The translations under genes and the position numbers were made by a program. Positions 1 through 64,000 of a stretch of 64,000 nucleotides of DNA are shown in pieces. This stretch comes from Bacteroidales bacterium (lineage in GTDB: Bacteria; Bacteroidota; Bacteroidia; Bacteroidales; F082), in contig JAFPWT010000009.1 of NCBI GenBank assembly GCA_017394865.1, positions 1-64,000 on the forward strand, written 5' to 3'. The notes beneath the pieces were generated by a model. It made no database searches. It was not told the DNA's origin and saw only the letters and a program-made list of their open reading frames with translations. Positions within the stretch are counted from its first letter, which is position 1. Each line of letters begins with the position of its first letter.

Positions 1-318
1 ATCGGAACGGGCGTGGCCGACCAGATCAAGGAGAATCAAACCGTCCAAGGCGCCGTAGGGATGGTTGCTGACCGTGATGAAAGGCCCATCGGTCAATGAA
101 AGCAGGTTTTCAATACCCTCCACTTGATATTCCACGCCGACATCTTTAAGGTAGGCAGCCACGAAATCGGGTCCCGACATGTGTTCGAACTTCTCATAAT
201 GCTCCGCCAAGCGGTCGATACCCATCAGCCGCAAGAGCCTCTTAGCCGTTTTGTTGCCTTTCTCGCCCTTGAATATAGGCGAAAGGCTCTCTATGTCTTT
301 CATCGTGATCAGTGGCAT
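1..318 (-). CDS. Lysophospholipid-type acyltransferase, N-terminal part (runs off the window)
   Basis: The first 106 codons read from an ATG at 318. A motif NHPYGALDG lies near residues 84-92. This is the HX4D catalytic block of glycerolipid acyltransferases (PlsC/LPLAT superfamily), which move an acyl chain onto a lysophospholipid or related acceptor at the inner membrane. The C-terminal part is outside the window. The start overlaps the TGA of the upstream GtrA-like gene by one base, so the two are probably translationally coupled. The operon (CDP-alcohol transferase, GtrA, acyltransferase) suggests lipid or glycolipid synthesis. The exact substrate cannot be read from this fragment. A second ATG at 303 is a possible alternative start. 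Confidence 0.75.
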   Translation of the reverse strand, partial: MPLITMKDIESLSPIFKGEKGNKTAKRLLRLMGIDRLAEHYEKFEHMSGPDFVAAYLKDVGVEYQVEGIENLLSLTDGPFITVSNHPYGALDGLILLDLVGHARSD

Positions 319-755
319 CAGACTTCCTCCGCTTTCTTTTTGAAAACAACGAAATTATCCATCAAGAAATTCACCACGCCTGAAACGCACAACGCCAAAA
401 GGTTGCAAATCACCACGTCCCATTTCGTCAGCCATTGGATTAGCATCAAAATGCCCAATTTCAAAAGGAATGTTCCTGTGCATGAAGCGTTGTAGCCCAA
501 GTAATGCCTGAAGAACGACCGTGATGAAAGCTGGCTGATACGATCCTTCCAAGTCACATAATATGAAAAGACGAAATTTGCCATCACCGCACATTCGAAC
601 GATATGATTGGCGAGACGATGACCTGCCCCACATAGTCATGAAAAACGAGATGGGAGAACAGCCACAACACCAAAGTGTCAATGGCCGTCCCAAAAAGAT
701 TTCCGGCAAAGAACTTCGGTAAACGCTTCACTATGAGTTCTTTCAGCTTATCCAT
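318..755 (-). CDS. GtrA-family membrane protein
   Basis: About 145 residues with four predicted membrane segments, the size and layout of GtrA proteins. These are small flippase-like partners of glycosyltransferases or polyisoprenyl-phosphate sugar transfer. I prefer the ATG at 755 (MDKLKEL), which overlaps the upstream phosphatidyltransferase by 8 bases. An in-frame ATG at 794 would overlap by 47 bases. The family is recognised from the hydrophobic pattern and the C-terminal NFLMDNFVVF block. It lies between a CDP-alcohol transferase and an acyltransferase, so it may help build or move a lipid-linked sugar. No catalytic residues are expected. Confidence 0.72.
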   Translation of the reverse strand: MDKLKELIVKRLPKFFAGNLFGTAIDTLVLWLFSHLVFHDYVGQVIVSPIISFECAVMANFVFSYYVTWKDRISQLSSRSFFRHYLGYNASCTGTFLLKLGILMLIQWLTKWDVVICNLLALCVSGVVNFLMDNFVVFKKKAEEV

Positions 756-1461
756 TCTTGTGTTTCGGGTCGATTCTTGCATAATAGCGGGCATCTTGCC
801 AAATGGTCACGATGTATATCAGCACCAAAGCAAGAAGAATGACAATTCCAACCAAGTCAAGGGCAGAAAGTTCAAGTGTGGAAGTGAGCCAAGGCAACTC
901 TAATGTCCATATTCTCAGTGGTTTGGAAAATACCAAAACGGCATTGGCAATGATGCAAATCAACCTAAATTCCGTAGGTCCCAATTTGGCGTAAGTCAGC
1001 CGGAACTCACCTTTCAGATGGGCATTCATCGAAACATTGAGGGTCAGCATCAGATAAATGACTAGCAGGACGCATGACAGGTCGAAGCGCATAAAAGGCG
1101 ACAGACCAGCACCCATAAACATGAAAGTCTCATTGATGGCATCCATCGTATGGTCGAGATAGAAACCATATATCGGACGCTGCTGTTTCCGATAACGGGC
1201 CAATGTACCATCAAGCGAGTCACCGTACCAGTTGATGATGAAACCCAGCGAGGCCAGCCATAAGAAATGCACATTGTAGTTTGACAAAATGTATCCCACG
1301 GCAATGACCACTGCACCGATGAATCCGATGAAAGTCAGCATGTCGGAGTCGGTCCATTTCGGCTGCCGTTCCGCGAGCCACAACAACGCTTTTTTCTCCA
1401 CTCCATTCAAAATGGAAGTCTGTATCCTCACTGATTGTTTTGTTGATGTTTGCTTTTCCAT
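748..1461 (-). CDS. CDP-alcohol phosphatidyltransferase family protein
   Basis: 237 residues. The complete CDP-OH-P signature is visible: D81, D84-G85, A88-R89, G99, D103 and D107, matching DxxDGxxARx(8-9)GxxxDxxxD. These residues bind the metals and the CDP-lipid or CDP-alcohol, and the enzyme forms a phosphodiester bond with release of CMP. About six membrane segments surround the motif. The start is the ATG at 1461: a TACTTTTGC promoter element lies at 1480-1488, so longer upstream reading frames would begin outside the transcript. It leads an operon with the GtrA-like and acyltransferase genes. The alcohol used (inositol, glycerol phosphate or other) cannot be told. Confidence 0.82.
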   Translation of the reverse strand: MEKQTSTKQSVRIQTSILNGVEKKALLWLAERQPKWTDSDMLTFIGFIGAVVIAVGYILSNYNVHFLWLASLGFIINWYGDSLDGTLARYRKQQRPIYGFYLDHTMDAINETFMFMGAGLSPFMRFDLSCVLLVIYLMLTLNVSMNAHLKGEFRLTYAKLGPTEFRLICIIANAVLVFSKPLRIWTLELPWLTSTLELSALDLVGIVILLALVLIYIVTIWQDARYYARIDPKHKNG

Positions 1462-1479
1462 TTTTCTGGTTTTGATGGC

Positions 1480-1488
1480 GCAAAAGTA
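1480..1488 (-). promoter_or_regulatory. Bacteroidota -7 promoter element of the CDP-alcohol transferase operon
   Basis: Reads TACTTTTGC on the minus strand, a full match to TAnnTTTG, 19 bases before the ATG at 1461. It fixes that start against longer upstream frames. Confidence 0.6.
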
Positions 1489-1634
1489 GATGCAATGGGA
1501 TGAAACAACTTTGTCTAAATCACCTTTGTTGCGGTCAAAAAAAGTACAAAAGGAAATATTGAAAACAAAAAAGGAGTTATTTACCATAAAGCGTACCGTA
1601 ATAGATTGTTTCTTTGCAGAAAAATTGACCAACC

Positions 1635-2489
1635 ATGATGAAATCTTTCAACGACCTCATTGTTTCTGATAATATAGATGAGGTCAATATTTCGCCGGAA
1701 ACCATGTCAAGTTCCTTCCTCGCGTTCTATTGTGAGAGAGGCGCACTGCAGTTTTCCGTTGAGGGAGAAATGTACCACGTAGGGGAAGGTGACATCATTA
1801 TTAGCACACCCCGCAACATCGTTGGCATGTATATGCGCACACCCGACTTACAAGGGAAGGTGATCAGTGCTGGTGAATCGGTTTATGACGAGACATTGCC
1901 AGGTGTTTTCCAAATCGACCCTAACTGGTGGAAGAAACTGTTCTATTTAAGACGAAACCCAGTTGTTCACGCCACAGAGTTCCAAAGCAAGCTTTTCCTG
2001 GCTTACTTTAATCTTTTGATGGTCTACATGGAAGATAGTGACAATCCTTATCGCCAGCGTATCATCAGACTTACCTCGCAAGCGGTAGCTGTTGAGCTCC
2101 TTCATGCGCTTGAAACAGAAACGGTTAACCAGAACACATGCGACACCTCGCAAAAAGACCGTCTATTCCAGCGTTTCATGTCCATACTTAGCCGTCCTAC
2201 TAACACCGAGCGTGAAGTCAGGGCTTACGCCGAACAATTGCTTGTCACCTCAAAATACTTAAGTGCCGTCTGTAAGGAAAAGAGTGGACGCACGGCGATG
2301 GACTGGATTACTGAAAGTACTGTAGGCCATATCAAATACTACCTGTTGCAGACCGACCTCTCCGTTAAGGAAATCGCCTTCAAACTGGATTTCCCCGATG
2401 TCAGTTTCTTTTGCAAATACGTCAAGAAACACCTTGGGAAAAGCCCTATGGATTATAGAAAGACTATGGTTGGGTTGTCAGAAGAATAG
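1635..2489 (+). CDS. AraC-family transcriptional regulator
   Basis: 284 residues. The N-terminal half (to about 170) is a cupin-like sensing domain. The C-terminal 100 residues form the two helix-turn-helix AraC domain, ending in the typical block FPDVSFFCKYVKKHLGKSPMDYRK. It is transcribed away from the CDP-alcohol transferase operon, with 173 bases between starts, so that operon is a natural target. The ligand is unknown. Two ATGs occur in tandem (1635 and 1638) and either may be used. A near relative of the other AraC proteins at 11718 and 29741 in architecture, not in detail. Confidence 0.88.
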   Translation: MMKSFNDLIVSDNIDEVNISPETMSSSFLAFYCERGALQFSVEGEMYHVGEGDIIISTPRNIVGMYMRTPDLQGKVISAGESVYDETLPGVFQIDPNWWKKLFYLRRNPVVHATEFQSKLFLAYFNLLMVYMEDSDNPYRQRIIRLTSQAVAVELLHALETETVNQNTCDTSQKDRLFQRFMSILSRPTNTEREVRAYAEQLLVTSKYLSAVCKEKSGRTAMDWITESTVGHIKYYLLQTDLSVKEIAFKLDFPDVSFFCKYVKKHLGKSPMDYRKTMVGLSEE

Positions 2490-2505
2490 AGATTTTTAAA
2501 ATTTT

Positions 2506-3078
2506 TCACACCACTTCCAAGGTATTGTCTTCATTAATGTGTCTGACGGTGGCGAGGGCATGATACGTTATATTGTGATCGCGCAAGAACTGTCCGCCAC
2601 CTGCAAAGCCTTTTTCCACCAGAAAACCCATACCCACAATCTGGGCGCCCGACTGTCTGCATAAGTGTATGACACTGCCCGAAGCGTGTCCTTCGGCAAG
2701 GAAGTCATCGATAAACAGGATGCGGTCATCGGCAGTCAAGAAACGTTTGTCGATGCACACCGTGGTGTTATCGCCTCGCGTGAACGACCACACCCAAGAC
2801 TTCCATGACTCGTCCACGGTTTTGGGAACTTTCTTTTTGATAAAGACCACAGGCAAGCCCATGAGATAGCCTGTCATGATCGCCGGTGCAATACCGGAAG
2901 CTTCAATCGTGACAATCTTGTTGATGCCCTGGTCCTTGAAAAGGCGTGCGAATTCTTCCGCACAATGCATCATTAGTTGTGGGTCAAGCTGATGGTTGAG
3001 GAAACTGTTGACCAGCACAATGCCACCCTCTGCTCTGGCACTGCCATCTTTTAATATGCGTTGTTTGAGTTCTTCCAT
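2506..3078 (-). CDS. xpt: Xanthine phosphoribosyltransferase
   Basis: 190 residues, the usual Xpt length. It makes XMP from xanthine and PRPP in purine salvage in the cytoplasm. The PRPP-binding loop ILFIDDFLAEGHA lies at 120-132, and the N-terminal block with EGGIVLVNSFLNHQLDP is typical of Xpt rather than Hpt. It follows the MATE gene by 49 bases on the same strand, which suggests cotranscription from the promoter at 4519. I see no purine riboswitch in the 49-base gap or in the leader of the MATE gene. Confidence 0.93.
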   Translation of the reverse strand: MEELKQRILKDGSARAEGGIVLVNSFLNHQLDPQLMMHCAEEFARLFKDQGINKIVTIEASGIAPAIMTGYLMGLPVVFIKKKVPKTVDESWKSWVWSFTRGDNTTVCIDKRFLTADDRILFIDDFLAEGHASGSVIHLCRQSGAQIVGMGFLVEKGFAGGGQFLRDHNITYHALATVRHINEDNTLEVV

Positions 3079-3127
3079 GGGATGAGTGGTATTTCCTTAT
3101 TCAAAAGTTGTTTGCAAAGGTACTGGT

Positions 3128-4453
3128 TTATTTCACTCGTGTCAATCGTTTCAGCGACACCAGCACCAACGGAATGCTGACCATCAACGTCATTACTTCG
3201 GCGATGGGCATGCTGAGCCAGATGCCTTTCTGTCCGATGAAGGGGGTGAGCAAAAACATGGGGATCAGCACGAAGACGATGCTTCGGCAGAGGGCGATGA
3301 CCACCGACTCCAAGGGCCGCTCGATGGCGGTGTGGAAACTGCAAGCCACAATGTTGACGAATGACACTAGATAATGCAGCGTGACGTAGGTGGTCGCGAC
3401 GGTGGTCAGCGTCTGCAACTCCAGGTCACCGTTGCTGAAGGCACTAGCGATGCCGTGTTTGAAAATCAAAACGAGCAGATAGACCCCAATGCCGATGCCT
3501 CCTCCGAGAAGTAAGGCATTGGCCAACAACGACTTGACTCTTCTGTGGTTTTGGGCGCCGACGCTGTACGACATCAAGGGGTACATGGCCTGCGACAGCC
3601 CGAAAATCGACATGTTGACGATGAAGTTGAGGTAACAGACGATGGTGAAGGCCGCCACGCCATTGGTGCCAATCTCACGCATCAGCACGAGGTTGAAAAT
3701 GTAAGTGGTGACCGCCGCCGAAACCGAAGTCAGCATCTCGGATGAGCCGTTGAAAAACACTTTCTTGATTTCCTTGCGCCCGCCCATTATCTTGCCGAAG
3801 CGGACAAACCGAAACAGCACCAAAGCCGCCGTGGTGTTGGCGATGCAGGTGGCTATTGCGGCTCCGGCCACGCCCCAGCCGAAACGCAGCACGAAGAAAT
3901 AGTCCAAGACGATGTTCACCACGCAGCAGATGACCCCGCTGACAAACACCCAGTTGGGTTTCCCGTTGAGGCGGGTGAAGGCCTCCGTGAAATTGGGGAT
4001 GCAATAGAAGATGAAACCACAACCGATGATACCAAGATATTGTCGGACAAAAGGATACACTTCATCGTTGCTACCAAGGAAATAGCATAAAGGCTTGAGA
4101 AAAAGACCGACCAAGACGGAAAGTGCCGCAATGGTGACCAACAAAGTGACAAAGGTCAGCGAAGTATAGCCTTTCGCCCGCGCTTCGTCGCCTTGCCCTT
4201 TGGCGATGCCTGTGATGACGATGCCACCTGAAATAATCATGATGGACACACTCAGCATCGAGCTGATGAGCGGCATGGCGATGTTGACGGCGGCAAGACC
4301 CAGCGCACCCACGCCACGGCCTACGAAAAGTCCGTCGATGATGGTCTGCAAGCCCACGATGAGCATCCCTATGATGCTCGGCAAGGCATATCTGGCAAAC
4401 TCACGGAAACTGACGCCGATCAGGGCTTTGGTTCTGGAAGGAAGGCAGTTCAT
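3128..4453 (-). CDS. MATE-family efflux transporter
   Basis: 441 residues with about twelve membrane segments, in two related halves. The first helices carry the MATE signature region (PSIIGMLIVGLQTIIDGLFVGR). Family members export cationic drugs or metabolites in exchange for Na+ or H+. It lies just upstream of xpt in the same orientation. This may be simple cotranscription, or it may point to a purine-related substrate, which I cannot support further. The ATG at 4453 follows a TATTTTTGC promoter element by about 65 bases. Confidence 0.88.
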   Translation of the reverse strand: MNCLPSRTKALIGVSFREFARYALPSIIGMLIVGLQTIIDGLFVGRGVGALGLAAVNIAMPLISSMLSVSIMIISGGIVITGIAKGQGDEARAKGYTSLTFVTLLVTIAALSVLVGLFLKPLCYFLGSNDEVYPFVRQYLGIIGCGFIFYCIPNFTEAFTRLNGKPNWVFVSGVICCVVNIVLDYFFVLRFGWGVAGAAIATCIANTTAALVLFRFVRFGKIMGGRKEIKKVFFNGSSEMLTSVSAAVTTYIFNLVLMREIGTNGVAAFTIVCYLNFIVNMSIFGLSQAMYPLMSYSVGAQNHRRVKSLLANALLLGGGIGIGVYLLVLIFKHGIASAFSNGDLELQTLTTVATTYVTLHYLVSFVNIVACSFHTAIERPLESVVIALCRSIVFVLIPMFLLTPFIGQKGIWLSMPIAEVMTLMVSIPLVLVSLKRLTRVK

Positions 4454-4518
4454 TTCATATCCTGAAGCTTAAACGAGGGCTGCAAGACTATCTCGGCGAC
4501 TCCTTCTGATAAGCGGGT

Positions 4519-4527
4519 GCAAAAATA
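4519..4527 (-). promoter_or_regulatory. -7 promoter element of the MATE-xpt operon
   Basis: TATTTTTGC on the minus strand, matching TAnnTTTG, 66 bases before the MATE ATG. Confidence 0.5.
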
Positions 4528-4644
4528 GGGAATTTGTTTGACATGCCAATGATGATTTGTCATCGAAAAAATCACTATTTCTTGGGATTGTAGCGATAGG
4601 GCAAAGCGTCGGATTTTTGCAGCTGAATCAAAGACAACAAAACC

Positions 4645-4926
4645 ATGGGATTACTCAGTAAGATTTTCAGCAATACGCGCAAGCCCGAAGGCTTCTTCGG
4701 CAAAATGATGGTGAACGGGATGAACGGCGGCGGTCACGCCCAGATGGCCCACTGGGCCTTGTCGTCGGTGCAAATCAAAGAAGACGACCAAGTCTTGGAT
4801 ATCGGCTGCGGCGGTGGCGCCAACATCGCCCGGCTGTTGCAACGCGTCCCGAAAGGCGTGGTGCAGGGCATCGACATCCGGAAAGATGAAGCCAAACACT
4901 GGCTGATGGTGACGGCGGAGAAATAA
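4645..4926 (+). pseudogene. Class I SAM-dependent methyltransferase with an internal deletion
   Basis: 93 residues, against roughly 200 for the family. The N-terminus (MGLLSKIFSNTRKPEGF, then a MVNGMN block) and SAM motif I (VLDIGCGGGANIARLL, about 52-67) are intact, and the GID acidic residue of motif II follows. The protein then jumps to KHWLMVTAEK and stops, which looks like the normal C-terminus of the same family. The sequence therefore fits an in-frame loss of about 110-120 codons from the middle. Motifs that shape the catalytic pocket are missing, so it is unlikely to be active. The family match is from memory of related Bacteroidales proteins. A genuinely short protein is the alternative. 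Confidence 0.68.
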
Positions 4927-4952
4927 ACTTTTTTCGGTAATACGAAAAAACA

Positions 4953-4990
4953 AAACCGCCGCAAAAGTCATGAAAACCTTGCGACGGTTT
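4953..4990. terminator. Hairpin terminator between convergent genes
   Basis: Arms AAACCGCCGCAA (4953-4964) and TTGCGACGGTTT (4979-4990) pair over 12 positions with one mismatch. A-rich and T-rich flanks let it act on both strands. It sits between the methyltransferase remnant and the esterase gene that converges on it. Confidence 0.65.
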
Positions 4991-5013
4991 AGTAATTATA
5001 ACTACGACTTACC

Positions 5014-5955
5014 TTATTTGCTTTGCTTAAACAGCCAATCCCTGACGGGTGCCAGTTTATAGGCATAGTCGAACGAAGCCATGTGCTCCATGGCACGGCC
5101 CGTTTCCGGGAGTACGCTGCCTGCCTCCCACTTGATGAAGTTGATGTTGCCGCCACGGGCTATCAGCTGCTCGGCCAATCGCTCCTGCTCTTCGACGGGG
5201 AGTTTGGCACTCCACGAAGCGGAATCCACACGGGCATCGTTCGCCTTCAGCACCTTTGCCAGGTCTTGCATGCCACCGTATGCCTTCTGGTCGCCTCCGG
5301 CTACGATGTAGAAGAAATGCTTCCGTCCGAAGTCTTGCATCTTCGAGGTGTCCCATTGGCTGCTCACGAAGAGCGAGGCGGCAAAGAGGTCGGGATGGGT
5401 GATGTTGAAGTAGAACGACATCATGCCGCCCATCGACTGACCAGTGGTATAAAGTCGGTTCGTATCGACGTTGTATTCCTTGCAAACCTTTTCAAGCAGA
5501 CGGATGGTCATCTCCACTTCGTCGGTGGTGCTCCAGTCGTCTTGCACGGCCCAGTCGGTATATTGCGGCACCAACACAAACGAAGGGTGCTTCTGTTGGT
5601 CGCGGTTGGAGGCGAACTCCAAAGCTCCATAACCTTGGGTGAGCGGTGTCGTGACATCTTTGCCTACAGTGCTGGCATCGGCCATGAAGAGTACTAAGGG
5701 ATATTTCTGACCAGTCTCAGCAGCTTCAGGAATAAACAGATTGTATTCCATCGTCTTGCCTGTCTGTTCATCTTTGAATGTCAGTTGTTTGAACTTACTA
5801 AGAGTCTCTTGTTTCAACGCCACGAAAACGCTGTCAGAATCTTTGTTGATCTCCATGTGGCCGCCCTGGCGATGACCACGTTCGTCGCCCTTCTTTTGGG
5901 CACAGGCAGTAAAGCAAACAATAGCTACTGCCATCATAAACATTACTTTTCTCAT
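5014..5955 (-). CDS. Secreted alpha/beta-hydrolase esterase (prolyl-oligopeptidase/PHB-depolymerase-like)
   Basis: 313 residues with an N-terminal lipoprotein-like signal ending CFTAC (Cys18). The nucleophile elbow GQSMGG places the catalytic serine at 174. The body resembles feruloyl-esterase or polyhydroxybutyrate-depolymerase-like alpha/beta hydrolases, which cleave carboxylic esters. The C-terminal part carries two long helices rich in charged residues (about 230-270). The next gene on the same strand, at 6051, is another secreted hydrolase of the same fold, so the pair may act on one dietary polysaccharide ester. The true substrate is not visible. Confidence 0.74.
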   Translation of the reverse strand: MRKVMFMMAVAIVCFTACAQKKGDERGHRQGGHMEINKDSDSVFVALKQETLSKFKQLTFKDEQTGKTMEYNLFIPEAAETGQKYPLVLFMADASTVGKDVTTPLTQGYGALEFASNRDQQKHPSFVLVPQYTDWAVQDDWSTTDEVEMTIRLLEKVCKEYNVDTNRLYTTGQSMGGMMSFYFNITHPDLFAASLFVSSQWDTSKMQDFGRKHFFYIVAGGDQKAYGGMQDLAKVLKANDARVDSASWSAKLPVEEQERLAEQLIARGGNINFIKWEAGSVLPETGRAMEHMASFDYAYKLAPVRDWLFKQSK

Positions 5956-6050
5956 ATTCTTCTATGGAGTGTTTCGTGACAAGGCACTGGTCTCTGCCAA
6001 GACCTTTCTTATGAATGATTATTATTTTTGTTCTATAAATTGGAATTTAC

Positions 6051-6755
6051 CTAATCTCTCACTTGTGAAAACAGCCACTTTATTCTTTTTGTCGAAAAGG
6101 CATTGTCACACGCATTGCGATGTTTCTGCCCAAACAGAACGTCAAACTTTACGTTTCCTCCTGCTTTGCGGATTTCTGTAGTTAACCATTTCAGGGCATT
6201 ATAACTCCTTTCTTCCGAGCCTACAGTCACATATAAAGGGGTGTCCGTATAGTCAGAAGGCTTTTCATGTTGGGCCTGACCTGAAGCGATTAAAGCAGCT
6301 GCAAATAGTTTGGGATTATCCTTCAAGATTTTCCATGTGCCACATGCACCCATAGATGCGCCGCATATATAAATCCTGTTCATATCAATATCTTTTGTCT
6401 TCAGATAAAAGGTTATCAAATCCTCCACTTTGTCTGTGTAGCCAGAATTGCCGTTCCGACCGTCCCACTCATAGTCCTCTGGACATTGTGGAACAAGAAA
6501 GTAGGCTGGAATAGCGTTCTTCCGTAGGTATTTGTCTATCTCTTGGACACCAGCCTGAGACAGTTGCTTCTGATTGTCGTTTCCACTGGCATGTCTGCCA
6601 TGAAGGTAGATGACCAAAGGAATCTTGCCATTTACGTCATTACAGAAAACCAATTCTTGATAGAGCAGCCCATTATGCTCCATCGGCTTGAAATCCTGAG
6701 CCATTGCAAAATGACTAATGACAAGGGCTGTGAGTAATACTATATATCTTTTCAT
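6051..6755 (-). CDS. Secreted alpha/beta-hydrolase (putative esterase)
   Basis: 234 residues with a type I signal peptide ending FAMAQ (about 20). An oxyanion-forming LHGRHASG lies near 51-58, the nucleophile elbow CGASMGA gives Ser134, and a likely catalytic His lies in GQKHRN near 215. This is the layout of short secreted esterases related to the neighbour at 5014. It probably hydrolyses acyl or feruloyl esters outside the cytoplasm. There are 95 bases between the two genes and no strong hairpin in them, so cotranscription is possible. Confidence 0.78.
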   Translation of the reverse strand: MKRYIVLLTALVISHFAMAQDFKPMEHNGLLYQELVFCNDVNGKIPLVIYLHGRHASGNDNQKQLSQAGVQEIDKYLRKNAIPAYFLVPQCPEDYEWDGRNGNSGYTDKVEDLITFYLKTKDIDMNRIYICGASMGACGTWKILKDNPKLFAAALIASGQAQHEKPSDYTDTPLYVTVGSEERSYNALKWLTTEIRKAGGNVKFDVLFGQKHRNACDNAFSTKRIKWLFSQVRD

Positions 6756-6863
6756 AACTGAGGCGTAAATTCCGATTTATCTGTTTCGCAATTCGGCTGC
6801 AAAGTTAATAAAAAGCAATTCAGAAACGGGCGAAATCTACTATCTGCTCCTCTTGAACGAAAA

Positions 6864-8027
6864 TTACTTCGGCAGCATCTGCCCCTTCCTCGTGAGAATA
6901 GCCTGAAGCAGATAAATGACTGCAATAATTGCACCTATCACATACGGTGACAGATGGGCCGCCGATGCGATAGGCGAAACAATCAGGGGGGAGAGGAACT
7001 GCCCCAAATAAAGAGCCGTTGAAAGCAGCGGCATCACCGTGGTGGCGGCTTCCTTGCCCGCTTTTACGCTTCCGATGGTGTTCAGATAGGGAACACCGAT
7101 GCCGTTGGCGATGCCGATGAGTGCTGAGCCAAGCAAAAGAAGCGACAATGAAGTCCCTCCGGCAAGGCATAAATACCCCGCCATAAAGCCTATGGGGGCA
7201 GCGTATTTCATCTGTGCGGCGAAGCGTTTCATCATTGCGCCAAAAACCAAGCCTACCAAGAAAGCCACCACATCCAATCCCATCATCACCAAGGTGATTC
7301 CCGTCACTGAAAGCATCCCCGAGGCCGTCAGCGCGAAGTTGGTGGGGTAAATGAAGAAAAGGATCATCACGAGGAACATGCCCACGACCGAAGGGTGGAA
7401 TTTCTTTAGTAAGTTTAGAGTTGAGGGTTTAGAGTTTAGCGTTGTCGGGTCTTTTTTCATCAGGCTTTCGTTGGGTAGGAAAAGCATAACGAGCACCACG
7501 GCGATGAGGCCGAGCAGATACACCAAGAAGGCATAGTTCCAACTGACTGCCGCCAACATTCCCGCGAGGAAAGTGGCCACCACACCGCCCATCTGGTTCA
7601 TGGCAGCGGCAAGACCCATCAGGCGGGCTTGCTCCTCGGGAGGGAAATAGTAGGCCAAAAGACCCGTGGAAAGAGGCATGATCATGCCCACACTCACGCC
7701 TAACAAGGCCCTGAGTACCAGCAGCACAACTATGTTATCAGCAAAAAAGGCCCCGCTTCCTGCTACCACATAAAGCAGCAGACCGCAAAGGGCGATGGTG
7801 CGGGTGCGCATCACGCGGCACAGCATCGGGAAACAGAGGTTAGTGAGGATGATGAACAGTGCGGGCATGCTCACCACAAACTGGATGAGTAACGGATTGG
7901 CATCAGCGAAATGGGCGCTGATGGCGTTCAGAGCAGGTGCGACGGCGGCTCCCGCCATCACGGTCAACAACGACATCGAAAGGATGGTCGCAACAAGAAT
8001 CTTTGGATTGGATGAATCTCTCTTCAT
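6864..8027 (-). CDS. MFS transporter
   Basis: 387 residues with twelve membrane segments and a central cytoplasmic loop, the major-facilitator layout. It probably exports a drug or small metabolite by proton antiport. I start at the ATG at 8027 (MKRDSSNP); the six codons before it begin with TTG. A TACTTTTGC promoter element lies at 8126-8134. Unusually, the central loop contains about 15 residues (TTLNSKPSTLNLLKK) encoded by a low-complexity repeat at 7408-7446. It is kept in frame between the two six-helix halves. Confidence 0.85.
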   Translation of the reverse strand: MKRDSSNPKILVATILSMSLLTVMAGAAVAPALNAISAHFADANPLLIQFVVSMPALFIILTNLCFPMLCRVMRTRTIALCGLLLYVVAGSGAFFADNIVVLLVLRALLGVSVGMIMPLSTGLLAYYFPPEEQARLMGLAAAMNQMGGVVATFLAGMLAAVSWNYAFLVYLLGLIAVVLVMLFLPNESLMKKDPTTLNSKPSTLNLLKKFHPSVVGMFLVMILFFIYPTNFALTASGMLSVTGITLVMMGLDVVAFLVGLVFGAMMKRFAAQMKYAAPIGFMAGYLCLAGGTSLSLLLLGSALIGIANGIGVPYLNTIGSVKAGKEAATTVMPLLSTALYLGQFLSPLIVSPIASAAHLSPYVIGAIIAVIYLLQAILTRKGQMLPK

Positions 8028-8125
8028 GCGAAAGAATCTATTCAATTAAACATGTGTCCAACTGGCATAGTTCTTACAGATTCACCCTATGATTCGGCTA
8101 CCGACACGCTCGCCGAAAAACGGGT

Positions 8126-8134
8126 GCAAAAGTA
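8126..8134 (-). promoter_or_regulatory. -7 promoter element of the MFS gene
   Basis: TACTTTTGC on the minus strand, 98 bases before the ATG at 8027. Confidence 0.5.
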
Positions 8135-8168
8135 CGGAAAATCGCAAAAATGGTGTTCCTTGAGGATG

Positions 8169-8209
8169 AAAAAAAATCCGCACCCCAAGCCCCTGCCCGG
8201 TTGCGGATT
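8169..8209 (-). repeat. Dispersed hairpin, family 1 copy (ATCCGCA...TTGCGGAT)
   Basis: Arms AATCCGCA (8175-8182) and TGCGGATT (8202-8209), with a run of A on the left that becomes U-run on the minus strand. Related copies lie near 10840, 12620 and 29702, mostly after the end of a gene, so the family probably works as an intrinsic terminator. This copy stands just upstream of the MFS promoter. Confidence 0.6.
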
Positions 8210-8272
8210 CCATATTATCGACGGTTTCATCAAATGTAGTATTTTTGCCGCAAATTTAAAAAACCGATCATC

Positions 8273-8632
8273 ATGAATCAAAGAATAGCCATCCCCTCCA
8301 GCGAGGGTACACTGTGGCAGCACTTCGGAAAGGCTCCACAAGTCACCATTTTCGATGTCGAAGACGGAAAGATCGTCGATTCAAAGGTGCTGCAAGCACC
8401 TGAGCATGAGCACGGCGCGATGCCGAAGTTTTTAGCCGAACAAGGCTGCTCCGATGTGCTTTGTGGCGGATTGGGCCAAGGTGCCATTAACATGCTGAAC
8501 CAGTTAGGCATCCGCATCCATGCTGGCGCTCCCGAACTTCCCGTGGAGCAGGTGCTGGCCATGTACCTCAACAATACCATCGTTTACGGCGACCCCAGCT
8601 GCCACCACCACTGCGAGGGACATCACCATTAA
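8273..8632 (+). CDS. NifX/NifB-type FeMo-cofactor-like domain protein
   Basis: 119 residues with the dinitrogenase iron-molybdenum cofactor biosynthesis fold: an N-terminal IAIPSSEG strand, then HFGKAPQVTIFDV, then a glycine-rich CGGLGQGA turn near 64. No nitrogenase genes are nearby. Such orphan proteins in anaerobes are thought to bind iron-sulfur or metal clusters. The last 12 residues are a Cys/His-rich tail (CHHHCEGHHH) that should bind metal. It is a single gene between the MFS promoter and a terminator. The function in this organism is unknown. Confidence 0.82.
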   Translation: MNQRIAIPSSEGTLWQHFGKAPQVTIFDVEDGKIVDSKVLQAPEHEHGAMPKFLAEQGCSDVLCGGLGQGAINMLNQLGIRIHAGAPELPVEQVLAMYLNNTIVYGDPSCHHHCEGHHH

Positions 8633-8660
8633 AAAAGCCGCAGCTCAATAGCCACGGCTT
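8631..8660 (-). terminator. Terminator hairpin, family 2 copy
   Basis: Arms AAGCCG (8635-8640) and CGGCTT (8655-8660) enclose a loop that can pair further. The A-run at 8631-8636 gives a U-tail on the minus strand, so it ends the M13 peptidase transcript. The same core recurs at 38533 and 39353. Confidence 0.6.
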
Positions 8661-8692
8661 GATGGTAAAAAAATAGCTTGTTTTTCTCTTCT

Positions 8693-10741
8693 CTACCAAA
8701 TGGTAGCTCTTTCATCAGGAGCGATATACATCTTGCTTTCTTCTGGGATGTCGAAGGCCTCGTAAAAGTGCGACATCGAGCGGAGGGCGCAGTTCACACG
8801 GGCTTCGGCAGGAGAATGCACATCCTCCTTCAACTTGCGTTCAAGGGCTTTGTCACGGATATTGGTGCGCCATACGGTGCCGTAACTGATAAAGAAGCGC
8901 TGGGCAGGCGTGAAGCCGTCAATGGGTTTGTTGGCTTTGGCCTCGTCAGTCATCTGGTAGGCATCCCAAGCCACATTCAGCCCTCCCAGGTCGGCGATGT
9001 TTTCGCCCAAGGTCAGTTCGCCGTTGATGTGGTGCCCCCTCAGCTCGAATTCGTCGAACAGCTTCACCAGTTGCTTGGTGCATTCGGTGAACTTGGCATC
9101 GTCTTCTTCGGTCCACCAGTTATTGAGGTTGCCTTTTTCGTCGAACATACGCCCCATGTTGTCGAAGCCGTGAGTCATCTCGTGGCCAATGATCGCGCCG
9201 ATGGCTCCGTAGTTGACGGCATCGTCGGCATCCATGTTAAAGAACGGAGGCTGAAGGATGGCTGCCGGGAACACGATCTCATTCAATTCAGGGTTGTAGT
9301 AAGCGTTGACTTCCTGCGGAGTCATATTCCATTTTTCCTTGTCAACAGGCTTGCCTATTTTGTCCATGTCTCTCTCATGAATGAAACGCTCAGCGCGGCG
9401 TACGTTTTGGAAGTAGGACTCGGGCGTGACTTCATACTTGCTGTAGTCCAACCACTTGTCGGGATAGCCTATCTTCACACTGTAGCAGTCGAGCTTGTGA
9501 ATGGCTCGGGCTTTGGTCTCATCGCTCATCCAATCGACGTTCTTGATGCGTTCCCGCAATGCCAAGCGCAGGTTGCCGACAAGGTTAATCATGCGTTCCT
9601 TGGCTTCGGCAGGGAAGTACCTTTCCACATAGAGTTGGCCGATGGCTTCGCCCAAATAGTCCGAAGTCTTGTCAAGCACACGACGCCAGCGGGGGTTCTG
9701 CTCTTCTACGTCATAGAGGTATTTTTTATAGAAGTTGAAGTCTTCGGTGACGAGGTCATCGCTAAGCCGAGGGGCACTCTCTGTGATGACCACCCATCGC
9801 ATGTAGTCCTTGATGGTGCCGAGGTCGGTGTCGAGGAGGAGGCCATTGAGGGCGGTGAAGAAGTCGGGAGAGGCCACGTTGAGGCTGTCGAAGGCCGGTG
9901 CTCCGATGGCATGGAAGTAGTTGTCCCAGCTGAAGTCGGGCATGGAGGCCTGAAGTTCCTGGCGACTTTTCAGGTGATAGAGGTTGTTGGGGTCGAGGCA
10001 TTCCTCGATGGGCATGGAGTTTTTGGCGAGTTCGGTCTCAAAATCAAAGACATGCTGAGCTTTTTCCGATGCTAGAGCAGCCTCGGTGCCGGTAAGCTGG
10101 AACATATTGGCGATGTGTTCGACATACTTGTCACGCATTTCCTGTAGTTCTTCAACAAGATACAAATCGCGGTCGGGGAGTCCGAGGTCGGCTTGGAAGA
10201 CCAGCATGATGACCCTGTCGGCGTTTTTCCAATCGGTGTAGCTGCCCGCTTGAAAGAAAGGCCAGCCAAATCCTTCATAGTGGAGCATCCCAATCAGTTC
10301 AGGAAGTTGCGACTTGTCACTCATTTGGTCAATTTGGTCGAAATAGGGCAACAACTCGCTGTAGCCGCGTTGGTTGATAGCTACGGTGTCCATGCCCGCA
10401 TTGTAAAAGTCGCGGATCTTCTGGGTCACGCTGCCTTGCTCGGCATTTTTATCATGCGTAACCTCATCGATGATGGCTTTGATCTGCAACTCAGTGCGTT
10501 CGTCAACCTCGTAGGAGGCACTGTAGGCGGAATACGTCTCGGGAATCGGGTTGTTTTTCAGCCAGTTGTTGTTGCAATAGCGATAGAAGTCGTCCGCAGG
10601 GTTGATGGTGGTGTCCATGTTGCTCAGCTCGATAGCCGGGAATACTTCTCTTTCTGATTGGGTTGTTTCGACTGCCTTTTGTCCGCAGCCTGCTGCCATA
10701 ATACATAAAAACAAGATGGCAATTGCGTTTGCTTTTTTCAT
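8693..10741 (-). CDS. M13-family (neprilysin/PepO-like) metallopeptidase lipoprotein
   Basis: 682 residues. The start at 10741 gives a lipoprotein signal with the lipobox IMAAGC; the eight codons upstream add nothing. The zinc site HEMTH lies near residue 518, followed by the second zinc ligand region ENIADLGG, and the substrate-binding NAYYNP motif comes before it. Family members are oligo-endopeptidases. As a lipoprotein it would act in the periplasm or at the surface on peptides. It is a single gene with a TACTTTTGT promoter element at 10826-10834 and a family 2 terminator at its end. Confidence 0.92.
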   Translation of the reverse strand: MKKANAIAILFLCIMAAGCGQKAVETTQSEREVFPAIELSNMDTTINPADDFYRYCNNNWLKNNPIPETYSAYSASYEVDERTELQIKAIIDEVTHDKNAEQGSVTQKIRDFYNAGMDTVAINQRGYSELLPYFDQIDQMSDKSQLPELIGMLHYEGFGWPFFQAGSYTDWKNADRVIMLVFQADLGLPDRDLYLVEELQEMRDKYVEHIANMFQLTGTEAALASEKAQHVFDFETELAKNSMPIEECLDPNNLYHLKSRQELQASMPDFSWDNYFHAIGAPAFDSLNVASPDFFTALNGLLLDTDLGTIKDYMRWVVITESAPRLSDDLVTEDFNFYKKYLYDVEEQNPRWRRVLDKTSDYLGEAIGQLYVERYFPAEAKERMINLVGNLRLALRERIKNVDWMSDETKARAIHKLDCYSVKIGYPDKWLDYSKYEVTPESYFQNVRRAERFIHERDMDKIGKPVDKEKWNMTPQEVNAYYNPELNEIVFPAAILQPPFFNMDADDAVNYGAIGAIIGHEMTHGFDNMGRMFDEKGNLNNWWTEEDDAKFTECTKQLVKLFDEFELRGHHINGELTLGENIADLGGLNVAWDAYQMTDEAKANKPIDGFTPAQRFFISYGTVWRTNIRDKALERKLKEDVHSPAEARVNCALRSMSHFYEAFDIPEESKMYIAPDERATIW

Positions 10742-10835
10742 ATTGATAGAGGTTTTGTTTTTCAATACTATTAATACGGAATTGATTCAAAAAAGTTACA
10801 GTTTTTATAAAACATCTTTTCGGCTACAAAAGTAC

Positions 10836-10876
10836 AAAAATCCGCAACCCAAGCAATCACCTGAATTGCGGATTTC
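10836..10876 (-). terminator. Terminator hairpin, family 1 copy
   Basis: Arms ATCCGCAA (10840-10847) and TTGCGGAT (10866-10873), with an A-run on the left. It ends the minus-strand HXXEE gene and lies directly beside the promoter of the next gene (10826-10834). Confidence 0.6.
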
Positions 10877-10919
10877 TCAAGATTACTTTTTTTGTTGCAA
10901 TTAACTGCCTCAAACTGTA

Positions 10920-11558
10920 TCACTCACTACCAGTTTTGCCAAAACGCTCCTTCATGAATCGTTTTACGGAGGCGATTCTCTCCGCCATCGGCTTGTCAAG
11001 CATGCTTTGGAATAGTATCTCCATGCAAAGAAAACACCCGAGGAAACAAAGCACACCCCAAAGCCACTGAATGCCGTCATACTCAATGTTCCTATTGATG
11101 ACGACGATAGACCAGATAGCATATGCGCACATCAGCATAGCCGTCCACCATCCCGGCGTCACGCTGCGCAGCCGAAAGATCACAATACCCATGTTATGCA
11201 CAAAGCCCTCAAAGATGCAGAGGATGATCACAGCAAATGTCAGCCATAACTTCTCCGGCCAGATGAGTGCGGCTGAAAAGGCAAGTGTGATGTACAGTGC
11301 CTGTGAGATATGAGTTACACCAGGAGTGAGTGCGCGCCAGTTGATTTGTAGCAACCGCCCAGCCATCAGGTCAAGGAACCTGCCCTTGTACCCCTCCTCG
11401 TACTCATGGATAATCAGCAACGCATACATTCCGAGCGTGAGTTTTTGCACTAATGCGAGACCTGACCAGTTGAATGCTGCCCAGACTGCCCATCCGAGGA
11501 AAACAAGTGTCATCAGATGGATGTTGTTTTTCAACAGAAACAGACCGAATTTTTTCAT
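10920..11558 (-). CDS. HXXEE-domain membrane protein
   Basis: 212 residues with about six membrane segments. The HEYEE motif at 51-55 (His51, Glu54, Glu55) in the second helix is the signature that names the HXXEE family; a metal-binding or enzymatic role has been suspected but not shown. A second histidine (about 83) and several aromatics are conserved in the helices. It is divergent from the AraC regulator at 11718, which probably controls it. No substrate can be proposed. Confidence 0.72.
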   Translation of the reverse strand: MKKFGLFLLKNNIHLMTLVFLGWAVWAAFNWSGLALVQKLTLGMYALLIIHEYEEGYKGRFLDLMAGRLLQINWRALTPGVTHISQALYITLAFSAALIWPEKLWLTFAVIILCIFEGFVHNMGIVIFRLRSVTPGWWTAMLMCAYAIWSIVVINRNIEYDGIQWLWGVLCFLGCFLCMEILFQSMLDKPMAERIASVKRFMKERFGKTGSE

Positions 11559-11690
11559 ACCAAGCGTATTTAATGATTAGACGGCGCAAAATTGCCGCTT
11601 TTATGGCAAAGAGAGTTGTCTTTTGCAAGGTATTTATGTACTATTTCAACGGAAATTTAGTTTATTTATGCTAATATGCAAAAAACGCAG

Positions 11691-11699
11691 TACCTTTGC
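11691..11699 (+). promoter_or_regulatory. -7 promoter element that decides the AraC start
   Basis: TACCTTTGC, a full TAnnTTTG match, 18 bases before the ATG at 11718. The earlier in-frame ATG at 11676 lies upstream of it and is therefore unlikely to be transcribed. Confidence 0.6.
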
Positions 11700-11717
11700 A
11701 CCGAAATTCGATTGGAT

Positions 11718-12569
11718 ATGCGTCCGACTAATGTTACATTGCGTCCCGAATTGATGCACACACTGACTCGTCAGAACGATGAAGTCTTCGTGTCATCAGA
11801 CCTAGTGATGATGCACTCTCTTCATTCGTTGTTACAGACTCCCATGCGGCAGATGATACGCACTCCGCAATATGTAGAGATGGGCAGAGTAATCCTAGTG
11901 AGTGCCGGGCAAGCCACCTACGACATCAATCTTGTGCCGTATCAGTTGAAGGCAAATGATGTGTGGGTGATTCCTCAAAACAGTTACATCAGCCTAATGG
12001 AATTGTCCGATGATTTTGACGGCATGGCATTGTCATTCCAACATCTGCCTGTCGGTTTCGACAAATGTGCGCTTCTTCATCTTAAAGTCGAGGATTACTG
12101 CCGGATACAGAGTTATTTGGAATTGGTTTGGCAGGTGGTGCGCAGCCGCTATGACCAACATACGATTGAGCACCTGCAAATTGCTTTGATGTATGATTTG
12201 ATGCGGTTGCGAGCCGACACGACCAAACCGTGCACTGCCGCACAGACGCATGGCGAACAGATTGTGCAACGGTTTTTGGATCTTTTGGGGCTGAGCGACC
12301 CGTTGCCGCGCAATGTGAAAGCGTATGCGCAAAAGTTGTGCATCACCCCTAACCATTTGTCTGCCGTCATCCGACAGCAGACAGGCAAGAGCGTCATGGA
12401 CTGGTTGGATGCCAACTGCGTCCTTCGTGCGCAGGTGATGCTCAAACATAGTGATATGCCAGTGTGTGATATTGCTTGTCAGTTAGGTTTTCAAAGTGCC
12501 ACATTCTTCTCCAGGTACTTCCGTCGTGAGACAGGCATGACACCAAGCGAATATCGGGAAACTGGGTGA
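11718..12569 (+). CDS. AraC-family transcriptional regulator
   Basis: 283 residues from the ATG at 11718, chosen because the promoter element lies at 11691-11699. A cupin-like N-terminal domain is followed by the AraC helix-turn-helix pair; the C-terminus CQLGFQSATFFSRYFRRETGMTPSEYR is diagnostic. It is divergent from the HXXEE membrane protein gene (about 160 bases between starts), its likely target. A 30-residue fragment of another AraC protein lies just downstream on the other strand. Confidence 0.88.
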   Translation: MRPTNVTLRPELMHTLTRQNDEVFVSSDLVMMHSLHSLLQTPMRQMIRTPQYVEMGRVILVSAGQATYDINLVPYQLKANDVWVIPQNSYISLMELSDDFDGMALSFQHLPVGFDKCALLHLKVEDYCRIQSYLELVWQVVRSRYDQHTIEHLQIALMYDLMRLRADTTKPCTAAQTHGEQIVQRFLDLLGLSDPLPRNVKAYAQKLCITPNHLSAVIRQQTGKSVMDWLDANCVLRAQVMLKHSDMPVCDIACQLGFQSATFFSRYFRRETGMTPSEYRETG

Positions 12570-12618
12570 TGTGAGCAGAACCACTTGCTGAAATATACTT
12601 GCTGTTCCCTTTGAACGG

Positions 12619-12658
12619 AAAAATCCGCAATCCAAGCTTTGTCTGAATTGCGGATTTT
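12619..12658. terminator. Bidirectional terminator hairpin, family 1 copy
   Basis: Arms AAAATCCGCAA (12620-12630) and TTGCGGATTTT (12648-12658) pair perfectly over 11 positions, with A- and T-runs on both sides. It lies between the end of the AraC gene and the stop of the AraC fragment on the other strand. Confidence 0.7.
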
Positions 12659-12663
12659 GTTGA

Positions 12664-12756
12664 TTATTGTCCGCTCTGTTTCTTGAACTCCTTCGGCGAC
12701 AAGCCCGTGTGCCTTCTGAAATACTTCCCGAAGGTGGATGTGTCGGGGAAGTGGAG
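12664..12756 (-). pseudogene. C-terminal fragment of an AraC-family regulator
   Basis: Reading from about 12756 to a TAA at 12664-12666 gives LHFPDTSTFGKYFRRHTG followed by LSPKEFKKQSGQ. This is the last 30 residues of the AraC DNA-binding domain. Nothing upstream in any frame continues the homology, so the first 90 percent of the gene is gone. It is not a copy of the adjacent intact regulator, which ends differently (FFSRYFRRETGMTPSEYRETG). The terminator at 12619-12658 was probably its own. Confidence 0.72.
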
Positions 12757-12808
12757 GTGGCCGCTTTTCCGTTTCATTGAGATGAGTCAAGAGAAAAATT
12801 CATTTATT

Positions 12809-13129
12809 TCATTTTTTCTTTTTTGGCTTCGGCTGAGGCAATGCCTTACAAGTCTCGCGGCCAAGCGCCGACAAATAATCTCTGTCGTCCACATCTTCAA
12901 TGAAGAAGTAGTCTTTCGCGCTGTCGTAAGGTGGACGCATTTCGACGCTGCGCAATAGTGAGCGGCCCGCCTCGGTCGGTTTCAGATAGAAGCGGTTGTC
13001 GCAGATGAGGCCGAAGATGATGCCGTCGCAGTAGATGCCATAGTCGCCGAACATCTTTTTCACCGTAATCTCGCCCGCACCAGCGCATTGGTCGACGATA
13101 TATTGAACGAAGTCGGGGTTGCTTGCCAT
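12809..13129 (-). CDS. TfoX N-terminal domain protein
   Basis: 106 residues from the ATG at 13129. It matches the TfoX/Sxy N-terminal domain alone (VKKMFGDYGIYCDGIIFGLICDNRFYLKPTE), without the C-terminal helix-hairpin-helix half. The full-length protein controls competence in gammaproteobacteria. Single-domain versions are common in Bacteroidota and their job is unknown. The C-terminus is strongly basic (PKPKKKK). A TACTTTTGC element at 13153-13161 serves this gene and faces the promoter of the acetyltransferase. Confidence 0.8.
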   Translation of the reverse strand: MASNPDFVQYIVDQCAGAGEITVKKMFGDYGIYCDGIIFGLICDNRFYLKPTEAGRSLLRSVEMRPPYDSAKDYFFIEDVDDRDYLSALGRETCKALPQPKPKKKK

Positions 13130-13152
13130 GGTGGGTCGTCTTTTGTGATTGC

Positions 13153-13191
13153 GCAAAAGTACGATTATTCGCAATAAACCCCTATCTTTGC
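13153..13191. promoter_or_regulatory. Face-to-face -7 elements of two divergent genes
   Basis: TACTTTTGC on the minus strand (13153-13161) serves the TfoX-N gene. TATCTTTGC on the plus strand (13183-13191) serves the acetyltransferase. Only 21 bases separate them, so each -33 region overlaps the other promoter and the two polymerases should compete. Confidence 0.55.
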
Positions 13192-13205
13192 CCAAAATAT
13201 CCCTT

Positions 13206-13649
13206 ATGCAAAACCTCATCATCAGTCCCATCACTATTGAGCATTTGAACCAATATGGCGCCATCTATGCGGCAGCCTTTTCAGGTGAGCCGTGGAACGA
13301 CCACTGGTCGGCGGAAGACGCCACCATCCATGTACGCGAACTACTTGAAAGCCAACAGCATTACGGCTTGGAGTGCCTTATAGATGGCGAAGTGGCAGGC
13401 TTCATTTTGGGCACTTCCATGCTGTTCCATTATGGCCGCACCTTCGAAATCAACGACCTTGCCGTGGCACCCCAATATCAACGGCGAGGCATCGCCAGCC
13501 GTTTGCTGGAACAATGCCTCGCCGACCTCAAGTCGCAAGGTATAGTAGGTTTCCATCTGATTACCGCCCGCGAGGGTGTATTGCCCGCTTTCTATGAAAA
13601 ATTCGGCTTCAAGAAAGAGGAGCGGGTGATGCTGATGGGGCTGGAGTAA
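13206..13649 (+). CDS. GNAT-family N-acetyltransferase
   Basis: 147 residues from the ATG at 13206, 15 bases after the TATCTTTGC element. The acetyl-CoA binding motif is clear: LAVAPQYQRRGIASRLL near 93-109, then YEKFGFKKEE at the C-terminus. It probably acetylates a small amine or a protein N-terminus. No neighbour narrows down the substrate. Confidence 0.85.
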   Translation: MQNLIISPITIEHLNQYGAIYAAAFSGEPWNDHWSAEDATIHVRELLESQQHYGLECLIDGEVAGFILGTSMLFHYGRTFEINDLAVAPQYQRRGIASRLLEQCLADLKSQGIVGFHLITAREGVLPAFYEKFGFKKEERVMLMGLE

Positions 13650-13651
13650 TC

Positions 13652-14728
13652 TTATTCGTGCGCAATTACAAACCGTTGCGTTATTCCACTGCTTGTCCTC
13701 ACGAAGTAGATGCCTTCTTGATACTTGCCCGTCGGAATGATCAGTTCAGATCCCTCGGAAATGAAGGTATCGACCTTTTGGCCCAAGGCGTTGTAAACGC
13801 TTACCACGCCAAGGTTTTCGCCTCGGAGGGTTACGCAATCATTGGCAGGATTGGGGAACATTACCAGTGTCGCATTACATTCATCAAGGCCTACAGTTGA
13901 TTCATAGATGATGTTGACTTCAAAGTCACCCATCGAGGTGCTGACATACAGTTTTCCCTCGAAAGACTCCTTAACAGGCACGTCGACATAGACTTCCACA
14001 ATGGCAGTTTGTCCTGCCGCAACCGTCATACCTTCGGTGACATCTTGTCCCTCATGCATGCAGTGCATTGCAAAGATCGGGTCGGCGGTGAATGCGTTGA
14101 CGGTTACGTCATCAGCGGTCATGTTGGAAATGGTCAGCTGACCAGGCTGGTAGGTCTCACCATCGTTATAGATAAGCAAGGTTTGCGGGTTGACGGTCAG
14201 TGTGCCCGTGCAGTCATGAGGTTGAAGGCCGTTTTGTTGCATAGCATTGACCACATCTTGCACCGAGAAGGGATAGAGGTCCAGCAGTCCTTGGATCGGG
14301 ATGCTGCGATCGGGCATGATAAGCACAAGCGTGGGGCAGGCTTGGATGCCATATAGTTCGAAAACCTCGTTGCCGCCACCATCCCTTCCCACTGTGGGAA
14401 ATTCAACACCGTATTGGTTGGCCCATTGCTGACAAGTGGCATCGCTGTCGATATAAGAGATCTCGATGTAGAACACGTCGTGCATGTTGCATCCCATCTG
14501 GGTATAGGACCCAGTGATGTACGGCGAAATGGTTTGGCATTGACCACAAGTATAAAAGAAAAAGTCAATGAAGACGGCCTGACCCCGATCGAGGATTTCA
14601 AAGAGGTTGTAGGTTTGTCCGTGGCAGTCGGTGACGGTGAAGTCGACTGCTTCGGTAAGGGTGGTCTGCTGGGCCTTAAGGCCAACCGCAAAGAACAGGG
14701 ACAAAATAATAATAGAGATTTTTTTCAT
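13652..14728 (-). CDS. Secreted thioredoxin-fold protein with T9SS sorting domain
   Basis: 358 residues. Signal peptide to about 20, then a TlpA-like thioredoxin domain with the redox motif CGQC at Cys61-Cys64 and a cis-proline region (ACPTLVL). A beta-rich middle domain follows, then a C-terminal Por/T9SS type A sorting domain (FPNPANDCVTLRG ... GIYFVRT). It should reach the cell surface or be secreted. It may reduce or make disulfides there, although surface attachment of a thioredoxin is unusual. It is the last gene of the sigma-factor operon. Confidence 0.8.
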   Translation of the reverse strand: MKKISIIILSLFFAVGLKAQQTTLTEAVDFTVTDCHGQTYNLFEILDRGQAVFIDFFFYTCGQCQTISPYITGSYTQMGCNMHDVFYIEISYIDSDATCQQWANQYGVEFPTVGRDGGGNEVFELYGIQACPTLVLIMPDRSIPIQGLLDLYPFSVQDVVNAMQQNGLQPHDCTGTLTVNPQTLLIYNDGETYQPGQLTISNMTADDVTVNAFTADPIFAMHCMHEGQDVTEGMTVAAGQTAIVEVYVDVPVKESFEGKLYVSTSMGDFEVNIIYESTVGLDECNATLVMFPNPANDCVTLRGENLGVVSVYNALGQKVDTFISEGSELIIPTGKYQEGIYFVRTSSGITQRFVIAHE

Positions 14729-14732
14729 GGTA

Positions 14733-15527
14733 TTATTGTTTTAAGACACGTTTTACAATTTCGCCATTTTCGGTAGTTACACGCACCAGATAAATACCAG
14801 CTTGATAGGAGCTCATGTCAAGGGTGGTCATATTCCCTTCGGTGTTGCCTTCGTAAACCACTTGACCGAGCGTGTTCAGCACAGTGAGGTGACGGCTACC
14901 GAATGCGACAATATTAACCTTGTCCGAAGTGGGGTTAGGATAAACGGAGACGGATTCGTTGTTTTCACCAATCCAATCGTAACCATGGACATAAACCCAT
15001 GCCAGCCAGCTGTAAGCCTCGCTGCTGACAGAAGCCATGTCCATCCAGCCGTATCCATCGACACCAACCCAACGGCTGTTGGGATTCCCTACATCGGCAA
15101 CTGCTGGAGCAGGATATTGAATGGAGCCGTCATGGTAAAAAGTCAACCAAATGTTCTGTTTCCCATCAATGGCCACAGGGGTGTCGAGCTTGAAGGTGAC
15201 AACATCACCTTCTGTACCTGTGATATCAAACTTTTGGGTAGAGACCAGACTTTCTGGCGCATTATCCCCGCCAAGGTAGATGTTGATGGTGTAAGAGGTG
15301 GCAAATTGGGCTTCACCTTCATCCAGAAAACCGAATTCGGTAATAGAGCAGCCCTGATACTCGCTCATCAACGAGGCAGGGAGCATGTAGCCCCAACTGA
15401 AGGGCATTCCGATGCCAATCATCCTGGGTGAGGAATAGTCACCGACGTAAGAAAACCAATTTTGTGCCTGGGTCATGCCTGTCATAACAAAAAAGCACAG
15501 CAAAAATAAGAATAGATTTCTTTTCAT
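14733..15527 (-). CDS. Secreted protein with T9SS type A sorting domain
   Basis: 264 residues. Signal peptide to about 21, then a beta-sandwich-like domain of about 155 residues. A C-terminal T9SS sorting domain follows (SVYPNPTSDKVNIVAF ... YQAGIYLVRV ... VKRVL). No catalytic motif is seen in the middle domain; it resembles the jelly-roll pieces of T9SS cargo proteins that may bind carbohydrate. It is four bases upstream of the thioredoxin-like gene and cotranscribed. Confidence 0.7.
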   Translation of the reverse strand: MKRNLFLFLLCFFVMTGMTQAQNWFSYVGDYSSPRMIGIGMPFSWGYMLPASLMSEYQGCSITEFGFLDEGEAQFATSYTINIYLGGDNAPESLVSTQKFDITGTEGDVVTFKLDTPVAIDGKQNIWLTFYHDGSIQYPAPAVADVGNPNSRWVGVDGYGWMDMASVSSEAYSWLAWVYVHGYDWIGENNESVSVYPNPTSDKVNIVAFGSRHLTVLNTLGQVVYEGNTEGNMTTLDMSSYQAGIYLVRVTTENGEIVKRVLKQ

Positions 15528-15537
15528 AAAAACGTTG

Positions 15538-16344
15538 TTATTTAAAATTAATGATCATGTCTTCACTAATATGGGTGATGATGGTGTTACATTCCTCTTG
15601 GTCGTCATAGAAGAAGAGCCATAACGTACGTTCTTCGTTGTCGGCAGCAGTGATGTAGCCAAGATGGCCGTGCGTTTGGGCATTGTCCATGATACGCTCG
15701 TTCCTGTCTATTTGCTGTTGCAGACCGAGATTTTTGGCAGTTTGGGGCTGTATCTTTTCGTTGATCAGTCCGATGACAACCGTACGTGAGACTGTCATAA
15801 TGTAGTCTTCGTAGGTGTTGTCGAAGGCTTCATGTTCTATTTCACCTTGTCCAATGACGATGGCGGTGTTAGGCAACAACGAATCAGGGGTTTGGAAGCT
15901 ATTCATGATTTCCCGAATCTTTTCGGCGACAACCTGCGTATATCTTTCAAGGTCTTCTTCAGGAATATGGCTGATGTCGGTCAACGTGTCAAAAATGGCT
16001 TCGTCCAAAAAATCGGTTTCGAAACCAACACCCACCAAAACAGGATCGTCTTCGCTAGGACAATTAAAGACGGTGGTATCGTAGGACAAAAAACCGAAAT
16101 CCTGCTTCAGTGCCTCCCAATCCGTTTCATTGTCAGCTTGCAGCATCAAGGCATCAATGCTTTTCCCGTTGACGGACAAGTCACCGAGATATGCCACAGT
16201 AAGATTGGCCTTATCGGCATACTTGCAATACAATTCCATCGCGGCATTTTGACAAGTTGTCCTCTCGCGAGATGCCGTCCTTTCCTTGCAGGCTGAAAGC
16301 CCAATGGCAAAGAGTAAGGCAAGATAGGGAACGAGGTTTTTCAT
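15538..16344 (-). CDS. Hypothetical lipoprotein
   Basis: 268 residues with a lipobox ending SAC (Cys19). I do not recognise the family. The mature protein is acidic, with no repeats or membrane helices, and is rich in alternating strands and helices. It lies between the anti-sigma-like gene and two T9SS cargo genes, ten bases from the next. It is therefore probably part of the regulon of the ECF sigma factor and may sense or process something at the envelope. Confidence 0.6.
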   Translation of the reverse strand: MKNLVPYLALLFAIGLSACKERTASRERTTCQNAAMELYCKYADKANLTVAYLGDLSVNGKSIDALMLQADNETDWEALKQDFGFLSYDTTVFNCPSEDDPVLVGVGFETDFLDEAIFDTLTDISHIPEEDLERYTQVVAEKIREIMNSFQTPDSLLPNTAIVIGQGEIEHEAFDNTYEDYIMTVSRTVVIGLINEKIQPQTAKNLGLQQQIDRNERIMDNAQTHGHLGYITAADNEERTLWLFFYDDQEECNTIITHISEDMIINFK

Positions 16345-16359
16345 CGTCTTTTTGTTTTG

Positions 16360-16767
16360 TTATTTAATGACTCTGCCGGCCAGGATCATGACGTCTTGCG
16401 CCGAACAACCATTGTTGCAAAGGAAGTGGATGGTTTGGCTTTCCACAATCACCTCTTTGGCCGTGGGAAACCCATTGTCTGAATGACTTGAACGAGACAG
16501 TCCTATGATGGCGACAGCAATGACGATACTGGCTGCGGCTGTATAGGGTATCCAATGCTTCTTGCGGCGAAAGGGAAAGGAGGTAGCACCCCTTTCAGAA
16601 CCCATAGCGGACTGCTGCGCCTTTTCCGCCCAAATCAAAAAAGTCTCGTCATCGGGCACCGACTTCTCAGCCTGTTCCTCCCACTGCTGACGGAATTGCC
16701 ACTGGGTTTCGAAGTTCTGGCTTTGTGCATCTGAATTCACTACTTTCATTTTGTCTTTCATGGTCAT
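16360..16767 (-). CDS. Single-pass membrane protein, probable anti-sigma factor
   Basis: 135 residues. About 70 cytoplasmic, charged residues come first, then one membrane helix (about 74-91), then a short outer tail with two cysteines (CNNGCSAQ). Its start overlaps the stop of the ECF sigma gene by four bases (ATGA). This arrangement is the standard one for sigma/anti-sigma pairs. There is no clear zinc-binding HxxxCxxC motif, so the call rests on position and topology. Confidence 0.6.
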   Translation of the reverse strand: MTMKDKMKVVNSDAQSQNFETQWQFRQQWEEQAEKSVPDDETFLIWAEKAQQSAMGSERGATSFPFRRKKHWIPYTAAASIVIAVAIIGLSRSSHSDNGFPTAKEVIVESQTIHFLCNNGCSAQDVMILAGRVIK

Positions 16768-17300
16768 AGATTGTTTTCTCTTTCGTACATGGTTTTCAGT
16801 TTCCGCTTGAGCCGCGCAATTCGCATGGCCACGGCACCTACCGAACTGCTGGTCATTTCAGCGATTTCCTTATAAGAGAAACCATCAAGGAAAGCGCGTA
16901 TGACGACCATGCTGTTTTCGGGCAATACATCAATAAGCTGTTGCAGTTGCCACCGGTTATCGTTACTTGCCTCTTCGTCCGGTTGATCCACACGCTCTGT
17001 TTCAATGGATTCCGTCTGCGGTATTCTCACATCCTTGCGACGCAGCATGAGCATCGTGTTGGTCGCGATGCGCCACACCCAAGTCTTTTCTGAACTACGC
17101 CCTTCAAAACTTGGAAAACTGCGCCATAGGTTCACGATGACCTCCTGAACACAATCTTCTATATTCCAAGCACTTCCAAGTTTATAATCGGAACAGACAT
17201 GCCAAATCATTGCCTTATGCCGAAGGATCAAGGCATTGAACTCGTCATAGGTTGTTTTGTCGTTGTTTTTGTCGGTTCCGTGTAACTCGGAAGATGCCAT
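16764..17300 (-). CDS. ECF-type RNA polymerase sigma factor
   Basis: 178 residues. Region 2 (about 28-95: VQEVIVNLWRSFPSFEGRSSEKTWVWRIATN) and region 4 (about 115-170: YKEIAEMTSSSVGAVAMRIARLKRKL) are intact and joined without region 3, as in extracytoplasmic-function factors. It heads an operon of five genes whose later members are an envelope lipoprotein and two T9SS-exported proteins. A TATCTTTGC element lies at 17332-17340, so basal expression may come from the housekeeping sigma factor. Confidence 0.9.
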   Translation of the reverse strand: MASSELHGTDKNNDKTTYDEFNALILRHKAMIWHVCSDYKLGSAWNIEDCVQEVIVNLWRSFPSFEGRSSEKTWVWRIATNTMLMLRRKDVRIPQTESIETERVDQPDEEASNDNRWQLQQLIDVLPENSMVVIRAFLDGFSYKEIAEMTSSSVGAVAMRIARLKRKLKTMYERENNL

Positions 17301-17419
17301 TCTTTTCGATGTGTCTTTTGCTGTATTAGTTGCAAAGATATTTTGAAAAATAACGCCCCTTCGTTATGTTTTTCTGTTTTTGGCAACTAATATTATTATC
17401 ACATCTTAATCTTTCAATT

Positions 17420-18229
17420 ATGAAACGTACCCTTATTTTTTCAGTTTTGAGCATGGCACTCATGATGTTTTGCCAGAGTGCTTTTGCCTACGACTACTAT
17501 GTCAATGGCATTTATTATCGCAAAGCTACAGCACAAGTTCCTGGAGGAGGTTGTGGCGAAACCTACCTTATTGTTGTCAACGATGACTATGAAAACACTT
17601 ACTCAGGCGATATCGTCGTTCCTGAGACAGAAACCATCAATGGTCAACCCTACAATGTCAAATACATCGCTAGCGAAGCTTTCTATGGCTGTCTCAACCT
17701 TACCAGCGTTACCTTACCCAACACGATTGTGAACATCGGTTTCCATTCGTTCGCCGAATGCCCTCTTTTGGAAGAAATTGTAATCCCCGCCAACATACAA
17801 CAAATCAATTCGAACGCCTTCAGCTACTGTGAAAGGCTCAATTACATCTACATCCTTAAAGAGGAGCCTTTCTTCCTGTGGGACGATGCTTTTTCCGACA
17901 TCAATGACCACGTACAGATTATAGTACCTTGCAACTGCATTGAAGCCTTCGAAGCTTCTGAAGAATGGCAAGGCATCCAACTCTATGACGATTGCGGCCA
18001 TGTCGGTCTCGCAGAAACCGAAAACACCACTTTGGAGGTTTATCCCAATCCTGCTTCAGAAACGCTCACTATCGAAGCCGAAGGCCTGGTGACCATTGTC
18101 GATGAAATGGGACGAATTGTGAAAACCCTGTTTGTGGATCAGAAAAAGAGCATTGATTTGCAAGGCCTTTCCAACGGTATTTACTTTGTGAAAGTTGGGA
18201 ACGAGGTGAAGAAGGTCTTGGTCAAGTAA
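17420..18229 (+). CDS. BspA-type leucine-rich-repeat protein with T9SS sorting domain
   Basis: 269 residues from the ATG at 17420, which gives a clean signal peptide ending SAFA (about 22). Residues of about 85-160 form BspA-like (LRR_5) repeats such as AFYGCLNLTSVTLPNTI and AFSYCERLNYIYI. A T9SS type A domain ends the protein (VYPNPASETLTIEAEG ... GIYFVKVG). Such proteins are exposed at the surface and often bind host or dietary macromolecules. It is divergent from the sigma-factor operon and could be one of its targets. Confidence 0.8.
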   Translation: MKRTLIFSVLSMALMMFCQSAFAYDYYVNGIYYRKATAQVPGGGCGETYLIVVNDDYENTYSGDIVVPETETINGQPYNVKYIASEAFYGCLNLTSVTLPNTIVNIGFHSFAECPLLEEIVIPANIQQINSNAFSYCERLNYIYILKEEPFFLWDDAFSDINDHVQIIVPCNCIEAFEASEEWQGIQLYDDCGHVGLAETENTTLEVYPNPASETLTIEAEGLVTIVDEMGRIVKTLFVDQKKSIDLQGLSNGIYFVKVGNEVKKVLVK

Positions 18230-18249
18230 ATGACATCTACTAGATCCGT

Positions 18250-18293
18250 CGTTTCTCTACTTAAGCATCGTTTCTTTACTTAAGCATCGTTTC
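18250..18293. repeat. 19-bp tandem repeat across the glutathione peroxidase stop codon
   Basis: Two copies of a 19-bp unit (18250-18268 and 18269-18287, one difference) and a 6-bp partial third copy. The repeat duplicates the last codons and the stop region of the gene, so it was a local slippage event. Confidence 0.7.
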
Positions 18294-18899
18294 GATATCA
18301 GCTTCCATCTCCTCAGGCTTGGCCACTGGTGCGAAACGCTTGATGATACTGCCGTCCTTCGAGATGAGGAACTTGGTGAAGTTCCAACGCACGCCGCCTT
18401 CTTCGCGTCCCTCAGCCTTGCTCAGGCTATCCACCAATTTCATCGTTGCCTTGTCTTTTAACCCATGGACTTCTTCGGTAGGCACTTGTTGGGTCAGGTA
18501 CTTGAAGATAGGATGGGCGTTCTCACCAAAGACCTCGATCTTCTTCATCAGTGGGAAAGTGACGCCGTGGTTGAGACGGCAGAACTCGGCAATCTCCTCG
18601 TCAGAGCCTGGTTCCTGGTGTTTGAATTGGTCGCAGGGGAAGCCCAAAATCACAAAACCTTGGTCTTGGTATTTCTTGTAGAGGGCTTCCAAGCCGTCAT
18701 ATTGAGGCGTGAAACCGCACTTCGAGGCGGTGTTGACAATCATGAGGACTTTGCCTTTATATTGTGACATGTCCACTTCTTCGCCCTTGTTGTTCAGGGC
18801 CTTAAAGTCATAAATCGTAGCCATTTCTTTAGTGTTTTGTGCATGGACCGTCATAAACGCAAGCAACATGACGGCCATGCTGATAAACCTTTTTTTCAC
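18276..18899 (-). CDS. Glutathione-peroxidase-family thiol peroxidase, exported
   Basis: 207 residues from a GTG at 18899, five bases after the ferritin-like gene; this start gives a signal peptide (MKKRFISMAVMLLAF, cut near residue 20). The active-site cysteine is Cys61 in NTASKCGFT, with the FPCDQF and VRWNFTKF blocks of the family. It has Cys instead of selenocysteine, so it probably uses thioredoxin-like donors to reduce peroxides in the periplasm. It is the last gene of the OhrR-like regulator operon. A 19-bp duplication spans its stop codon. Confidence 0.85.
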   Translation of the reverse strand: MKKRFISMAVMLLAFMTVHAQNTKEMATIYDFKALNNKGEEVDMSQYKGKVLMIVNTASKCGFTPQYDGLEALYKKYQDQGFVILGFPCDQFKHQEPGSDEEIAEFCRLNHGVTFPLMKKIEVFGENAHPIFKYLTQQVPTEEVHGLKDKATMKLVDSLSKAEGREEGGVRWNFTKFLISKDGSIIKRFAPVAKPEEMEADIETMLK

Positions 18900-18904
18900 G
18901 ACAA

Positions 18905-19366
18905 TTACATCATTTCGATGAGGAAATTCTCATAACCGACTTTGTCGATGTAGTTGAGGTACTGTCTTTCCCAATCCATGTGAGCCTTCTCGCCTTCGAT
19001 CCATTTATAAATCAGTTTCTGAGTGATATAGTCATCGTCGAAGGCAGCGGCCAACTTACTCATTTCCTCAATAGCCTTGGGTTGATAATCCGACTCAATC
19101 TGCTGTTTCGGGTCGTCATAGAACGGGAATTCCATGGTCTTCATGGCCTCTTGCAGGTCGGCTGGCTTGCAACCGAGTTCCACAAGGCGGTTGAGCACCT
19201 CTTCTGCTTCGTCCCATTCTTCTTCGGCTTCCTCTTTCCACTTGTCGGCGAGTTTGTTCCAACCGTTGAAGCGGTCATAAGCCGAGAAGGCGAAATGTTG
19301 TTTGCTGTTTCCAAACCAGGCAGCTCCTAACAGAGCAAATCCTTTTAATGCTTCTTCTTTTGTCAT
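18905..19366 (-). CDS. Ferritin-like (bacterioferritin-related) protein
   Basis: 153 residues, mainly helical. The block KLADKWKEEAEEEWDEAEEVLNRLVELGCKP follows the bacterioferritin helix that carries the diiron glutamates, and a later EKAHMDWERQYL helix supplies further ligands. It probably stores or detoxifies iron, which fits its place between a peroxide-sensing regulator and a glutathione peroxidase. It is shorter and more divergent than true bacterioferritin. Confidence 0.65.
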   Translation of the reverse strand: MTKEEALKGFALLGAAWFGNSKQHFAFSAYDRFNGWNKLADKWKEEAEEEWDEAEEVLNRLVELGCKPADLQEAMKTMEFPFYDDPKQQIESDYQPKAIEEMSKLAAAFDDDYITQKLIYKWIEGEKAHMDWERQYLNYIDKVGYENFLIEMM

Positions 19367-19385
19367 AGCTTTAAGATTTTAATTG

Positions 19386-19844
19386 TTATTTGTTGTGTGT
19401 TGTATGTTTTAGTCCTTCAATAAGTTTGTCGAGTGTAGGAATCATTTGCATAATCTCTTCAGCAGACCCTGCGTTTTTGATGATATCGGCACTCAAACAC
19501 TCAGGGATATGTTTGGCTTGTTCGCGCATTTCAACCCCTTTTTCCGTCAATGAAACAATGCGCTGACGCGAATCTTCTTTCCCCTTCGTGCGTTTGATCC
19601 ATCCAGCCTTCTCCATGCGTTGCAGCAACGGGGTAACGGTATTGGTTTCAAGCAGCAACTTATGTGCAATATCATTCACCGGCTGTTTGTCCTGCTCCCA
19701 CAACACCAGCATCACCAAGTATTGCGGATAAGTGAGGCCCAAGGGGTCAAGATAGGGATGATAGGCCCCCATGGTGAGACGTGCTGCCGTGTAGAGGCGG
19801 AAGCAGACTTGGTTTTCGAGTTTCAATTGTTCGTAAGCCATCAT
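19386..19844 (-). CDS. MarR/OhrR-type peroxide-sensing repressor
   Basis: About 152 residues; start at 19844 or the adjacent ATG at 19841. The N-terminus has LENQVCFRLYTAARL followed by YPQYLVMLVLWE, which is the OhrR pattern. The conserved reactive cysteine is Cys14 (Cys13 from the second ATG), which in OhrR is oxidised by organic peroxide and releases DNA. The winged helix lies at about 55-105. It leads an operon with the ferritin-like and glutathione peroxidase genes. Upstream are a TAATTTTGC promoter element (19865-19873) and a palindrome (19887-19902), so it probably represses itself. Confidence 0.85.
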   Translation of the reverse strand: MMAYEQLKLENQVCFRLYTAARLTMGAYHPYLDPLGLTYPQYLVMLVLWEQDKQPVNDIAHKLLLETNTVTPLLQRMEKAGWIKRTKGKEDSRQRIVSLTEKGVEMREQAKHIPECLSADIIKNAGSAEEIMQMIPTLDKLIEGLKHTTHNK

Positions 19845-19864
19845 TAATTTATATCGTTCACGAT

Positions 19865-19902
19865 GCAAAATTACAAATAATATTTTATATCGCAAGCGAT
19901 AT
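19865..19902 (-). promoter_or_regulatory. Promoter and palindromic operator candidate of the OhrR-like operon
   Basis: TAATTTTGC (19865-19873, minus) is the -7 element. A 16-bp palindrome, ATATCGC-AA-GCGATAT, at 19887-19902 covers the -33 side. A weaker ATCG-4-CGAT motif lies just after the promoter at about 19853. The spacing suits repression by a MarR-type dimer. Confidence 0.6.
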
Positions 19903-19986
19903 TTCATTTTTTTTGAAATTTTTTTTGAGACCGGTGAGGGTGTTCCCCTAAAACTATAGGACGGACATCGCCTCAAACAGCTGATT

Positions 19987-20307
19987 TCAAGTGAATTCTT
20001 TCTTTCCTCCGGGGAAGAAGCGTGGAACGCTTTGGCAATACTTTTCGTATTCAGGGTATTTTCCACCACTGATTTCCTCGGCCAGCGACGAACTGCCCTG
20101 GAACAAAACGACCAACAGCAGCGCACCAATCACGCTCCAATTGACAATGCCCATGCCCGCACCAATGGAGAACAAGTAGAAGGAAGCCCAAATGGACTGT
20201 TCACCGAAATAGTTGGGATGGCGGCTCCGTCCCCAAAGGCCAGTGGTATTGAATCCTTTATTATAAGGTGTATATAGGCCCCTTTGCGGGCGAAGTTGAT
20301 GTTTCAT
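19987..20307 (-). pseudogene. C-terminal half of a DUF1295 (steroid 5-alpha-reductase-like) protein
   Basis: The readable 106 residues match only the C-terminal half of DUF1295 membrane proteins: the block GLWGRSRHPNYFGEQSIWAS, two membrane helices, and the end GGKYPEYEKYCQSVPRFFPG. An in-frame TAA lies four codons upstream of the first ATG, and the missing N-terminal half (usually over 100 residues with several helices) is not found to the right. I treat it as a 5-prime truncated gene. Confidence 0.7.
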
Positions 20308-20479
20308 TCGGATCGGAATTTAAAGGTGCACAGATAAGGATTTAATAGACTTTCAAAGCCTCATGGCTTTCAGTACTTGTTCTTTTGCTTCCTTATTTTA
20401 ACTATCTAGGTGAATGACATTGTGGCAAAGATAATCATTTTTCCTCTATCTTTACAGCCTTGTTAACAACCCATCAAAA
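20308..20479. other. Intergenic stretch
   Basis: Holds no gene I can support. A weak TATCTTTAC at about 20445 may be the promoter of the esterase-like gene that begins at 20480. Confidence 0.4.
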
Positions 20480-21124
20480 ATGATCCTCTTCAAGCAAGAT
20501 ACTGACAAGATTTGCTACATGATCCTACCCGAAGGAATCAAGGGGGATTTGTTTGATGGATTGAAAGGTTTGTCGGAACATTACAGTGTTTCCATAGCCG
20601 TAATAGACGCCGTCAACTGGAACGACGACTTGACTCCATGGCCTGCGAAGGGCGTATTCAAAAAAGCCAAACCTTTTGGAGGGAGATCTGCATCTTTCCT
20701 TGAAAAACTGGCAAACGAAATCATTCCAAAAACTGAAGCGGAATTAGGGATCAATAATGCCGAGCGATCCCTCCTAGGGGTATCATTGTCGGGATTGTTT
20801 GCGGTATGGTCTGCTTTCAACACCGATACTTTCACCAACATTATCTGCCTATCTGGGTCGCTATGGTATGATGGATTCACGGATTGGATGAAAGGACAAA
20901 CACCGTCGCATCAGCTGAAAAAGGTTTGCCTACTCCTGGGTGAAAAAGAGAAGAATGCCAAAGAAAAGCGCATGGCTTCAGTAGAAGAGCAAACTATAGC
21001 TGCTGCCGGCATTTTGAAAACGGGAAGTCAAGCCATCGTCACCTTTGAATTGGTCGAAGGGACACACTTCTCACCCATATTGCCGAGGCTGGAGCGCGCT
21101 TTCGACATTATATTTGGAATGTAA
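20480..21124 (+). CDS. Alpha/beta-hydrolase-fold protein (putative esterase)
   Basis: 214 residues without a signal peptide, so cytoplasmic. GVSLSGLFAVW (about 99-109) is a nucleophile elbow of the esterase-D/Fes-like group, with Ser101 or Ser103 as the nucleophile. An EGTHFSP near the C-terminus would hold the catalytic histidine. The family includes siderophore esterases and general carboxylesterases. No neighbour suggests a substrate. Confidence 0.7.
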   Translation: MILFKQDTDKICYMILPEGIKGDLFDGLKGLSEHYSVSIAVIDAVNWNDDLTPWPAKGVFKKAKPFGGRSASFLEKLANEIIPKTEAELGINNAERSLLGVSLSGLFAVWSAFNTDTFTNIICLSGSLWYDGFTDWMKGQTPSHQLKKVCLLLGEKEKNAKEKRMASVEEQTIAAAGILKTGSQAIVTFELVEGTHFSPILPRLERAFDIIFGM

Positions 21125-21272
21125 TATGAAGGCAAGTTTTGCCCACAAGGGTGTCTCATACCGCTGTCAATTACAATGTTATTTGACGGCGAGTATAGAA
21201 GATTATTCAATACCGCAGACGAAAAACCGGAAAAAGTTACTAACGATGTTTTGTCGGTAAGAAGAAGTTTTC

Positions 21273-21281
21273 TATTTTTGC
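21273..21281 (+). promoter_or_regulatory. -7 promoter element of the first ATPase gene
   Basis: TATTTTTGC, 47 bases before the ATG at 21329. Two copies of TCGCAAAAAT lie between it and the gene. Confidence 0.5.
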
Positions 21282-21328
21282 ATTACACTTCGCAAAAATG
21301 CAATAATCGCAAAAATACGAAATAGGCA

Positions 21329-22585
21329 ATGGAAATAAAACGCGACAAATACCTCAACCGCCTGGTCGCTCACCAAGGAAACCAGCGGGTCAAGATCATA
21401 ACCGGAATACGCCGCTCCGGAAAGTCCTATTTGTTGTTCCGACTGTTCAAGCAACACCTTTTGGATGCCGGTGTAAAACCGACCCACATCATCGAGATCC
21501 AACTGGACGACCGCGTCAACAAGGAATTGAGGGACCCGGACAACTGCCTAGCTTACATCAGGAAGCGCGTGAAAGACGACAAGCCCTATTATCTGCTCAT
21601 CGATGAGGTGCAGTTGATGACCGAATTTGAGGATGTACTGAATTCATGCCTTCACATCAGCAATCTCGACACCTATGTGACTGGGTCAAACTCCCGGTTC
21701 CTGTCAACCGACATCATCACTGAATTCCGCGGCCGTGGGGACGAGATCTATCTGCGTCCTCTCAGTTTCAGCGAATTCGCGACCACCTGTCCGGCTCTCG
21801 ACTTCGATGCGGCATGGCTCCAATACATCACATATGGGGGGCTGCCTTATTGCGCGCTGCTGCCGACCGCCGAGGAAAAAGCCAGTTATCTGACTCGTCT
21901 GTTCGAGGAAGTCTATGTCCGCGACATCATGGAACGCCGCGACATCCAGCATCCCAACCAGATGGAACAGCTGATGAACATCATTTCTTCAGGCATAGGC
22001 TCGCTGACAAACCCAAAGAAACTGGAAAACGCCTTCGTGAGCATGGGAGGAGAAAGGCTTTCGGACAGGACCATCAAGCAATATCTGGACCACCTCACCG
22101 ACGCCTTCATCATTGAACGCGCCGACAGGTACGACATCAAAGGGAAGAAATACATCTCCACTCCCTCGAAGTACTATTTCACCGATACCGGGCTTCGCAA
22201 CGCCCGCATCAATTTCCGCCAGCTGGAAGAAACCCATCTGATGGAAAATGTCATTTACAACGAGTTGTGCGGAAGAGGGTTTTCCGTCGATGTCGGAGTG
22301 GTCGAGGTCAACGAGAGACAATCTGACGGGAAATATGCGCGGAAGCAACTGGAGGTTGACTTCGTATGCAACAAGGCAGACGAACGCATCTACATCCAAT
22401 CAGCGTTCTCCCTCCCTACCCTTGAGAAAAGACGGCAAGAGGAAAGGCCCTTCGCATCCGTGGACGATTCCTTCCGCAAGGTAATCATCACAGCGGACAA
22501 GGTCATGAAACACCGCGACGAGCAAGGGGTACTAATCGTGGGTTTGCAAGAATTCCTGTTGAATCACGAGTCAGCTTTCATTTAG
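21329..22585 (+). CDS. AAA_14/DUF4143 ATP-binding protein
   Basis: 418 residues. Walker A is TGIRRSGKSYL (near 28-38), Walker B is LLIDEVQLM (near 89-97), followed by the sensor-like YVTGSNSRFLS. The C-terminal third is the DUF4143 domain with a PD-(D/E)XK-like EVDFVCNK. This family is very abundant and highly variable in Bacteroidota. Its function is not established. It is followed by the hairpin at 22624 and a dispersed repeat, exactly as the ATPase gene at 23167. Confidence 0.85.
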   Translation: MEIKRDKYLNRLVAHQGNQRVKIITGIRRSGKSYLLFRLFKQHLLDAGVKPTHIIEIQLDDRVNKELRDPDNCLAYIRKRVKDDKPYYLLIDEVQLMTEFEDVLNSCLHISNLDTYVTGSNSRFLSTDIITEFRGRGDEIYLRPLSFSEFATTCPALDFDAAWLQYITYGGLPYCALLPTAEEKASYLTRLFEEVYVRDIMERRDIQHPNQMEQLMNIISSGIGSLTNPKKLENAFVSMGGERLSDRTIKQYLDHLTDAFIIERADRYDIKGKKYISTPSKYYFTDTGLRNARINFRQLEETHLMENVIYNELCGRGFSVDVGVVEVNERQSDGKYARKQLEVDFVCNKADERIYIQSAFSLPTLEKRRQEERPFASVDDSFRKVIITADKVMKHRDEQGVLIVGLQEFLLNHESAFI

Positions 22586-22623
22586 ACCACCGACATTCAC
22601 ATTCAAAAAAAACCTGGAAGTAA

Positions 22624-22652
22624 GAATGCCGGCCTGTAATGGGCTGGCATTC
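22624..22652. repeat. ATPase-linked hairpin, copy 1
   Basis: Arms starting GAATGCC and ending GGCATTC form a stem of about ten pairs with one bulge. The same hairpin, nearly identical, follows the ATPase gene at 24608. There is no U-run, so it may be an RNA-processing signal or a repeat rather than a classic terminator. Confidence 0.65.
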
Positions 22653-22704
22653 AACATAAACAGGCGACTGACTTTCACAAGGGAGCCGCCTAGTTGGTCG
22701 AGAT

Positions 22705-22853
22705 CCATGCAAAATCATGCAATTTCATCGAAAAATAAGTTAACCTAACTTTTCGCATTAAACACATTCATTACCAATGACTTACAAAAATTTCCGTGCA
22801 ATTACTTCATCGTAGAAAAAAAGGAGTAATTATGTACAACTTTAGGTTAGCTT
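22705..22853. repeat. Dispersed repeat, left module (copy A)
   Basis: About 149 bp beginning CCATGCAAAATCATGCA and containing AATAAGTTAACCTAAC. Nearly identical to 44104-44250. It lacks the terminator hairpin and the right module found in the long copies. Confidence 0.85.
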
Positions 22854-22903
22854 TAATTTACATTTTTTTACAGATTTTTACACCATGTTCTTTAAGTAAC
22901 AAA

Positions 22904-22956
22904 CGGGTGAACAGAATTTGGCCAAACGGGTGATTGATTTCTAGCCAAATGGGTGA
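22904..22956. repeat. 23-bp tandem repeats upstream of the second ATPase gene
   Basis: CGGGTGA or TGGGTGA begins at 22904, 22927 and 22950, exactly 23 bases apart, and each is preceded by CAAA. The rest of this intergenic stretch (22957-23166) holds a 52-bp duplication and the promoter. Confidence 0.8.
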
Positions 22957-23054
22957 ACTTAAAGAAAAGAAACGTTTCGCAAGCCTTGCAAGGCCGGGGA
23001 TTATAGTTTAAAATGCGAGAAGATTCTACGCCAAAACATATCGGAAAATTTTGA

Positions 23055-23121
23055 TTTTGGCGATTTATCAGATTTATCTTTGACCATTTTTATTAATTTT
23101 TGATTGTTTTGGCGATTTATC
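23055..23121. repeat. 52-bp-spaced duplication in the ATPase promoter region
   Basis: TTTTGGCGATTTATC occurs at 23055-23069 and 23107-23121. Each copy is followed by a TATCTTTG-like box, so the promoter region appears duplicated. Only the second box has a complete TAnnTTTGC. Confidence 0.6.
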
Positions 23122-23134
23122 CAAATGAAATACA

Positions 23135-23143
23135 TATCTTTGC
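23135..23143 (+). promoter_or_regulatory. -7 promoter element deciding the second ATPase start
   Basis: TATCTTTGC lies 23 bases before the ATG at 23167 and rules out the earlier in-frame ATG at 23104. Confidence 0.6.
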
Positions 23144-23166
23144 CATCACAATCAAACAGTATCATT

Positions 23167-24585
23167 ATGGACAAGGATTTTATCGGAAGAGAGCAGGAAA
23201 TAAAGCTATTGCTGGACATCAAGGATTCCGGGAAAGCTGAATTCGTTGCGGTTTACGGACGACGACGCGTAGGCAAAACCTATTTGATACAGCAGTTCTT
23301 CAACAACAGTTTCGCATTCACCGCAACCGGCATCATCGAAGGCACACGAGAGGAAGAGCTTTTTGCTTTCACAAGCGCCATGATTGGCATCGGCTATTCG
23401 GGTCGCCAACCCAAAACGTGGCTCGAGGCCTTCGAAGCGCTCAAATCAGTTCTGGACAAGCAGCCACGCAAGGGCCGGCAGGTCATCTACATCGACGAAC
23501 TCCCCTGCTTCGACACCCCGAAATCGGGCTTTGTTCGGGCCCTGGGGCATTTCTGGAACACCTGGGCTTCGCTGCGAAAGGATGTCATCCTCGTCGTCTG
23601 TGGATCCGCCACCTCGTGGATGATTGAGAACATCGTCAACGACCACGGAGGCCTCCACGACCGCACCACCCACACCCTCTATCTCAGGCAGTTCACGCTA
23701 GCCGAAACCGAGACTTACCTAAAATCCAGGAAAATACATTGGCCACGCCAGACCATAACAGAGACCTACATGATACTTGGAGGCATACCCTACTATCTCA
23801 GCCTGCTCAGTCCGCAGGAAAGCCTCGCCCAGAACATTGACAGGCTCTATTTCCGCAAAAACTCAGAGCTGGGACAGGAATACCGCCGCCTCTATGCCTC
23901 GCTGTTCAAATCGCCCGACCCCTACATCCGCATTGTCGAGGCGCTTGGCAGAAACAAGCAGGGCCTCACGCGAGGCGAGATTGCCGAAAACCTGAAAATC
24001 TCGTCAAACGGCACGCTGAGCAAGCAACTCGAAAACCTGGAGTACTGCGACATCATCCGCCGTTATGTGACCAAGGTGGGCGGCAAGCCCAAAACCAACG
24101 AAGCCTATTTCCAATTGGTTGACCTCTTCACGCTTTTCCACCTCACCTTCTCAAAGAAGCTAACCACCGAAGACTATTGGGAGCAGCACCTCAACACGCC
24201 TGTCGTCAACACCTGGCTAGGACTTGCCTTCGAGCATGTCTGCATGGTTCATGTCGGTCAAATACGACATGCTCTTGGTCTTGATCGAATTGCTGTTGAA
24301 TACTACTCATGGCGCAGCTCCACTCAACCTAAAGCCCAAGTCGATATGATTATTGAACGTGCCGACCGGCTCATCAACCTTTGCGAGATCAAATATACCC
24401 AGTCCGAATACGTCATCACTGCCGAAGAGGACCAGAAATTCCGCAGCCGCACGGCAGCCTTCACACGTGAAACCAAGACCAAGTACGGCATCCTGCCCAC
24501 TTGGATCACCACTTACGGTCTCTTTAAAAACGAGTATTCATCTGCCGTCCAATATCAAGTGCTGATGGATGATCTGTTTAACTGA
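23167..24585 (+). CDS. ATPase_2/DUF234-type ATP-binding protein
   Basis: 472 residues from the ATG at 23167. The N-terminus (FIGREQEIKLL) is typical of the archaeal-ATPase family. Walker A is GRRRVGKTYLI (near 31-41) and Walker B is VIYIDELPCF (near 107-116). A winged-helix-like segment (about 260-320) and a C-terminal DUF234 nuclease-like region (VDMIIERADRLINLCEIKYT) follow. The role of this group is unknown. It lies between two copies of the dispersed repeat. Confidence 0.85.
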   Translation: MDKDFIGREQEIKLLLDIKDSGKAEFVAVYGRRRVGKTYLIQQFFNNSFAFTATGIIEGTREEELFAFTSAMIGIGYSGRQPKTWLEAFEALKSVLDKQPRKGRQVIYIDELPCFDTPKSGFVRALGHFWNTWASLRKDVILVVCGSATSWMIENIVNDHGGLHDRTTHTLYLRQFTLAETETYLKSRKIHWPRQTITETYMILGGIPYYLSLLSPQESLAQNIDRLYFRKNSELGQEYRRLYASLFKSPDPYIRIVEALGRNKQGLTRGEIAENLKISSNGTLSKQLENLEYCDIIRRYVTKVGGKPKTNEAYFQLVDLFTLFHLTFSKKLTTEDYWEQHLNTPVVNTWLGLAFEHVCMVHVGQIRHALGLDRIAVEYYSWRSSTQPKAQVDMIIERADRLINLCEIKYTQSEYVITAEEDQKFRSRTAAFTRETKTKYGILPTWITTYGLFKNEYSSAVQYQVLMDDLFN

Positions 24586-24607
24586 AATGAAAAAAGCTTA
24601 GAAGAAT

Positions 24608-24635
24608 GAATGCCAGCCTGTACGGGCTGGCATTC
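24608..24635. repeat. ATPase-linked hairpin, copy 2
   Basis: GAATGCCAGCC (24608-24618) and GGCTGGCATTC (24625-24635) pair perfectly over 11 positions. It lies 23 bases after the ATPase stop codon and matches the hairpin at 22624. Confidence 0.7.
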
Positions 24636-24680
24636 TGATTTATCATACTTCACTCTTCTTTGCTATATTCATCAAAATCT

Positions 24681-25053
24681 TCATCGAAAAATAAGTTAAC
24701 CTAACTTTTCGCATCAAACACACTCATTACCAACGCTTTACAAAGAAATTTCTCTAGTACTGTTCTTCCTGAAAAAACGTACCAAACTATGTTCAAATTT
24801 AGGTTAACTTATGTTTCCATTTAAGTTTATATTTTTAATTATTTGAACACAAAAAGGCTGTTAGTTAACCTAACAGCCTCCTTTATTCTACTGATAGTCA
24901 GTGTTTTAGTTGTTTAGTACTCATCTTCGTGGAAAATTAAAGGTAGTAGCTGATAATTAGCAAGTTATAAGCACTACGTTTAAATATTGGTCAACTTATA
25001 ATTGCATCGGTTTTGATGATTTTTTATCCAACAACGAAATAAGTTAACCTAGG
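24681..25053. repeat. Dispersed repeat, full-length copy B
   Basis: 373 bp. AATAAGTTAACCTA stands at both ends in the same orientation, and an inverted copy stands inside. The order is left module, hairpin (24856-24878), codons for FHEDEY plus stop on the minus strand (24914-24934), then the right module. The last part resembles the 3-prime end of the DUF2795 gene at 52119. The repeat ends 25 bases before the -7 element of the patatin gene. Confidence 0.85.
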
Positions 25054-25077
25054 CGGTTTTGCTCACGCATTTATCCT

Positions 25078-25086
25078 TATCTTTGC
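25078..25086 (+). promoter_or_regulatory. -7 promoter element of the patatin gene
   Basis: TATCTTTGC, 17 bases before the ATG at 25104. It excludes the earlier in-frame ATG at 25059. The -33 region falls on the right end of repeat copy B. Confidence 0.6.
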
Positions 25087-25103
25087 AAAAAACCGAATTG
25101 TCC

Positions 25104-26021
25104 ATGGCAACAAAGAAATATCCATTGGGTGTCGCCTTCAGTGGCGGCGGTGCCAAGGCTGCGGCTCACTGCGGTGCTTTGCAGGCCTTGCATGAATATG
25201 GCATTCAGCCCAACATCGTCTCAGGCACCAGCGCCGGTGCCTTAGTGGCAACGCTTTATTCCTCCGGCTTTACGCCAAAGCAAATGGTAGAGTTGTTCGA
25301 AGGGATGAACTTCTTTAAAGACATCGTAACGCCTGCCGTGCCCAAGGGCGGCCTGTTCGATTCACGACCGCTCGTGGAATTGCTTCGCAAGCATTTGCCA
25401 TACACCCGCCTCGAAGAGCTCCCCGTCCCCACCCTTTTGGTGGCTTCCGACTTGGAACATGGCATCCCCAAGGTATTCACCAAAGGCGAGATCGCTCCGA
25501 GGGTGGTTGCTTCCTGTTCTATCCCCGTTATCTTCCAACCCATGAGCATCAACGGCGTTCACTATGTGGATGGCGGAGCGTTCCAGAACCTGCCCGTGTC
25601 GGCCATCCGGGATAAGTGCGAGAAAGTCATCGCGCTCAGCCTCAACCATCTTGAAGAAGACAAGTATAAAGACAATCTCGTTTCGGTGGCTTACCGTTCG
25701 TTCCTGATGATGATGGTCTCGAATATCGCCGCCGACACGGAACAGGCAGATCTGTTCATCGAGTTGGACACCTACGGGTGTACGGCCTACGATATGTCAA
25801 AGATCGAAGAGCTGTTTTTCCGAGGATACGAAAGCACCGTGAAAACGTTGGAAGAGAACGGCTATCGGCGTGTCTTGCCGAAGGAAACCATTGTCTTCCC
25901 CAGGAAAAAACGCCAAAAAGAAGGCGGAAAGAACTACGAGGAAATCTTCAAAGGCATGGTGGAGAAAAGCGCAGCAGCCCTCAAAGCCATCAAAAAACCA
26001 ATACGAAGGAAAAAGCTATGA
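25104..26021 (+). CDS. Patatin-like phospholipase
   Basis: 305 residues. The oxyanion loop GGGAKAAAHCGAL (about 13-25), the nucleophile motif GTSAG (about 43-47) and the catalytic DGG (about 159-161) are in order, so it is a Ser-Asp dyad lipid acylhydrolase. There is no signal peptide. The basic C-terminal tail (PIRRKKL) may bind membranes. Its end overlaps the end of the convergent glycosyltransferase gene by six bases. Confidence 0.9.
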   Translation: MATKKYPLGVAFSGGGAKAAAHCGALQALHEYGIQPNIVSGTSAGALVATLYSSGFTPKQMVELFEGMNFFKDIVTPAVPKGGLFDSRPLVELLRKHLPYTRLEELPVPTLLVASDLEHGIPKVFTKGEIAPRVVASCSIPVIFQPMSINGVHYVDGGAFQNLPVSAIRDKCEKVIALSLNHLEEDKYKDNLVSVAYRSFLMMMVSNIAADTEQADLFIELDTYGCTAYDMSKIEELFFRGYESTVKTLEENGYRRVLPKETIVFPRKKRQKEGGKNYEEIFKGMVEKSAAALKAIKKPIRRKKL

Positions 26022-27182
26022 CAACTTATTGTCGGCGATTTCTTCCAGCAGCATCTCCTCAAATTGGCTTACCGAGTTCTCAAGCGTGTATTTCTTGGCC
26101 GACTCGTGATACAATCCACCAATATACTTCCTTTCATTGGGATGGTCGAGCCAGTAGTCTATGGCGCGTGCGAGATCCTTGGGATGTCCGGGCATGAAAA
26201 GGGAACGTCCGTCAAGGGCGAACTGCGGCGTGGCACTCACATCGGAGTTGGCAATGACAGGAACCAGTCCCGTGGCAAAGGCCTCGATGCACGATATGGC
26301 CTCGCTCTCCATGTCGCTTGCATGTACATAGAGGTCGGTCATGCCAAGCAAATGAATCAGCTTCTCCTTGTCAAGGTAAACGAACATCGGCTTGTTGGGT
26401 AGTTTCTCCCCCAGTTTCACATATTCATCGTATTTCGGCCCACGGCCGGCGAAAACCAGCTGTATCTTGTCGGCATACTTGGAGTAGGGCACCGCATCGA
26501 TGATCACATCCTGACGCTTCTCGCCCGACAGTCGTCCCACCATCGTGATGAGCATCTTGCCTTCCAACTCAGGAGTCTTTTCGGGACGACCTTCCTCAAG
26601 GAAACGTCTGCCGGCCTCAAGGAAATCTTCTTGAATGCCGTTTGAAATGACATGGAGCTTGGCCTTGTAGCCATGGCTCCTGATCATGTCGGCCATAAAG
26701 TTGGATACGCAATGCACGTGGCGAAAACGGTCGTAGTACTCCCTGCGAAACACCTTGTAAAACCAATCGTTGACGACGTCCACCTTGCCTAAACCCACCG
26801 AAGAAGTCATGTTTTCGGGTTGCATGTGAAACGCACCTGTGTTGGGTTTCCCGATCTTGGCGGCATAGCGCTGTGCAGTTATCTCAAGGGCAAAAGGCAA
26901 GAAGCCATGAATGATGTCGGCCCATTCAACGGCGCTTTTGATGACATTCATCGCCTCAGGCCCAAAAAACTGCGCAAAATCGAAATCGTGCTTGTCCATC
27001 AAGGGTTGAAAGACAGGCATCGTGAAATTAGGCACTGCAAACTTGTATTCATCCGGTTCGCCAGCCGTCAAGATCTTGACTTCATGTCCCCTCTTGCGAA
27101 GCGCTGCAGCAAAACGCTGGGCCGAGATGCTTGTTCCATTGTTGCTTGTGTCGTAAGTGTCGATGACAAATAGAATCTTCAT
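26016..27182 (-). CDS. GT4-family glycosyltransferase
   Basis: 388 residues from the ATG at 27182. GT-B fold: an N-terminal acceptor domain (TYDTSNNGTSISAQRFAAAL) and a C-terminal nucleotide-sugar domain with MVGRLSGEKRQDVIIDAV and the EX7E-type region ESEAISCIEAFATGLVPV. Cytoplasmic or membrane-associated, it adds a hexose to a lipid or glycan. There is a stretch matching diglucosyldiacylglycerol-type enzymes (the first lines and the HVHCVSNFMAD region), but the acceptor is not certain. Confidence 0.87.
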   Translation of the reverse strand: MKILFVIDTYDTSNNGTSISAQRFAAALRKRGHEVKILTAGEPDEYKFAVPNFTMPVFQPLMDKHDFDFAQFFGPEAMNVIKSAVEWADIIHGFLPFALEITAQRYAAKIGKPNTGAFHMQPENMTSSVGLGKVDVVNDWFYKVFRREYYDRFRHVHCVSNFMADMIRSHGYKAKLHVISNGIQEDFLEAGRRFLEEGRPEKTPELEGKMLITMVGRLSGEKRQDVIIDAVPYSKYADKIQLVFAGRGPKYDEYVKLGEKLPNKPMFVYLDKEKLIHLLGMTDLYVHASDMESEAISCIEAFATGLVPVIANSDVSATPQFALDGRSLFMPGHPKDLARAIDYWLDHPNERKYIGGLYHESAKKYTLENSVSQFEEMLLEEIADNKLS

Positions 27183-27218
27183 GGTTTTTTGTTTTGCGGC
27201 AATAATACAAAAAAGCAA

Positions 27219-27452
27219 TCACTTATTCCGCTTTTTTGATACAAGAAATTTCTTCTTCGAGGAAGACGAATATCTTGGGTGGACCATTCGATTATTATGG
27301 TGGTATACTTTTCGATTATTATCTACACTTGAAGCGAAACCCAACAGCGACTTCTGCAAACGAGGCGACATGTCTTTCTTCATGAAGAAGACAAACGCTG
27401 CACCGAGCATCGTGCCGAACAGGGGAATCAATAAGCCAATAGTGATACCCAT
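27219..27452 (-). pseudogene. ZIP-family metal transporter, cut after 42 residues by a repeat
   Basis: From the ATG at 27452 the first 42 residues match the N-terminus of ZIP transporters (MGITIGLLIPLFGTMLGAAF, then SPRLQKSLLGFAS). At about 27327 the homology stops and the frame runs through the R repeat (27249-27328) to a stop at 27219. About 200 residues, with all the metal-binding helices, are absent. The gene begins 12 bases after the end of the broken glutathione peroxidase gene, so both were once one operon. Confidence 0.75.
27249..27328 (+). repeat. R repeat, copy 1
   Basis: About 80 bp, shared with 43777 and 44581. On the plus strand it starts with codons for FFFEEDEY, the conserved end of DUF2795 proteins, but reads on without a stop. 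It then contains two related halves (GGTGGACCATTCGATTATT and GGTGGTATACTTTTCGATT). Its right edge coincides with the break in the ZIP gene. Confidence 0.8.
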
Positions 27453-27463
27453 AGTTTTGAAGC

Positions 27464-27648
27464 TTATTTCAGCATCTCTTGAATGGCTTCCTCCAACATA
27501 TCGGGAGTCACCATCGGCTCGAATCGCAGGATGATCATGCCGTCTTTGGAGACGAGGAACTTGCCGAAGTTCCAACGGATGGCATCGCCTTGGTCGAAGC
27601 CTGTGCCCGTCTTTTGGTGGATCTCGTCAAGCATACTAATTTTTTCAT
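27464..27648 (-). pseudogene. Glutathione peroxidase gene with an internal deletion
   Basis: A promoter element (TACTTTTGC, 27666-27674) and a start ATGAAAAAATTAGTA at 27648 are intact. About five codons later the frame breaks and the sequence continues as the last 55 residues of a glutathione peroxidase (AIRWNFGKFLVSKDG to EEAIQEMLK, stop at 27464). The active-site cysteine block and about 120 residues are missing. It is related to, but different from, the intact gene at 18276. Confidence 0.75.
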
Positions 27649-27711
27649 TCTGAATTGATTCTGGCGCAAAAGTACAAAATACCACAAATCGGAAGCCGCA
27701 ATTTTTTTTAC

Positions 27712-27720
27712 TATTTTTGC
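27712..27720 (+). promoter_or_regulatory. -7 promoter element of the DMT transporter gene
   Basis: TATTTTTGC, 16 bases before the ATG at 27737. It faces away from the promoter of the broken peroxidase gene. Confidence 0.5.
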
Positions 27721-27736
27721 CGCGATTTTTCTGGAT

Positions 27737-28717
27737 ATGTTTATCGGTGAACTGATTTCGTTGGGCGTGGCCATCTCGTGGACTGCCACCGCGTTGTTTG
27801 CGGAGGTAGGCTCAAAACGTATGGGCTCGCTGCCGTTCAACACCATCCGTATGACACTGTCACTGCTGTTTCTCGCCCTTACGTTATGGCTGGTGATGGG
27901 TGTCCCCTACCCTCGTTATGCCGACGGTAGCACATGGACGTGGCTACTGCTTTCGGGCGTGGTGGGCTATGTCATCGGCGACTACTGTCTAATGCAGGGT
28001 TATATCCACATAGGCTCGCGCTTCGGCCAGCTTTTCATGACCCTTTCGGCACCCACGGCAGCTCTCACCGGTCGGCTGCTCCTTGGCGAACAGATGCGCC
28101 CCATAGCCATCCTCGGCATGGTCATTACCCTGAGTGGTATCGCGCTTTCGATTTTGTCAAAAAGTGACGGTTCCAATCATCATGGCATACGTTTCAAGTT
28201 ACCTGCAAAAGGCATTTTCTTCGCAGCGATGGCTGGCATTTGTCAAGGCTTCGGCTTAGTGCTCAGCAAGGTAGGATTGACGCATTACGATGCGGCTCTC
28301 ACTGCCGCTGGCATATCAGGTGATTCGGTCTTTGCCCATGCTGTGTTGCCGCTTCCCGTCAGTGTCAGCATGTCGTTTGCAGCCACCACCATCCGTGCTT
28401 ATATCGGGCTGGTGGGCTTTTTCTTGGCATTGGTGCTGTTCAACAAAGACGGATTGGCTCAATTGCATCATGCCTTGAACGACCGCAAAGCCATGTGGTG
28501 CGTGCTGGCATCCACCATCTTCGGCCCTTTCATCGGCGTCAGCGCATCGCTATTGGCCACGCAATACACCTCGGCAGGCATTGCCCAGACGCTCTTTGCG
28601 CTTACACCCATCCTCATCATCGCCCCAGCAGCCCTTTTGTTCCATCAAAAAGTGACGCTACGCGAGGTTTTGGGAGCCATCATCAGTGTTGTGGGAGTGT
28701 GTTTGTTCTTTGTGTAG
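27737..28717 (+). CDS. EamA/DMT-superfamily transporter
   Basis: 326 residues with ten membrane segments in two EamA repeats (about 1-145 and 155-326). Typical end-of-helix blocks are APTAALTGRLLLGEQM and ILIIAPAALLFHQKVTLREVLGA. Members carry amino acids, nucleotide sugars or drugs. There is no neighbour that points to a substrate. A single gene, ending in front of the convergent retropepsin-like gene. Confidence 0.85.
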   Translation: MFIGELISLGVAISWTATALFAEVGSKRMGSLPFNTIRMTLSLLFLALTLWLVMGVPYPRYADGSTWTWLLLSGVVGYVIGDYCLMQGYIHIGSRFGQLFMTLSAPTAALTGRLLLGEQMRPIAILGMVITLSGIALSILSKSDGSNHHGIRFKLPAKGIFFAAMAGICQGFGLVLSKVGLTHYDAALTAAGISGDSVFAHAVLPLPVSVSMSFAATTIRAYIGLVGFFLALVLFNKDGLAQLHHALNDRKAMWCVLASTIFGPFIGVSASLLATQYTSAGIAQTLFALTPILIIAPAALLFHQKVTLREVLGAIISVVGVCLFFV

Positions 28718-28737
28718 GTTTTGTTGCATTCCGTCTG

Positions 28738-29667
28738 CTATTTTCCTTTCATATAAACAACGGACTGGTCAAAATCGAAAATGGCTTGGGTTCTTTCGAA
28801 GAATTTCAAGCCGATATCGCCAGGTGTTGAAAATAAAGGCAACTTTTTAGTGATGACAACCACCGCGTCAGGGAAAGTGATGCCGCAGAGTTGGCATTGT
28901 TTTGTGAGGATGAATTGCCCCATTACTTCCCCGCTCGGAGTGGTGGCCTCCCGCAGTTCCATGTCGGCATTGTCGGCAAGAAACGTTTGTACTCCTTCAG
29001 TTTGATGGATGAGGAACAACAATTCCGGATTGCCGAAATCGATTAAGAAATTGCCGCTGAGCATTCTTGGTTTTATCCCGTCGTCAAGTGTCATGCTTGT
29101 CTCGATGGCGAACATCCCCATGTAGGTGTCTGTGTTCATGTTACTCTTTAAATAGTCTGCCTTGCTGGCATTCAGCGAGGCCCTGCTCAGCATTTGGAGG
29201 CTTTGGTTGCCGAGGTCGAGGCTGACGATGCGACTCCCGTCGTCGAGGTCGTTGTGCAGATACATCACGGGTACTGCCACTTCGTATGGACCATAGTCGT
29301 AATTGGACATCACAAACACTTCTCCGATATAAGAGCTGTTGTTGCCAATGCGCACCGTCCCATTTGCCTTGTGGGTGATCTTATAGACGCGTCCGGCGAG
29401 GTTCAGTTTCTCTGCTTTGCTGGCGACAGCTAGTTCCATGTCCGACAGGATTCCACTGCTGAAAACGTATGCCGAATCAACCAGTAGGGCAGGGATGCCT
29501 GACTCAATCAGGATCGTGGCTTCCGCTGTGCCGTTGATGCTGGCAGTGAAAACATAATGTGCTCCCTTTTTGGTGAGTGGGAACGTCTCGCCTTCGGTAT
29601 GGCTTTGCGCTGACAGTCCAAGTGCTACGATCGTGAATAGTGCTATGAGAAAGGTTTTGATATGCAT
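28738..29667 (-). CDS. Secreted retropepsin-like protein with altered active site
   Basis: 309 residues from the ATG at 29667, chosen because TACTTTTGC lies at 29685-29693. Signal peptide to about 20. The sequence around ASINGTAEATILIESG and the C-terminal GDIGLKFFERTQAIFDFDQSVVYMK follow the bacterial aspartyl-protease-like (retropepsin fold) family. The catalytic D-T/S-G is replaced by E-S-G in the first half; the second half has LIDFGNPE. It may therefore bind peptides without cutting them, or act differently. No partner gene is visible. Confidence 0.62.
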   Translation of the reverse strand: MHIKTFLIALFTIVALGLSAQSHTEGETFPLTKKGAHYVFTASINGTAEATILIESGIPALLVDSAYVFSSGILSDMELAVASKAEKLNLAGRVYKITHKANGTVRIGNNSSYIGEVFVMSNYDYGPYEVAVPVMYLHNDLDDGSRIVSLDLGNQSLQMLSRASLNASKADYLKSNMNTDTYMGMFAIETSMTLDDGIKPRMLSGNFLIDFGNPELLFLIHQTEGVQTFLADNADMELREATTPSGEVMGQFILTKQCQLCGITFPDAVVVITKKLPLFSTPGDIGLKFFERTQAIFDFDQSVVYMKGK

Positions 29668-29684
29668 TTTGAAATGTATTTGTT

Positions 29685-29693
29685 GCAAAAGTA
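29685..29693 (-). promoter_or_regulatory. -7 promoter element of the retropepsin-like gene
   Basis: TACTTTTGC on the minus strand, 18 bases before the ATG at 29667 and directly after the terminator of the AraC gene. Confidence 0.55.
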
Positions 29694-29695
29694 TG

Positions 29696-29735
29696 AAAAA
29701 TTCCGCAACCCAAGCTTTCGCCCAAGTTGCGGATT
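29696..29735 (-). terminator. Terminator hairpin, family 1 copy
   Basis: TCCGCAAC (29702-29709) and GTTGCGGA (29726-29733) pair perfectly. The A-run on the left is a U-run on the minus strand. It ends the AraC gene. Confidence 0.65.
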
Positions 29736-29740
29736 CCCGA

Positions 29741-30649
29741 TCAACTGTTCCTATACTGGTTCGGCGTCATTCCCGTGTGTTTCTTGAAGTACTTGAAGAA
29801 AAACGAGGGATTGGGAAAGTTCAACTCGTCCGAGATTTCCTTGATGCACAAATCGCTGTGTTTCAGCATCTGCTTGGCTTCGAGGATGACGTATTGGTCA
29901 ATCCACTGAGGAGCAGAAAGGCCGCTGGTATCCTTCACAATCTTGGAGAGGTATTTGGGAGTGATGCACAGCTTGTCGGCATAGAACCCTACGCCGCGTT
30001 CTTTGCTGTGGTGCCAGGTGACCAATTCGATAAACCGCTCAAAGACAATCTTGTGTCGCGTCGAAGCGGACTTCTCCTCGTCGTTTTGGCTCATAATCCG
30101 TTTGTTGATGAAACTACCGAAGAGGTAGAACACCGACGAAATCAGGTGACTGACGCTTTCGCGAGCATAGACATAGTCCGAGTGTATATACTTGCCAATC
30201 AGTTGAATGTATTCTTTTACAATGTAGAGTTCTTCTTCTTCAAGACGCATGCAGGGATTGTCTAAAAGGGTCATGGCCTCGTTGAGCATCTTGCTGATGT
30301 CGGAGCTGAAGTTGGACAAAAACTTGGGTGAAACGCCAATGACCGTCAGCGTGGGTTTGTCGGCAGATTCCTTAGTCTCTACGCTGATGATGTTTTGCGG
30401 CAGGTTCACCATAATCATCCCCTCCCCTATTTCGTATTCCTTCAGGTTGATGTGGCATTTGAAACTGCCGCTTTTGCAAAAGGCCACCACGTAGGCATCA
30501 ATGCGGCATGGATGGCGCAACAGGTCGTAGTTGGCCTCGTTGGTGCGCTCCGCCATAAAGAAATCGTCACCTATATTAATGATGTCACCCGATGGGATGA
30601 AGTCTTTTGCCCTCAACAGGCTGATATTTGTTAGCTTTTGTGTTTCCAT
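29741..30649 (-). CDS. AraC-family regulator of the adjacent efflux operon
   Basis: 302 residues: cupin-like sensor, then AraC helix-turn-helix pair ending LNFPNPSFFFKYFKKHTGMTPNQYR. It is transcribed away from the TolC-HlyD-permease operon. The two starts are 158 bases apart, and each has its own -7 element (30665-30673 minus, 30772-30780 plus). It is therefore the likely activator of that operon. The inducer is unknown. Confidence 0.9.
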   Translation of the reverse strand: METQKLTNISLLRAKDFIPSGDIINIGDDFFMAERTNEANYDLLRHPCRIDAYVVAFCKSGSFKCHINLKEYEIGEGMIMVNLPQNIISVETKESADKPTLTVIGVSPKFLSNFSSDISKMLNEAMTLLDNPCMRLEEEELYIVKEYIQLIGKYIHSDYVYARESVSHLISSVFYLFGSFINKRIMSQNDEEKSASTRHKIVFERFIELVTWHHSKERGVGFYADKLCITPKYLSKIVKDTSGLSAPQWIDQYVILEAKQMLKHSDLCIKEISDELNFPNPSFFFKYFKKHTGMTPNQYRNS

Positions 30650-30664
30650 TTGTTGAAATTTTCG

Positions 30665-30780
30665 GCAAAAGTAGATATTTTTAATTGATATTTGATTAAA
30701 AAATATGATTATTTCGACTTTTAGATAGTTTTCAGTTCCAAAAAGATTGCTTTTGGTCGAAAAAGTTGCCGTTACTTTGC
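30665..30780. promoter_or_regulatory. Divergent promoters of the AraC gene and the efflux operon
   Basis: TACTTTTGC (30665-30673, minus) precedes the AraC gene. TTACTTTGC (30772-30780, plus) precedes the TolC-like gene. A five-codon frame ATG GAA AGA GCA ATA TGA (30793-30810) overlaps the TolC-like start by four bases and could be a leader or chance. Confidence 0.5.
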
Positions 30781-30806
30781 GCCATCAAACAAATGGAAAG
30801 AGCAAT

Positions 30807-32324
30807 ATGAACAAAAGACTGAAAATCAAGATGGTGCTGATGATTTGCTTAATGGCTGTCACAGCGAATGCACAAAGGGTGCTGACTTTGGACGAATGCC
30901 ATCGCCTCGCATTGGAGAACAACAAGAAACTGAAAGTGGCCGAGGAGGAAGTGAACAAGGCGAATTACGAGTATTTTTCCTCGTTCGCCAACTATCTCCC
31001 CAAGGTGGAAGCCACGGGAACCTATATGCACAACAGCCGCAATTTCCAACTGCTGAGCGACGAGAACATGGCTGCACTCAACGGCATCGGGACGACGGCG
31101 CAGGGACAAATCGACGCCTATCGCGAGGAACTGCTGGCGGTGTATCAAAACGACCCGGCGGCAATGATTTCGTGGGCTTTGCTGCAACACGACCCGACCT
31201 TGAACAAACTCGTCACCGATATGATGAGTCTCAATGTGGAGGACGCCTTGAATGAAATTGGGCAGCAAGTGACCGATGCCTTCAACATCGATACGAAGAA
31301 TGTCTATGCGGGTATGGTCACAATTCAACAACCGATTTTTGCAGGTGGCAAGATTGTGGCTTACAATATGATTACCAAGGATTTGAAGAAATTGGCCGAA
31401 TCGAAACTGGAGATGCAGCAGCAGGAGACGGTGGTCACGGCGGACAAGGCCTATTGGCAAATCGTCTCCATCGCCAACAAGTTGAAACTGGCTGAAAGTT
31501 ACGCCGAAACGCTCCGTTCGCTGTCGAAGGATATGGACAAACTCGTGGCCGAAGGCGTGGCGACCCACTCCGACCAACTTTCGGTGCGGGTAAAGTTGAA
31601 CGAGGCGGAAACCTCCTTGCTGAAGGCGCAAAACGGCCTCGCACTGTCGAAGATGCTGCTTTGCCAGATTTGTGGCCTGCCTTTGGATGCCAATATCGTT
31701 TTGGCGGACGAAAACCTGGACGATGTTTTGGTGACCAACGATCATCCTTATTACAGCGAAAGCGATGTGGAGGCCAATCGCCCTGAACTGAAATGCCTTG
31801 CCATTGCCAACGACATCTATGCCAAGAAGGTGTGGGTCACCCGCGCCGACTACCTGCCCACAATTGGGGCTTTCGGCAACTATGTGGTGAGTAATCCCTC
31901 GTGCTTCAACGGTTTTCAGAACGAGTTCGGCGGCATGTGGAACTTCGGCGTGATGGCCAAAATCCCGATTTTCCATTGGGGCGAGGGCTACAACAAAACG
32001 CGCATGGCCAAGGCCGAAGCCAAAATTCAGCAATATACCTATGATGACACAAAAGAGATGATCATGCTTCAGGTGCGCCAATGCGAAAAGCAACTCGGCG
32101 AGGCCGACGCCCGTCTGAAGTTGACACAGGAGAAGCTGAACGACGCTGACGAGAACCTTCGTATGGCAACGGCAGGTTTCCGCGAAGGCGTGGTGGAGTC
32201 GTCGGTCATCGACTTGGCGCAAACAGCGTGGCTGCAAGCGCATTCGGACTACATCGATGCCAAAATCGACCGCATTATGGCTGGCGTGAACTTGCGCAAG
32301 GCCGCTGGCGTGAATCTGAAATAA
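30807..32324 (+). CDS. TolC-family outer-membrane efflux protein
   Basis: 505 residues from the ATG at 30807. Signal peptide to about 22 (TANAQ). Two repeats of long amphipathic helices and short strands follow, as in TolC; the helical block LTLDECHRLALENNKKLKVAEEEV is the usual first one. It forms the outer-membrane channel and tunnel of a tripartite exporter. It is cotranscribed with the adaptor (32341) and two ABC-2-type permeases. Confidence 0.9.
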   Translation: MNKRLKIKMVLMICLMAVTANAQRVLTLDECHRLALENNKKLKVAEEEVNKANYEYFSSFANYLPKVEATGTYMHNSRNFQLLSDENMAALNGIGTTAQGQIDAYREELLAVYQNDPAAMISWALLQHDPTLNKLVTDMMSLNVEDALNEIGQQVTDAFNIDTKNVYAGMVTIQQPIFAGGKIVAYNMITKDLKKLAESKLEMQQQETVVTADKAYWQIVSIANKLKLAESYAETLRSLSKDMDKLVAEGVATHSDQLSVRVKLNEAETSLLKAQNGLALSKMLLCQICGLPLDANIVLADENLDDVLVTNDHPYYSESDVEANRPELKCLAIANDIYAKKVWVTRADYLPTIGAFGNYVVSNPSCFNGFQNEFGGMWNFGVMAKIPIFHWGEGYNKTRMAKAEAKIQQYTYDDTKEMIMLQVRQCEKQLGEADARLKLTQEKLNDADENLRMATAGFREGVVESSVIDLAQTAWLQAHSDYIDAKIDRIMAGVNLRKAAGVNLK

Positions 32325-32340
32325 TAAAAAATGAAATACA

Positions 32341-33342
32341 ATGACTACAGTAAAAGAACAGAAAATGAACACCTATCTCGCCCTCGCGGTGCTGGTGGGC
32401 GTGATTGCGGTGGTGTGCATCATCGGCATCATCACCTTCCACAAGGAAACGGAATACATTCAAGGTCAGGCCGAAGTGACGGAGTATCGTGTCTCCAGCA
32501 AAGTGCCGGGCCGTATCCTTGAGTACAAGGTGCAGGAAGGCCAGAAGGTGCGCAAGGGCGACACCTTGGCCATCCTTGAAGCCCCTGAAGTGGAGGCCAA
32601 GAAAGCCCAAGCCGAAGCCGTCGAACAGCAGGCTTTGGCCTTGAGTGCCAAGGCGCAGGCAGGCGCACGCAAGCCGCAAATTGACGGCGCCTATGAGATG
32701 TGGCAGAAGTCGAAAGTGGGCGTTGACATTGCCGAGAAGTCGTTCAACCGCATTAGCAACCTCTACCAAGACGGTGTGGTGAGTGCACAGAAATACGACG
32801 AGGTGAAGGCGCAGTATGATGCCGCTATCGCCACCGAAAGGGCGGCGCGTTCGCAATATCGTCTGGCTCTCGACGGTGCCCAAGAGGAGGACAAGGATAT
32901 GGCTGCCGCCAAGGTGTTGCAGGCGCAAGGCGCTGTGGCAGAGGTGAATTCCTATATCCACGAAACCGTTTTGACGGCCTACGCCGACGGTGAGGTGACC
33001 GAAATCTTCCCCCATATTGGCGAGTTGGTCGGGACGGGCGCGCCCATTATGAATGTGGCCCAAATGGACGACCAATGGACGACTTTCAATGTGCGCGAGG
33101 ATTGCCTGAGCGAGTTCCCGATGGGGTATGAATTTGACGCGTATGTGCCCGCTTTGGACAGAAACATTCGCCTGAAAGTCAGTTATATGAAGGATATCGG
33201 CGACTTCGCGGCTTGGAAGGCCACCAAGGAAACAGGACAATACGACTTGAAGACATTCGAGGTGCGCGCCATGCCGCTTTCGGCATCGAGTGACCTGCGC
33301 CCGGGAATGAGCGTCGTCGTGAAAAGGGAGCATAGAAGATGA
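32341..33342 (+). CDS. HlyD-family periplasmic adaptor of the efflux system
   Basis: 333 residues: one N-terminal membrane helix (about 10-30), a biotinyl-lipoyl half motif (VSSKVPGRILEYKVQEGQKVRKGDTLAIL), a helical hairpin (about 80-190) and a beta-barrel domain. It links the inner-membrane permease to the TolC-like channel. The start at 32341 is followed by a second ATG at 32365 that would also work. Its last bases overlap the next start by ATGA. Confidence 0.92.
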   Translation: MTTVKEQKMNTYLALAVLVGVIAVVCIIGIITFHKETEYIQGQAEVTEYRVSSKVPGRILEYKVQEGQKVRKGDTLAILEAPEVEAKKAQAEAVEQQALALSAKAQAGARKPQIDGAYEMWQKSKVGVDIAEKSFNRISNLYQDGVVSAQKYDEVKAQYDAAIATERAARSQYRLALDGAQEEDKDMAAAKVLQAQGAVAEVNSYIHETVLTAYADGEVTEIFPHIGELVGTGAPIMNVAQMDDQWTTFNVREDCLSEFPMGYEFDAYVPALDRNIRLKVSYMKDIGDFAAWKATKETGQYDLKTFEVRAMPLSASSDLRPGMSVVVKREHRR

Positions 33343-34520
33343 GTCCGAAGGAAGGGAAAAACGGGAGTTTGTGGCGTATCGTCCAGCGTGAGGTGGCGCG
33401 GATGCTGTCCAAGCCGGTCTATGTCTTCTGTATGGTCGTGGCACCGCTGATTGGCTATCTCTTTTTCACCACCTTGATGGGGAAGGGGCTACCAATGGAC
33501 ATTCCCGTGGGCGTGGTCGATGAGGACAACACCTCCATCACGCGGCAGGTGCTGCGCAACCTCGACGCCTTTCAGCAGACCGCCATCGTCAAGCAATACG
33601 CCAACTTCGGCGATGCACGCGAGGCGATGCAACGGGGCGACATCTACGCCTTTTATTACATTCCGAAAGGCACGACGGAACTGGCGCTTTCGAGCAAACA
33701 GCCCAAAGTGTCGTTCTATACCAACGCCGCCTACTTGATTCCGGCTTCGCTCGAATACCGCGACATGAAGATGATGGCGGAACTGGCTTCGGGGGCCATC
33801 GCACGACAGACTTTATACGCCAAAGGCTACACCGACGACCAAGTGATGGGCATCCTGCAACCCATCAAGATGGAGATGCACGCCATCGGCAATCCAGGCC
33901 TAAACTATTCCATTTACTTGTCTAACATCCTGCTGCCTGCCATGCTGATGCTGCTCATCATGCAGGTGACGATTTACGCCATCCATAGCGAGGTGAAGGA
34001 CGGCACATCGCAGCGTTGGCTGGAGTTAGCCAACGGCAACTTCTACAAGGCACTGGCAGGCAAACTGTTGCCTCAACTAATGGTCTGGATTGTGATGGGT
34101 GCAACCTATTTAGTGGTGCTTTACGCCTATTGGGACTTCCCGCTGAAAAGCGGCCTGTGGCCGATGGCGCTGGATTCACTGCTGCTGATTGTGGTTTCGC
34201 AGGCCTTCGGCGTGTTTCTTTGCGAACTTTTGCCTTCCTTGCGTTGGGCATTGAGCATCGCCACGCTGTGGGGCGTACTTTCCTTCCCGATTTCAGGATT
34301 CTCGTTCCCGCAACTGGCATTTCCTGCACCTTTGCGCTCGCTGTCGTACTTGTTCCCGTTGCGTTATTACTACCTGATTTATGTCGATCAAGCCCTGAAC
34401 GGCCTGCCGATGCATTATTCCTATCTGTGGTACGCGGCGCTGACGGCCTTCCTGATTTTGCCGCTACTGTTCCCCAATCGATTGAAAAAGTGTCTGTTAG
34501 AATATCAATATACGAAATGA
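33339..34520 (+). CDS. ABC-2-type permease of the efflux operon, first copy
   Basis: 393 residues: a membrane helix near 30-50, a large outer domain, then five helices from about 180 to 385, the YbhR/YbhS layout. It starts within the stop of the adaptor gene (ATGA) and its own stop overlaps the next start in the same way. No ATPase subunit gene is in the operon, so the nucleotide-binding protein must be coded elsewhere, or these permeases work without one. Confidence 0.88.
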   Translation: MSPKEGKNGSLWRIVQREVARMLSKPVYVFCMVVAPLIGYLFFTTLMGKGLPMDIPVGVVDEDNTSITRQVLRNLDAFQQTAIVKQYANFGDAREAMQRGDIYAFYYIPKGTTELALSSKQPKVSFYTNAAYLIPASLEYRDMKMMAELASGAIARQTLYAKGYTDDQVMGILQPIKMEMHAIGNPGLNYSIYLSNILLPAMLMLLIMQVTIYAIHSEVKDGTSQRWLELANGNFYKALAGKLLPQLMVWIVMGATYLVVLYAYWDFPLKSGLWPMALDSLLLIVVSQAFGVFLCELLPSLRWALSIATLWGVLSFPISGFSFPQLAFPAPLRSLSYLFPLRYYYLIYVDQALNGLPMHYSYLWYAALTAFLILPLLFPNRLKKCLLEYQYTK

Positions 34521-35734
34521 AATGGTTGCATAACATATTGGAGGTTTTCCGCGAGGAACTCCATAACTCGATTTTCGACGAGGGTGTCATCGTGTTTTTC
34601 TTCGTCGTGCCCTTGCTTTATCCTTTGCTTTATGCATATCTCTATGGAAACGAGAGCGTTCGCGAGGTGCCCACCGTGGCCGTGGATTTGGCACATTCTT
34701 CCACAAGCCGCGAGTTTTTGCGCAAGGTGGACGCCACTTCGGATGTGGACATTGTCGGGCATTGCGCCGATATGCAGGAAGCCAAGGAATTGGTTCACAG
34801 GCATAAAGCCTATTGCATCATCTATATTCCCGCAGAGTTCGATTATGCCTTGATGGAGGGCAAACAAGCTATCGTGGAACTATATTCCGACATGGGCAGT
34901 CTGCTGTATTACAAGGCGGTGTTGGCCTCGTGTACGGAGGTCTCCCTGGCGATGAACAAGGACATCAAGGCGCAACGGCTGGTTGGCGCGACCAAGGAAC
35001 AGTCGGATACTTTCGCCTATCCCATTGAGTATGAGTTTGTCCCAATGTTCAACACGCAAAGCGGCTTCGCCACTTTCATGATTCCTGCCGTGCTGATGTT
35101 GGTCATTCAGCAGACGATGGTTTTGGGCATCGGAATGATGGCAGGGGAGGAGCGCGAAAAAAAACGTCGCGGCATCCTTGAGCCTCATGTCATCGGGAAG
35201 CGGCCCGTGGAAATGCTGTTGGGCAAGAGCACGGCGTATCTGTCAATCTATGTGCTGGTTGCGGCGTATGTGTTGTGCCTCGTGCCGCATTGGTTCCACC
35301 TGATTCAGATTTGGCAGTGGCGCGATTTGTTGGCGTTTTTGGTGCCCTATTTGCTGTCGTGCATCTTTTTCAGTATGACGATTTCGGGCATTGCCTACAA
35401 TCGTGAGGTGTTCATCATCATGTTCGTGTTCGTCTCGGTGCCGTTGTTGTTCATCTCGGGCATTTCGTGGCCATCGTGCTCGATACCAGCATTTTGGAGG
35501 ACCGTTTCGTGGTTCTTCCCTTCGACTTTTGGCATCAACGGTTTCGTGAAGATTGGTAGCATGGGTGCCTTGCTCCGCGATGTGAAACCAGAACTGGTTG
35601 CCCTTTGGGCACAAACGCTTTTCTACGGTTTCACGGCTTGGTTGGTGTATTACCGTTCCTATGGCAAGCATTTGCGCGATATCGTCGAGGTGGCCGAAGA
35701 ACGCTTGCAGGCCCGCTGGGCAGATTATCTATAA
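34517..35734 (+). CDS. ABC-2-type permease of the efflux operon, second copy
   Basis: 405 residues from the ATG at 34517, overlapping the previous stop (ATGA). Same topology as the first permease: helix near 25-45, outer domain, then helices from about 195 (FMIPAVLMLVIQQTMVLGIGMMAGEEREKKRRG). The two permeases probably form a heterodimer. The operon ends here; the lipoprotein at 35768 follows after 33 bases and may be read through. Confidence 0.88.
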   Translation: MKWLHNILEVFREELHNSIFDEGVIVFFFVVPLLYPLLYAYLYGNESVREVPTVAVDLAHSSTSREFLRKVDATSDVDIVGHCADMQEAKELVHRHKAYCIIYIPAEFDYALMEGKQAIVELYSDMGSLLYYKAVLASCTEVSLAMNKDIKAQRLVGATKEQSDTFAYPIEYEFVPMFNTQSGFATFMIPAVLMLVIQQTMVLGIGMMAGEEREKKRRGILEPHVIGKRPVEMLLGKSTAYLSIYVLVAAYVLCLVPHWFHLIQIWQWRDLLAFLVPYLLSCIFFSMTISGIAYNREVFIIMFVFVSVPLLFISGISWPSCSIPAFWRTVSWFFPSTFGINGFVKIGSMGALLRDVKPELVALWAQTLFYGFTAWLVYYRSYGKHLRDIVEVAEERLQARWADYL

Positions 35735-35767
35735 AGACAAAAATTCGACAAAATAAAACTTATCATC

Positions 35768-36742
35768 ATGAAAAAAGTATTTTTAAGTTTGGTGCTTTTA
35801 TGCGGCTTAGCCCTATTCAGCACCAGTTGCAACAAAGACAGCAACACGGTAACCCCCGAAGTGGAAGAAGGAGCTATGACTGTCGGTAGCAAAACCATGG
35901 ACATCGTCGCCTCCAATGCAGTCAATTATGGCCAACAAAATGCCATTGTCCTCACTTCCAAGGAAATGACTGCCGCTGACAACGAAGGCATTGCCATTAT
36001 TTTCAACGGTGACATTGTCCCTGGCACCTACACGATTGGCGAAGATACCAAGAGTACGGTTCCTCAAGTGGTCGGCCTGCATGAGTTCAATATGGGTGAA
36101 TTGCCCTTCCTAATGGGTGCCGACACGCTGTATTTTGGCGACACTTACTTTTGGGTAAATGGGCAACTCTCAATCACTGAAGACAACGGCACTTACACTG
36201 TCGTTTTGTCACAATGCGTAGGCACCAATGCCAACGGACATGATGTCAATATGGCTCTGAACTTCAATGGCACTTTGCCCCCATACGTCTTTGACACGAG
36301 CAACAAGTTCCAAATCAAGGACATCGAAAGCCCCATCGGACTGGCAGGCATTACCACACTCAACAACCTGAGCTCTTTTGGGCTTGATGTCAAGTCGATG
36401 CTCTTCATGTCGGCCGACCGTAAACGTTTCTTCATCGTTAGCTATTTGGGCGGTCAAGTCGTGGACGGCGAATACCAACTAGGGTATATTGGCACGCCTT
36501 ATCTGCCAAAATTCCCATGCGTGCATGTCGCTCTCGACAGCGATTTCTTGACTTTCCAGCCCCAAACGGGCTATATTGCCCAAAGCGGCACCATGAAAGT
36601 GGTCACCAACGACGACGGCACCAAGACCGTTATCATGGAAAACCTCAAACTGAAAAACGTGGAACACGACAACGAGTTCTTCTTCCCAGTCATTGACGGC
36701 TCGCTGCAATATCACGGTTACATGTATGAACTAAGCCTTTAA
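35768..36742 (+). CDS. Hypothetical lipoprotein
   Basis: 324 residues with a lipobox ending STSC (Cys21) followed by NKDSN. The mature part is all-beta in appearance, with repeated short strands and acidic turns. I do not recognise a family. It is followed by the outer-membrane beta-barrel gene after 50 bases, so the two may work together at the outer membrane. Confidence 0.65.
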   Translation: MKKVFLSLVLLCGLALFSTSCNKDSNTVTPEVEEGAMTVGSKTMDIVASNAVNYGQQNAIVLTSKEMTAADNEGIAIIFNGDIVPGTYTIGEDTKSTVPQVVGLHEFNMGELPFLMGADTLYFGDTYFWVNGQLSITEDNGTYTVVLSQCVGTNANGHDVNMALNFNGTLPPYVFDTSNKFQIKDIESPIGLAGITTLNNLSSFGLDVKSMLFMSADRKRFFIVSYLGGQVVDGEYQLGYIGTPYLPKFPCVHVALDSDFLTFQPQTGYIAQSGTMKVVTNDDGTKTVIMENLKLKNVEHDNEFFFPVIDGSLQYHGYMYELSL

Positions 36743-36792
36743 AAGCAAGACAAAACCAGAAAGTAAAACTCATTTAATCAAAATAATCAACA

Positions 36793-37398
36793 ATGAAAAA
36801 AGCATTAGCAATCGTGGCTCTCGTAGCCGCCATGTTCGTTGCCGGAAATGTGCAGGCACAATCAACCATTTATGCAACTTATGCCCCTGAGACTTTTGTC
36901 TCTGGCAGCAACAGCACAAATTACCAAGGTTTCTCAGTCGGTTTCTCACAGAACATCGACTTGGCCAAAGGTATCGGAGTAGCCGCCGGTGCCCAATTCC
37001 GCATGAACATGAGAAACACGACCCAAACCATTTGGGGAATCACCGGCAAAACAAATGAAACCCAGACCATCATTGATGTGCCGATTTTGTTCAACTATAA
37101 GGTTGCAGTCAACCGCGACTTGGCCATCGTTCCGTTTGTCGGCCCTATGCCGAGTATTGCCCTTACGGGTGTCACAAAAGGCGCCGACCCCCTCTTTGGC
37201 GAAAACAGCTACGACTGGTACGGCGACAACAGCAACCAAAGCCGTTTCAACCTTTACGCCGTGTTTGGTGCCGATGTGAAGTTTTCCAATTTCAACCTGT
37301 TTGGTGGCTATCGTCTCGGACTGCTTGACCTCGACAAGAGCGACAACGCTTCCTTGAAGACCAACGGACTTTTTGTCGGACTCGGCTTTACGCTTTGA
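36793..37398 (+). CDS. Outer-membrane beta-barrel protein
   Basis: 201 residues with a signal peptide ending VQAQ (about 23). Alternating hydrophobic strands continue to the C-terminal LFVGLGFTL, whose last aromatic and leucine fit insertion by the BAM machinery. It resembles small OmpA/OprF-type barrels of eight to ten strands, without a peptidoglycan-binding domain. No substrate can be assigned. Confidence 0.75.
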   Translation: MKKALAIVALVAAMFVAGNVQAQSTIYATYAPETFVSGSNSTNYQGFSVGFSQNIDLAKGIGVAAGAQFRMNMRNTTQTIWGITGKTNETQTIIDVPILFNYKVAVNRDLAIVPFVGPMPSIALTGVTKGADPLFGENSYDWYGDNSNQSRFNLYAVFGADVKFSNFNLFGGYRLGLLDLDKSDNASLKTNGLFVGLGFTL

Positions 37399-37420
37399 GA
37401 GATTAGGCATAAATCATTTG

Positions 37421-37450
37421 GAGCCGGCCTTATGGGTCGGCTTTATTTTT
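37421..37450 (+). terminator. Terminator after the beta-barrel gene
   Basis: AGCCGGCC (37422-37429) pairs with the GGGTCGGCT that follows the TTAT loop; TTTATTTTT follows. Confidence 0.65.
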
Positions 37451-37459
37451 GAGAACACG

Positions 37460-38347
37460 CTAGCAGCATAAAAGTTTTGCTATTTCCTTCAACTTCGTGT
37501 TGAACAACTCTGCCTGCTCCATGTGGATGAAATGGCCGCAAGTGGTCAGTTCGGTGTAGTCGAGATTGGGATAAAGAGCTTGCATTTTCTGCTCGTTGTC
37601 GGGCTCCAAGCCGCTGTTCTGCGTGCAAATAACCATTACAGGGATGGTTAGTTGCATATTCGGCCACCACTGTGGCTCCACGAGGTGCTGCATGGTGCTG
37701 GAGGCCACATATTGAGGCGTTTCGGGCATCACCGACATTGCGTAATCGGTTACCCATTGCGGCGTATCATAACCAGCAAGCGACGAAACAAATCCCATGA
37801 TCACCTCACGGCAATCGGGGCCGTCGAAAGCATGGCCGAACTGATGGATAGCCTCCACATATTCGGACGTTTCGGTGCCATCGTAGAAGCAATAGACGCC
37901 GTCAACATCCACCAAAGCACCACTATGGTCGGTGGTCATCAGCGTGTGGCGACACACGGGCGTACCGAGGCTGTGTCCTACAAAGACCGCGTCCTTGATG
38001 CTATTGGCATTCAGCACCTTGTCAATAGCGTGGGCGAAGCAATCGAAAGTATAGTCCACATGCGGCTTGTCGCTCTTTCCATAACCAGGTAGGTCTATGA
38101 ACACAAGTTGCACTTCCTCGTCGCGGAACGCCTCAAATTGCTTCTCCCAAGTATTCATGTCGCAGCCGAACCCATGGACGAAGCAGAGGGTCTTTGCATC
38201 CAGTTGGTGATTCCAAATCTTATAATGTACCTTGACGCTGTCGTCGATGGTGACAAACTCCGACTTCACCTCGTTAAGTGTCTGTGGTTGATGGCTGCAA
38301 CCGAACACTATCAGAGCAACCAACAATAATAGGATGATTCTTTTCAT
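37460..38347 (-). CDS. Alpha/beta-hydrolase lipoprotein
   Basis: 295 residues from the ATG at 38347, which gives a lipoprotein signal ending VFGC (Cys17). Motifs are in order: oxyanion FVHGFGCD, FIDLPGYGKSDKP, nucleophile elbow VGHSLGTP and the C-terminal TTCGHFIHME histidine. It is close to the haloperoxidase/esterase group. The frame is open further upstream into a DUF1905 remnant. A promoter at 38517-38525 would place that remnant in the 5-prime leader. Confidence 0.82.
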   Translation of the reverse strand: MKRIILLLLVALIVFGCSHQPQTLNEVKSEFVTIDDSVKVHYKIWNHQLDAKTLCFVHGFGCDMNTWEKQFEAFRDEEVQLVFIDLPGYGKSDKPHVDYTFDCFAHAIDKVLNANSIKDAVFVGHSLGTPVCRHTLMTTDHSGALVDVDGVYCFYDGTETSEYVEAIHQFGHAFDGPDCREVIMGFVSSLAGYDTPQWVTDYAMSVMPETPQYVASSTMQHLVEPQWWPNMQLTIPVMVICTQNSGLEPDNEQKMQALYPNLDYTELTTCGHFIHMEQAELFNTKLKEIAKLLCC

Positions 38348-38512
38348 AAGTGATTGTTTCCCTTTCCTTTCGTAAAAAGTAACATGCACTGGGTCGCCGA
38401 AGCTCTTGCCCATCTGTTTGCGGCTGTCTTTCCGCAGCCCGATGATATAACATGGCGTGTTTTGCAGGATCACTGCATCGAATTCAAAAACGTGAGTCTC
38501 TTTGGTGTTCAT
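38348..38512 (-). pseudogene. DUF1905 gene with an internal deletion, fused in frame to the hydrolase gene
   Basis: From the ATG at 38512 the sequence starts MNTKETHVFEFDAVI, the first strand of DUF1905 domains. It then jumps to TPCYIIGLRKDSRKQMGKSF and GDPVHVTFYERK, the last third of the same domain. About 45 residues of the usual domain are missing. The frame has no stop and runs into the hydrolase signal peptide. It may be translated, but the domain cannot fold as usual. Confidence 0.62.
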
Positions 38513-38516
38513 AGCC

Positions 38517-38525
38517 GCAAAATTA
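38517..38525 (-). promoter_or_regulatory. -7 element four bases before an ATG
   Basis: TAATTTTGC on the minus strand, followed by GGCT and then the ATG at 38512. This spacing would make the transcript begin at or near the ATG. Confidence 0.5.
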
Positions 38526-38526
38526 C

Positions 38527-38556
38527 AAAAAAAGCCGCAGCCCGAAGGCAACGGCT
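38527..38556 (-). terminator. Terminator hairpin, family 2 copy
   Basis: AGCCG (38533-38537) and CGGCT (38552-38556), with an A-run on the left. It ends the VanX-type gene. Confidence 0.6.
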
Positions 38557-38579
38557 GAAGATGGTCTTATTAAAAGAAG

Positions 38580-39308
38580 TTATAATTGTTTCACCGGGAA
38601 AGTAAAGTAAGTGTCAGGGAAGGGTTCGTCCTTCAGGGTGAAGTGCCACCACTCGCTGTCGATGCCTTTGAAGCCATGACGGAACATGGCATCCCAGAGT
38701 AGCTGACGGTTGGCGATTTGTTCTTCTGTCAGATCCATGTAGTCGGGATGGCTTTCGGTACCGAACCAGTCGAACGGGCTGCCCATGTCGAGTTCCTTGC
38801 CTGTCTGTTCATCCACCAGGGTGAGGTCAACGGTGGAACCGCGTGAATGACCAGAACGGGACATAATATATTGCTGCTCGAAGAGCAAGCTCTTGTCCAC
38901 CATTGGGTAGAAGATGTGTTTCATGGTGGTGTCCTGTAAATTTTCCGCCCACCTGATAAAATGATCAACGGCGGTTTGAGGACGATAGGAATCCCATATC
39001 TTGAGACGGAAGCCTTGCTCTCTCAGCTCGTCGCTAGCTGCTTTGAGTGAATCGGCGGCCTGCCTGGTCATCAGTGCAATAGGCTGTTCATAGCCGTCAA
39101 CGCGGGCTCCCACAAAGTTATAAGTGCTGTAATAGCGGATTTCCAGTATGGCATCCGGGACAACGTCGGTGATATTGACGAACTGGGATTTGTCCTCCGT
39201 AGGAAGCACTTCGACGGCAAGCACCTTGGGGTCTCGTCTGCAGCCCATGTAGGCAAAAGCGATGCCAAGTGCAAGGACAATAATTAATGCTAATGATAGT
39301 TTCTTCAT
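38580..39308 (-). CDS. VanX/DdpX-type D-Ala-D-Ala dipeptidase
   Basis: 242 residues. Zinc ligands and catalytic residues of the M15D family are all seen: His154 and Asp161 in SGHSRGSTVD, Glu219 and His222 in SEWWH, and Arg109 in SYRP. There is a membrane anchor or lipoprotein-like N-terminus (AYMGC, Cys23), so it acts outside the cytoplasm on D-Ala-D-Ala from peptidoglycan. No VanH/VanA or VanS/VanR genes are present. It is therefore more likely to be for wall recycling than resistance. Promoter TATTTTTGC at 39338-39346. Confidence 0.9.
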   Translation of the reverse strand: MKKLSLALIIVLALGIAFAYMGCRRDPKVLAVEVLPTEDKSQFVNITDVVPDAILEIRYYSTYNFVGARVDGYEQPIALMTRQAADSLKAASDELREQGFRLKIWDSYRPQTAVDHFIRWAENLQDTTMKHIFYPMVDKSLLFEQQYIMSRSGHSRGSTVDLTLVDEQTGKELDMGSPFDWFGTESHPDYMDLTEEQIANRQLLWDAMFRHGFKGIDSEWWHFTLKDEPFPDTYFTFPVKQL

Positions 39309-39347
39309 ACGATCAAGTTTGAATCATCCAATTTGCGGCAAAAATAC

Positions 39348-39378
39348 AAAAAAAGCCGCAGCCCGAAAGCTACGGCTT
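39348..39378 (-). terminator. Terminator hairpin, family 2 copy
   Basis: AAGCCG (39353-39358) and CGGCTT (39373-39378), with an A-run on the left. It lies beyond repeat copy C from the ATPase gene that ends at 39618, and may end that transcript. Confidence 0.55.
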
Positions 39379-39460
39379 GATGTGCCGCCTTTAAAAATGA
39401 TTATTCTATCGGAATCTGGATCACCGACAGCCATTTCTCGGGGATCAGATACTTAGCTAA

Positions 39461-39599
39461 TTAATACTCATCTTCGTGGAATATTAAAGGTAGTAGCTGT
39501 AAATTAGCAAGTTATAAGCACTACGTTTAAATATTGATCAACTTATAACTGCATCGGTTTTGATGATTTTTAATCAAACAGCAAAATAAGTTAACCTAG
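39461..39599. repeat. Dispersed repeat, right module only (copy C)
   Basis: 139 bp matching the right part of copies B and D. It begins exactly at the stop codon of the DUF2795-like codons (FHEDEY plus stop on the minus strand, 39461-39481) and ends with AATAAGTTAACCTAG. The left module and hairpin are absent. It ends 18 bases before the ATPase stop codon. Confidence 0.85.
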
Positions 39600-39617
39600 A
39601 CAGTTATTTGCAGCGAC

Positions 39618-40988
39618 TCAAACCGTCTCCAATTCAGGTAAAATGACGGCTTCCGTGTCAGTAACATCCTTGTGAAGGAACATACAGTAATAGATAGGCA
39701 GATAGGTAACGCCCTTCTTCTGATAGACCTCTCTTTCATTGGAAAAAACTATGGCCTTTTCAATACCGTATTCTGGGGCTTCCAAGAATTTGGTCAAGGC
39801 ACTATGTTCCGTGTAGTCCTTACCCGACTTGATTTCCAAGGGCAATACCTGAAGACGATCGTCATCGTCAATCAAAAAGTCAACCTCACCTTTCTTCTTG
39901 TTATCATAATAATGAAGCGGGAAACCATGGGCATGAAGTTCTTGCGCCACCACCGACTCATAGACTGTTCCAAGGTTGATGCTTTTGATGTCTTGCAGCA
40001 CTGCGTTGACATTGAGACCGTAAAGCAAGTATGTCAACAGCCCGACATCGTTCAGATAGAGCTTGATCAACCGCTTCTGCTCCGATTCCGCCAAAGGAAA
40101 CCGTGGATTACTGATAGCAAGCACATCAAGGGCCACACCCGAGTTGGTCAAATATTCAAACTCATCAGCATAGTCGGCGAAATGCTTCCCCTTCTTGTTT
40201 TCTATCTGCTGATAGACGATCCGCTTCTTCTTGTTTTCCAGATTGCTAGGTATCAAGTCGTAAATGCGCCGTATCTTCAGCTTGCGTTCCTCATCGTATT
40301 GTGAGGCATCGATGCGATACAGGTCATGGACGTCTTTTTGCACCTTGCGCACCCGCACCATATTCCTGTCTTCCAGATATTTGTTGATGGCATCGGGCAA
40401 ACCGCCCACAAGCAGATAATACTGAAAACGTTTCAACAGCAGGTTATGCGTACCCTCGTCAAGCGGTTCCTCTTTAAGATAATGCTCCCGGATGTCGGCA
40501 ATCCATTCCTTGCCGATGCCTGTCGCCCAAAGGAACTCCTCGAAGTCGAGCGGATACATCTGTTGGATCTCGACACTGCCAAGAGGCACAGATGGCGTCT
40601 CCGATAGTGCCACACCCAATTGTGAACCACTGGCGATGAAGCGATACCTTTCCTCCTGATTGAGGAACTTGAGCATCGTCATCAAATGGGGATAGCTCTG
40701 AATCTCATCAAGAAAGACGAGCGTGTCCGACTTGTCACCAAGGGGGTTTGAGTAGTAGTTGCTGAGACGCATGTACAAGTCGTTGGTGGAATGCACGGAA
40801 GCAAACACCTGGTCGCCCTCCTTGTCTTCCTTCAGGTTAATTTCCACATAATGGGTAAAGAGACGCTTCCCCACATAGCGAATCAAATAGGACTTTCCAA
40901 TCTGGCGCGCACCGTTGACCAGCAGGATCTTGTTCTGTTGTTCCTTGAGAAACTGCTCAAGAAACGTGGTAAACTTCCGTTCTAGCAT
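39618..40988 (-). CDS. AAA_14/DUF4143 ATP-binding protein
   Basis: 456 residues. Walker A is NGARQIGKSYLIRY (near 26-39), Walker B is LVFLDEIQSYP (near 93-103). The C-terminal DUF4143 domain has the nuclease-like block GEVDFLIDDDDRLQVLPLEIKSG. A TATCTTTGC promoter element lies at 41012-41020, and three 33-bp-spaced repeats lie upstream of it. This is the third such ATPase in the window. Confidence 0.88.
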   Translation of the reverse strand: MLERKFTTFLEQFLKEQQNKILLVNGARQIGKSYLIRYVGKRLFTHYVEINLKEDKEGDQVFASVHSTNDLYMRLSNYYSNPLGDKSDTLVFLDEIQSYPHLMTMLKFLNQEERYRFIASGSQLGVALSETPSVPLGSVEIQQMYPLDFEEFLWATGIGKEWIADIREHYLKEEPLDEGTHNLLLKRFQYYLLVGGLPDAINKYLEDRNMVRVRKVQKDVHDLYRIDASQYDEERKLKIRRIYDLIPSNLENKKKRIVYQQIENKKGKHFADYADEFEYLTNSGVALDVLAISNPRFPLAESEQKRLIKLYLNDVGLLTYLLYGLNVNAVLQDIKSINLGTVYESVVAQELHAHGFPLHYYDNKKKGEVDFLIDDDDRLQVLPLEIKSGKDYTEHSALTKFLEAPEYGIEKAIVFSNEREVYQKKGVTYLPIYYCMFLHKDVTDTEAVILPELETV

Positions 40989-41011
40989 GGCAAAATATTA
41001 GAAACCAGTGT

Positions 41012-41020
41012 GCAAAGATA
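41012..41020 (-). promoter_or_regulatory. -7 promoter element of the third ATPase gene
   Basis: TATCTTTGC on the minus strand, 23 bases before the ATG at 40988. Confidence 0.55.
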
Positions 41021-41050
41021 CGCCTTTTCCTCGAATAAATCCAAGAAAAA

Positions 41051-41128
41051 ACCACTTATTCCATTAAATCAACCAGGATAATAACCACTTATTCCGGAAA
41101 TTTGATACAAAAAATAACCATTTATTCC
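41051..41128. repeat. Three 12-bp direct repeats spaced 33 bp apart
   Basis: ACCACTTATTCC at 41051-41062 and 41084-41095, and ACCATTTATTCC at 41117-41128, exactly 33 bases from start to start. They lie upstream of the ATPase promoter like iterons or operators. A single related unit lies at 27225, next to R repeat copy 1. Confidence 0.75.
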
Positions 41129-41140
41129 ATTTTGTAAGCA

Positions 41141-42700
41141 TCAATCACCATGCACTTTGGCATTCAAAATCAACGCCTTCATCGCCTCGTTGAATGTCGG
41201 GAAAAAACGCTCACATTTATTTGCCGACAGATGTTCGTTCCTCATAGGAGCCATATAGTAGTAACCTTCATAGTTATCCCGCTGAGCTACTGAAAGATAA
41301 ACATCATACTTTTTCTCAATACAATGCCTGATTTCGCTAAGCGTCATAGGAACATCTGTTTCCTCACGAATCAAGTCATAAACAGCATCGTCCAACGGAA
41401 TCGGTTTGTCCAACTTTAGTTGAACATCCGGTTCCCAATCAGCGAGTTTTACAATCTCCTCATATTGTTCACGAGTGAGTTCGCCCTCCTTATCACAATC
41501 TTCCTCGTACGGCAACGCTATTACGCCCTCGTCATCACCATCTTCCAGATAGTCGTGAAAGATAAACGGAGAAATACGCACCGTCCCCGTTTCTTCGAGT
41601 ATATGAAGCAGGTTCTCAGCATCGTAAAAGACGAACGGCGCCCCGGTTTCGTATAGCGCCATTGCTATCTTCAAACCCTCATCAGCGTATGCCGAATAAC
41701 TGATGCCGAAGGTGATGATCCATTTGCCGCCAGCATAATAGTCGGTCGCACCCACATTCATTCTCGAAAGGCCCAATTCCCCGTAATGATCCTTTGCAAA
41801 ATGTTCAAATTCCTTCTCGCTATCCAAATCACATCCCTCCAATTTATGGTGCAGACCATGATGGGTGTAATACTCAACGTCATCCTCAATATTGACAGCC
41901 TTTTTTGCTCGTTCATAATCGGATTTTGACCAAAATATGGTATCGGCAATCCGATAATACTTGCAAAACCTGCGGATAGACATCATGTCAAACGGAGCAG
42001 GAACTCCTAAACTATCCCAATCAATGGGTGTTTTACTATTAACCGACTCGTAAACTTCTTCCCTTCGTATCAACTCCCTTATGACATGAATACATTGCTC
42101 TCGATTCTCGACCTGCATTTTTCTTTCGGGAATGATTGTATTCAAGTCCTTACTTTTGATTTTGCCCGAGCGTTGACGGTAAGGCAGGTTTTCCTCTATA
42201 GTCCGATTATAAGCCTCAGGATCTTTCGCGATTTGAGCCACTCTCTCCTTAACCAACTTAAGCAACGGCTCGAAAAGCCATGTCATATCCATTGGATACG
42301 CTTTCTCGTCAAGAGCCCTATTTGTGAAAACGACGTAACGATGGACCCTGTCCGAGATTTTCAGAAAAGTGTTTTCTCGATAGGTTGAGGTGACAAGAAA
42401 CAGCCATTGAGTTTCGCGGGGAAAATCTTCATCCAACGCTTCTTGATAACTGGCAAGATCGTCATCCTCGTCATCGGAATACCCTCTGCGTTCATCATCA
42501 AAAGCCTTCCACTCTGCCGCTGTGCCTCGCGGTATCTCCAGCCAGATCTTTCGCGCCTCATCATCTTCTATCGGCTCGAAAACAGAGAGCGTTTTCTGTA
42601 TTTCCAGCAAAAGAGCGAATGACTGTTCATCGACACGTCTGTCGTTTTCAAGTGTTCTGTGAAGCACACTGTTGATAATAGGTTGTGTAATTCTGTCCAT
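41141..42700 (-). CDS. Hypothetical protein
   Basis: 519 residues, acidic, with no signal peptide, membrane helix or motif that I recognise. Asp/Glu-rich linkers occur near 75-100 and again near 390-415, and several blocks are aromatic (DYYAGGKWIITFGISYSAYADEG). It is divergent from the phosphoesterase gene at 42858 and tail-to-head with the ATPase. I cannot give a function. Confidence 0.55.
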   Translation of the reverse strand: MDRITQPIINSVLHRTLENDRRVDEQSFALLLEIQKTLSVFEPIEDDEARKIWLEIPRGTAAEWKAFDDERRGYSDDEDDDLASYQEALDEDFPRETQWLFLVTSTYRENTFLKISDRVHRYVVFTNRALDEKAYPMDMTWLFEPLLKLVKERVAQIAKDPEAYNRTIEENLPYRQRSGKIKSKDLNTIIPERKMQVENREQCIHVIRELIRREEVYESVNSKTPIDWDSLGVPAPFDMMSIRRFCKYYRIADTIFWSKSDYERAKKAVNIEDDVEYYTHHGLHHKLEGCDLDSEKEFEHFAKDHYGELGLSRMNVGATDYYAGGKWIITFGISYSAYADEGLKIAMALYETGAPFVFYDAENLLHILEETGTVRISPFIFHDYLEDGDDEGVIALPYEEDCDKEGELTREQYEEIVKLADWEPDVQLKLDKPIPLDDAVYDLIREETDVPMTLSEIRHCIEKKYDVYLSVAQRDNYEGYYYMAPMRNEHLSANKCERFFPTFNEAMKALILNAKVHGD

Positions 42701-42857
42701 AAATGTCTTTATTTGAGTTTAACTTCACCCTATATGTAGCAGTTTAAATAGAAATGTTTCATGAGTGAGAAAAAAAACATTTCAAAATGAAACATTCTGC
42801 CTGTTTTTGATACCTCTTATCGAGACTTTTCAAAAACAACAACGCAAAAAGAACACC

Positions 42858-43754
42858 ATGACAGAACAAATCTACAAATTCGACACCGATAAAGTCTGGT
42901 TCACCTCCGATACCCACTTTGGTCACGAGAACATCATTCGCTACTGCGGCCGTCCCTTCAGAAATGCCGAAGAAATGAACGCCGAACTCATTCGCCGTTG
43001 GCGGGAAACCGTGCCTGACGATGGCATCGTTTTTCATTTGGGTGACTTTGCTCACGGAGGATCCCGTCTTTGGAACGACATCCTCTGCACCCTCACAGGC
43101 CGGAAATACTTGATTCTCGGCAATCACGACATTAAAAACCTCAGGCAAGGTTATATGAATCGCTTCGAGTTCGTCACCCAGCAAATGACAATTCGCGTAA
43201 GCGGACAGCATATCGTCTTAAACCACAACCCCTTCCTTTGTTATGGTGGCTCGTATCGCGATGTCTGGCAACTATTCGGCCATGTTCACAGCGGTCCGTT
43301 TTCTCACACCGGGTTGGACCACCCTCGTCTTAAGATGCTCTTCCCGTTTCAATACGATGTAGGTGTGGACAACAACGACTTCCGACCTGTTTCCTTCGCC
43401 GAAGTCAAGTCGAAGATTGAAGCCCAAGTCAGTGCCGCACAAATCGCAGCAGGAATCAAAGATGACGGCACGGCAACCTATGAACGAAAAATCGTATTCC
43501 TTGATAGCGGCTTTCAAATAGGACCAAACGAACTAAATCGTATCAAGGAGGTCTCCACCGACATTATTGAGTTAGATATTAGGAGCCCCCAATCCATCAA
43601 AGAAATGATTGCCCAACAAGTCAGTTCTCTCTCCGGCAACATCCGTTATGTTTACATCGGCTCTCGCCCGTTGGATGACTTCCGCTATGTACCCATTGCA
43701 TCCAATGCGATTCTTACAATGACAGAAGTGAGGAAGGCGGTAAAACTATTGTGA
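42858..43754 (+). CDS. Calcineurin-like metallophosphoesterase with a C-terminal extension
   Basis: 298 residues from the ATG at 42858. The metal ligands are in order: D18/H20 (SDTHFGHEN), GDF at 62-64, GNHD at 88-91, H123 (LNHNP) and GHVH at 141-144. This places it in the group of small metallophosphoesterases found in bacteria and phages. Residues 190-298 are an extra domain with no recognised motif (IELDIRSPQSIKEMIAQQV). The substrate is unknown. Confidence 0.85.
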   Translation: MTEQIYKFDTDKVWFTSDTHFGHENIIRYCGRPFRNAEEMNAELIRRWRETVPDDGIVFHLGDFAHGGSRLWNDILCTLTGRKYLILGNHDIKNLRQGYMNRFEFVTQQMTIRVSGQHIVLNHNPFLCYGGSYRDVWQLFGHVHSGPFSHTGLDHPRLKMLFPFQYDVGVDNNDFRPVSFAEVKSKIEAQVSAAQIAAGIKDDGTATYERKIVFLDSGFQIGPNELNRIKEVSTDIIELDIRSPQSIKEMIAQQVSSLSGNIRYVYIGSRPLDDFRYVPIASNAILTMTEVRKAVKLL

Positions 43755-43776
43755 TTCTTCTTTGGTTAATGGTTGT

Positions 43777-43852
43777 ACTTTTCGAGGAGGACGAATATCA
43801 AAGGTGGACCATTCGATTATTGCGGTGGTATACTTTTCAATTAATATTTACA
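43777..43852 (+). repeat. R repeat, copy 2
   Basis: About 76 bp, starting with codons for LFEEDEY and continuing as in the other copies, through GGTGGTATACTTTTCAATT. It lies 23 bases after the phosphoesterase stop codon. Confidence 0.8.
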
Positions 43853-44103
43853 CAACACTTTGGTTTTCAATACAATAAATCTCAATTTTAGGTTAAAATA
43901 GGCGGAATCATCCAGGTGTTCCAACCCGATTTTCATCAAAAAACTCTATAAATTCGTGTAAAAACCAGTGAATTTTCACACAGTTTTAACCTATGTTAAT
44001 TTTGGCCATAAAAACCAAAAAAATCCTCGCATTTACGCCTGGAACCATTTTGCCAGATTTAAAAACGTAAGTCACTGATAATCGGTATATTCACTAGAAT
44101 AAC
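43853..44103. other. Intergenic stretch between R repeat copy 2 and repeat D
   Basis: AT-rich, 251 bp, with no gene. One small palindrome, GTGAATTTTCAC, lies near 43970. Confidence 0.4.
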
Positions 44104-44495
44104 CCATGCAAAATCATGCATTTTCATCGAAAAATAAGTTAACCTAACTTTTCGCATTAAACACATTCATTACAAATGACTTACAAAAATTTTCGTGCAA
44201 TTACTTCATCGTAGAAAAAAAGGAGTAATTATGTACAACTTTAGGTTAACTTTTCGGATCAAATGACGTCAAATAATGACTTATTTGAACACAAAAAAGG
44301 CCGTTAGTTAACCTAACAGCCTCCTTTATTCTACTGATAATCAGTGATTTAGTTGTTTAGTACTCATCTTCGTGGAAAATTAAAGGTAGTAGCTGAAAAT
44401 TAGCAAGTTATAAGCACTACGTTTAAATATTGGTCAACTTATAATTACATCGGTTTCGATGAATTTTAATCAAATATTAAAATAAGTTAACATAG
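44104..44495. repeat. Dispersed repeat, full-length copy D
   Basis: 392 bp. The left module is nearly identical to copy A. The hairpin GGCCGTTAG/CTAACAGCC lies at 44299-44321, the DUF2795-like FHEDEY codons and stop on the minus strand at 44357-44377, and the right module ends AATAAGTTAACATAG. It lies between R repeat copies 2 and 3, so the whole 43777-44664 stretch may be one compound element. Confidence 0.85.
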
Positions 44496-44580
44496 TCTGT
44501 TTCAATTGCTTAATTGTCACTTAATGTTTTGAAATTGTTTTTTGATAAAAAAGTTGAAAGAATTCCTGATATTTCCGTAG

Positions 44581-44664
44581 GAGGATTTCTTCTTCCAGGA
44601 AGACGAATATCAAAGGAGGACCATTCGATTATTTTGGTGGTATACTTTTCGATTATTATTTACA
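44581..44664 (+). repeat. R repeat, copy 3
   Basis: 84 bp. This copy keeps more of the gene end: codons EDFFFQEDEY, then CAA where DUF2795 genes have a stop. It then runs through the two related halves to GATTATTATTTACA. Confidence 0.8.
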
Positions 44665-44710
44665 ATGACAACCTTTTATTTACGCGGATTCCTGTTGGCA
44701 GAAGCTTGAT

Positions 44711-45595
44711 TCAATCATTTTCCTCCAACCACTTCTCCAAAATGGTGCAGTACTTGTCGGTTTGTTCGACGAAGCAAGTGTGGCGGGCACCTTTGAAGAC
44801 CTCCCAACAGCTGTTAGGGATGTTCTCGTAGAGCGAGGCAGCCACCACGGGAGTGCAAATGTCGCGGGTTCCGCTGCAAATCAGGCAGGGTTGCTTGATT
44901 TGGTTAAGACGGTCAGTGTATTCGAAATCGGCCAAGTCGCCTAAAGGTTGGTATTCATTGGGTCCCCAGCCGTAGAGATAAGCTTCGTTGCCGGCGCGTT
45001 TGGGACGGCGGAGGCATTCAGGCGAGTGATCATCGACACTGATGACGTAACGTTCAAAATAGTGCTCATTGGCACGCAAATAGTCGGGAGCGTCCCATTG
45101 GCCTGTGGCTTCGGCACGACGGATGGCCTCCTGATCTTCCGAAGACATGTATTTGATGAGACGGTGTTGCTCGCTAGCCCAGAGCGAACTGGAGGCGTGG
45201 CCCGAGGAGAGAATCACAGACTTGATGCCTTGGGGCTGGTAGTCGATAATATAAGCGATGGCCTGCATGGCGCCCCATGACTGACCAAGGAGGTGGACTT
45301 GGTCGAGATGCAGATGTTCGCGCAGGGCGATGAGCTCGTTGATCCAGGTCTCTTGGGTCCACAATTCGGGATGACCATCAAGATAGGAGTTGCCACAGCC
45401 GATTTGGTCGTAGGAAATCACCTGACGGCCCGTGTCGGCAATACGGTCCAAAACCTCAAAATAGTTGTGCGTGCTGCCCGGACCGCCATGCAAAAGCAAC
45501 AATACTGGTTTACTTGATGGTTCACCGACAATGCGGTAGTAAGTCTGATAGCCCAGATAGGGCATGTATCCTTCGCAAATGGGATGTTGTTTCAT
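44711..45595 (-). CDS. Proline-iminopeptidase-like alpha/beta hydrolase
   Basis: 294 residues, no signal peptide. HGGPGSTHNYF (near 36-46) is the HGGPG oxyanion motif of prolyl iminopeptidases, and GQSWGAM (near 103-109) holds the nucleophile serine. A GARHTCFVE at the C-terminus carries the histidine. It probably removes N-terminal proline from peptides. Promoter TATTTTTGC at 45617-45625. Confidence 0.88.
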   Translation of the reverse strand: MKQHPICEGYMPYLGYQTYYRIVGEPSSKPVLLLLHGGPGSTHNYFEVLDRIADTGRQVISYDQIGCGNSYLDGHPELWTQETWINELIALREHLHLDQVHLLGQSWGAMQAIAYIIDYQPQGIKSVILSSGHASSSLWASEQHRLIKYMSSEDQEAIRRAEATGQWDAPDYLRANEHYFERYVISVDDHSPECLRRPKRAGNEAYLYGWGPNEYQPLGDLADFEYTDRLNQIKQPCLICSGTRDICTPVVAASLYENIPNSCWEVFKGARHTCFVEQTDKYCTILEKWLEEND

Positions 45596-45701
45596 ATTAT
45601 GTTACGTTTTAAAAATGCAAAAATACGTTTATTATTTAATCTATTGAGCTATTGTTTTCGTGCCAAAATCGTTATTTTTGCACATTGTTAGGAACAAACC
45701 C

Positions 45702-46346
45702 ATGACTGGACCTCAACTGATTATCGTGACCGTCATCATCGTTTTCGTGATTGCCTTTGCCATCACGATGATCCTGCTGAACAACCATGCGAAAAGTCTG
45801 GTGTCAACCAACAAAAAGTTGGTGGAAAACCAAAACACCCTGTTGGAACAGAACATGCAACACGAAATAGCCTTGGAAAAACGCATCGACGAATTGGAAG
45901 AGCAGTTGAAACACCCTCCGATGGATGAAGTTGCATTGCTGCAAAAGCAGACACGCCAACATCGAGAGCACATCGAACTGACCGCCAACATGAGCGATGA
46001 GGAACTCATGGCTTGGGTAGACCAAGAGATGGACGAGCGGCAACTTTACACCGACAGCAACCTCAGCCTGAAGACGATGGCCAAAGCACTCGGCTTGACA
46101 CAAAAGCGGTTGGGCGAACTATTCAAAAACCATGAAAAATACAGCAGCTTAGGTGATTATCTGAACGAAAAACGGGTTTTGTTGGCTTGCCGCCTCTTAC
46201 GCGAAAATCCCAATTGGACCATCGAAGCCGTTGGAACAGAGGCTGGCTTTGGCAGTCGACGCACCTTCCAGATGGAAATGAAACGCCGCCTCGGCATTAC
46301 TCCTTTACAGTACCGACAGGGTCTGGAGCGTATGGTTTCCCAATAA
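45702..46346 (+). CDS. Membrane-anchored AraC-type helix-turn-helix protein
   Basis: 214 residues from the ATG at 45702, fixed by TATTTTTGC at 45673-45681. One membrane helix (about 5-27) is followed by a coiled coil (about 30-90), then a single AraC DNA-binding region (KTMAKALGLTQKRLGELF to GFGSRRTFQMEMKRRLGITPLQYR). This is like the output half of membrane-bound regulators without a sensor domain. Its last 50 bases overlap the end of the convergent gene at 46297. Confidence 0.82.
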   Translation: MTGPQLIIVTVIIVFVIAFAITMILLNNHAKSLVSTNKKLVENQNTLLEQNMQHEIALEKRIDELEEQLKHPPMDEVALLQKQTRQHREHIELTANMSDEELMAWVDQEMDERQLYTDSNLSLKTMAKALGLTQKRLGELFKNHEKYSSLGDYLNEKRVLLACRLLRENPNWTIEAVGTEAGFGSRRTFQMEMKRRLGITPLQYRQGLERMVSQ

Positions 46347-46947
46347 GTACCCTACGCTGCACCCAAGCATAAACCACGATGACGGCGATGGTGGGAATCT
46401 CCATCGGCAAGTTGGCCAAACCCGACTCAGGACCCACAATCAAGAAAAAGATAACGGGTAAAATACTGGAAATCAAGATGTAAAGCACCATCCAAAGCCC
46501 TACCTGACGCAGTCTCCCACGATAACTATAAATCAAGGCGCTGCCCAAAGGCAGATAGACCAACATCAAAGAAATGGCCACAGGCAGACCTATGCTATAC
46601 ATGATGGCCGGTACCAGTTCTGTCACAAATCCGGCGAGGTTCAGCCCGATGACAATCCACCACCATACCGTGAATGGATGATATAGCGACTTCATGCCTC
46701 GCATTAAACCGATATACATGACCACAGCACCAAAGGTCTGGATAATGCCACGCACCCACGAAAGATGGGCATCCGTGAGCCAGTGCAACAACGGTGCCCA
46801 ATTGATAACAGCTTGTAAGAGATAACATACAAAAGCCGCCTCAATGAGCCAGCGTGGAAGACCGCTATCCACATGATTCACAACGCATTGGTCTTCGATA
46901 CTGACCGCTTTTTCGATAACAGTTTGGGGTTGTTCCTTTGTTTCCAT
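46297..46947 (-). CDS. Multi-pass membrane protein of unknown function
   Basis: 216 residues from the ATG at 46947. Five or six membrane helices; DUF2569-like in layout, but I do not claim the family. TATCTTTGC at 46952-46960 ends only four bases before the ATG, so the message may be leaderless. The 3-prime end overlaps that of the convergent regulator gene by 50 bases. Confidence 0.65.
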   Translation of the reverse strand: METKEQPQTVIEKAVSIEDQCVVNHVDSGLPRWLIEAAFVCYLLQAVINWAPLLHWLTDAHLSWVRGIIQTFGAVVMYIGLMRGMKSLYHPFTVWWWIVIGLNLAGFVTELVPAIMYSIGLPVAISLMLVYLPLGSALIYSYRGRLRQVGLWMVLYILISSILPVIFFLIVGPESGLANLPMEIPTIAVIVVYAWVQRRVLIGKPYAPDPVGTVKE

Positions 46948-46951
46948 GGTT

Positions 46952-46960
46952 GCAAAGATA
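46952..46960 (-). promoter_or_regulatory. -7 element four bases before an ATG
   Basis: TATCTTTGC on the minus strand, then AACC, then the ATG at 46947. Same spacing as at 38517. Confidence 0.5.
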
Positions 46961-47069
46961 CATGAAAAACACGAGTTTTTGCGCAAAAAGGCGTTTTTTG
47001 CGCAATAAAACCTAAAAACTCCAGACAACTATCGCACACAACACCTATTTTTGTTTTTTAATTATAAAT

Positions 47070-48182
47070 ATGAGGGACTATTTTAACCATATTTTTTGTC
47101 CTGCCCACATGGTTTTGTGCGGCTTGTTGATGATGGCTATGATGATAGGCTGTACCAAAGATCCTATCATCCTGCCGAACCCCGATGAGGAACAACCCAG
47201 CGGAGCGCCGCTAGTCATTGTCATCTATGGTCCCAACTCGTTGGGCGACCGTTCCTATTGCGACATGATTTACACCGGCGTGGAAAAGGCAGCCCAACAA
47301 CATGGGTTGCGAACCTTACAGTTCTCGCCTGAGAGCGAAGAGGAAGGACTGGCCTACTTGGAGACCATCATCAGCGAGATGGAACAGAACGCCGACACAG
47401 TGCGCCGACTGCTCATCACCCCAGGCGTGGGCTACGATACTTACATCCGTGCCAACAGCCACCGTTTGGAATCCAACCCACGCGCTGACCTGCTCTATAT
47501 GGAGACCACCACACCCCTCGAAAGCAAAGGCTCGACGCTTTACATCGACTACTACGGCGCGATGTACATGGGGGGTTGCATGGTGCATTACACGACTTAT
47601 GACTACGACAAAGAATTAGTATCTTTGGTGTTGGCCAACCCTCATACGCAGTCGGTACGCGAGGCGGGTGAGGGATTTGTTGCGGGCTTCAACGACACTC
47701 AGGGGCTTGACTCCTTGGCATTGCACATCCGTTACTTGAGTCAAGAACCCGTCGGTGGATTCACGCTGAGCGACACTGCCGCCATCCGTATCATCAGAGA
47801 GGAAAGCACCTACCTTTATGAAGATACTGAAGGCATTACGTTAGTGCCAGTTTGCGGCGGCGCCATGCACAGCCTGATGCGTGCCATCCGAGGAACGCAA
47901 CTGTTTGCCACGAACCAATACATAGGCATCGACGGCGACATGAATGCCGACAACTTTTTTTGCCCTTTCTCCATCGTGAAACATGTCGATGTGGTGATGG
48001 AAGATTATATCGGGATGTGGCTCGAGGACACGATGCCCAAGCACCAAACCCTCGGCCTGGCCGACGGAGCCACGGGCGTCATCGTTGGCAACTATTTTAT
48101 ACCCAACGATTTGAATCTTATTGATATAGATAGCCTATGGCAGGTGGCTGTCGGAAAGGAGGCGGGAAGATGGATAAAGTGA
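47070..48182 (+). CDS. BMP/PnrA-like substrate-binding lipoprotein
   Basis: 370 residues with a lipobox ending MIGC (Cys28). The first strand-helix unit (VIYGPNSLGDRSYCDMIYTGVEKAAQQHGL) follows the basic-membrane-protein/PnrA type of periplasmic-binding fold, which binds nucleosides. A later block (YIGIDGDMNADNFFCPFSIVKHVD) fits the hinge and second lobe. No ABC transporter genes are adjacent, so it may act as a receptor rather than a transporter subunit. Promoter-like TATTTTTG at 47046-47053. The stop lies inside the next gene, with 13 bases of overlap. Confidence 0.7.
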   Translation: MRDYFNHIFCPAHMVLCGLLMMAMMIGCTKDPIILPNPDEEQPSGAPLVIVIYGPNSLGDRSYCDMIYTGVEKAAQQHGLRTLQFSPESEEEGLAYLETIISEMEQNADTVRRLLITPGVGYDTYIRANSHRLESNPRADLLYMETTTPLESKGSTLYIDYYGAMYMGGCMVHYTTYDYDKELVSLVLANPHTQSVREAGEGFVAGFNDTQGLDSLALHIRYLSQEPVGGFTLSDTAAIRIIREESTYLYEDTEGITLVPVCGGAMHSLMRAIRGTQLFATNQYIGIDGDMNADNFFCPFSIVKHVDVVMEDYIGMWLEDTMPKHQTLGLADGATGVIVGNYFIPNDLNLIDIDSLWQVAVGKEAGRWIK

Positions 48183-50473
48183 AAAACTATGGAGCCATCA
48201 TACTATTCTTTGCCATCCTTCTGACAGGGTGCCATAAGGACGATGAATATATCTATCAAGACACGCGGCAATGGGTGGAGAAGACGGTAGTCGTGGTGGC
48301 ACCCACCTCCGACCCCATCATGAAGGCCCGTCTGGAACGTACCGCTGACTGGATGCAGCAAAACCTGCACAACGCACAGCTGCACGACACGCTCTGCATT
48401 ACCTTGAAGTTGGAATGGTATGACGAACGCACCGAGGACATGGCCGCTTTGGGCGAAGAGTTGGCCTCACGCGAGGATGTGATGGCCATCATCGGGCCCT
48501 TCGACAACGACCGCGCCAACCGCTTTGCTCCCTATTGCCAACGGACAGGCAAGCCCCTCATCCTGCCCACAGCCACCAGCGAGTCGCTCATCCGCCGTTT
48601 CGCCATCACCAGCACCGGCGACGGTCAACAGCCTTTCCTGTGGTCGCTTACCGAGACCGACATCTCACAGTCGGAGGTGATGCTCAGCCTCTGTGCCACC
48701 TACCTGCAACAATATCCCAACGAAATTATCAACGAAATGTCCTCGCTGGGCGCCCTCTTCACGCCCAACAACAGCTATGGGCAGACTTTCTATGACTGGG
48801 CACCCTTCCAGGCCACCGAGTTAGGCATCGGCTTTAACTGGTGCGAAAAGTACAACAACGACGATCAGCTCTACCAGCAGCTGCAAAGCTACTATGACGA
48901 AATAGGAGAATACTTTTACAGTCTTTACATCCCCTCGTTGATTGTAGCCGAAAACGCAGAGCAACTCTACCAGATTGCCCGTATGCGAAGCCTGTGGTTG
49001 GGCATCGACCCCGACGACCCTGCGGGCGACAACGATGAAGAGGCCTATCTCCGCGTGGTTTGGGCACCTGTCCATTACGCCATTTCAAACCTCACCGATG
49101 AGGCGATCACAGCCCTCGGTCCTCGTGGCATCGCCCTTAGCAGTGGCTATCAAGGCTATTCGCCTTACGCCGACCCCACCACAGGCTTCGAGATGAGCTA
49201 CGAAAGCCTTTACGGTGTGAAGCCCACCTTTGCCGAATGCAAGTTCTACGACGCCCTGCTGCTCTCCGCCTTCGCGGCAAGCTATATGGAACACCACAAC
49301 TCCGACAACCTGAACGACGCCATCATCGCCATCACCACCACCGACAATATTCTCAATGGTGCCGCTTGGAGCGAGATGGGCATGGAACTTTACTTGACCA
49401 GTCTCGAACGTGGCAAATTGATCGGCTTCAAAGGCGCCTGTGGCGCAGTGCAGTTCGACAAGGATTGCTACACTGCCGCCCTCAACACCACTTACGTCAA
49501 CTGGGTTATCGATGAGGGTCATGTGCGGCATCAAGGCTACTACAGCACCTCGGGTGGCGCGCAGACGGGTGAAGCCTTGGCTTCGTGGAACTGGCTCGTC
49601 AGCAACGCCGCCGCCACCTTCGATGCACAATATGGCGGCTCGTCCGACATCACCTACCCGGCCATGACCGACCAATACGCCGTATTGGTGCAGGGCAGCA
49701 ACGGCTGGAGCAACTACCGTCACGAAGCCGACGTGCTCAACGTATATCAGATGCTGAAAGCGGGCGGCTACGACGACGACCATATCATCATGGTGTTGGC
49801 CGACGAAGTGGCTACGGCACCAGAGAATACCGACTATGGTGCCGTGCGCACCGACCCCAACGGTCCCAACCTGCGTGAAGGCGCCGTCATCGACTACCGC
49901 AGTGCCGACCTCACGCCGCAAGACATCGTCAACATCTTGCAAGGCACCCCCACTGGCCGCACGCCCGTGGTACTGCCTGGTGGATCCGGACACAACGTCT
50001 TTTTCTTCTGGAGCGGACATGGCCGCAGCATGCCTGCCGGTGGCGTGAACGAGATGGCATGGCGCAACCTGCCTGCTGGCAACGGCATGACCGCCGACCT
50101 CCTTGCACAGACCCTCTCGCAGATGGCCTCGCAAGGGCGTTTCCGCCAGATGCTCGTCTGCCTCGAACCCTGTTTCTCGTCCAACCTGGGCAAAGCCCTT
50201 GAGGGGATTCCTGGTGTGTTGGCCATCTGCGCTGCTGGACCTTACGAGCAGTCGTTCGCCGATTCGTGGAGCAACGAGTTGGGCATCTGGATGTGCGACC
50301 GCTTCAGTCGCAACCTTGTGGGCCATGCCACCACCCACCCCAATGGCACCTACCGCGACCTCTACCTCTACTGCGCCCAACACACCCTCGGCTCGCATGT
50401 CGGCATTTTCAACCACACCAACTTCGGTAATCTATATACCTCCCAAACCCGTGACTTTTTCATTAACGAATAA
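48170..50473 (+). CDS. Receptor-legumain fusion: type 1 periplasmic-binding domain plus C13 cysteine peptidase
   Basis: 767 residues from the ATG at 48170; lipobox ending LTGC (Cys21). Residues of about 40-470 follow the LivK/Peripla_BP_6 receptor fold (VVVVAPTSDPIMKARLE, DVMAIIGPFDND, then TATSESLIRRFA). From about 502 the sequence becomes legumain-like: YAVLVQGSNGWSNYRHEADV, DDDHIIMVLADEV, then FFFWSGHG with catalytic His617 and MLVCLEPC with catalytic Cys668. These fit the clan CD rule of a hydrophobic block, HG, and a hydrophobic block, E/D-x-C. C13 enzymes cut after Asn/Asp or, like GPI8, transfer acyl chains. The fusion suggests that ligand binding controls a peptidase on the envelope. 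Confidence 0.82.
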   Translation: MDKVKNYGAIILFFAILLTGCHKDDEYIYQDTRQWVEKTVVVVAPTSDPIMKARLERTADWMQQNLHNAQLHDTLCITLKLEWYDERTEDMAALGEELASREDVMAIIGPFDNDRANRFAPYCQRTGKPLILPTATSESLIRRFAITSTGDGQQPFLWSLTETDISQSEVMLSLCATYLQQYPNEIINEMSSLGALFTPNNSYGQTFYDWAPFQATELGIGFNWCEKYNNDDQLYQQLQSYYDEIGEYFYSLYIPSLIVAENAEQLYQIARMRSLWLGIDPDDPAGDNDEEAYLRVVWAPVHYAISNLTDEAITALGPRGIALSSGYQGYSPYADPTTGFEMSYESLYGVKPTFAECKFYDALLLSAFAASYMEHHNSDNLNDAIIAITTTDNILNGAAWSEMGMELYLTSLERGKLIGFKGACGAVQFDKDCYTAALNTTYVNWVIDEGHVRHQGYYSTSGGAQTGEALASWNWLVSNAAATFDAQYGGSSDITYPAMTDQYAVLVQGSNGWSNYRHEADVLNVYQMLKAGGYDDDHIIMVLADEVATAPENTDYGAVRTDPNGPNLREGAVIDYRSADLTPQDIVNILQGTPTGRTPVVLPGGSGHNVFFFWSGHGRSMPAGGVNEMAWRNLPAGNGMTADLLAQTLSQMASQGRFRQMLVCLEPCFSSNLGKALEGIPGVLAICAAGPYEQSFADSWSNELGIWMCDRFSRNLVGHATTHPNGTYRDLYLYCAQHTLGSHVGIFNHTNFGNLYTSQTRDFFINE

Positions 50474-50531
50474 ACAATACAACATAATCAATTTACAAAC
50501 ACAAATTATTAACTATTTAAAACTCTAAAAA

Positions 50532-51137
50532 ATGAAGCGTAATGTTTTGATGACGCTGGCCGCCGTCGTGGTTTGCGGCCTGGCTGTGACACTGTTCACC
50601 CAGTGCAACAAAGACAAAAACAAGAACCCCGAGGTAACGATGATGTACTATGTCTCTGTCAGCCCCGACGTGCTGAGCGTGGCCAACGTAGAAATCAACT
50701 ACCTCAACGCCACTGGTGCCCAACAGAAAGAAATCCTGACCGACACTGCATGGAAGAAACCCTTGGAGACTAATACCCTGCCTCTCACTGAGGGCGTGTG
50801 GGCCAAGCTCACACCGAAGGCTTCCATTGCTGATGGCAACTACCAATTGAGCATTCACGCTGTTGCAGCTTACGGCATCAAGTTGACTGACGGCACGAAT
50901 ACCCATGATGGCTGGCAAAACGCCAACTACAGCACCATCACCACTGCACGGAATGCCGATGAGGTAGCCGTTTGGTGTGCTCAAAGCCCAACAGTAGCCA
51001 TCACCATCGACAAGGAGGGAGTTTCCGACCTCACCCATGTGGATTTTGGCGGCAACGGTGACTCAACCAACTCATACAACGGTTTTTGTAAATTCATAGC
51101 CTGGCTCTTTGGTTTTGATCCAGAAGATTGTGAATAA
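50532..51137 (+). CDS. Small lipoprotein, tandem paralogue 1
   Basis: 201 residues. Hydrophobic signal ending LFTQC (Cys25) and a lysine/asparagine-rich linker. The body of about 150 residues appears beta-rich, and the last 20 residues hold two cysteines (FCKFIAWLFGFDPEDCE). I do not recognise a family. It is paralogous to the next gene. It follows the receptor-legumain gene by 58 bases and could be a partner or substrate of it. Confidence 0.7.
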   Translation: MKRNVLMTLAAVVVCGLAVTLFTQCNKDKNKNPEVTMMYYVSVSPDVLSVANVEINYLNATGAQQKEILTDTAWKKPLETNTLPLTEGVWAKLTPKASIADGNYQLSIHAVAAYGIKLTDGTNTHDGWQNANYSTITTARNADEVAVWCAQSPTVAITIDKEGVSDLTHVDFGGNGDSTNSYNGFCKFIAWLFGFDPEDCE

Positions 51138-51177
51138 TTGTGACAAATATTAAATCAAACCTCTAAATAAAAATACA

Positions 51178-51795
51178 ATGAAAAAAAGCATCTTTATGAC
51201 CTTGGCCGCCGTCGTAGTTTGCGGCCTTGCATTGACCTTGTTCACCCAGTGCAACAAAGACAAAAACAAGAACCCAGAAGTGAAGATGATGTACTACGTC
51301 TCTGTCAGCCCCGACGTGCTGAGCGTGGCCGACGTAGAAATCAACTACCTCGACGCCACTGGTGCCCAACAGAAAGAAATCTTGACTGACACTGCATGGA
51401 AAAAACCTTTGGAGACCAATACCCTGCCCCTCACCGAGGGCGTCTGGGCCAAGCTCACCCCCAAGGCTTCCATCACCGATGGCAACTACCAACTAAGTCT
51501 CCGCACCGTCGCCGCTTACGATGCCATTCTGTCGGACGGCACAAATGCGCATGATGGATGGGAGAACGTCAACTCAGACATCACTATTGCCCAAAATGCA
51601 GAAGAAATAGCCGCCTGGTGTGCTCAAATCCCGGCTGTGGCTATCGCCATCGACAAGGAGGGCAGCTCCGAAATTACCCAGGTAGATTTCGGTGGTAACT
51701 ACGATTATGACCCGAGTGGATATAAAAGCACACTCTGCGTTGGCTGGTGCTGGCTCTTTGGATACGATCCAGAAGAACGTTGTGAAAAATGGTAA
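51178..51795 (+). CDS. Small lipoprotein, tandem paralogue 2
   Basis: 205 residues, paralogous to the previous gene, with the same signal, linker and first 110 residues at very high identity. The middle diverges, and the C-terminus again has the pattern WLFGYDPEERCE with extra cysteines. No family is recognised. The duplicated pair directly behind a peptidase gene suggests a matched function. The stretch to 51887 holds only a fragment resembling the R repeat tail at 51800-51816. Confidence 0.7.
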   Translation: MKKSIFMTLAAVVVCGLALTLFTQCNKDKNKNPEVKMMYYVSVSPDVLSVADVEINYLDATGAQQKEILTDTAWKKPLETNTLPLTEGVWAKLTPKASITDGNYQLSLRTVAAYDAILSDGTNAHDGWENVNSDITIAQNAEEIAAWCAQIPAVAIAIDKEGSSEITQVDFGGNYDYDPSGYKSTLCVGWCWLFGYDPEERCEKW

Positions 51796-51886
51796 CGTAT
51801 TCAATTATTATTTACAACCGCAGGGAAGATCGTTGCGACACCAAATCATCGGAAACCCCTGTAAATAGACGGAATTCCGTGAAAAT

Positions 51887-52118
51887 TGATGAAAAAATAA
51901 GTTAACCTGGCTTAAAAATGGAATACACTCATTACCAACACTTTACAAAGATTTTTCTCTAGTACTGTTCTTCCTAAGAAAACGTACCAAACTATGTTCA
52001 AATTTAGGTTAACTTATGTTTCCATTTAAGTTTATATTTTTACTTATTTGAACACAAAAAAGGCCGTTAGTTAACCTAACAGCCTCTCTAATTTATTGAT
52101 AATCAGTTGATTATCAGA
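51887..52118. repeat. Dispersed repeat, copy E, joined to an intact DUF2795 gene
   Basis: About 232 bp. It matches the left module of copy B and the hairpin of copies B and D, and then passes directly into the stop codon of the DUF2795 gene at 52119. Here the gene is complete, where B, C and D keep only its last seven codons. This copy may show the original arrangement. Confidence 0.8.
52056..52084 (-). terminator. Terminator of the DUF2795 gene
   Basis: GGCCGTTAG and CTAACAGCC (52062-52070 and 52076-52084) pair over nine positions with one G-U. On the minus strand a run of six U follows. The same hairpin is carried by repeat copies B and D. Confidence 0.7.
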
Positions 52119-52340
52119 TCAATACTCGTCCTCGTGGAAGAAGAAATCATCCTTCGTCGGATAATCAGGCCATAAGTCTTCGATACGTTCGTAAATGTCA
52201 CCTTCGTCTTCAATCTCCTGAAGGTTCTCGATCACTTCCTGCGGGGCCCCGGTACGCAAGGCCCAATCCAACAGCTCATCGCGGGTTGCAGGCCACGGAG
52301 CGTCTTCCAATTTCGATGCTAATTCCAGTGTCCAATACAT
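52119..52340 (-). CDS. DUF2795 domain protein
   Basis: 73 residues from the ATG at 52340, fixed by TATTTTTGC at 52367-52375. The pattern MYWTLELASKLEDAPWPATR, then APQEVIENLQEIEDE, then DYPTKDDFFFHEDEY, is that of the short Bacteroidota DUF2795 protein. It is acidic and helical, with unknown function. Its final codons (FHEDEY plus stop) and terminator recur in the dispersed repeats. Confidence 0.85.
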   Translation of the reverse strand: MYWTLELASKLEDAPWPATRDELLDWALRTGAPQEVIENLQEIEDEGDIYERIEDLWPDYPTKDDFFFHEDEY

Positions 52341-52425
52341 AGTCTTTCGGTTTAAAATTTGAGGGTGCAAAAATACACCTTATCAGCAAACTGACAAGGT
52401 TTTTTTTAATTTTTTTTCAATTAAT

Positions 52426-52986
52426 TTATTTCGCTGAATCCCAACAAGTTTCGTGCCGATTTTCCAAATAATCGAAATATCGGGCCAAAACAAAAAAATA
52501 ATCCGAAAGACGATTCAGATACCTCAAATCAATGGTATCCACTTCCTCGTGCGACGCCAACCGCCATCCCTGACGCTCCGCCCTACGGCATACCGTACGA
52601 CATACATGGCAATGCGAAGCCTTCAGGTTACCGCCTGGAATCACAAAAGCCCTCAACTCGGGCAACTCGGCATTCATCTTGTCGATGTGCTGCTCCAAAA
52701 AGTCAACATCAGCTTCCTCAAGCAGGGGGATCATCTTACTCACCTCCGAACTCCTGTCCAAGGCGAAATGCGACTCCAAGGTAAACAACTTCTGCTGGAT
52801 GACTGCCAAAGTGGCGCGAATGTCTTCACCGACACCCTCCTGGTCGTTCAACACGCCAATGAACGCACTCAGCTCATCCACCGTGCCGTAGGCCTCCACA
52901 CGGTCGTCATACTTCGGCACCCGCTTTCCCCCAATCAAAGAGGTCTGGCCCTTATCACCTGTCTTAGTATACGTTATATTCTTCAT
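52426..52986 (-). CDS. PduO-type cob(I)alamin adenosyltransferase
   Basis: 186 residues. N-terminal ATP-binding block TKTGDKGQTSLIGGKRVPK (7-25), DDRVEAYGTVDELSAFIG (27-44) and the later CRTVCRRAERQGW are diagnostic of the PduO/MMAB type. It adenosylates cob(I)alamin or cob(I)yrinic acid diamide in the cytoplasm to give the coenzyme form. It follows the methyltransferase remnant by 26 bases on the same strand. No other B12 genes or riboswitch are nearby. Confidence 0.92.
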   Translation of the reverse strand: MKNITYTKTGDKGQTSLIGGKRVPKYDDRVEAYGTVDELSAFIGVLNDQEGVGEDIRATLAVIQQKLFTLESHFALDRSSEVSKMIPLLEEADVDFLEQHIDKMNAELPELRAFVIPGGNLKASHCHVCRTVCRRAERQGWRLASHEEVDTIDLRYLNRLSDYFFVLARYFDYLENRHETCWDSAK

Positions 52987-53012
52987 TTCTTCTTCCTTCT
53001 TACTTCTGTCTT

Positions 53013-53363
53013 CTAACTTCTTAACACAAAATCCTGCTTCTCCATTCCTTCTCGATAAAAAAACAAGCCTTTGCGATACAAATCAATTGTCAAAGTAACG
53101 TCGGGACACCCACAAATCGTATCCCAAAAGTCTTCTTTCTCCTTATTTTCATGGACACCCTTCACTACATACATCACCGAAGGATCCCCTTTACGGGGTA
53201 ACGCTTCCGCTACCGTAACCGTGCTTTCAATCCCCAAAGACTTCAGTGCCTCGTCATCTCCTCCTTGAATCACCTGAGTGTAAAGCTGATACACAAAAGG
53301 CGAATGGATACGAAACGCCCCCTGCCTTCTCAACAGATATCGTAAATAACTTTTCCACCTCAT
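53013..53363 (-). pseudogene. Class I methyltransferase with an internal deletion
   Basis: 116 residues. The start, with IHSPFVYQLYTQVI, is that of a Bacteroidota O-methyltransferase-like family of about 230-260 residues. The last 50 residues (NKEKEDFWDTICGCPDVTLT, then IDLYRKGLFFYREG) are the C-terminus of the same family. The SAM-binding core between them is missing, about 110-120 residues, without loss of frame. It overlaps the stop of the upstream secreted-protein gene by ATGA. The assignment is from memory of the family and should be checked. Confidence 0.6.
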
Positions 53364-54922
53364 TCGTACTGCACTTTTTGCACATAAAACACTGTTCTAT
53401 GCGTGTTGCGCAAAGACGGATTCTGAACAATCTGGCAACCATGAATCAGATAACGGTCGCCAAACCAAGGGGAGATGCCGGCATTGTACTCGTCCTCGAA
53501 CGAGTCGGTACGGTAAAGGAAGTCAAGCGGCGTAATCTGCTGGTTGAGCAAATGCGTCCCGTCGGTATCAAACACCTCATAACGCAAAGTATTGTGGCTG
53601 GGCGAGCATACCACCAGTTCGTCGTGTGCAACCGACTCAGAAGCATGGGCTGACAACCCACTGCACAAGTCGTTCTCGAAACGAACTGCGTTGTACCATT
53701 GTAATTCGCCCTCCTCGTTGAAAGCCAAAAGTACCTCGCTGAAGAAGTCGTAACCGTCGAAAACGGTATAGTTCACAGGATAGCTGCCTCTGTAAAAGCC
53801 ATAATAGCCATATTCCATGCGCGTCTCCGAATGAAACACGGGCTGAAATGCCTCGGCGACGAACACATGATTCCCGTTAAACGACACCAACCTCGGAACA
53901 TAAAACTGGAAGGTGATCTCACCTTTCTCTTTTTTCTTGCCTTGTTTCACCTTCAGCGTCTCTTCCTTCACCCGCAGACGGTCACTCGAGGTCAAAGCCT
54001 GGTCAATGTCGGGCAGATTCTTGAAGAGATAGGACTTGGTCTTCGTCCCCCCCGCAGCAAACTTGATCCAAGCCACACCCACTGCCATCTTGCTGAAGTC
54101 TTCCGTCATGCCCTCGACGGTGACTTTCTTATTGCTCTCACGCTCCAGCGTGGCATAAACCGTTAGCTGGCGTGCCGCATCGAAAGCAAAGCACATACGT
54201 CCCAATCCCGCGTTCTCGCCATTCTCATAACGATGCGACTGCAACAAGGCACCGTCTTTGGAATACACAAAGAAACAGGTCGCCTTGTAATGCTTATCCA
54301 CGAACTCGCGAGCAGCAAGCACAAACGAACGCGACTCTGGCACAGCCACGAACTGAAACAGCACATAGTCATTAGCAATGGAAGGAGTGATTGTCCGGTG
54401 ACGGTGGCTGTCGAGGTCGTACTGCGACAGGAAGCCGTTACCCGACCGTCCATTGACAGAGAGCATCAGCGTGCCGTCAATCATAGCTATGGACTGCAGC
54501 GAAGTACGTTCCGGCAGTTTATCAATAATGGTATCCAACTTCTGATCCTGAAAACGATAAGACAGGATCCAAAAAACAATAGAATCAGACTTGGACGGTT
54601 TCTCGTCGATGAAAACGAAAGCAGCCCATTGTTGGGAGTGTTGGACACCGAAAAGCTTCATCTCATCGGGCAACCCGATCAAGTCGTTCCGAAGCACATA
54701 AAGGCTGGTGTCAAGGGCCGTAAAGCTCCACAAGTGGTTCTTATTCTCGTCGGTCTTTTCGGTCTCAAAAACCATCATGCCACCTCGTTCCTCGAACGGC
54801 TCGAAGTGGCAGCCCTGGCTTTTCGACCAACGTTCCACCTCAAAACGCGATGTCTCCACCTGTTGGGCAAAACCGCAACAGGCGGAGACAAGGATGACTG
54901 CGATGAGGTGAAGCCTGCGCAT
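53360..54922 (-). CDS. Secreted protein of unknown function
   Basis: 520 residues with a signal peptide ending GFAQ (about 20). The body reads like a WD or beta-propeller-type succession of strands with repeated short hydrophobic blocks, but no motif is firm. There is no T9SS domain. The start overlaps the stop of the T9SS protein at 54922 by one base, so the two are cotranscribed. Confidence 0.6.
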   Translation of the reverse strand: MRRLHLIAVILVSACCGFAQQVETSRFEVERWSKSQGCHFEPFEERGGMMVFETEKTDENKNHLWSFTALDTSLYVLRNDLIGLPDEMKLFGVQHSQQWAAFVFIDEKPSKSDSIVFWILSYRFQDQKLDTIIDKLPERTSLQSIAMIDGTLMLSVNGRSGNGFLSQYDLDSHRHRTITPSIANDYVLFQFVAVPESRSFVLAAREFVDKHYKATCFFVYSKDGALLQSHRYENGENAGLGRMCFAFDAARQLTVYATLERESNKKVTVEGMTEDFSKMAVGVAWIKFAAGGTKTKSYLFKNLPDIDQALTSSDRLRVKEETLKVKQGKKKEKGEITFQFYVPRLVSFNGNHVFVAEAFQPVFHSETRMEYGYYGFYRGSYPVNYTVFDGYDFFSEVLLAFNEEGELQWYNAVRFENDLCSGLSAHASESVAHDELVVCSPSHNTLRYEVFDTDGTHLLNQQITPLDFLYRTDSFEDEYNAGISPWFGDRYLIHGCQIVQNPSLRNTHRTVFYVQKVQYE

Positions 54923-56595
54923 CAGAACTTCACAAAGCGGACGACTTGCGTCTTGCCGTCGGCATAACGGATATTCAGGAAGTAAACGCCGCTCTCGTAG
55001 TTGGAGACAGCGCAGTGGGCTTCACCGGCGGTCAGGTTCATCACGCTGACCATACGGCCTGTCATGTCGAACACGCTGACCTGGGCGTCGTTCTCCAAAT
55101 TGAACGAGATCGTCTCGTTGGCGGGGTTCGGATAGACGTTAAACGAAGCGACCACTTGTTCTCCGACAGCGTCATAACCTGAGGCGGTCACTTTCACGTC
55201 AGCGATTTCCCAAGCCGTAGCGGCCACATCGTCGCAGATGTACACAAAGGCGATGTAGAGCTTGGCCTTTTTGCCCACCGGAAGATCACCTTCGGTGGCC
55301 ACCCAAGCATAGTCTCCTGAAGACCAGTCGAACATGTCAGTGATGTCTTCCCAAGTATAATTCTTTGGATTGCCATCACCCGTGTAATCGCTCGAAATCT
55401 TGACCAGCAACGGATTGCCTTCGTACATGGCAGCGTTACTGAAGCTGAGTCTCAAGGACTCGAAAGTACCCCACTCAAGGATATCGGGAGAGATCAGCCA
55501 GTCTTCGTTGGCGTGGGTAGCGCCACTGGCATAGCCGTTCATCTTCGCATAGTACACACCGTCGTATGAACCCGTCATCCAACGCTGATCGCCCTCGATA
55601 TCTACGGCGACGAAAGGATCAAGGCCACTGGCGAAGTTGGACTGCAGCGGGCAGTAGCTGTCGCCTATGGTGACCTCAGCGGTCGGATAGTTGCCATCGG
55701 TCTTGTAGTTGATGTTCTCGCCACTGTTGTTGTAGGGGAAGATAGCAAAATGATAGGTGCTGTTGCCCATCAGCTGGTTGAAGGTGAAGGTGTCGTCGCC
55801 GTTATTCATCACATTGTAAGCCACATTGCCATCAACGGCGTTGAGGTCGTTTTCGACTGGGATGCCATCAACCGGAACGGTGATGTCGCCAGTGGAACCG
55901 ACGATAAGATACGCTCTGGTATTGACGACACCCGTGGCTGTTGCTGCAGGAGTCCAAGCGAGAATAGCACTATTGCCATCAACGCGGGCGGCAAAGTATT
56001 CAGGATAGAGCTCTGGCTCGGGAAGGATGGTGGGCTCGCCGCCTTCCTTGAAGAAATAGACGGGGTCGTTGGTGGTCGACGAAGGCTTGTAGCAGCCAAA
56101 CAGGGTGGAAGCCTTGTTGTAGCGCATGGTGTTTTGCTCCACACCGCCGTTACTCACTGGCACGAAGCCACCGTTTTCACCTTCGGTGATGGTCCATTTG
56201 CCTTTGTCGTCGAGGGTGCTCTGGGTCTTAAGGTAGTTGCCACCGCCAGCAGCATAGAGGTAACCGTTATTGAGCGGATCGAAGATGGTCCATGCGCCTG
56301 CCGAGCCACCGAGGGTGAACTCGTAAGGTTCGGTCTGTGAGGTGGAACTAAGGGCCACATTGGTCGTGATGGATCCGCCTTCATCGACGATCTCGATGGC
56401 GTGACGGTTGTTGTTTTTCTGGTAGCTCATCACGAAAGCCTGGCCGTCGTTGTTGTAACCCACCAGGATGTACTTTGCACCTGCCTCAAGCTCGGAAACG
56501 GAGTTGATCTTTGTGTAAGTCGTTTGGGCAAAGCCGAAGGAAGAAACCACCATCAGCGCTGCCATAGCAAAAATTGAAAGTAGACCTTTTTTCAT
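54922..56595 (-). CDS. Secreted protein with T9SS type A sorting domain
   Basis: 557 residues. Signal peptide to about 24, then a beta-rich region of about 140 residues (AKYILVGYNNDGQAFVMSY ... NGYLYAAGGGNYL) seen in secreted nucleases and adhesins. Fibronectin-like and choice-of-anchor-like segments follow, including LISPDILEWGTFESLRLSFSN. A T9SS type A domain ends it (FNVYPNPANETISFNLEN ... GVYFLNIRY). It is exported to the surface, and the ligand is unknown. It lies downstream of the NfuA/Mrp genes. Confidence 0.8.
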   Translation of the reverse strand: MKKGLLSIFAMAALMVVSSFGFAQTTYTKINSVSELEAGAKYILVGYNNDGQAFVMSYQKNNNRHAIEIVDEGGSITTNVALSSTSQTEPYEFTLGGSAGAWTIFDPLNNGYLYAAGGGNYLKTQSTLDDKGKWTITEGENGGFVPVSNGGVEQNTMRYNKASTLFGCYKPSSTTNDPVYFFKEGGEPTILPEPELYPEYFAARVDGNSAILAWTPAATATGVVNTRAYLIVGSTGDITVPVDGIPVENDLNAVDGNVAYNVMNNGDDTFTFNQLMGNSTYHFAIFPYNNSGENINYKTDGNYPTAEVTIGDSYCPLQSNFASGLDPFVAVDIEGDQRWMTGSYDGVYYAKMNGYASGATHANEDWLISPDILEWGTFESLRLSFSNAAMYEGNPLLVKISSDYTGDGNPKNYTWEDITDMFDWSSGDYAWVATEGDLPVGKKAKLYIAFVYICDDVAATAWEIADVKVTASGYDAVGEQVVASFNVYPNPANETISFNLENDAQVSVFDMTGRMVSVMNLTAGEAHCAVSNYESGVYFLNIRYADGKTQVVRFVKF

Positions 56596-56617
56596 AGCGT
56601 TTTGTTTTATTATTGAT

Positions 56618-56869
56618 TTATTGAATTTGTTCGTGAATTTGTTCGACAGATTTTATCTCAGGGATGGATTTCTTCATCACGCTCTCGATACCGTTTTTCA
56701 GCGTCATGGTGCTATAAGGGCAACTGCCACAGGCACCGGTGAGCTCTACCTTCACCACCATATCGTCGGTGAGTTCCACAAAGTTCACGTCACCGCCATC
56801 GGCTTGGAGGTAAGGACGCACCTGCTCCAGAATGTTCTTTACACGTTTTTCTAAGAGATCTTTTTCCAT
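56618..56869 (-). CDS. NifU C-terminal (Nfu-type) iron-sulfur carrier
   Basis: 83 residues, a single Nfu domain with the cluster motif CGSCPYS (Cys51/Cys54), that is, C-x-x-C. It carries or hands on [4Fe-4S] clusters. It lies 12 bases after the Mrp-type ATPase gene and is cotranscribed, a natural pair for cluster delivery. Confidence 0.9.
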   Translation of the reverse strand: MEKDLLEKRVKNILEQVRPYLQADGGDVNFVELTDDMVVKVELTGACGSCPYSTMTLKNGIESVMKKSIPEIKSVEQIHEQIQ

Positions 56870-56881
56870 AGAATACAGAAT

Positions 56882-57904
56882 TTAGAAGTCAGAAGTCAGA
56901 ATAGAGTGGGCTATTTGGTCGAAGGCCTTGGTCACGGGAGAGTCGGCGTCCAAAGCGAGTGGCATGCCGTTATCACCACATTCGGCGATCTTCTCGGTAA
57001 TCGGGATCTGTCCCAACAACGGGACGTTGAGCTGTTCGGCGAACTGCTTGCCGGTCTCTTTACCGAAGATATAGTATTTCTTGTCGGGCATGTCGGTCGG
57101 GGTGAAATATGCCATGTTCTCCACCAGACCGTAGATCGGGATCTGAAGAGCTTCTTCCTTGAACATCATGGCAGCGCGGAGCACATCGGCGAAGGCCACC
57201 TTCTGCGGAGTGGTCACGATGACGGCGCCTGTCACTTTGTACTGCTGCGCCATGGTGAGCTGGATATCGCCGGTTCCGGGAGGCATATCCACCACCAGCC
57301 AGTCGAGCTCACCCCAAAGGGTGTCGTTCATCAACTGGTTAAGGGCGCTGGTAGCCATGGGACCACGCCAGATCAGCGGACGGTCGGTGTCGACAAAGAA
57401 TCCGATGCTCAGCAACTTGATGCCGAACTTCTCAATGGGCACCATCACGGCCTTGCCATCTTTCTCGAAACAGGCGGGTTGCTCATTTTCAACACCAAAC
57501 ATCATTGGCACCGAAGGACCGTAGATGTCAGCATCGACGAGACCCACGCGCTGGTTGGCACGAGCCAAGGCAATAGCCAGGTTGGCGGCCACGGTCGACT
57601 TACCCACGCCGCCCTTGCCTGAGGCAACGGCGATGATATGTTTCACCTTGGCGAGAGCGGTCTCTTGCTCCTTCACCTTGATGTCGACGGAAACTTCTCC
57701 AAACACACCGGTCAGCGTACGCTTGGCGGCGTTTACCAAGATATCGTTTTTCGGGTCATCTTTATGCTCCACGATCAAATCAAAGCGGATCCCCTCTTCG
57801 TTCACCATGAGGTTCTCCACCATGTTCAACGCAATGATATTGTCACCCTTTGGGAAATAGATGACATCCTTCAAAACTTCGGTAACGTTTTCTTTATTCA
57901 GCAT
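56882..57904 (-). CDS. apbC: Mrp/ApbC/NBP35-type iron-sulfur ATPase
   Basis: 340 residues from the ATG at 57904; an upstream TTG frame adds three residues. An N-terminal DUF59 (MIP18-like) domain (1-85) is followed by the deviant Walker A GKGGVGKS (96-103), the DADIYGPS switch and MPPGTGD. It lacks a clear CxxC at the C-terminus of the type that binds the cluster in other ApbC proteins; the C-terminal domain has no paired cysteines. It probably still carries or regulates [4Fe-4S] clusters. The start overlaps the nadE end by 11 bases. Confidence 0.9.
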   Translation of the reverse strand: MLNKENVTEVLKDVIYFPKGDNIIALNMVENLMVNEEGIRFDLIVEHKDDPKNDILVNAAKRTLTGVFGEVSVDIKVKEQETALAKVKHIIAVASGKGGVGKSTVAANLAIALARANQRVGLVDADIYGPSVPMMFGVENEQPACFEKDGKAVMVPIEKFGIKLLSIGFFVDTDRPLIWRGPMATSALNQLMNDTLWGELDWLVVDMPPGTGDIQLTMAQQYKVTGAVIVTTPQKVAFADVLRAAMMFKEEALQIPIYGLVENMAYFTPTDMPDKKYYIFGKETGKQFAEQLNVPLLGQIPITEKIAECGDNGMPLALDADSPVTKAFDQIAHSILTSDF

Positions 57905-58652
57905 GATACTCAAAATGTGGAATGGGTTGTAATTTGAAAAGATTCATCATATGTTTATGGTCGATGATGGCTTTTGTCCTGGGATCGTCGCATTCACCAG
58001 TGCGGATGTAACGGTCGAGCACGGCATAGGTAAAGCCGAGGTTGTCCTCATCGCTCTTGTCAGTGAGCCCATCAGCAGGGGTCTTCTCCACCAGTTCGAT
58101 GGGCAGTCCCAACTCTTTTCCGATGGCCTTGACCTCCTGCACAGTGAGTCCTCCCAGTGGCGAGAAGTCACCAGCAGCATCGCCATAACGTGTGCTGTAG
58201 CCCACCCAGTCTTCCGAGAGGTTGCAGGTGTTGGCCACGCGGCCGTTCAGCGACTGCGAGATAGCATACAAGGTAGTCATCCGCAAACGCGGTGGCATGT
58301 TGATAACGGTCTGTCTGCTGACTTCCGTATCTTGTGTTCCCAGTTGTTTCTCCACTTCACCCATCAATGCCTTGTAGGTCTCCCCGATATTGAGGTTGAT
58401 ATGACGAATGCCAAGGTGGTTGATCAGTTTCATGCTATCGGAGATATCTTTCTGCACACCGTTGGGCATGGTCACGCCGATCACGCGGTCTTTGCCGAGG
58501 GCCTCCACACAAAGGCCTGCCACCACGCTACTGTCCTTACCGCCAGAGATGCCGATCACCGCATTGCAGCCGGGACCACATTGATCAAACCAGTCTCTGA
58601 TCCATTGGACCACATCGTCCTTCACTTCTTTTGCATCAAATGTCTTCATCAT
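57894..58652 (-). CDS. nadE: NH3-dependent NAD+ synthetase
   Basis: 252 residues. The PP-loop SGGKDSS (36-42) and the adenylating block VSRQTVINMPPRLRM, followed by EDWVGYSTRYGDAAGDFSPLG, are those of ammonia-dependent NadE without a glutaminase domain. It makes NAD+ from deamido-NAD+, ATP and NH3. Starts at 58652 or 58649. It lies 18 bases after purL, so the operon is purL, nadE, apbC, nfu. Confidence 0.93.
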   Translation of the reverse strand: MMKTFDAKEVKDDVVQWIRDWFDQCGPGCNAVIGISGGKDSSVVAGLCVEALGKDRVIGVTMPNGVQKDISDSMKLINHLGIRHINLNIGETYKALMGEVEKQLGTQDTEVSRQTVINMPPRLRMTTLYAISQSLNGRVANTCNLSEDWVGYSTRYGDAAGDFSPLGGLTVQEVKAIGKELGLPIELVEKTPADGLTDKSDEDNLGFTYAVLDRYIRTGECDDPRTKAIIDHKHMMNLFKLQPIPHFEYHAE

Positions 58653-58670
58653 GTTCTCTTTTTACGAAGA

Positions 58671-61600
58671 TTATTTGTTTTTTAACGTTTCCTCCACCCA
58701 CTTTCTAGCATTCACAAAGGCTTCGATCCATGGGCTCACTTCATCGTCTTTGCGGCTGTCGGGATAGAACGCCCATTGCCAAGGCAAGAAGGCACGCTCC
58801 AGATGGGGCATCATGGCTAGATGACGGCCGTTGTTGGAGCAGATGCCTGCCACCGACCAGTCGCTGCCATTGGGGTTACCCGGATAACGTTCTTGGCCAT
58901 AAGTCATCACGATTTTGTACTTGTCGCGATAGTATGGGAAGTAGAATCTACCCTCACCGTGGGCCACCCAAACACCGAGACGACGTCCTGAAAGCGACTT
59001 GAGCATCACGCTTTCGTTTTGGGCAATCTCCACATTGAGGAACGCCGATTCGAACTTATGGGAGTTGTTGTGCCGCATCACCGGGTGTTCTTCATGATCG
59101 GGGTAGATCAGGCCGAGTTCCATCATCAACTGGCAGCCGTTACACACGCCGAGACTCAAGGTGTCCTCGCGGGCATAGAAGTCATCGAGAGCCTTCTTGG
59201 CTTTCTCGTTATAAAGGAAAGCTCCAGCCCAGCCTTTGGCAGAGCCGAGCACGTCAGAGTTGGAGAAGCCGCCCACAAACACGATCATGTTCACGTCGGT
59301 GAGATCTTCACGACCGCTACTGAGATCGGTCATGGTGACGTCCTTCACATCGAAGCCTGCCAAATAGAGGGCATAGGCCATCTCGCGGTCGCATTGGCAG
59401 CCTTTCTCACGGATGATGGCCGCCTTGATGCCGCTCTTCTTGCGGCGGTTCATCACGATGCCAAGGTCCTTGGCCTTGCCCGTGAAGCCACGGCCAAAGC
59501 TATAGTGGAGATATTGTTTCTTGTAGTTTTCGTAGCGTTCCAGAGCCTTGCGCTCACCACATTGATCACGGTCGAGCAGGTACGATGACTTGAACCACAC
59601 GTCGCGCAACGCGTCAATGTCGAACAGATGATCGTGTCCAGCGTGACGGATGACGATCTGGCGTTTCACCGAGGGCTTGCCGATGACTTTGAAACGGATA
59701 CCCAACTCACGCAACAACTTCTTGGCTTTGCCGTCGTCGGGCACTTGAATCACCACCGAGGGCTTCTCGCAGAACAGCACCGAAGTGAGGTCTTCCTTAT
59801 CGAAGTCCTTGAGGTTGAGGTCCATACCCATCTCTGTGTTGGCGAAGTTCATTTCCAGCAGGGTGGTGATCAAACCGCCTGCCGAGACATCGTGACCAGC
59901 CATCACAAGACCCTCCTCAATGAGACGCTGCAAAGCATTAAAGGCCCTCTTAAAATAAGCGGGACTCTTGACATCCGGGGCTTTCTGTCCAATGGCGCCG
60001 ATGGCCTGGGCAAAGCTACTGCCACCGAGTTCGAAGCCATCGCTGGAGAAGTCGATATACAGCAACTCGCTATCGAGACGGCCTTTCATCACCGGGCGTA
60101 CGGTACGGCGGATGTCGCTCACCTCACCCACTGCACTGACAATGACGGTGCCAGGGGCGACCACCTTCTGCCCATCGGGATATTTCTGGGTCATGGAGAG
60201 TGAGTCTTTACCTGTTGGCACGTTGATACCGAGGGCGATGGCATAGTCGCTCAGCGCCTTCACGGCAGAATACAACCGAGCGGTCTCGCCTTCCTGTTTG
60301 GCAGGCCACATCCAGTTGGCGCTCAGCGAGACCCCCTGCAGGTTGCCTTCGATGGGAGCCCACACGAGGTTGGTGAGCGCTTCCGATACCGATAGACGTG
60401 AGCCGGCAGCCGGATCGATCAAGCCAGCGATGGGTGCATGGCCCAAGGCAGTGGCTACACCGCGACGGCCGGTATAATCGAGTGCACTGATGCCGAGGTT
60501 GGCCAGCGGAAGCTGCACCTCGCCCACACATTGCTGTTGGGCCACACGGCCAGTCACCGAACGGTCCACCTTGTTGGTGAGCCAGTCCTTACAGGCCACA
60601 GCCTCCAGTTGGAGGACCTTCTCGAGGTATTTATGGAAGTCGCGTTTGGTATAGCTAATCTTCTTGAAGCTGACAGGCTTGGTTTGGTCGGTGAGCACCG
60701 TCTTGGGCGCACTGCCGAAGAAATCGCTGATGGCCAGATCAATGGGGGCTTCGCCTTTTGCGCGGACGAAACGCAGCCGCTCGTCGCCGGTCACCTCGCC
60801 TACCTCATAGTAGGGAGCACGTTCACGTTCAGCGGTCTTGCGCACCAAAGCTAAGTCTTTTTTCTTCACCAGCAGGCCCATGCGTTCCTGCGACTCATTG
60901 CCGATGATTTCTTTGTCGGAAAGCGTCGGATCACCCACAGGTAGTTTGTCGACGTACACCACACCACCGGCATCCTCGATGAGCTCAGAGAGGCAGTTAA
61001 GGTGACCACCTGCTCCATGGTCGTGGATGCTGCGGATGGGGTTGGTATCTTTCTCGGCCATGGCGCGAATCACGTTGCTGACGCGTTTCTGCATCTCGGG
61101 ATTAGCACGCTGCACAGCGTTAAGCTCGATGGCATTGCTGTATTGACCGGTGTCGACACTCGAAACCGCGCCGCCACCCATACCGATGCGGTAGTTGTCG
61201 CCGCCCAGCACCACGATCACATCACCCGGCTCAGGTTCCAGCTTCTTGGCATCTTGTTTCTTGGCGAAGCCAATGCCACCCGCCAACATGATCACCTTGT
61301 CGTAGCCCAGGGTCTCTTTCTCCTGATGCTCAAAAGTCAGCAAGCTGCCGTTGATGAGGGGTTGACCGAACTTGTTGCCGAAGTCGGAAGCACCATTGGA
61401 GGCCTTGATAAGAATCTCTTCGGGGGTCTGATACAGCCACTTACGAGGCTCAGCATTGCCTTCCCAGCTACGGTTTTCCTCGGTACGAGGGTAAGAAGTC
61501 ATATAGACCGCGGTACCTGCCAGAGGCAGACTGGCCTGTCCGCCGGCTAGACGGTCGCGGATTTCGCCGCCAGTACCTGTAGCAGCACCATTGAAAGGCT

Positions 61601-62366
61601 CCACAGTGGTCGGGAAATTATGCGTCTCAGCCTTCAGCGAGATGATGGTGTCAATACCTTTGATCTGGAAATAGCTGGCTTCGAACTGACCCAAAGGGGC
61701 GAACTGCTCCACGCGCGGACCAAGCACGAAGGCTACGTTGTCCTTATAAGCCGACACCAGCCTATTGGGGTTGGTTGTAGAGGTCTTCTTAATCAGCGCG
61801 AACAGGCTGCTGCCCATCTTTTTTCCGTCGATGATGAAGGTGCCATTAAAAATCTTATGGCGGCAGTGCTCCGAGTTCACCTGGGCAAAACCGTACACCT
61901 CGCTGTCGGTCAACTTCCGGCCAATCTTCTTGGAAATGCCTTCCAGATAGACAATCTCTTCTTCACTCAATGCCAGACCTTCTTGTGCATTATATGCCGC
62001 AATATCGTCGATATGCTTCAGTGGCTCAGGCTTCCTGTTCACCGTAAACACCTTCTGGTCGAGGTTTTGGTACATAGCCTGAAGCATCGGGTCGTAAGGC
62101 GCGTCCTTCGAGTCCACGGCATGGAACTCCTCAATACGAATAATGCCGTCGATGCCCATGTTTTGGGTGATTTCGACGGCATTGGTGCTCCACGGGGTGA
62201 TCATCTCACGGCGAGGGCCTACAAAAAAACCTTTCACTGACTTGGTCTTGACCAGCGTGGCCCTGCCAAAAAGCCATGAAAGGCGTGAAATATTTTCCGA
62301 AGAAAGCTCCGATACAGAATCAACGGCTATAACACGCTGATTTCCAGAGTTAAAGAAGCATATCAT
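58671..62366 (-). CDS. purL: Phosphoribosylformylglycinamidine synthase, large type
   Basis: 1231 residues, the one-chain type with all parts: N-terminal domain, two ATP-binding synthase halves (for example HNFPTTVEPFNGAATGTGGE and HDVSAGGL), and the C-terminal glutamine amidotransferase with the nucleophile Cys1075 in LGVCNGCQLM. It turns FGAR, glutamine and ATP into FGAM in purine synthesis. Promoter TACTTTTGC at 62396-62404, 29 bases before the ATG. Confidence 0.96.
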   Translation of the reverse strand: MICFFNSGNQRVIAVDSVSELSSENISRLSWLFGRATLVKTKSVKGFFVGPRREMITPWSTNAVEITQNMGIDGIIRIEEFHAVDSKDAPYDPMLQAMYQNLDQKVFTVNRKPEPLKHIDDIAAYNAQEGLALSEEEIVYLEGISKKIGRKLTDSEVYGFAQVNSEHCRHKIFNGTFIIDGKKMGSSLFALIKKTSTTNPNRLVSAYKDNVAFVLGPRVEQFAPLGQFEASYFQIKGIDTIISLKAETHNFPTTVEPFNGAATGTGGEIRDRLAGGQASLPLAGTAVYMTSYPRTEENRSWEGNAEPRKWLYQTPEEILIKASNGASDFGNKFGQPLINGSLLTFEHQEKETLGYDKVIMLAGGIGFAKKQDAKKLEPEPGDVIVVLGGDNYRIGMGGGAVSSVDTGQYSNAIELNAVQRANPEMQKRVSNVIRAMAEKDTNPIRSIHDHGAGGHLNCLSELIEDAGGVVYVDKLPVGDPTLSDKEIIGNESQERMGLLVKKKDLALVRKTAERERAPYYEVGEVTGDERLRFVRAKGEAPIDLAISDFFGSAPKTVLTDQTKPVSFKKISYTKRDFHKYLEKVLQLEAVACKDWLTNKVDRSVTGRVAQQQCVGEVQLPLANLGISALDYTGRRGVATALGHAPIAGLIDPAAGSRLSVSEALTNLVWAPIEGNLQGVSLSANWMWPAKQEGETARLYSAVKALSDYAIALGINVPTGKDSLSMTQKYPDGQKVVAPGTVIVSAVGEVSDIRRTVRPVMKGRLDSELLYIDFSSDGFELGGSSFAQAIGAIGQKAPDVKSPAYFKRAFNALQRLIEEGLVMAGHDVSAGGLITTLLEMNFANTEMGMDLNLKDFDKEDLTSVLFCEKPSVVIQVPDDGKAKKLLRELGIRFKVIGKPSVKRQIVIRHAGHDHLFDIDALRDVWFKSSYLLDRDQCGERKALERYENYKKQYLHYSFGRGFTGKAKDLGIVMNRRKKSGIKAAIIREKGCQCDREMAYALYLAGFDVKDVTMTDLSSGREDLTDVNMIVFVGGFSNSDVLGSAKGWAGAFLYNEKAKKALDDFYAREDTLSLGVCNGCQLMMELGLIYPDHEEHPVMRHNNSHKFESAFLNVEIAQNESVMLKSLSGRRLGVWVAHGEGRFYFPYYRDKYKIVMTYGQERYPGNPNGSDWSVAGICSNNGRHLAMMPHLERAFLPWQWAFYPDSRKDDEVSPWIEAFVNARKWVEETLKNK

Positions 62367-62395
62367 AATAGCAGAATTTGCAATTTAATATGCTC

Positions 62396-62404
62396 GCAAA
62401 AGTA
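62396..62404 (-). promoter_or_regulatory. -7 promoter element of the purL operon
   Basis: TACTTTTGC on the minus strand, 29 bases before the purL ATG. Confidence 0.55.
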
Positions 62405-62415
62405 AGTATTTATTT

Positions 62416-63423
62416 TTAATTAACAAACAATTTCTTGTTTGACAGCACTCGATTTCCGTCGAGGAGTTGGATCAGATAACATCCTCGTTGAAGTCTATTT
62501 TTCAAAGATGCTATCTCATCCTCTTCGTTTGTGATGTTTTCTTGCAGCACTTTTCTGCCGCTGATATCGTAAACAACAATACAATTTGCATGATGATTAT
62601 TCTGCGCTTCATACTCGTCAGTACTCCAACTGGGATCCCAAATCATCCGCGCGTATTCCGGGTGGTCGATGAAAGGATTGCGGTTATGTTGATAGCTGCT
62701 GTAAATGGCGTTGTTACGGTCGATTTCCTTCTGGCTGACGGGATCATTGTCGTTCCATCGCAGCAGCATGGTGATGGCCCAAGGCTGGATGACCGACTTG
62801 TTGGTCATGTCGCTGCTTCCCCATCCCGAGTCCTCGCTGTAGTAACGCACGCTCATATACATGATGGCGCGGGCGAAGTCGCCTTTGTATTCGTCAATAG
62901 GCTCAAAAACAGTGCCTGTATAGCCTGGGGTTTTGCTTGAGCCGAGCTTGGAGCCGTTCTGCGAGGTCCATGTAGCAGACTTCACTTCGCCAAAGGGAAA
63001 ATTGCCACGGCGGTTGTTCACATAACCGTCGGTGGCGAAAATATGGTGCATATCGGTACGCGGTGTACTTTGGTCGTTGAACCAACTCGAAGGCCACGAA
63101 TGCTCACGGTTGTAACAGTCACCCTCGCTGTTATAGGAACCACATTGGTCAGTGCCGAGTTGGTAGGTGTAAGGCGGTGTGCCGCCGGGACGGTCGGAGT
63201 ACATGTCCCACACCACACCGTTGCCTTTGTTGTCGGTACTCCAGAAAGCGTTCCATATCTGGGAATACGAAATGGAGGTGTGCCCCTTGATAATGTTATG
63301 CAAAGCTATTTTTAGCTGGTTGCCCGTCAATCCATTGGCGGAGTTATAGTAATTCGCCGGAGCCTGTGCAACAGCGGAAACCGTCCATACAAGGACAAGG
63401 ATAGAGAATAGCAAACGCTTCAT
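62416..63423 (-). CDS. Secreted endonuclease I family nuclease with T9SS-type end
   Basis: 335 residues from the ATG at 63423, two bases after the preceding gene (an upstream TTG is in frame). Signal peptide to about 20. The EndA-type motifs are clear: YNREHSWPSSW (catalytic His), DMHHIFATDGYVNNRRGNFPFG, and KGDFARAIMYMSVRY. The last 70 residues are a worn Por/T9SS type A domain (VVYDISGRKVLQ ... GCYLIQLLDG). It degrades DNA outside the cell. Confidence 0.88.
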   Translation of the reverse strand: MKRLLFSILVLVWTVSAVAQAPANYYNSANGLTGNQLKIALHNIIKGHTSISYSQIWNAFWSTDNKGNGVVWDMYSDRPGGTPPYTYQLGTDQCGSYNSEGDCYNREHSWPSSWFNDQSTPRTDMHHIFATDGYVNNRRGNFPFGEVKSATWTSQNGSKLGSSKTPGYTGTVFEPIDEYKGDFARAIMYMSVRYYSEDSGWGSSDMTNKSVIQPWAITMLLRWNDNDPVSQKEIDRNNAIYSSYQHNRNPFIDHPEYARMIWDPSWSTDEYEAQNNHHANCIVVYDISGRKVLQENITNEEDEIASLKNRLQRGCYLIQLLDGNRVLSNKKLFVN

Positions 63424-63425
63424 TT

Positions 63426-63995
63426 TCAACGAGCTAAATCAGTTAACAAATAGAGTAGCGCAACTACAACCACAAAAACAGCGCCAGAAAACTCAATAAA
63501 GCTCATGGCGCGAAGCATCTTTGGATTGTACAGTTTCCTCACCGACGGCCAAGCCCACAAGAAACTTGCGGCGGCAAGCACCAGAAAATACCAGTTGCCG
63601 AACGGCATGTAGCCTTGACTGCAGAGGCCCATCAAAAAGACGTTCATCCCCCCAAGGATGCCCAGCAGCAAATAGCCCCAGCTGGAAGTAAAGGTATAGA
63701 GGCGTTGGGCTTTCAGCACCTTCATGGAGTCGACGATCATCTTGAAAGCCACAATGAGCATCATAGCAAAAACCAAGTACTTCAGCATGCCTTCAAAAAG
63801 ATAGTCAATCGCAGTACTCAGCAGATAGCCGATGAAGGCCATCAGAGCCTGCGTGGCAGCAAACACCAAGGCCACCAGCACCTGCCGTGTGGGCTTGCTT
63901 TCCCCTTTCGGTTCAAGTCCCACAGCCAGCGGCACGATGCTGGTGGTCAGCGCCAACACATAGATAATTCCGATGATGATGGCGGGTGCAGTCAT
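63426..63995 (-). CDS. MntP-like multi-pass membrane protein
   Basis: 189 residues with six membrane segments. The layout, with a helix pair joined by KPTRQVLVALVFAATQALMAFIGYLLS and FAMMLIVAFKMIVDSMKVLK, is like that of MntP-type manganese exporters. The acidic residues usual in the metal site are not clearly seen, so the call is tentative. It is the first gene of a pair with the endonuclease. The ATG at 63995 is five bases from the window edge. Confidence 0.5.
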   Translation of the reverse strand: MTAPAIIIGIIYVLALTTSIVPLAVGLEPKGESKPTRQVLVALVFAATQALMAFIGYLLSTAIDYLFEGMLKYLVFAMMLIVAFKMIVDSMKVLKAQRLYTFTSSWGYLLLGILGGMNVFLMGLCSQGYMPFGNWYFLVLAAASFLWAWPSVRKLYNPKMLRAMSFIEFSGAVFVVVVALLYLLTDLAR

Positions 63996-64000
63996 GGTTT

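Follow-up and report, generated by a model that had tools for sequence, protein, structure and literature searches.

The gene located at 48170-50473 on the forward strand of the window (the whole stretch of 64,000 nucleotides analyzed here, from a Bacteroidales contig) codes for a 767-aa product that is probably a cell-surface protein, made of a small-molecule receptor joined to a legumain-type peptidase (hereafter the fusion). The reading preferred here, given a probability of about 0.43, is that of an outer-surface sensor-protease lipoprotein, whose ligand-controlled C13 peptidase would process co-encoded surface lipoproteins. The LivK-like domain would bind a small ligand outside the cell, perhaps assisted by a PnrA/BMP-type lipoprotein from the overlapping upstream gene, and ligand binding would control the legumain-type (Asn/Asp-specific) cysteine peptidase. 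The peptidase would cut co-encoded surface lipoproteins. BSAP-like MACPF proteins are among these in many relatives, where the cut would switch on, set free or disable an antibacterial pore-former. In the clade of the window, the presumed partners are two small lipoproteins encoded downstream. If true, a single protein would convert a chemical cue into proteolysis outside the cell, and this would suggest a control mode for a group of MACPF proteins as well as a compact model of legumain-MACPF processing.

Domain layout and active site

The fusion begins with a signal peptide displaying the lipobox LTG-C (aa 1-20, 48170-48229, forward strand as for all features of the gene), followed by the lipid-anchor Cys21 and an export-signal-like tail, C-H-K-D-D-E (48230-48247), both recognized in the sequence. 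A type I periplasmic-binding-protein domain of LivK fold (aa 34-469, 48269-49576) is connected by a linker, a single helix in the predicted model (aa 470-498, 49577-49663), to a Peptidase_C13 domain of legumain fold (aa 499-767, 49664-50470). Prediction returned both folds, and the family profiles of both halves agreed, so the preliminary description was right in reading the protein as a C13 peptidase with a LivK-type receptor in front. A long open reading frame on the reverse strand (49085-50416) presumably just reflects codon bias.

The peptidase half matched PF01650 over profile positions 1-251 of 258 (E 1.4e-41, 143 bits for a cut-off of 22.8). C13 was the sole peptidase family matched in the Pfam scan of the fusion, which did not place it in family C11, and the C-terminal domain was predicted to adopt the caspase/legumain fold; the preliminary description had named the lack of such a fold as grounds for abandoning its reading, which thus survived on this point. 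Compared as a single sequence, the peptidase domain was clearly closer to legumain (5.2e-28) than to GPI8 (8.6e-18), which argues against a GPI8-like transpeptidase or ligase coupling surface proteins to another molecule, a function considered highly improbable. No room is left for the C-terminal LSAM prodomain carried by legumain (asparaginyl endopeptidase or AEP, MEROPS C13), the fusion stopping at residue 767 with the end of the catalytic domain, and for this reason it was classed as C13 and not as legumain proper. The fusion further differs from legumain as a bacterial lipoprotein with an N-terminal LivK-type domain, and by SGHG instead of DHG at the catalytic His.

The proposal of His617 (SGHG, 50018-50020) and Cys668 (LEPC, 50171-50173) as catalytic pair was supported by conservation. 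Each was kept in 76 of 78 homologues, and both were present together in 119 of 121 relatives (111/113 after removal of near-duplicates). The stretch N515-Y-R517-H518 (49712-49723) aligned with the N-Y-R-H of legumain, and the 121 relatives retained R517 (121), S695 (120), H518 (115), N515 (114) and E666 (111). Residues E666, S695 and D710, placed by alignment, are taken here to be the positions of the Glu, Ser and Asp of the legumain S1 site. The last of these varied, with Asp in 77 and Asn in 41 of the 121 relatives. Conservation of the active site and of the S1 pocket makes an active Asn/Asp-type peptidase likely for the copy of the window, the pocket being variable in other relatives. Among the 25 copies linked to a small lipoprotein of the kind found in the window, position 710 was Asp in 24, Arg in one and Asn in none. 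Asn occupied it in 14 of the 17 MACPF-linked copies, and specificity may therefore differ precisely there.

Binding-protein partner, receptor half and probable surface anchor

A lipoprotein gene of the PnrA/BMP binding-protein type, with a product of 370 aa (47070-48182, forward strand), shares its last 13 bases with the fusion gene. The upstream lipoprotein itself had no Pfam match, and its assignment came from a profile of five family members, which matched TmpC/PnrA (2fqw, E 1.1e-11) and Lbp (7x0r, E 2.5e-9); two of the five members matched Bmp (PF02608), the protein of the window not being among them. A PnrA/BMP-type gene stood immediately 5' of the fusion in 98 of the 110 loci with room for one, and the two genes form a conserved operon pair. 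The fusion pointed out in the preliminary description is real, and it is not an isolated gene: it belongs to an operon that is conserved and that also comprises MACPF genes in many relatives. An AraC/HTH_18 protein with a hydrophobic N-terminus encoded further upstream (45660-46346, forward strand, HTH_18 E 1.6e-14) is only a candidate regulator of the cluster; near the fusion, AraC-like proteins (11 in number) were found at 9 of 86 loci.

The receptor half displayed both the fold and the family profile of type I periplasmic binding proteins (LivK/HAAT), its single-sequence Pfam match remaining below cut-off. Its P-T-A-T-S motif corresponds in the alignment to the LivJ loop P-S-A-T and was strongly conserved in fusion homologues (P133 in 77/78, T136 in 76/78, S137 in 76/78). 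Together with the adjoining BMP gene, this conservation favours ligand binding and says nothing for switching, although ligand control of the peptidase is plausible. The receptor domain could instead be a docking or spacing module, or bind the substrate or a surface glycan, with the peptidase constantly on. A spacer role has been suggested for BACON, another non-catalytic domain of Bacteroidales surface proteins (PMC12853789), but the conserved motif and the BMP gene point to binding, and such a passive role is regarded as doubtful.

LivK-type and PnrA/BMP-type folds normally serve ABC importers with permeases of family PF02653. This permease family was missing from 7 of 8 carrier genomes, including 4 of the 5 carriers at least 90% complete, G108 being the one carrier to possess it, and was present in 12 of 14 control genomes; the genome of the window is only 73% complete. 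A role as component of an ABC amino-acid importer was weakened accordingly. Besides the missing permease, the fusion differs from the LivK/LivJ branched-chain amino-acid binding proteins by its peptidase and its export-signal-like tail. The two binding-protein folds would also suit nutrient capture, in which a surface protease digests plant or host protein and the binding proteins hold amino acids or nucleosides for uptake. In line with this, rumen or forestomach isolate names were common among the best 80 of 408 relatives, and TonB/SusC-like genes occurred 5' of some loci, at L017 by Pfam, and at L025 (a SusC/SusD-like pair) and L024 as judged by eye only. Nutrient capture nevertheless appears quite unlikely, given the absent permease, the narrow specificity of legumains and the lack of any ORF of SusC size near the copy of the window.

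The preliminary description had set the protein on the cell envelope. Its lipoprotein nature stood, and a position outside the outer membrane appears more likely than one in the periplasm, judging from the tail CHKDDE. Of 88 homologous ORFs, 80 showed a lipobox pattern; among the 83 with a called lipobox, 69 had at least two acidic residues at +3 to +6, and only 8 combined K/R at +3 with an acidic residue at +4. The surface-export signal reported for Capnocytophaga is C-X-K-(D/E)2-X (PMC5080379), and the motif proposed for B. fragilis is SDDDD. The tail of the fusion fits the former, that is, the Capnocytophaga motif, from which the B. fragilis proposal differs. The four lipoproteins of the cluster carry the tails CTKD, CHKD, CNKD and CNKD, of which only that of the fusion (CHKDDE) matches the Capnocytophaga signal in full; an X-K-D tail was absent from all six further lipobox-like ORFs of the window picked by the same pattern.

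Linkage with MACPF genes in relatives

A MACPF domain was first met in one neighbour scan, and then in 6 of 37 scanned neighbour proteins (three at locus L015, two at L016 and one at L061). Genome-wide, the MACPF genes were located at fusion loci in G290 (3/3), G108 (2/2) and G854 (1/1), as was one of the two in G855. The reverse test, starting from MACPF, covered 241 genomes from the family to which G855 belongs, of which 24 had MACPF (23 over cut-off), 43 had a fusion match and 14 had both. The Fisher odds ratio was 9.1 (p 2.4e-6, for a test made after post-hoc discovery), and 10.3 (p 8e-7) without three genomes having only fragment or one-domain matches. In 13 of the 24 MACPF-bearing genomes, about 8 kb at most separated the fusion from MACPF genes, and all 32 MACPF genes within that distance shared the strand of the fusion. 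Three MACPF genes per locus were observed at 9 of the 13 linked loci, and in at least five of the 13 an accessory lipoprotein, some 380-460 aa long, stood between MACPF and BMP or fusion. MACPF genes were also encoded elsewhere in two of the 13 linked genomes (two in G1075, one in G855), and in G1091 three MACPF genes adjoined a BMP-like fragment where the contig ends.

In the sampled family the linkage was incomplete in both directions: 10 of the 24 MACPF genomes had no fusion match, and 29 of the 43 fusion genomes had no MACPF match. In the order-wide sample, MACPF was detected in 20 of 295 genomes (17 over cut-off), of which only G108 and G290 also carried the fusion (18/20 without it), and the fusion was absent from 15 other MACPF loci fetched, some on short contigs. 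In a 121-tip tree, the MACPF-linked tips (17) required 7 changes, compared to 16.1 in shuffles. MACPF-linked copies fall mainly into one deep clade, with scattered cases, and the adjacencies are therefore not all independent. The genome of the window (73% complete) and two near-complete fusion-bearing congeners gave no MACPF match, and the link to pore-formers thus has no direct bearing on the copy of the window.

An immunity factor, sensing and cleaving foreign pore-formers or envelope damage signals, would likewise explain the MACPF linkage. BSAP resistance is described as altered receptors and not as proteolysis, which counts against this role, as do the 29 carriers with a fusion and no MACPF. 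In its favour, the operon of a CDCL toxin encodes a surface lipoprotein that has been examined for an immunity function (PMC11169675). The immunity role is nevertheless very unlikely in our view.

Under the sensor-protease reading, both the choice of substrate and the toxin nature of the linked MACPF proteins are presumed, and the linkage hints at a bacterial counterpart of the human perforin/legumain machinery. In its boldest version, a ligand-triggered bacterial perforin system in which the receptor-legumain would fire or release MACPF or other lipoproteins of the same operon against neighbours, the proposal is rather unlikely; if true, it would be a prokaryotic parallel of AEP and perforin-2.

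Precedents exist for several of these steps. Toxin-acting clan-CD proteases at the Bacteroidales surface are already known, as the C11 lipoproteins fragipain and DpnB are reported to activate the toxins Fab1, BcpT and CDCL, the fragipain gene sitting outside the BFT islands. Like the fusion as proposed here, they are clan-CD surface lipoproteins acting on antibacterial toxins, which may serve as a working analogy only; they belong to another peptidase family, and the source excerpts mention no ligand-binding domain for C11 enzymes. Other clan-CD peptidases are reported to respond to small ligands. BSAPs are surface MACPF lipoproteins of Bacteroidales (PMC12853789), similar in type to those encoded beside the fusion in relatives; no MACPF turned up in the genome of the window. 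Killing by BSAP-1 was not reduced when three candidate sites for C11 proteases were substituted, and proteolysis may therefore be unnecessary for this MACPF toxin, although the authors allow for an external trigger, for instance proteolysis (PMC12853789). In dendritic cells, the MACPF protein perforin-2 is processed by legumain, a cut reported as unnecessary for pores in vitro. This pair likewise associates a legumain-type enzyme with a MACPF substrate, but it is eukaryotic and lysosomal and has no receptor domain, whereas the bacterial pair is known from gene linkage alone. By analogy, the precedents make the steps of a sensor-protease plausible, while the BSAP-1 substitutions and the in vitro result on perforin-2 speak against it.

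In the literature searched, no such protease with a built-in small-molecule receptor was met, and no legumain gene beside perforin-family genes. Among the matches listed from open-licence PMC, titles and abstract openings described neither a fusion of bacterial C13 peptidase and binding protein nor a C13-MACPF operon, and those combining MACPF with legumain included none on bacterial MACPF or legumain. The word legumain was absent from the 2025 BSAP paper (PMC12853789). The papers drawn on here also comprise PMC4357240, PMC5834244, PMC7614779, PMC8406203 and PMC9308784.

Distribution and other neighbours

The same domain order, for which the preliminary description had suggested a search, was recovered in other genomes. 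A scan of the GTDB genome collection yielded 408 relatives, of which the best 80 were retained, every one of these matches beginning by residue 78 and ending at residue 702 or beyond. Labels of these 80 were mostly Bacteroidales, Bacteroidia, Bacteroidaceae, Prevotellaceae, Prevotella or Xylanibacter, with one Oscillospiraceae and two labelled only 'bacterium'. The isolate Xylanibacter ruminicola D31d possessed a copy 67% identical to the fusion. The distribution is patchy, with the full-length fusion in 5 of 99 genomes of the genus of the window (plus one fragment), while order-wide 6 of 295 genomes gave a match. In a phylum sample of 395 genomes, the best other match to the C13 profile reached 2.3e-12, compared to 9.9e-43 for the fusion. 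A mobile-element or defence reading was dropped, since the fusion had no match in plasmids, none of the 56 stretches fitting a pattern in viral contigs was a relative, and PADLOC gave no defence match for seven proteins.

Downstream of the fusion, on the forward strand, are a small lipoprotein gene (50532-51137, 201 aa, tail CNKDK), whose product matched no Pfam or NCBIfam family above cut-off, and its tandem paralogue (51178-51795, 205 aa). The first of these products is a possible substrate or regulator of the fusion protease. In the clade of the window the linked partners are such lipoproteins of about 200 aa, with no relation to the accessory lipoprotein of MACPF operons when signal peptides are removed; an apparent profile match between the two disappeared upon this removal. 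With signal peptides excluded, the accessory lipoproteins of MACPF operons matched longer lipoproteins from LP4 operons at E 4.8e-39, and the two form one family. These LP4 proteins, lipoproteins of about 790 aa, replace MACPF at 15 other loci, with 8 members in a second set. A Gly-rich stretch had raised the suspicion of pore-formers, and the single member scanned had no Pfam family; similarity to MACPF proteins was weak and restricted to an N-terminal stretch (probability 36%), and no pore-former claim is made. The AlphaFold model of LP4 was poor (pLDDT 59.9). Very large proteins were encoded near the fusion at 17 of 86 loci, and both of the two scanned carry BspA-type leucine-rich repeats.

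Variation at the peptidase active site of the fusion

The Asp at residue 710 of the receptor-peptidase fusion (window positions 50297-50299), aligned with the S1-pocket Asp of legumain, gave way to Asn in 41 of 121 relatives; the fusion copies linked to perforin-family (MACPF) lipoproteins had this Asn in 14 of 17 cases. From the alignment, Asn at this position may shift the P1 preference, in step with the partner or the clade. A distant fusion paralogue from genome G255 (L017:8344-10557), preceded by a TonB-dependent receptor gene, displayed SGNG and DASN at the catalytic positions and kept neither catalytic residue; judged by its sequence, it is likely a receptor-like pseudopeptidase.

Repeated and frameshifted gene copies

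Locus L207 encoded two fusions and two PnrA/BMP-type binding proteins, forming repeated binding-protein/fusion units, and L048 and L052 each harbored two diverged fusions. Another copy (L093:8001-10376) carried a frameshift within the peptidase domain, due to gene decay or to a mistake in the assembly. Downstream of the window fusion, two adjacent and closely similar genes coded for small lipoproteins (50532-51795), and at least four consecutive ORFs of this kind were present in L018, which suggests a recent expansion of these genes.

Neighboring lipoproteins, very large proteins and TonB/Sus-like genes

At many fusion loci, the MACPF position was occupied by a family of lipoproteins of about 790 aa (e.g., L065:8809-11181 and its homologues) containing a Gly-rich hydrophobic stretch; the family had no Pfam match, and its predicted model was too poor for classification. 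Very large proteins adjoined the fusion at 17 of 86 loci (cluster 3, including L083, L036, L025 and L023), with BspA-type leucine-rich repeats in those of L036 and L083, and many had a C-terminal motif similar to a type IX secretion sorting tail. By-eye reading of the sequences also placed SusC/SusD-like and TonB-receptor-like genes upstream of the operon (L025:1623-6596; L024:1618-4191).
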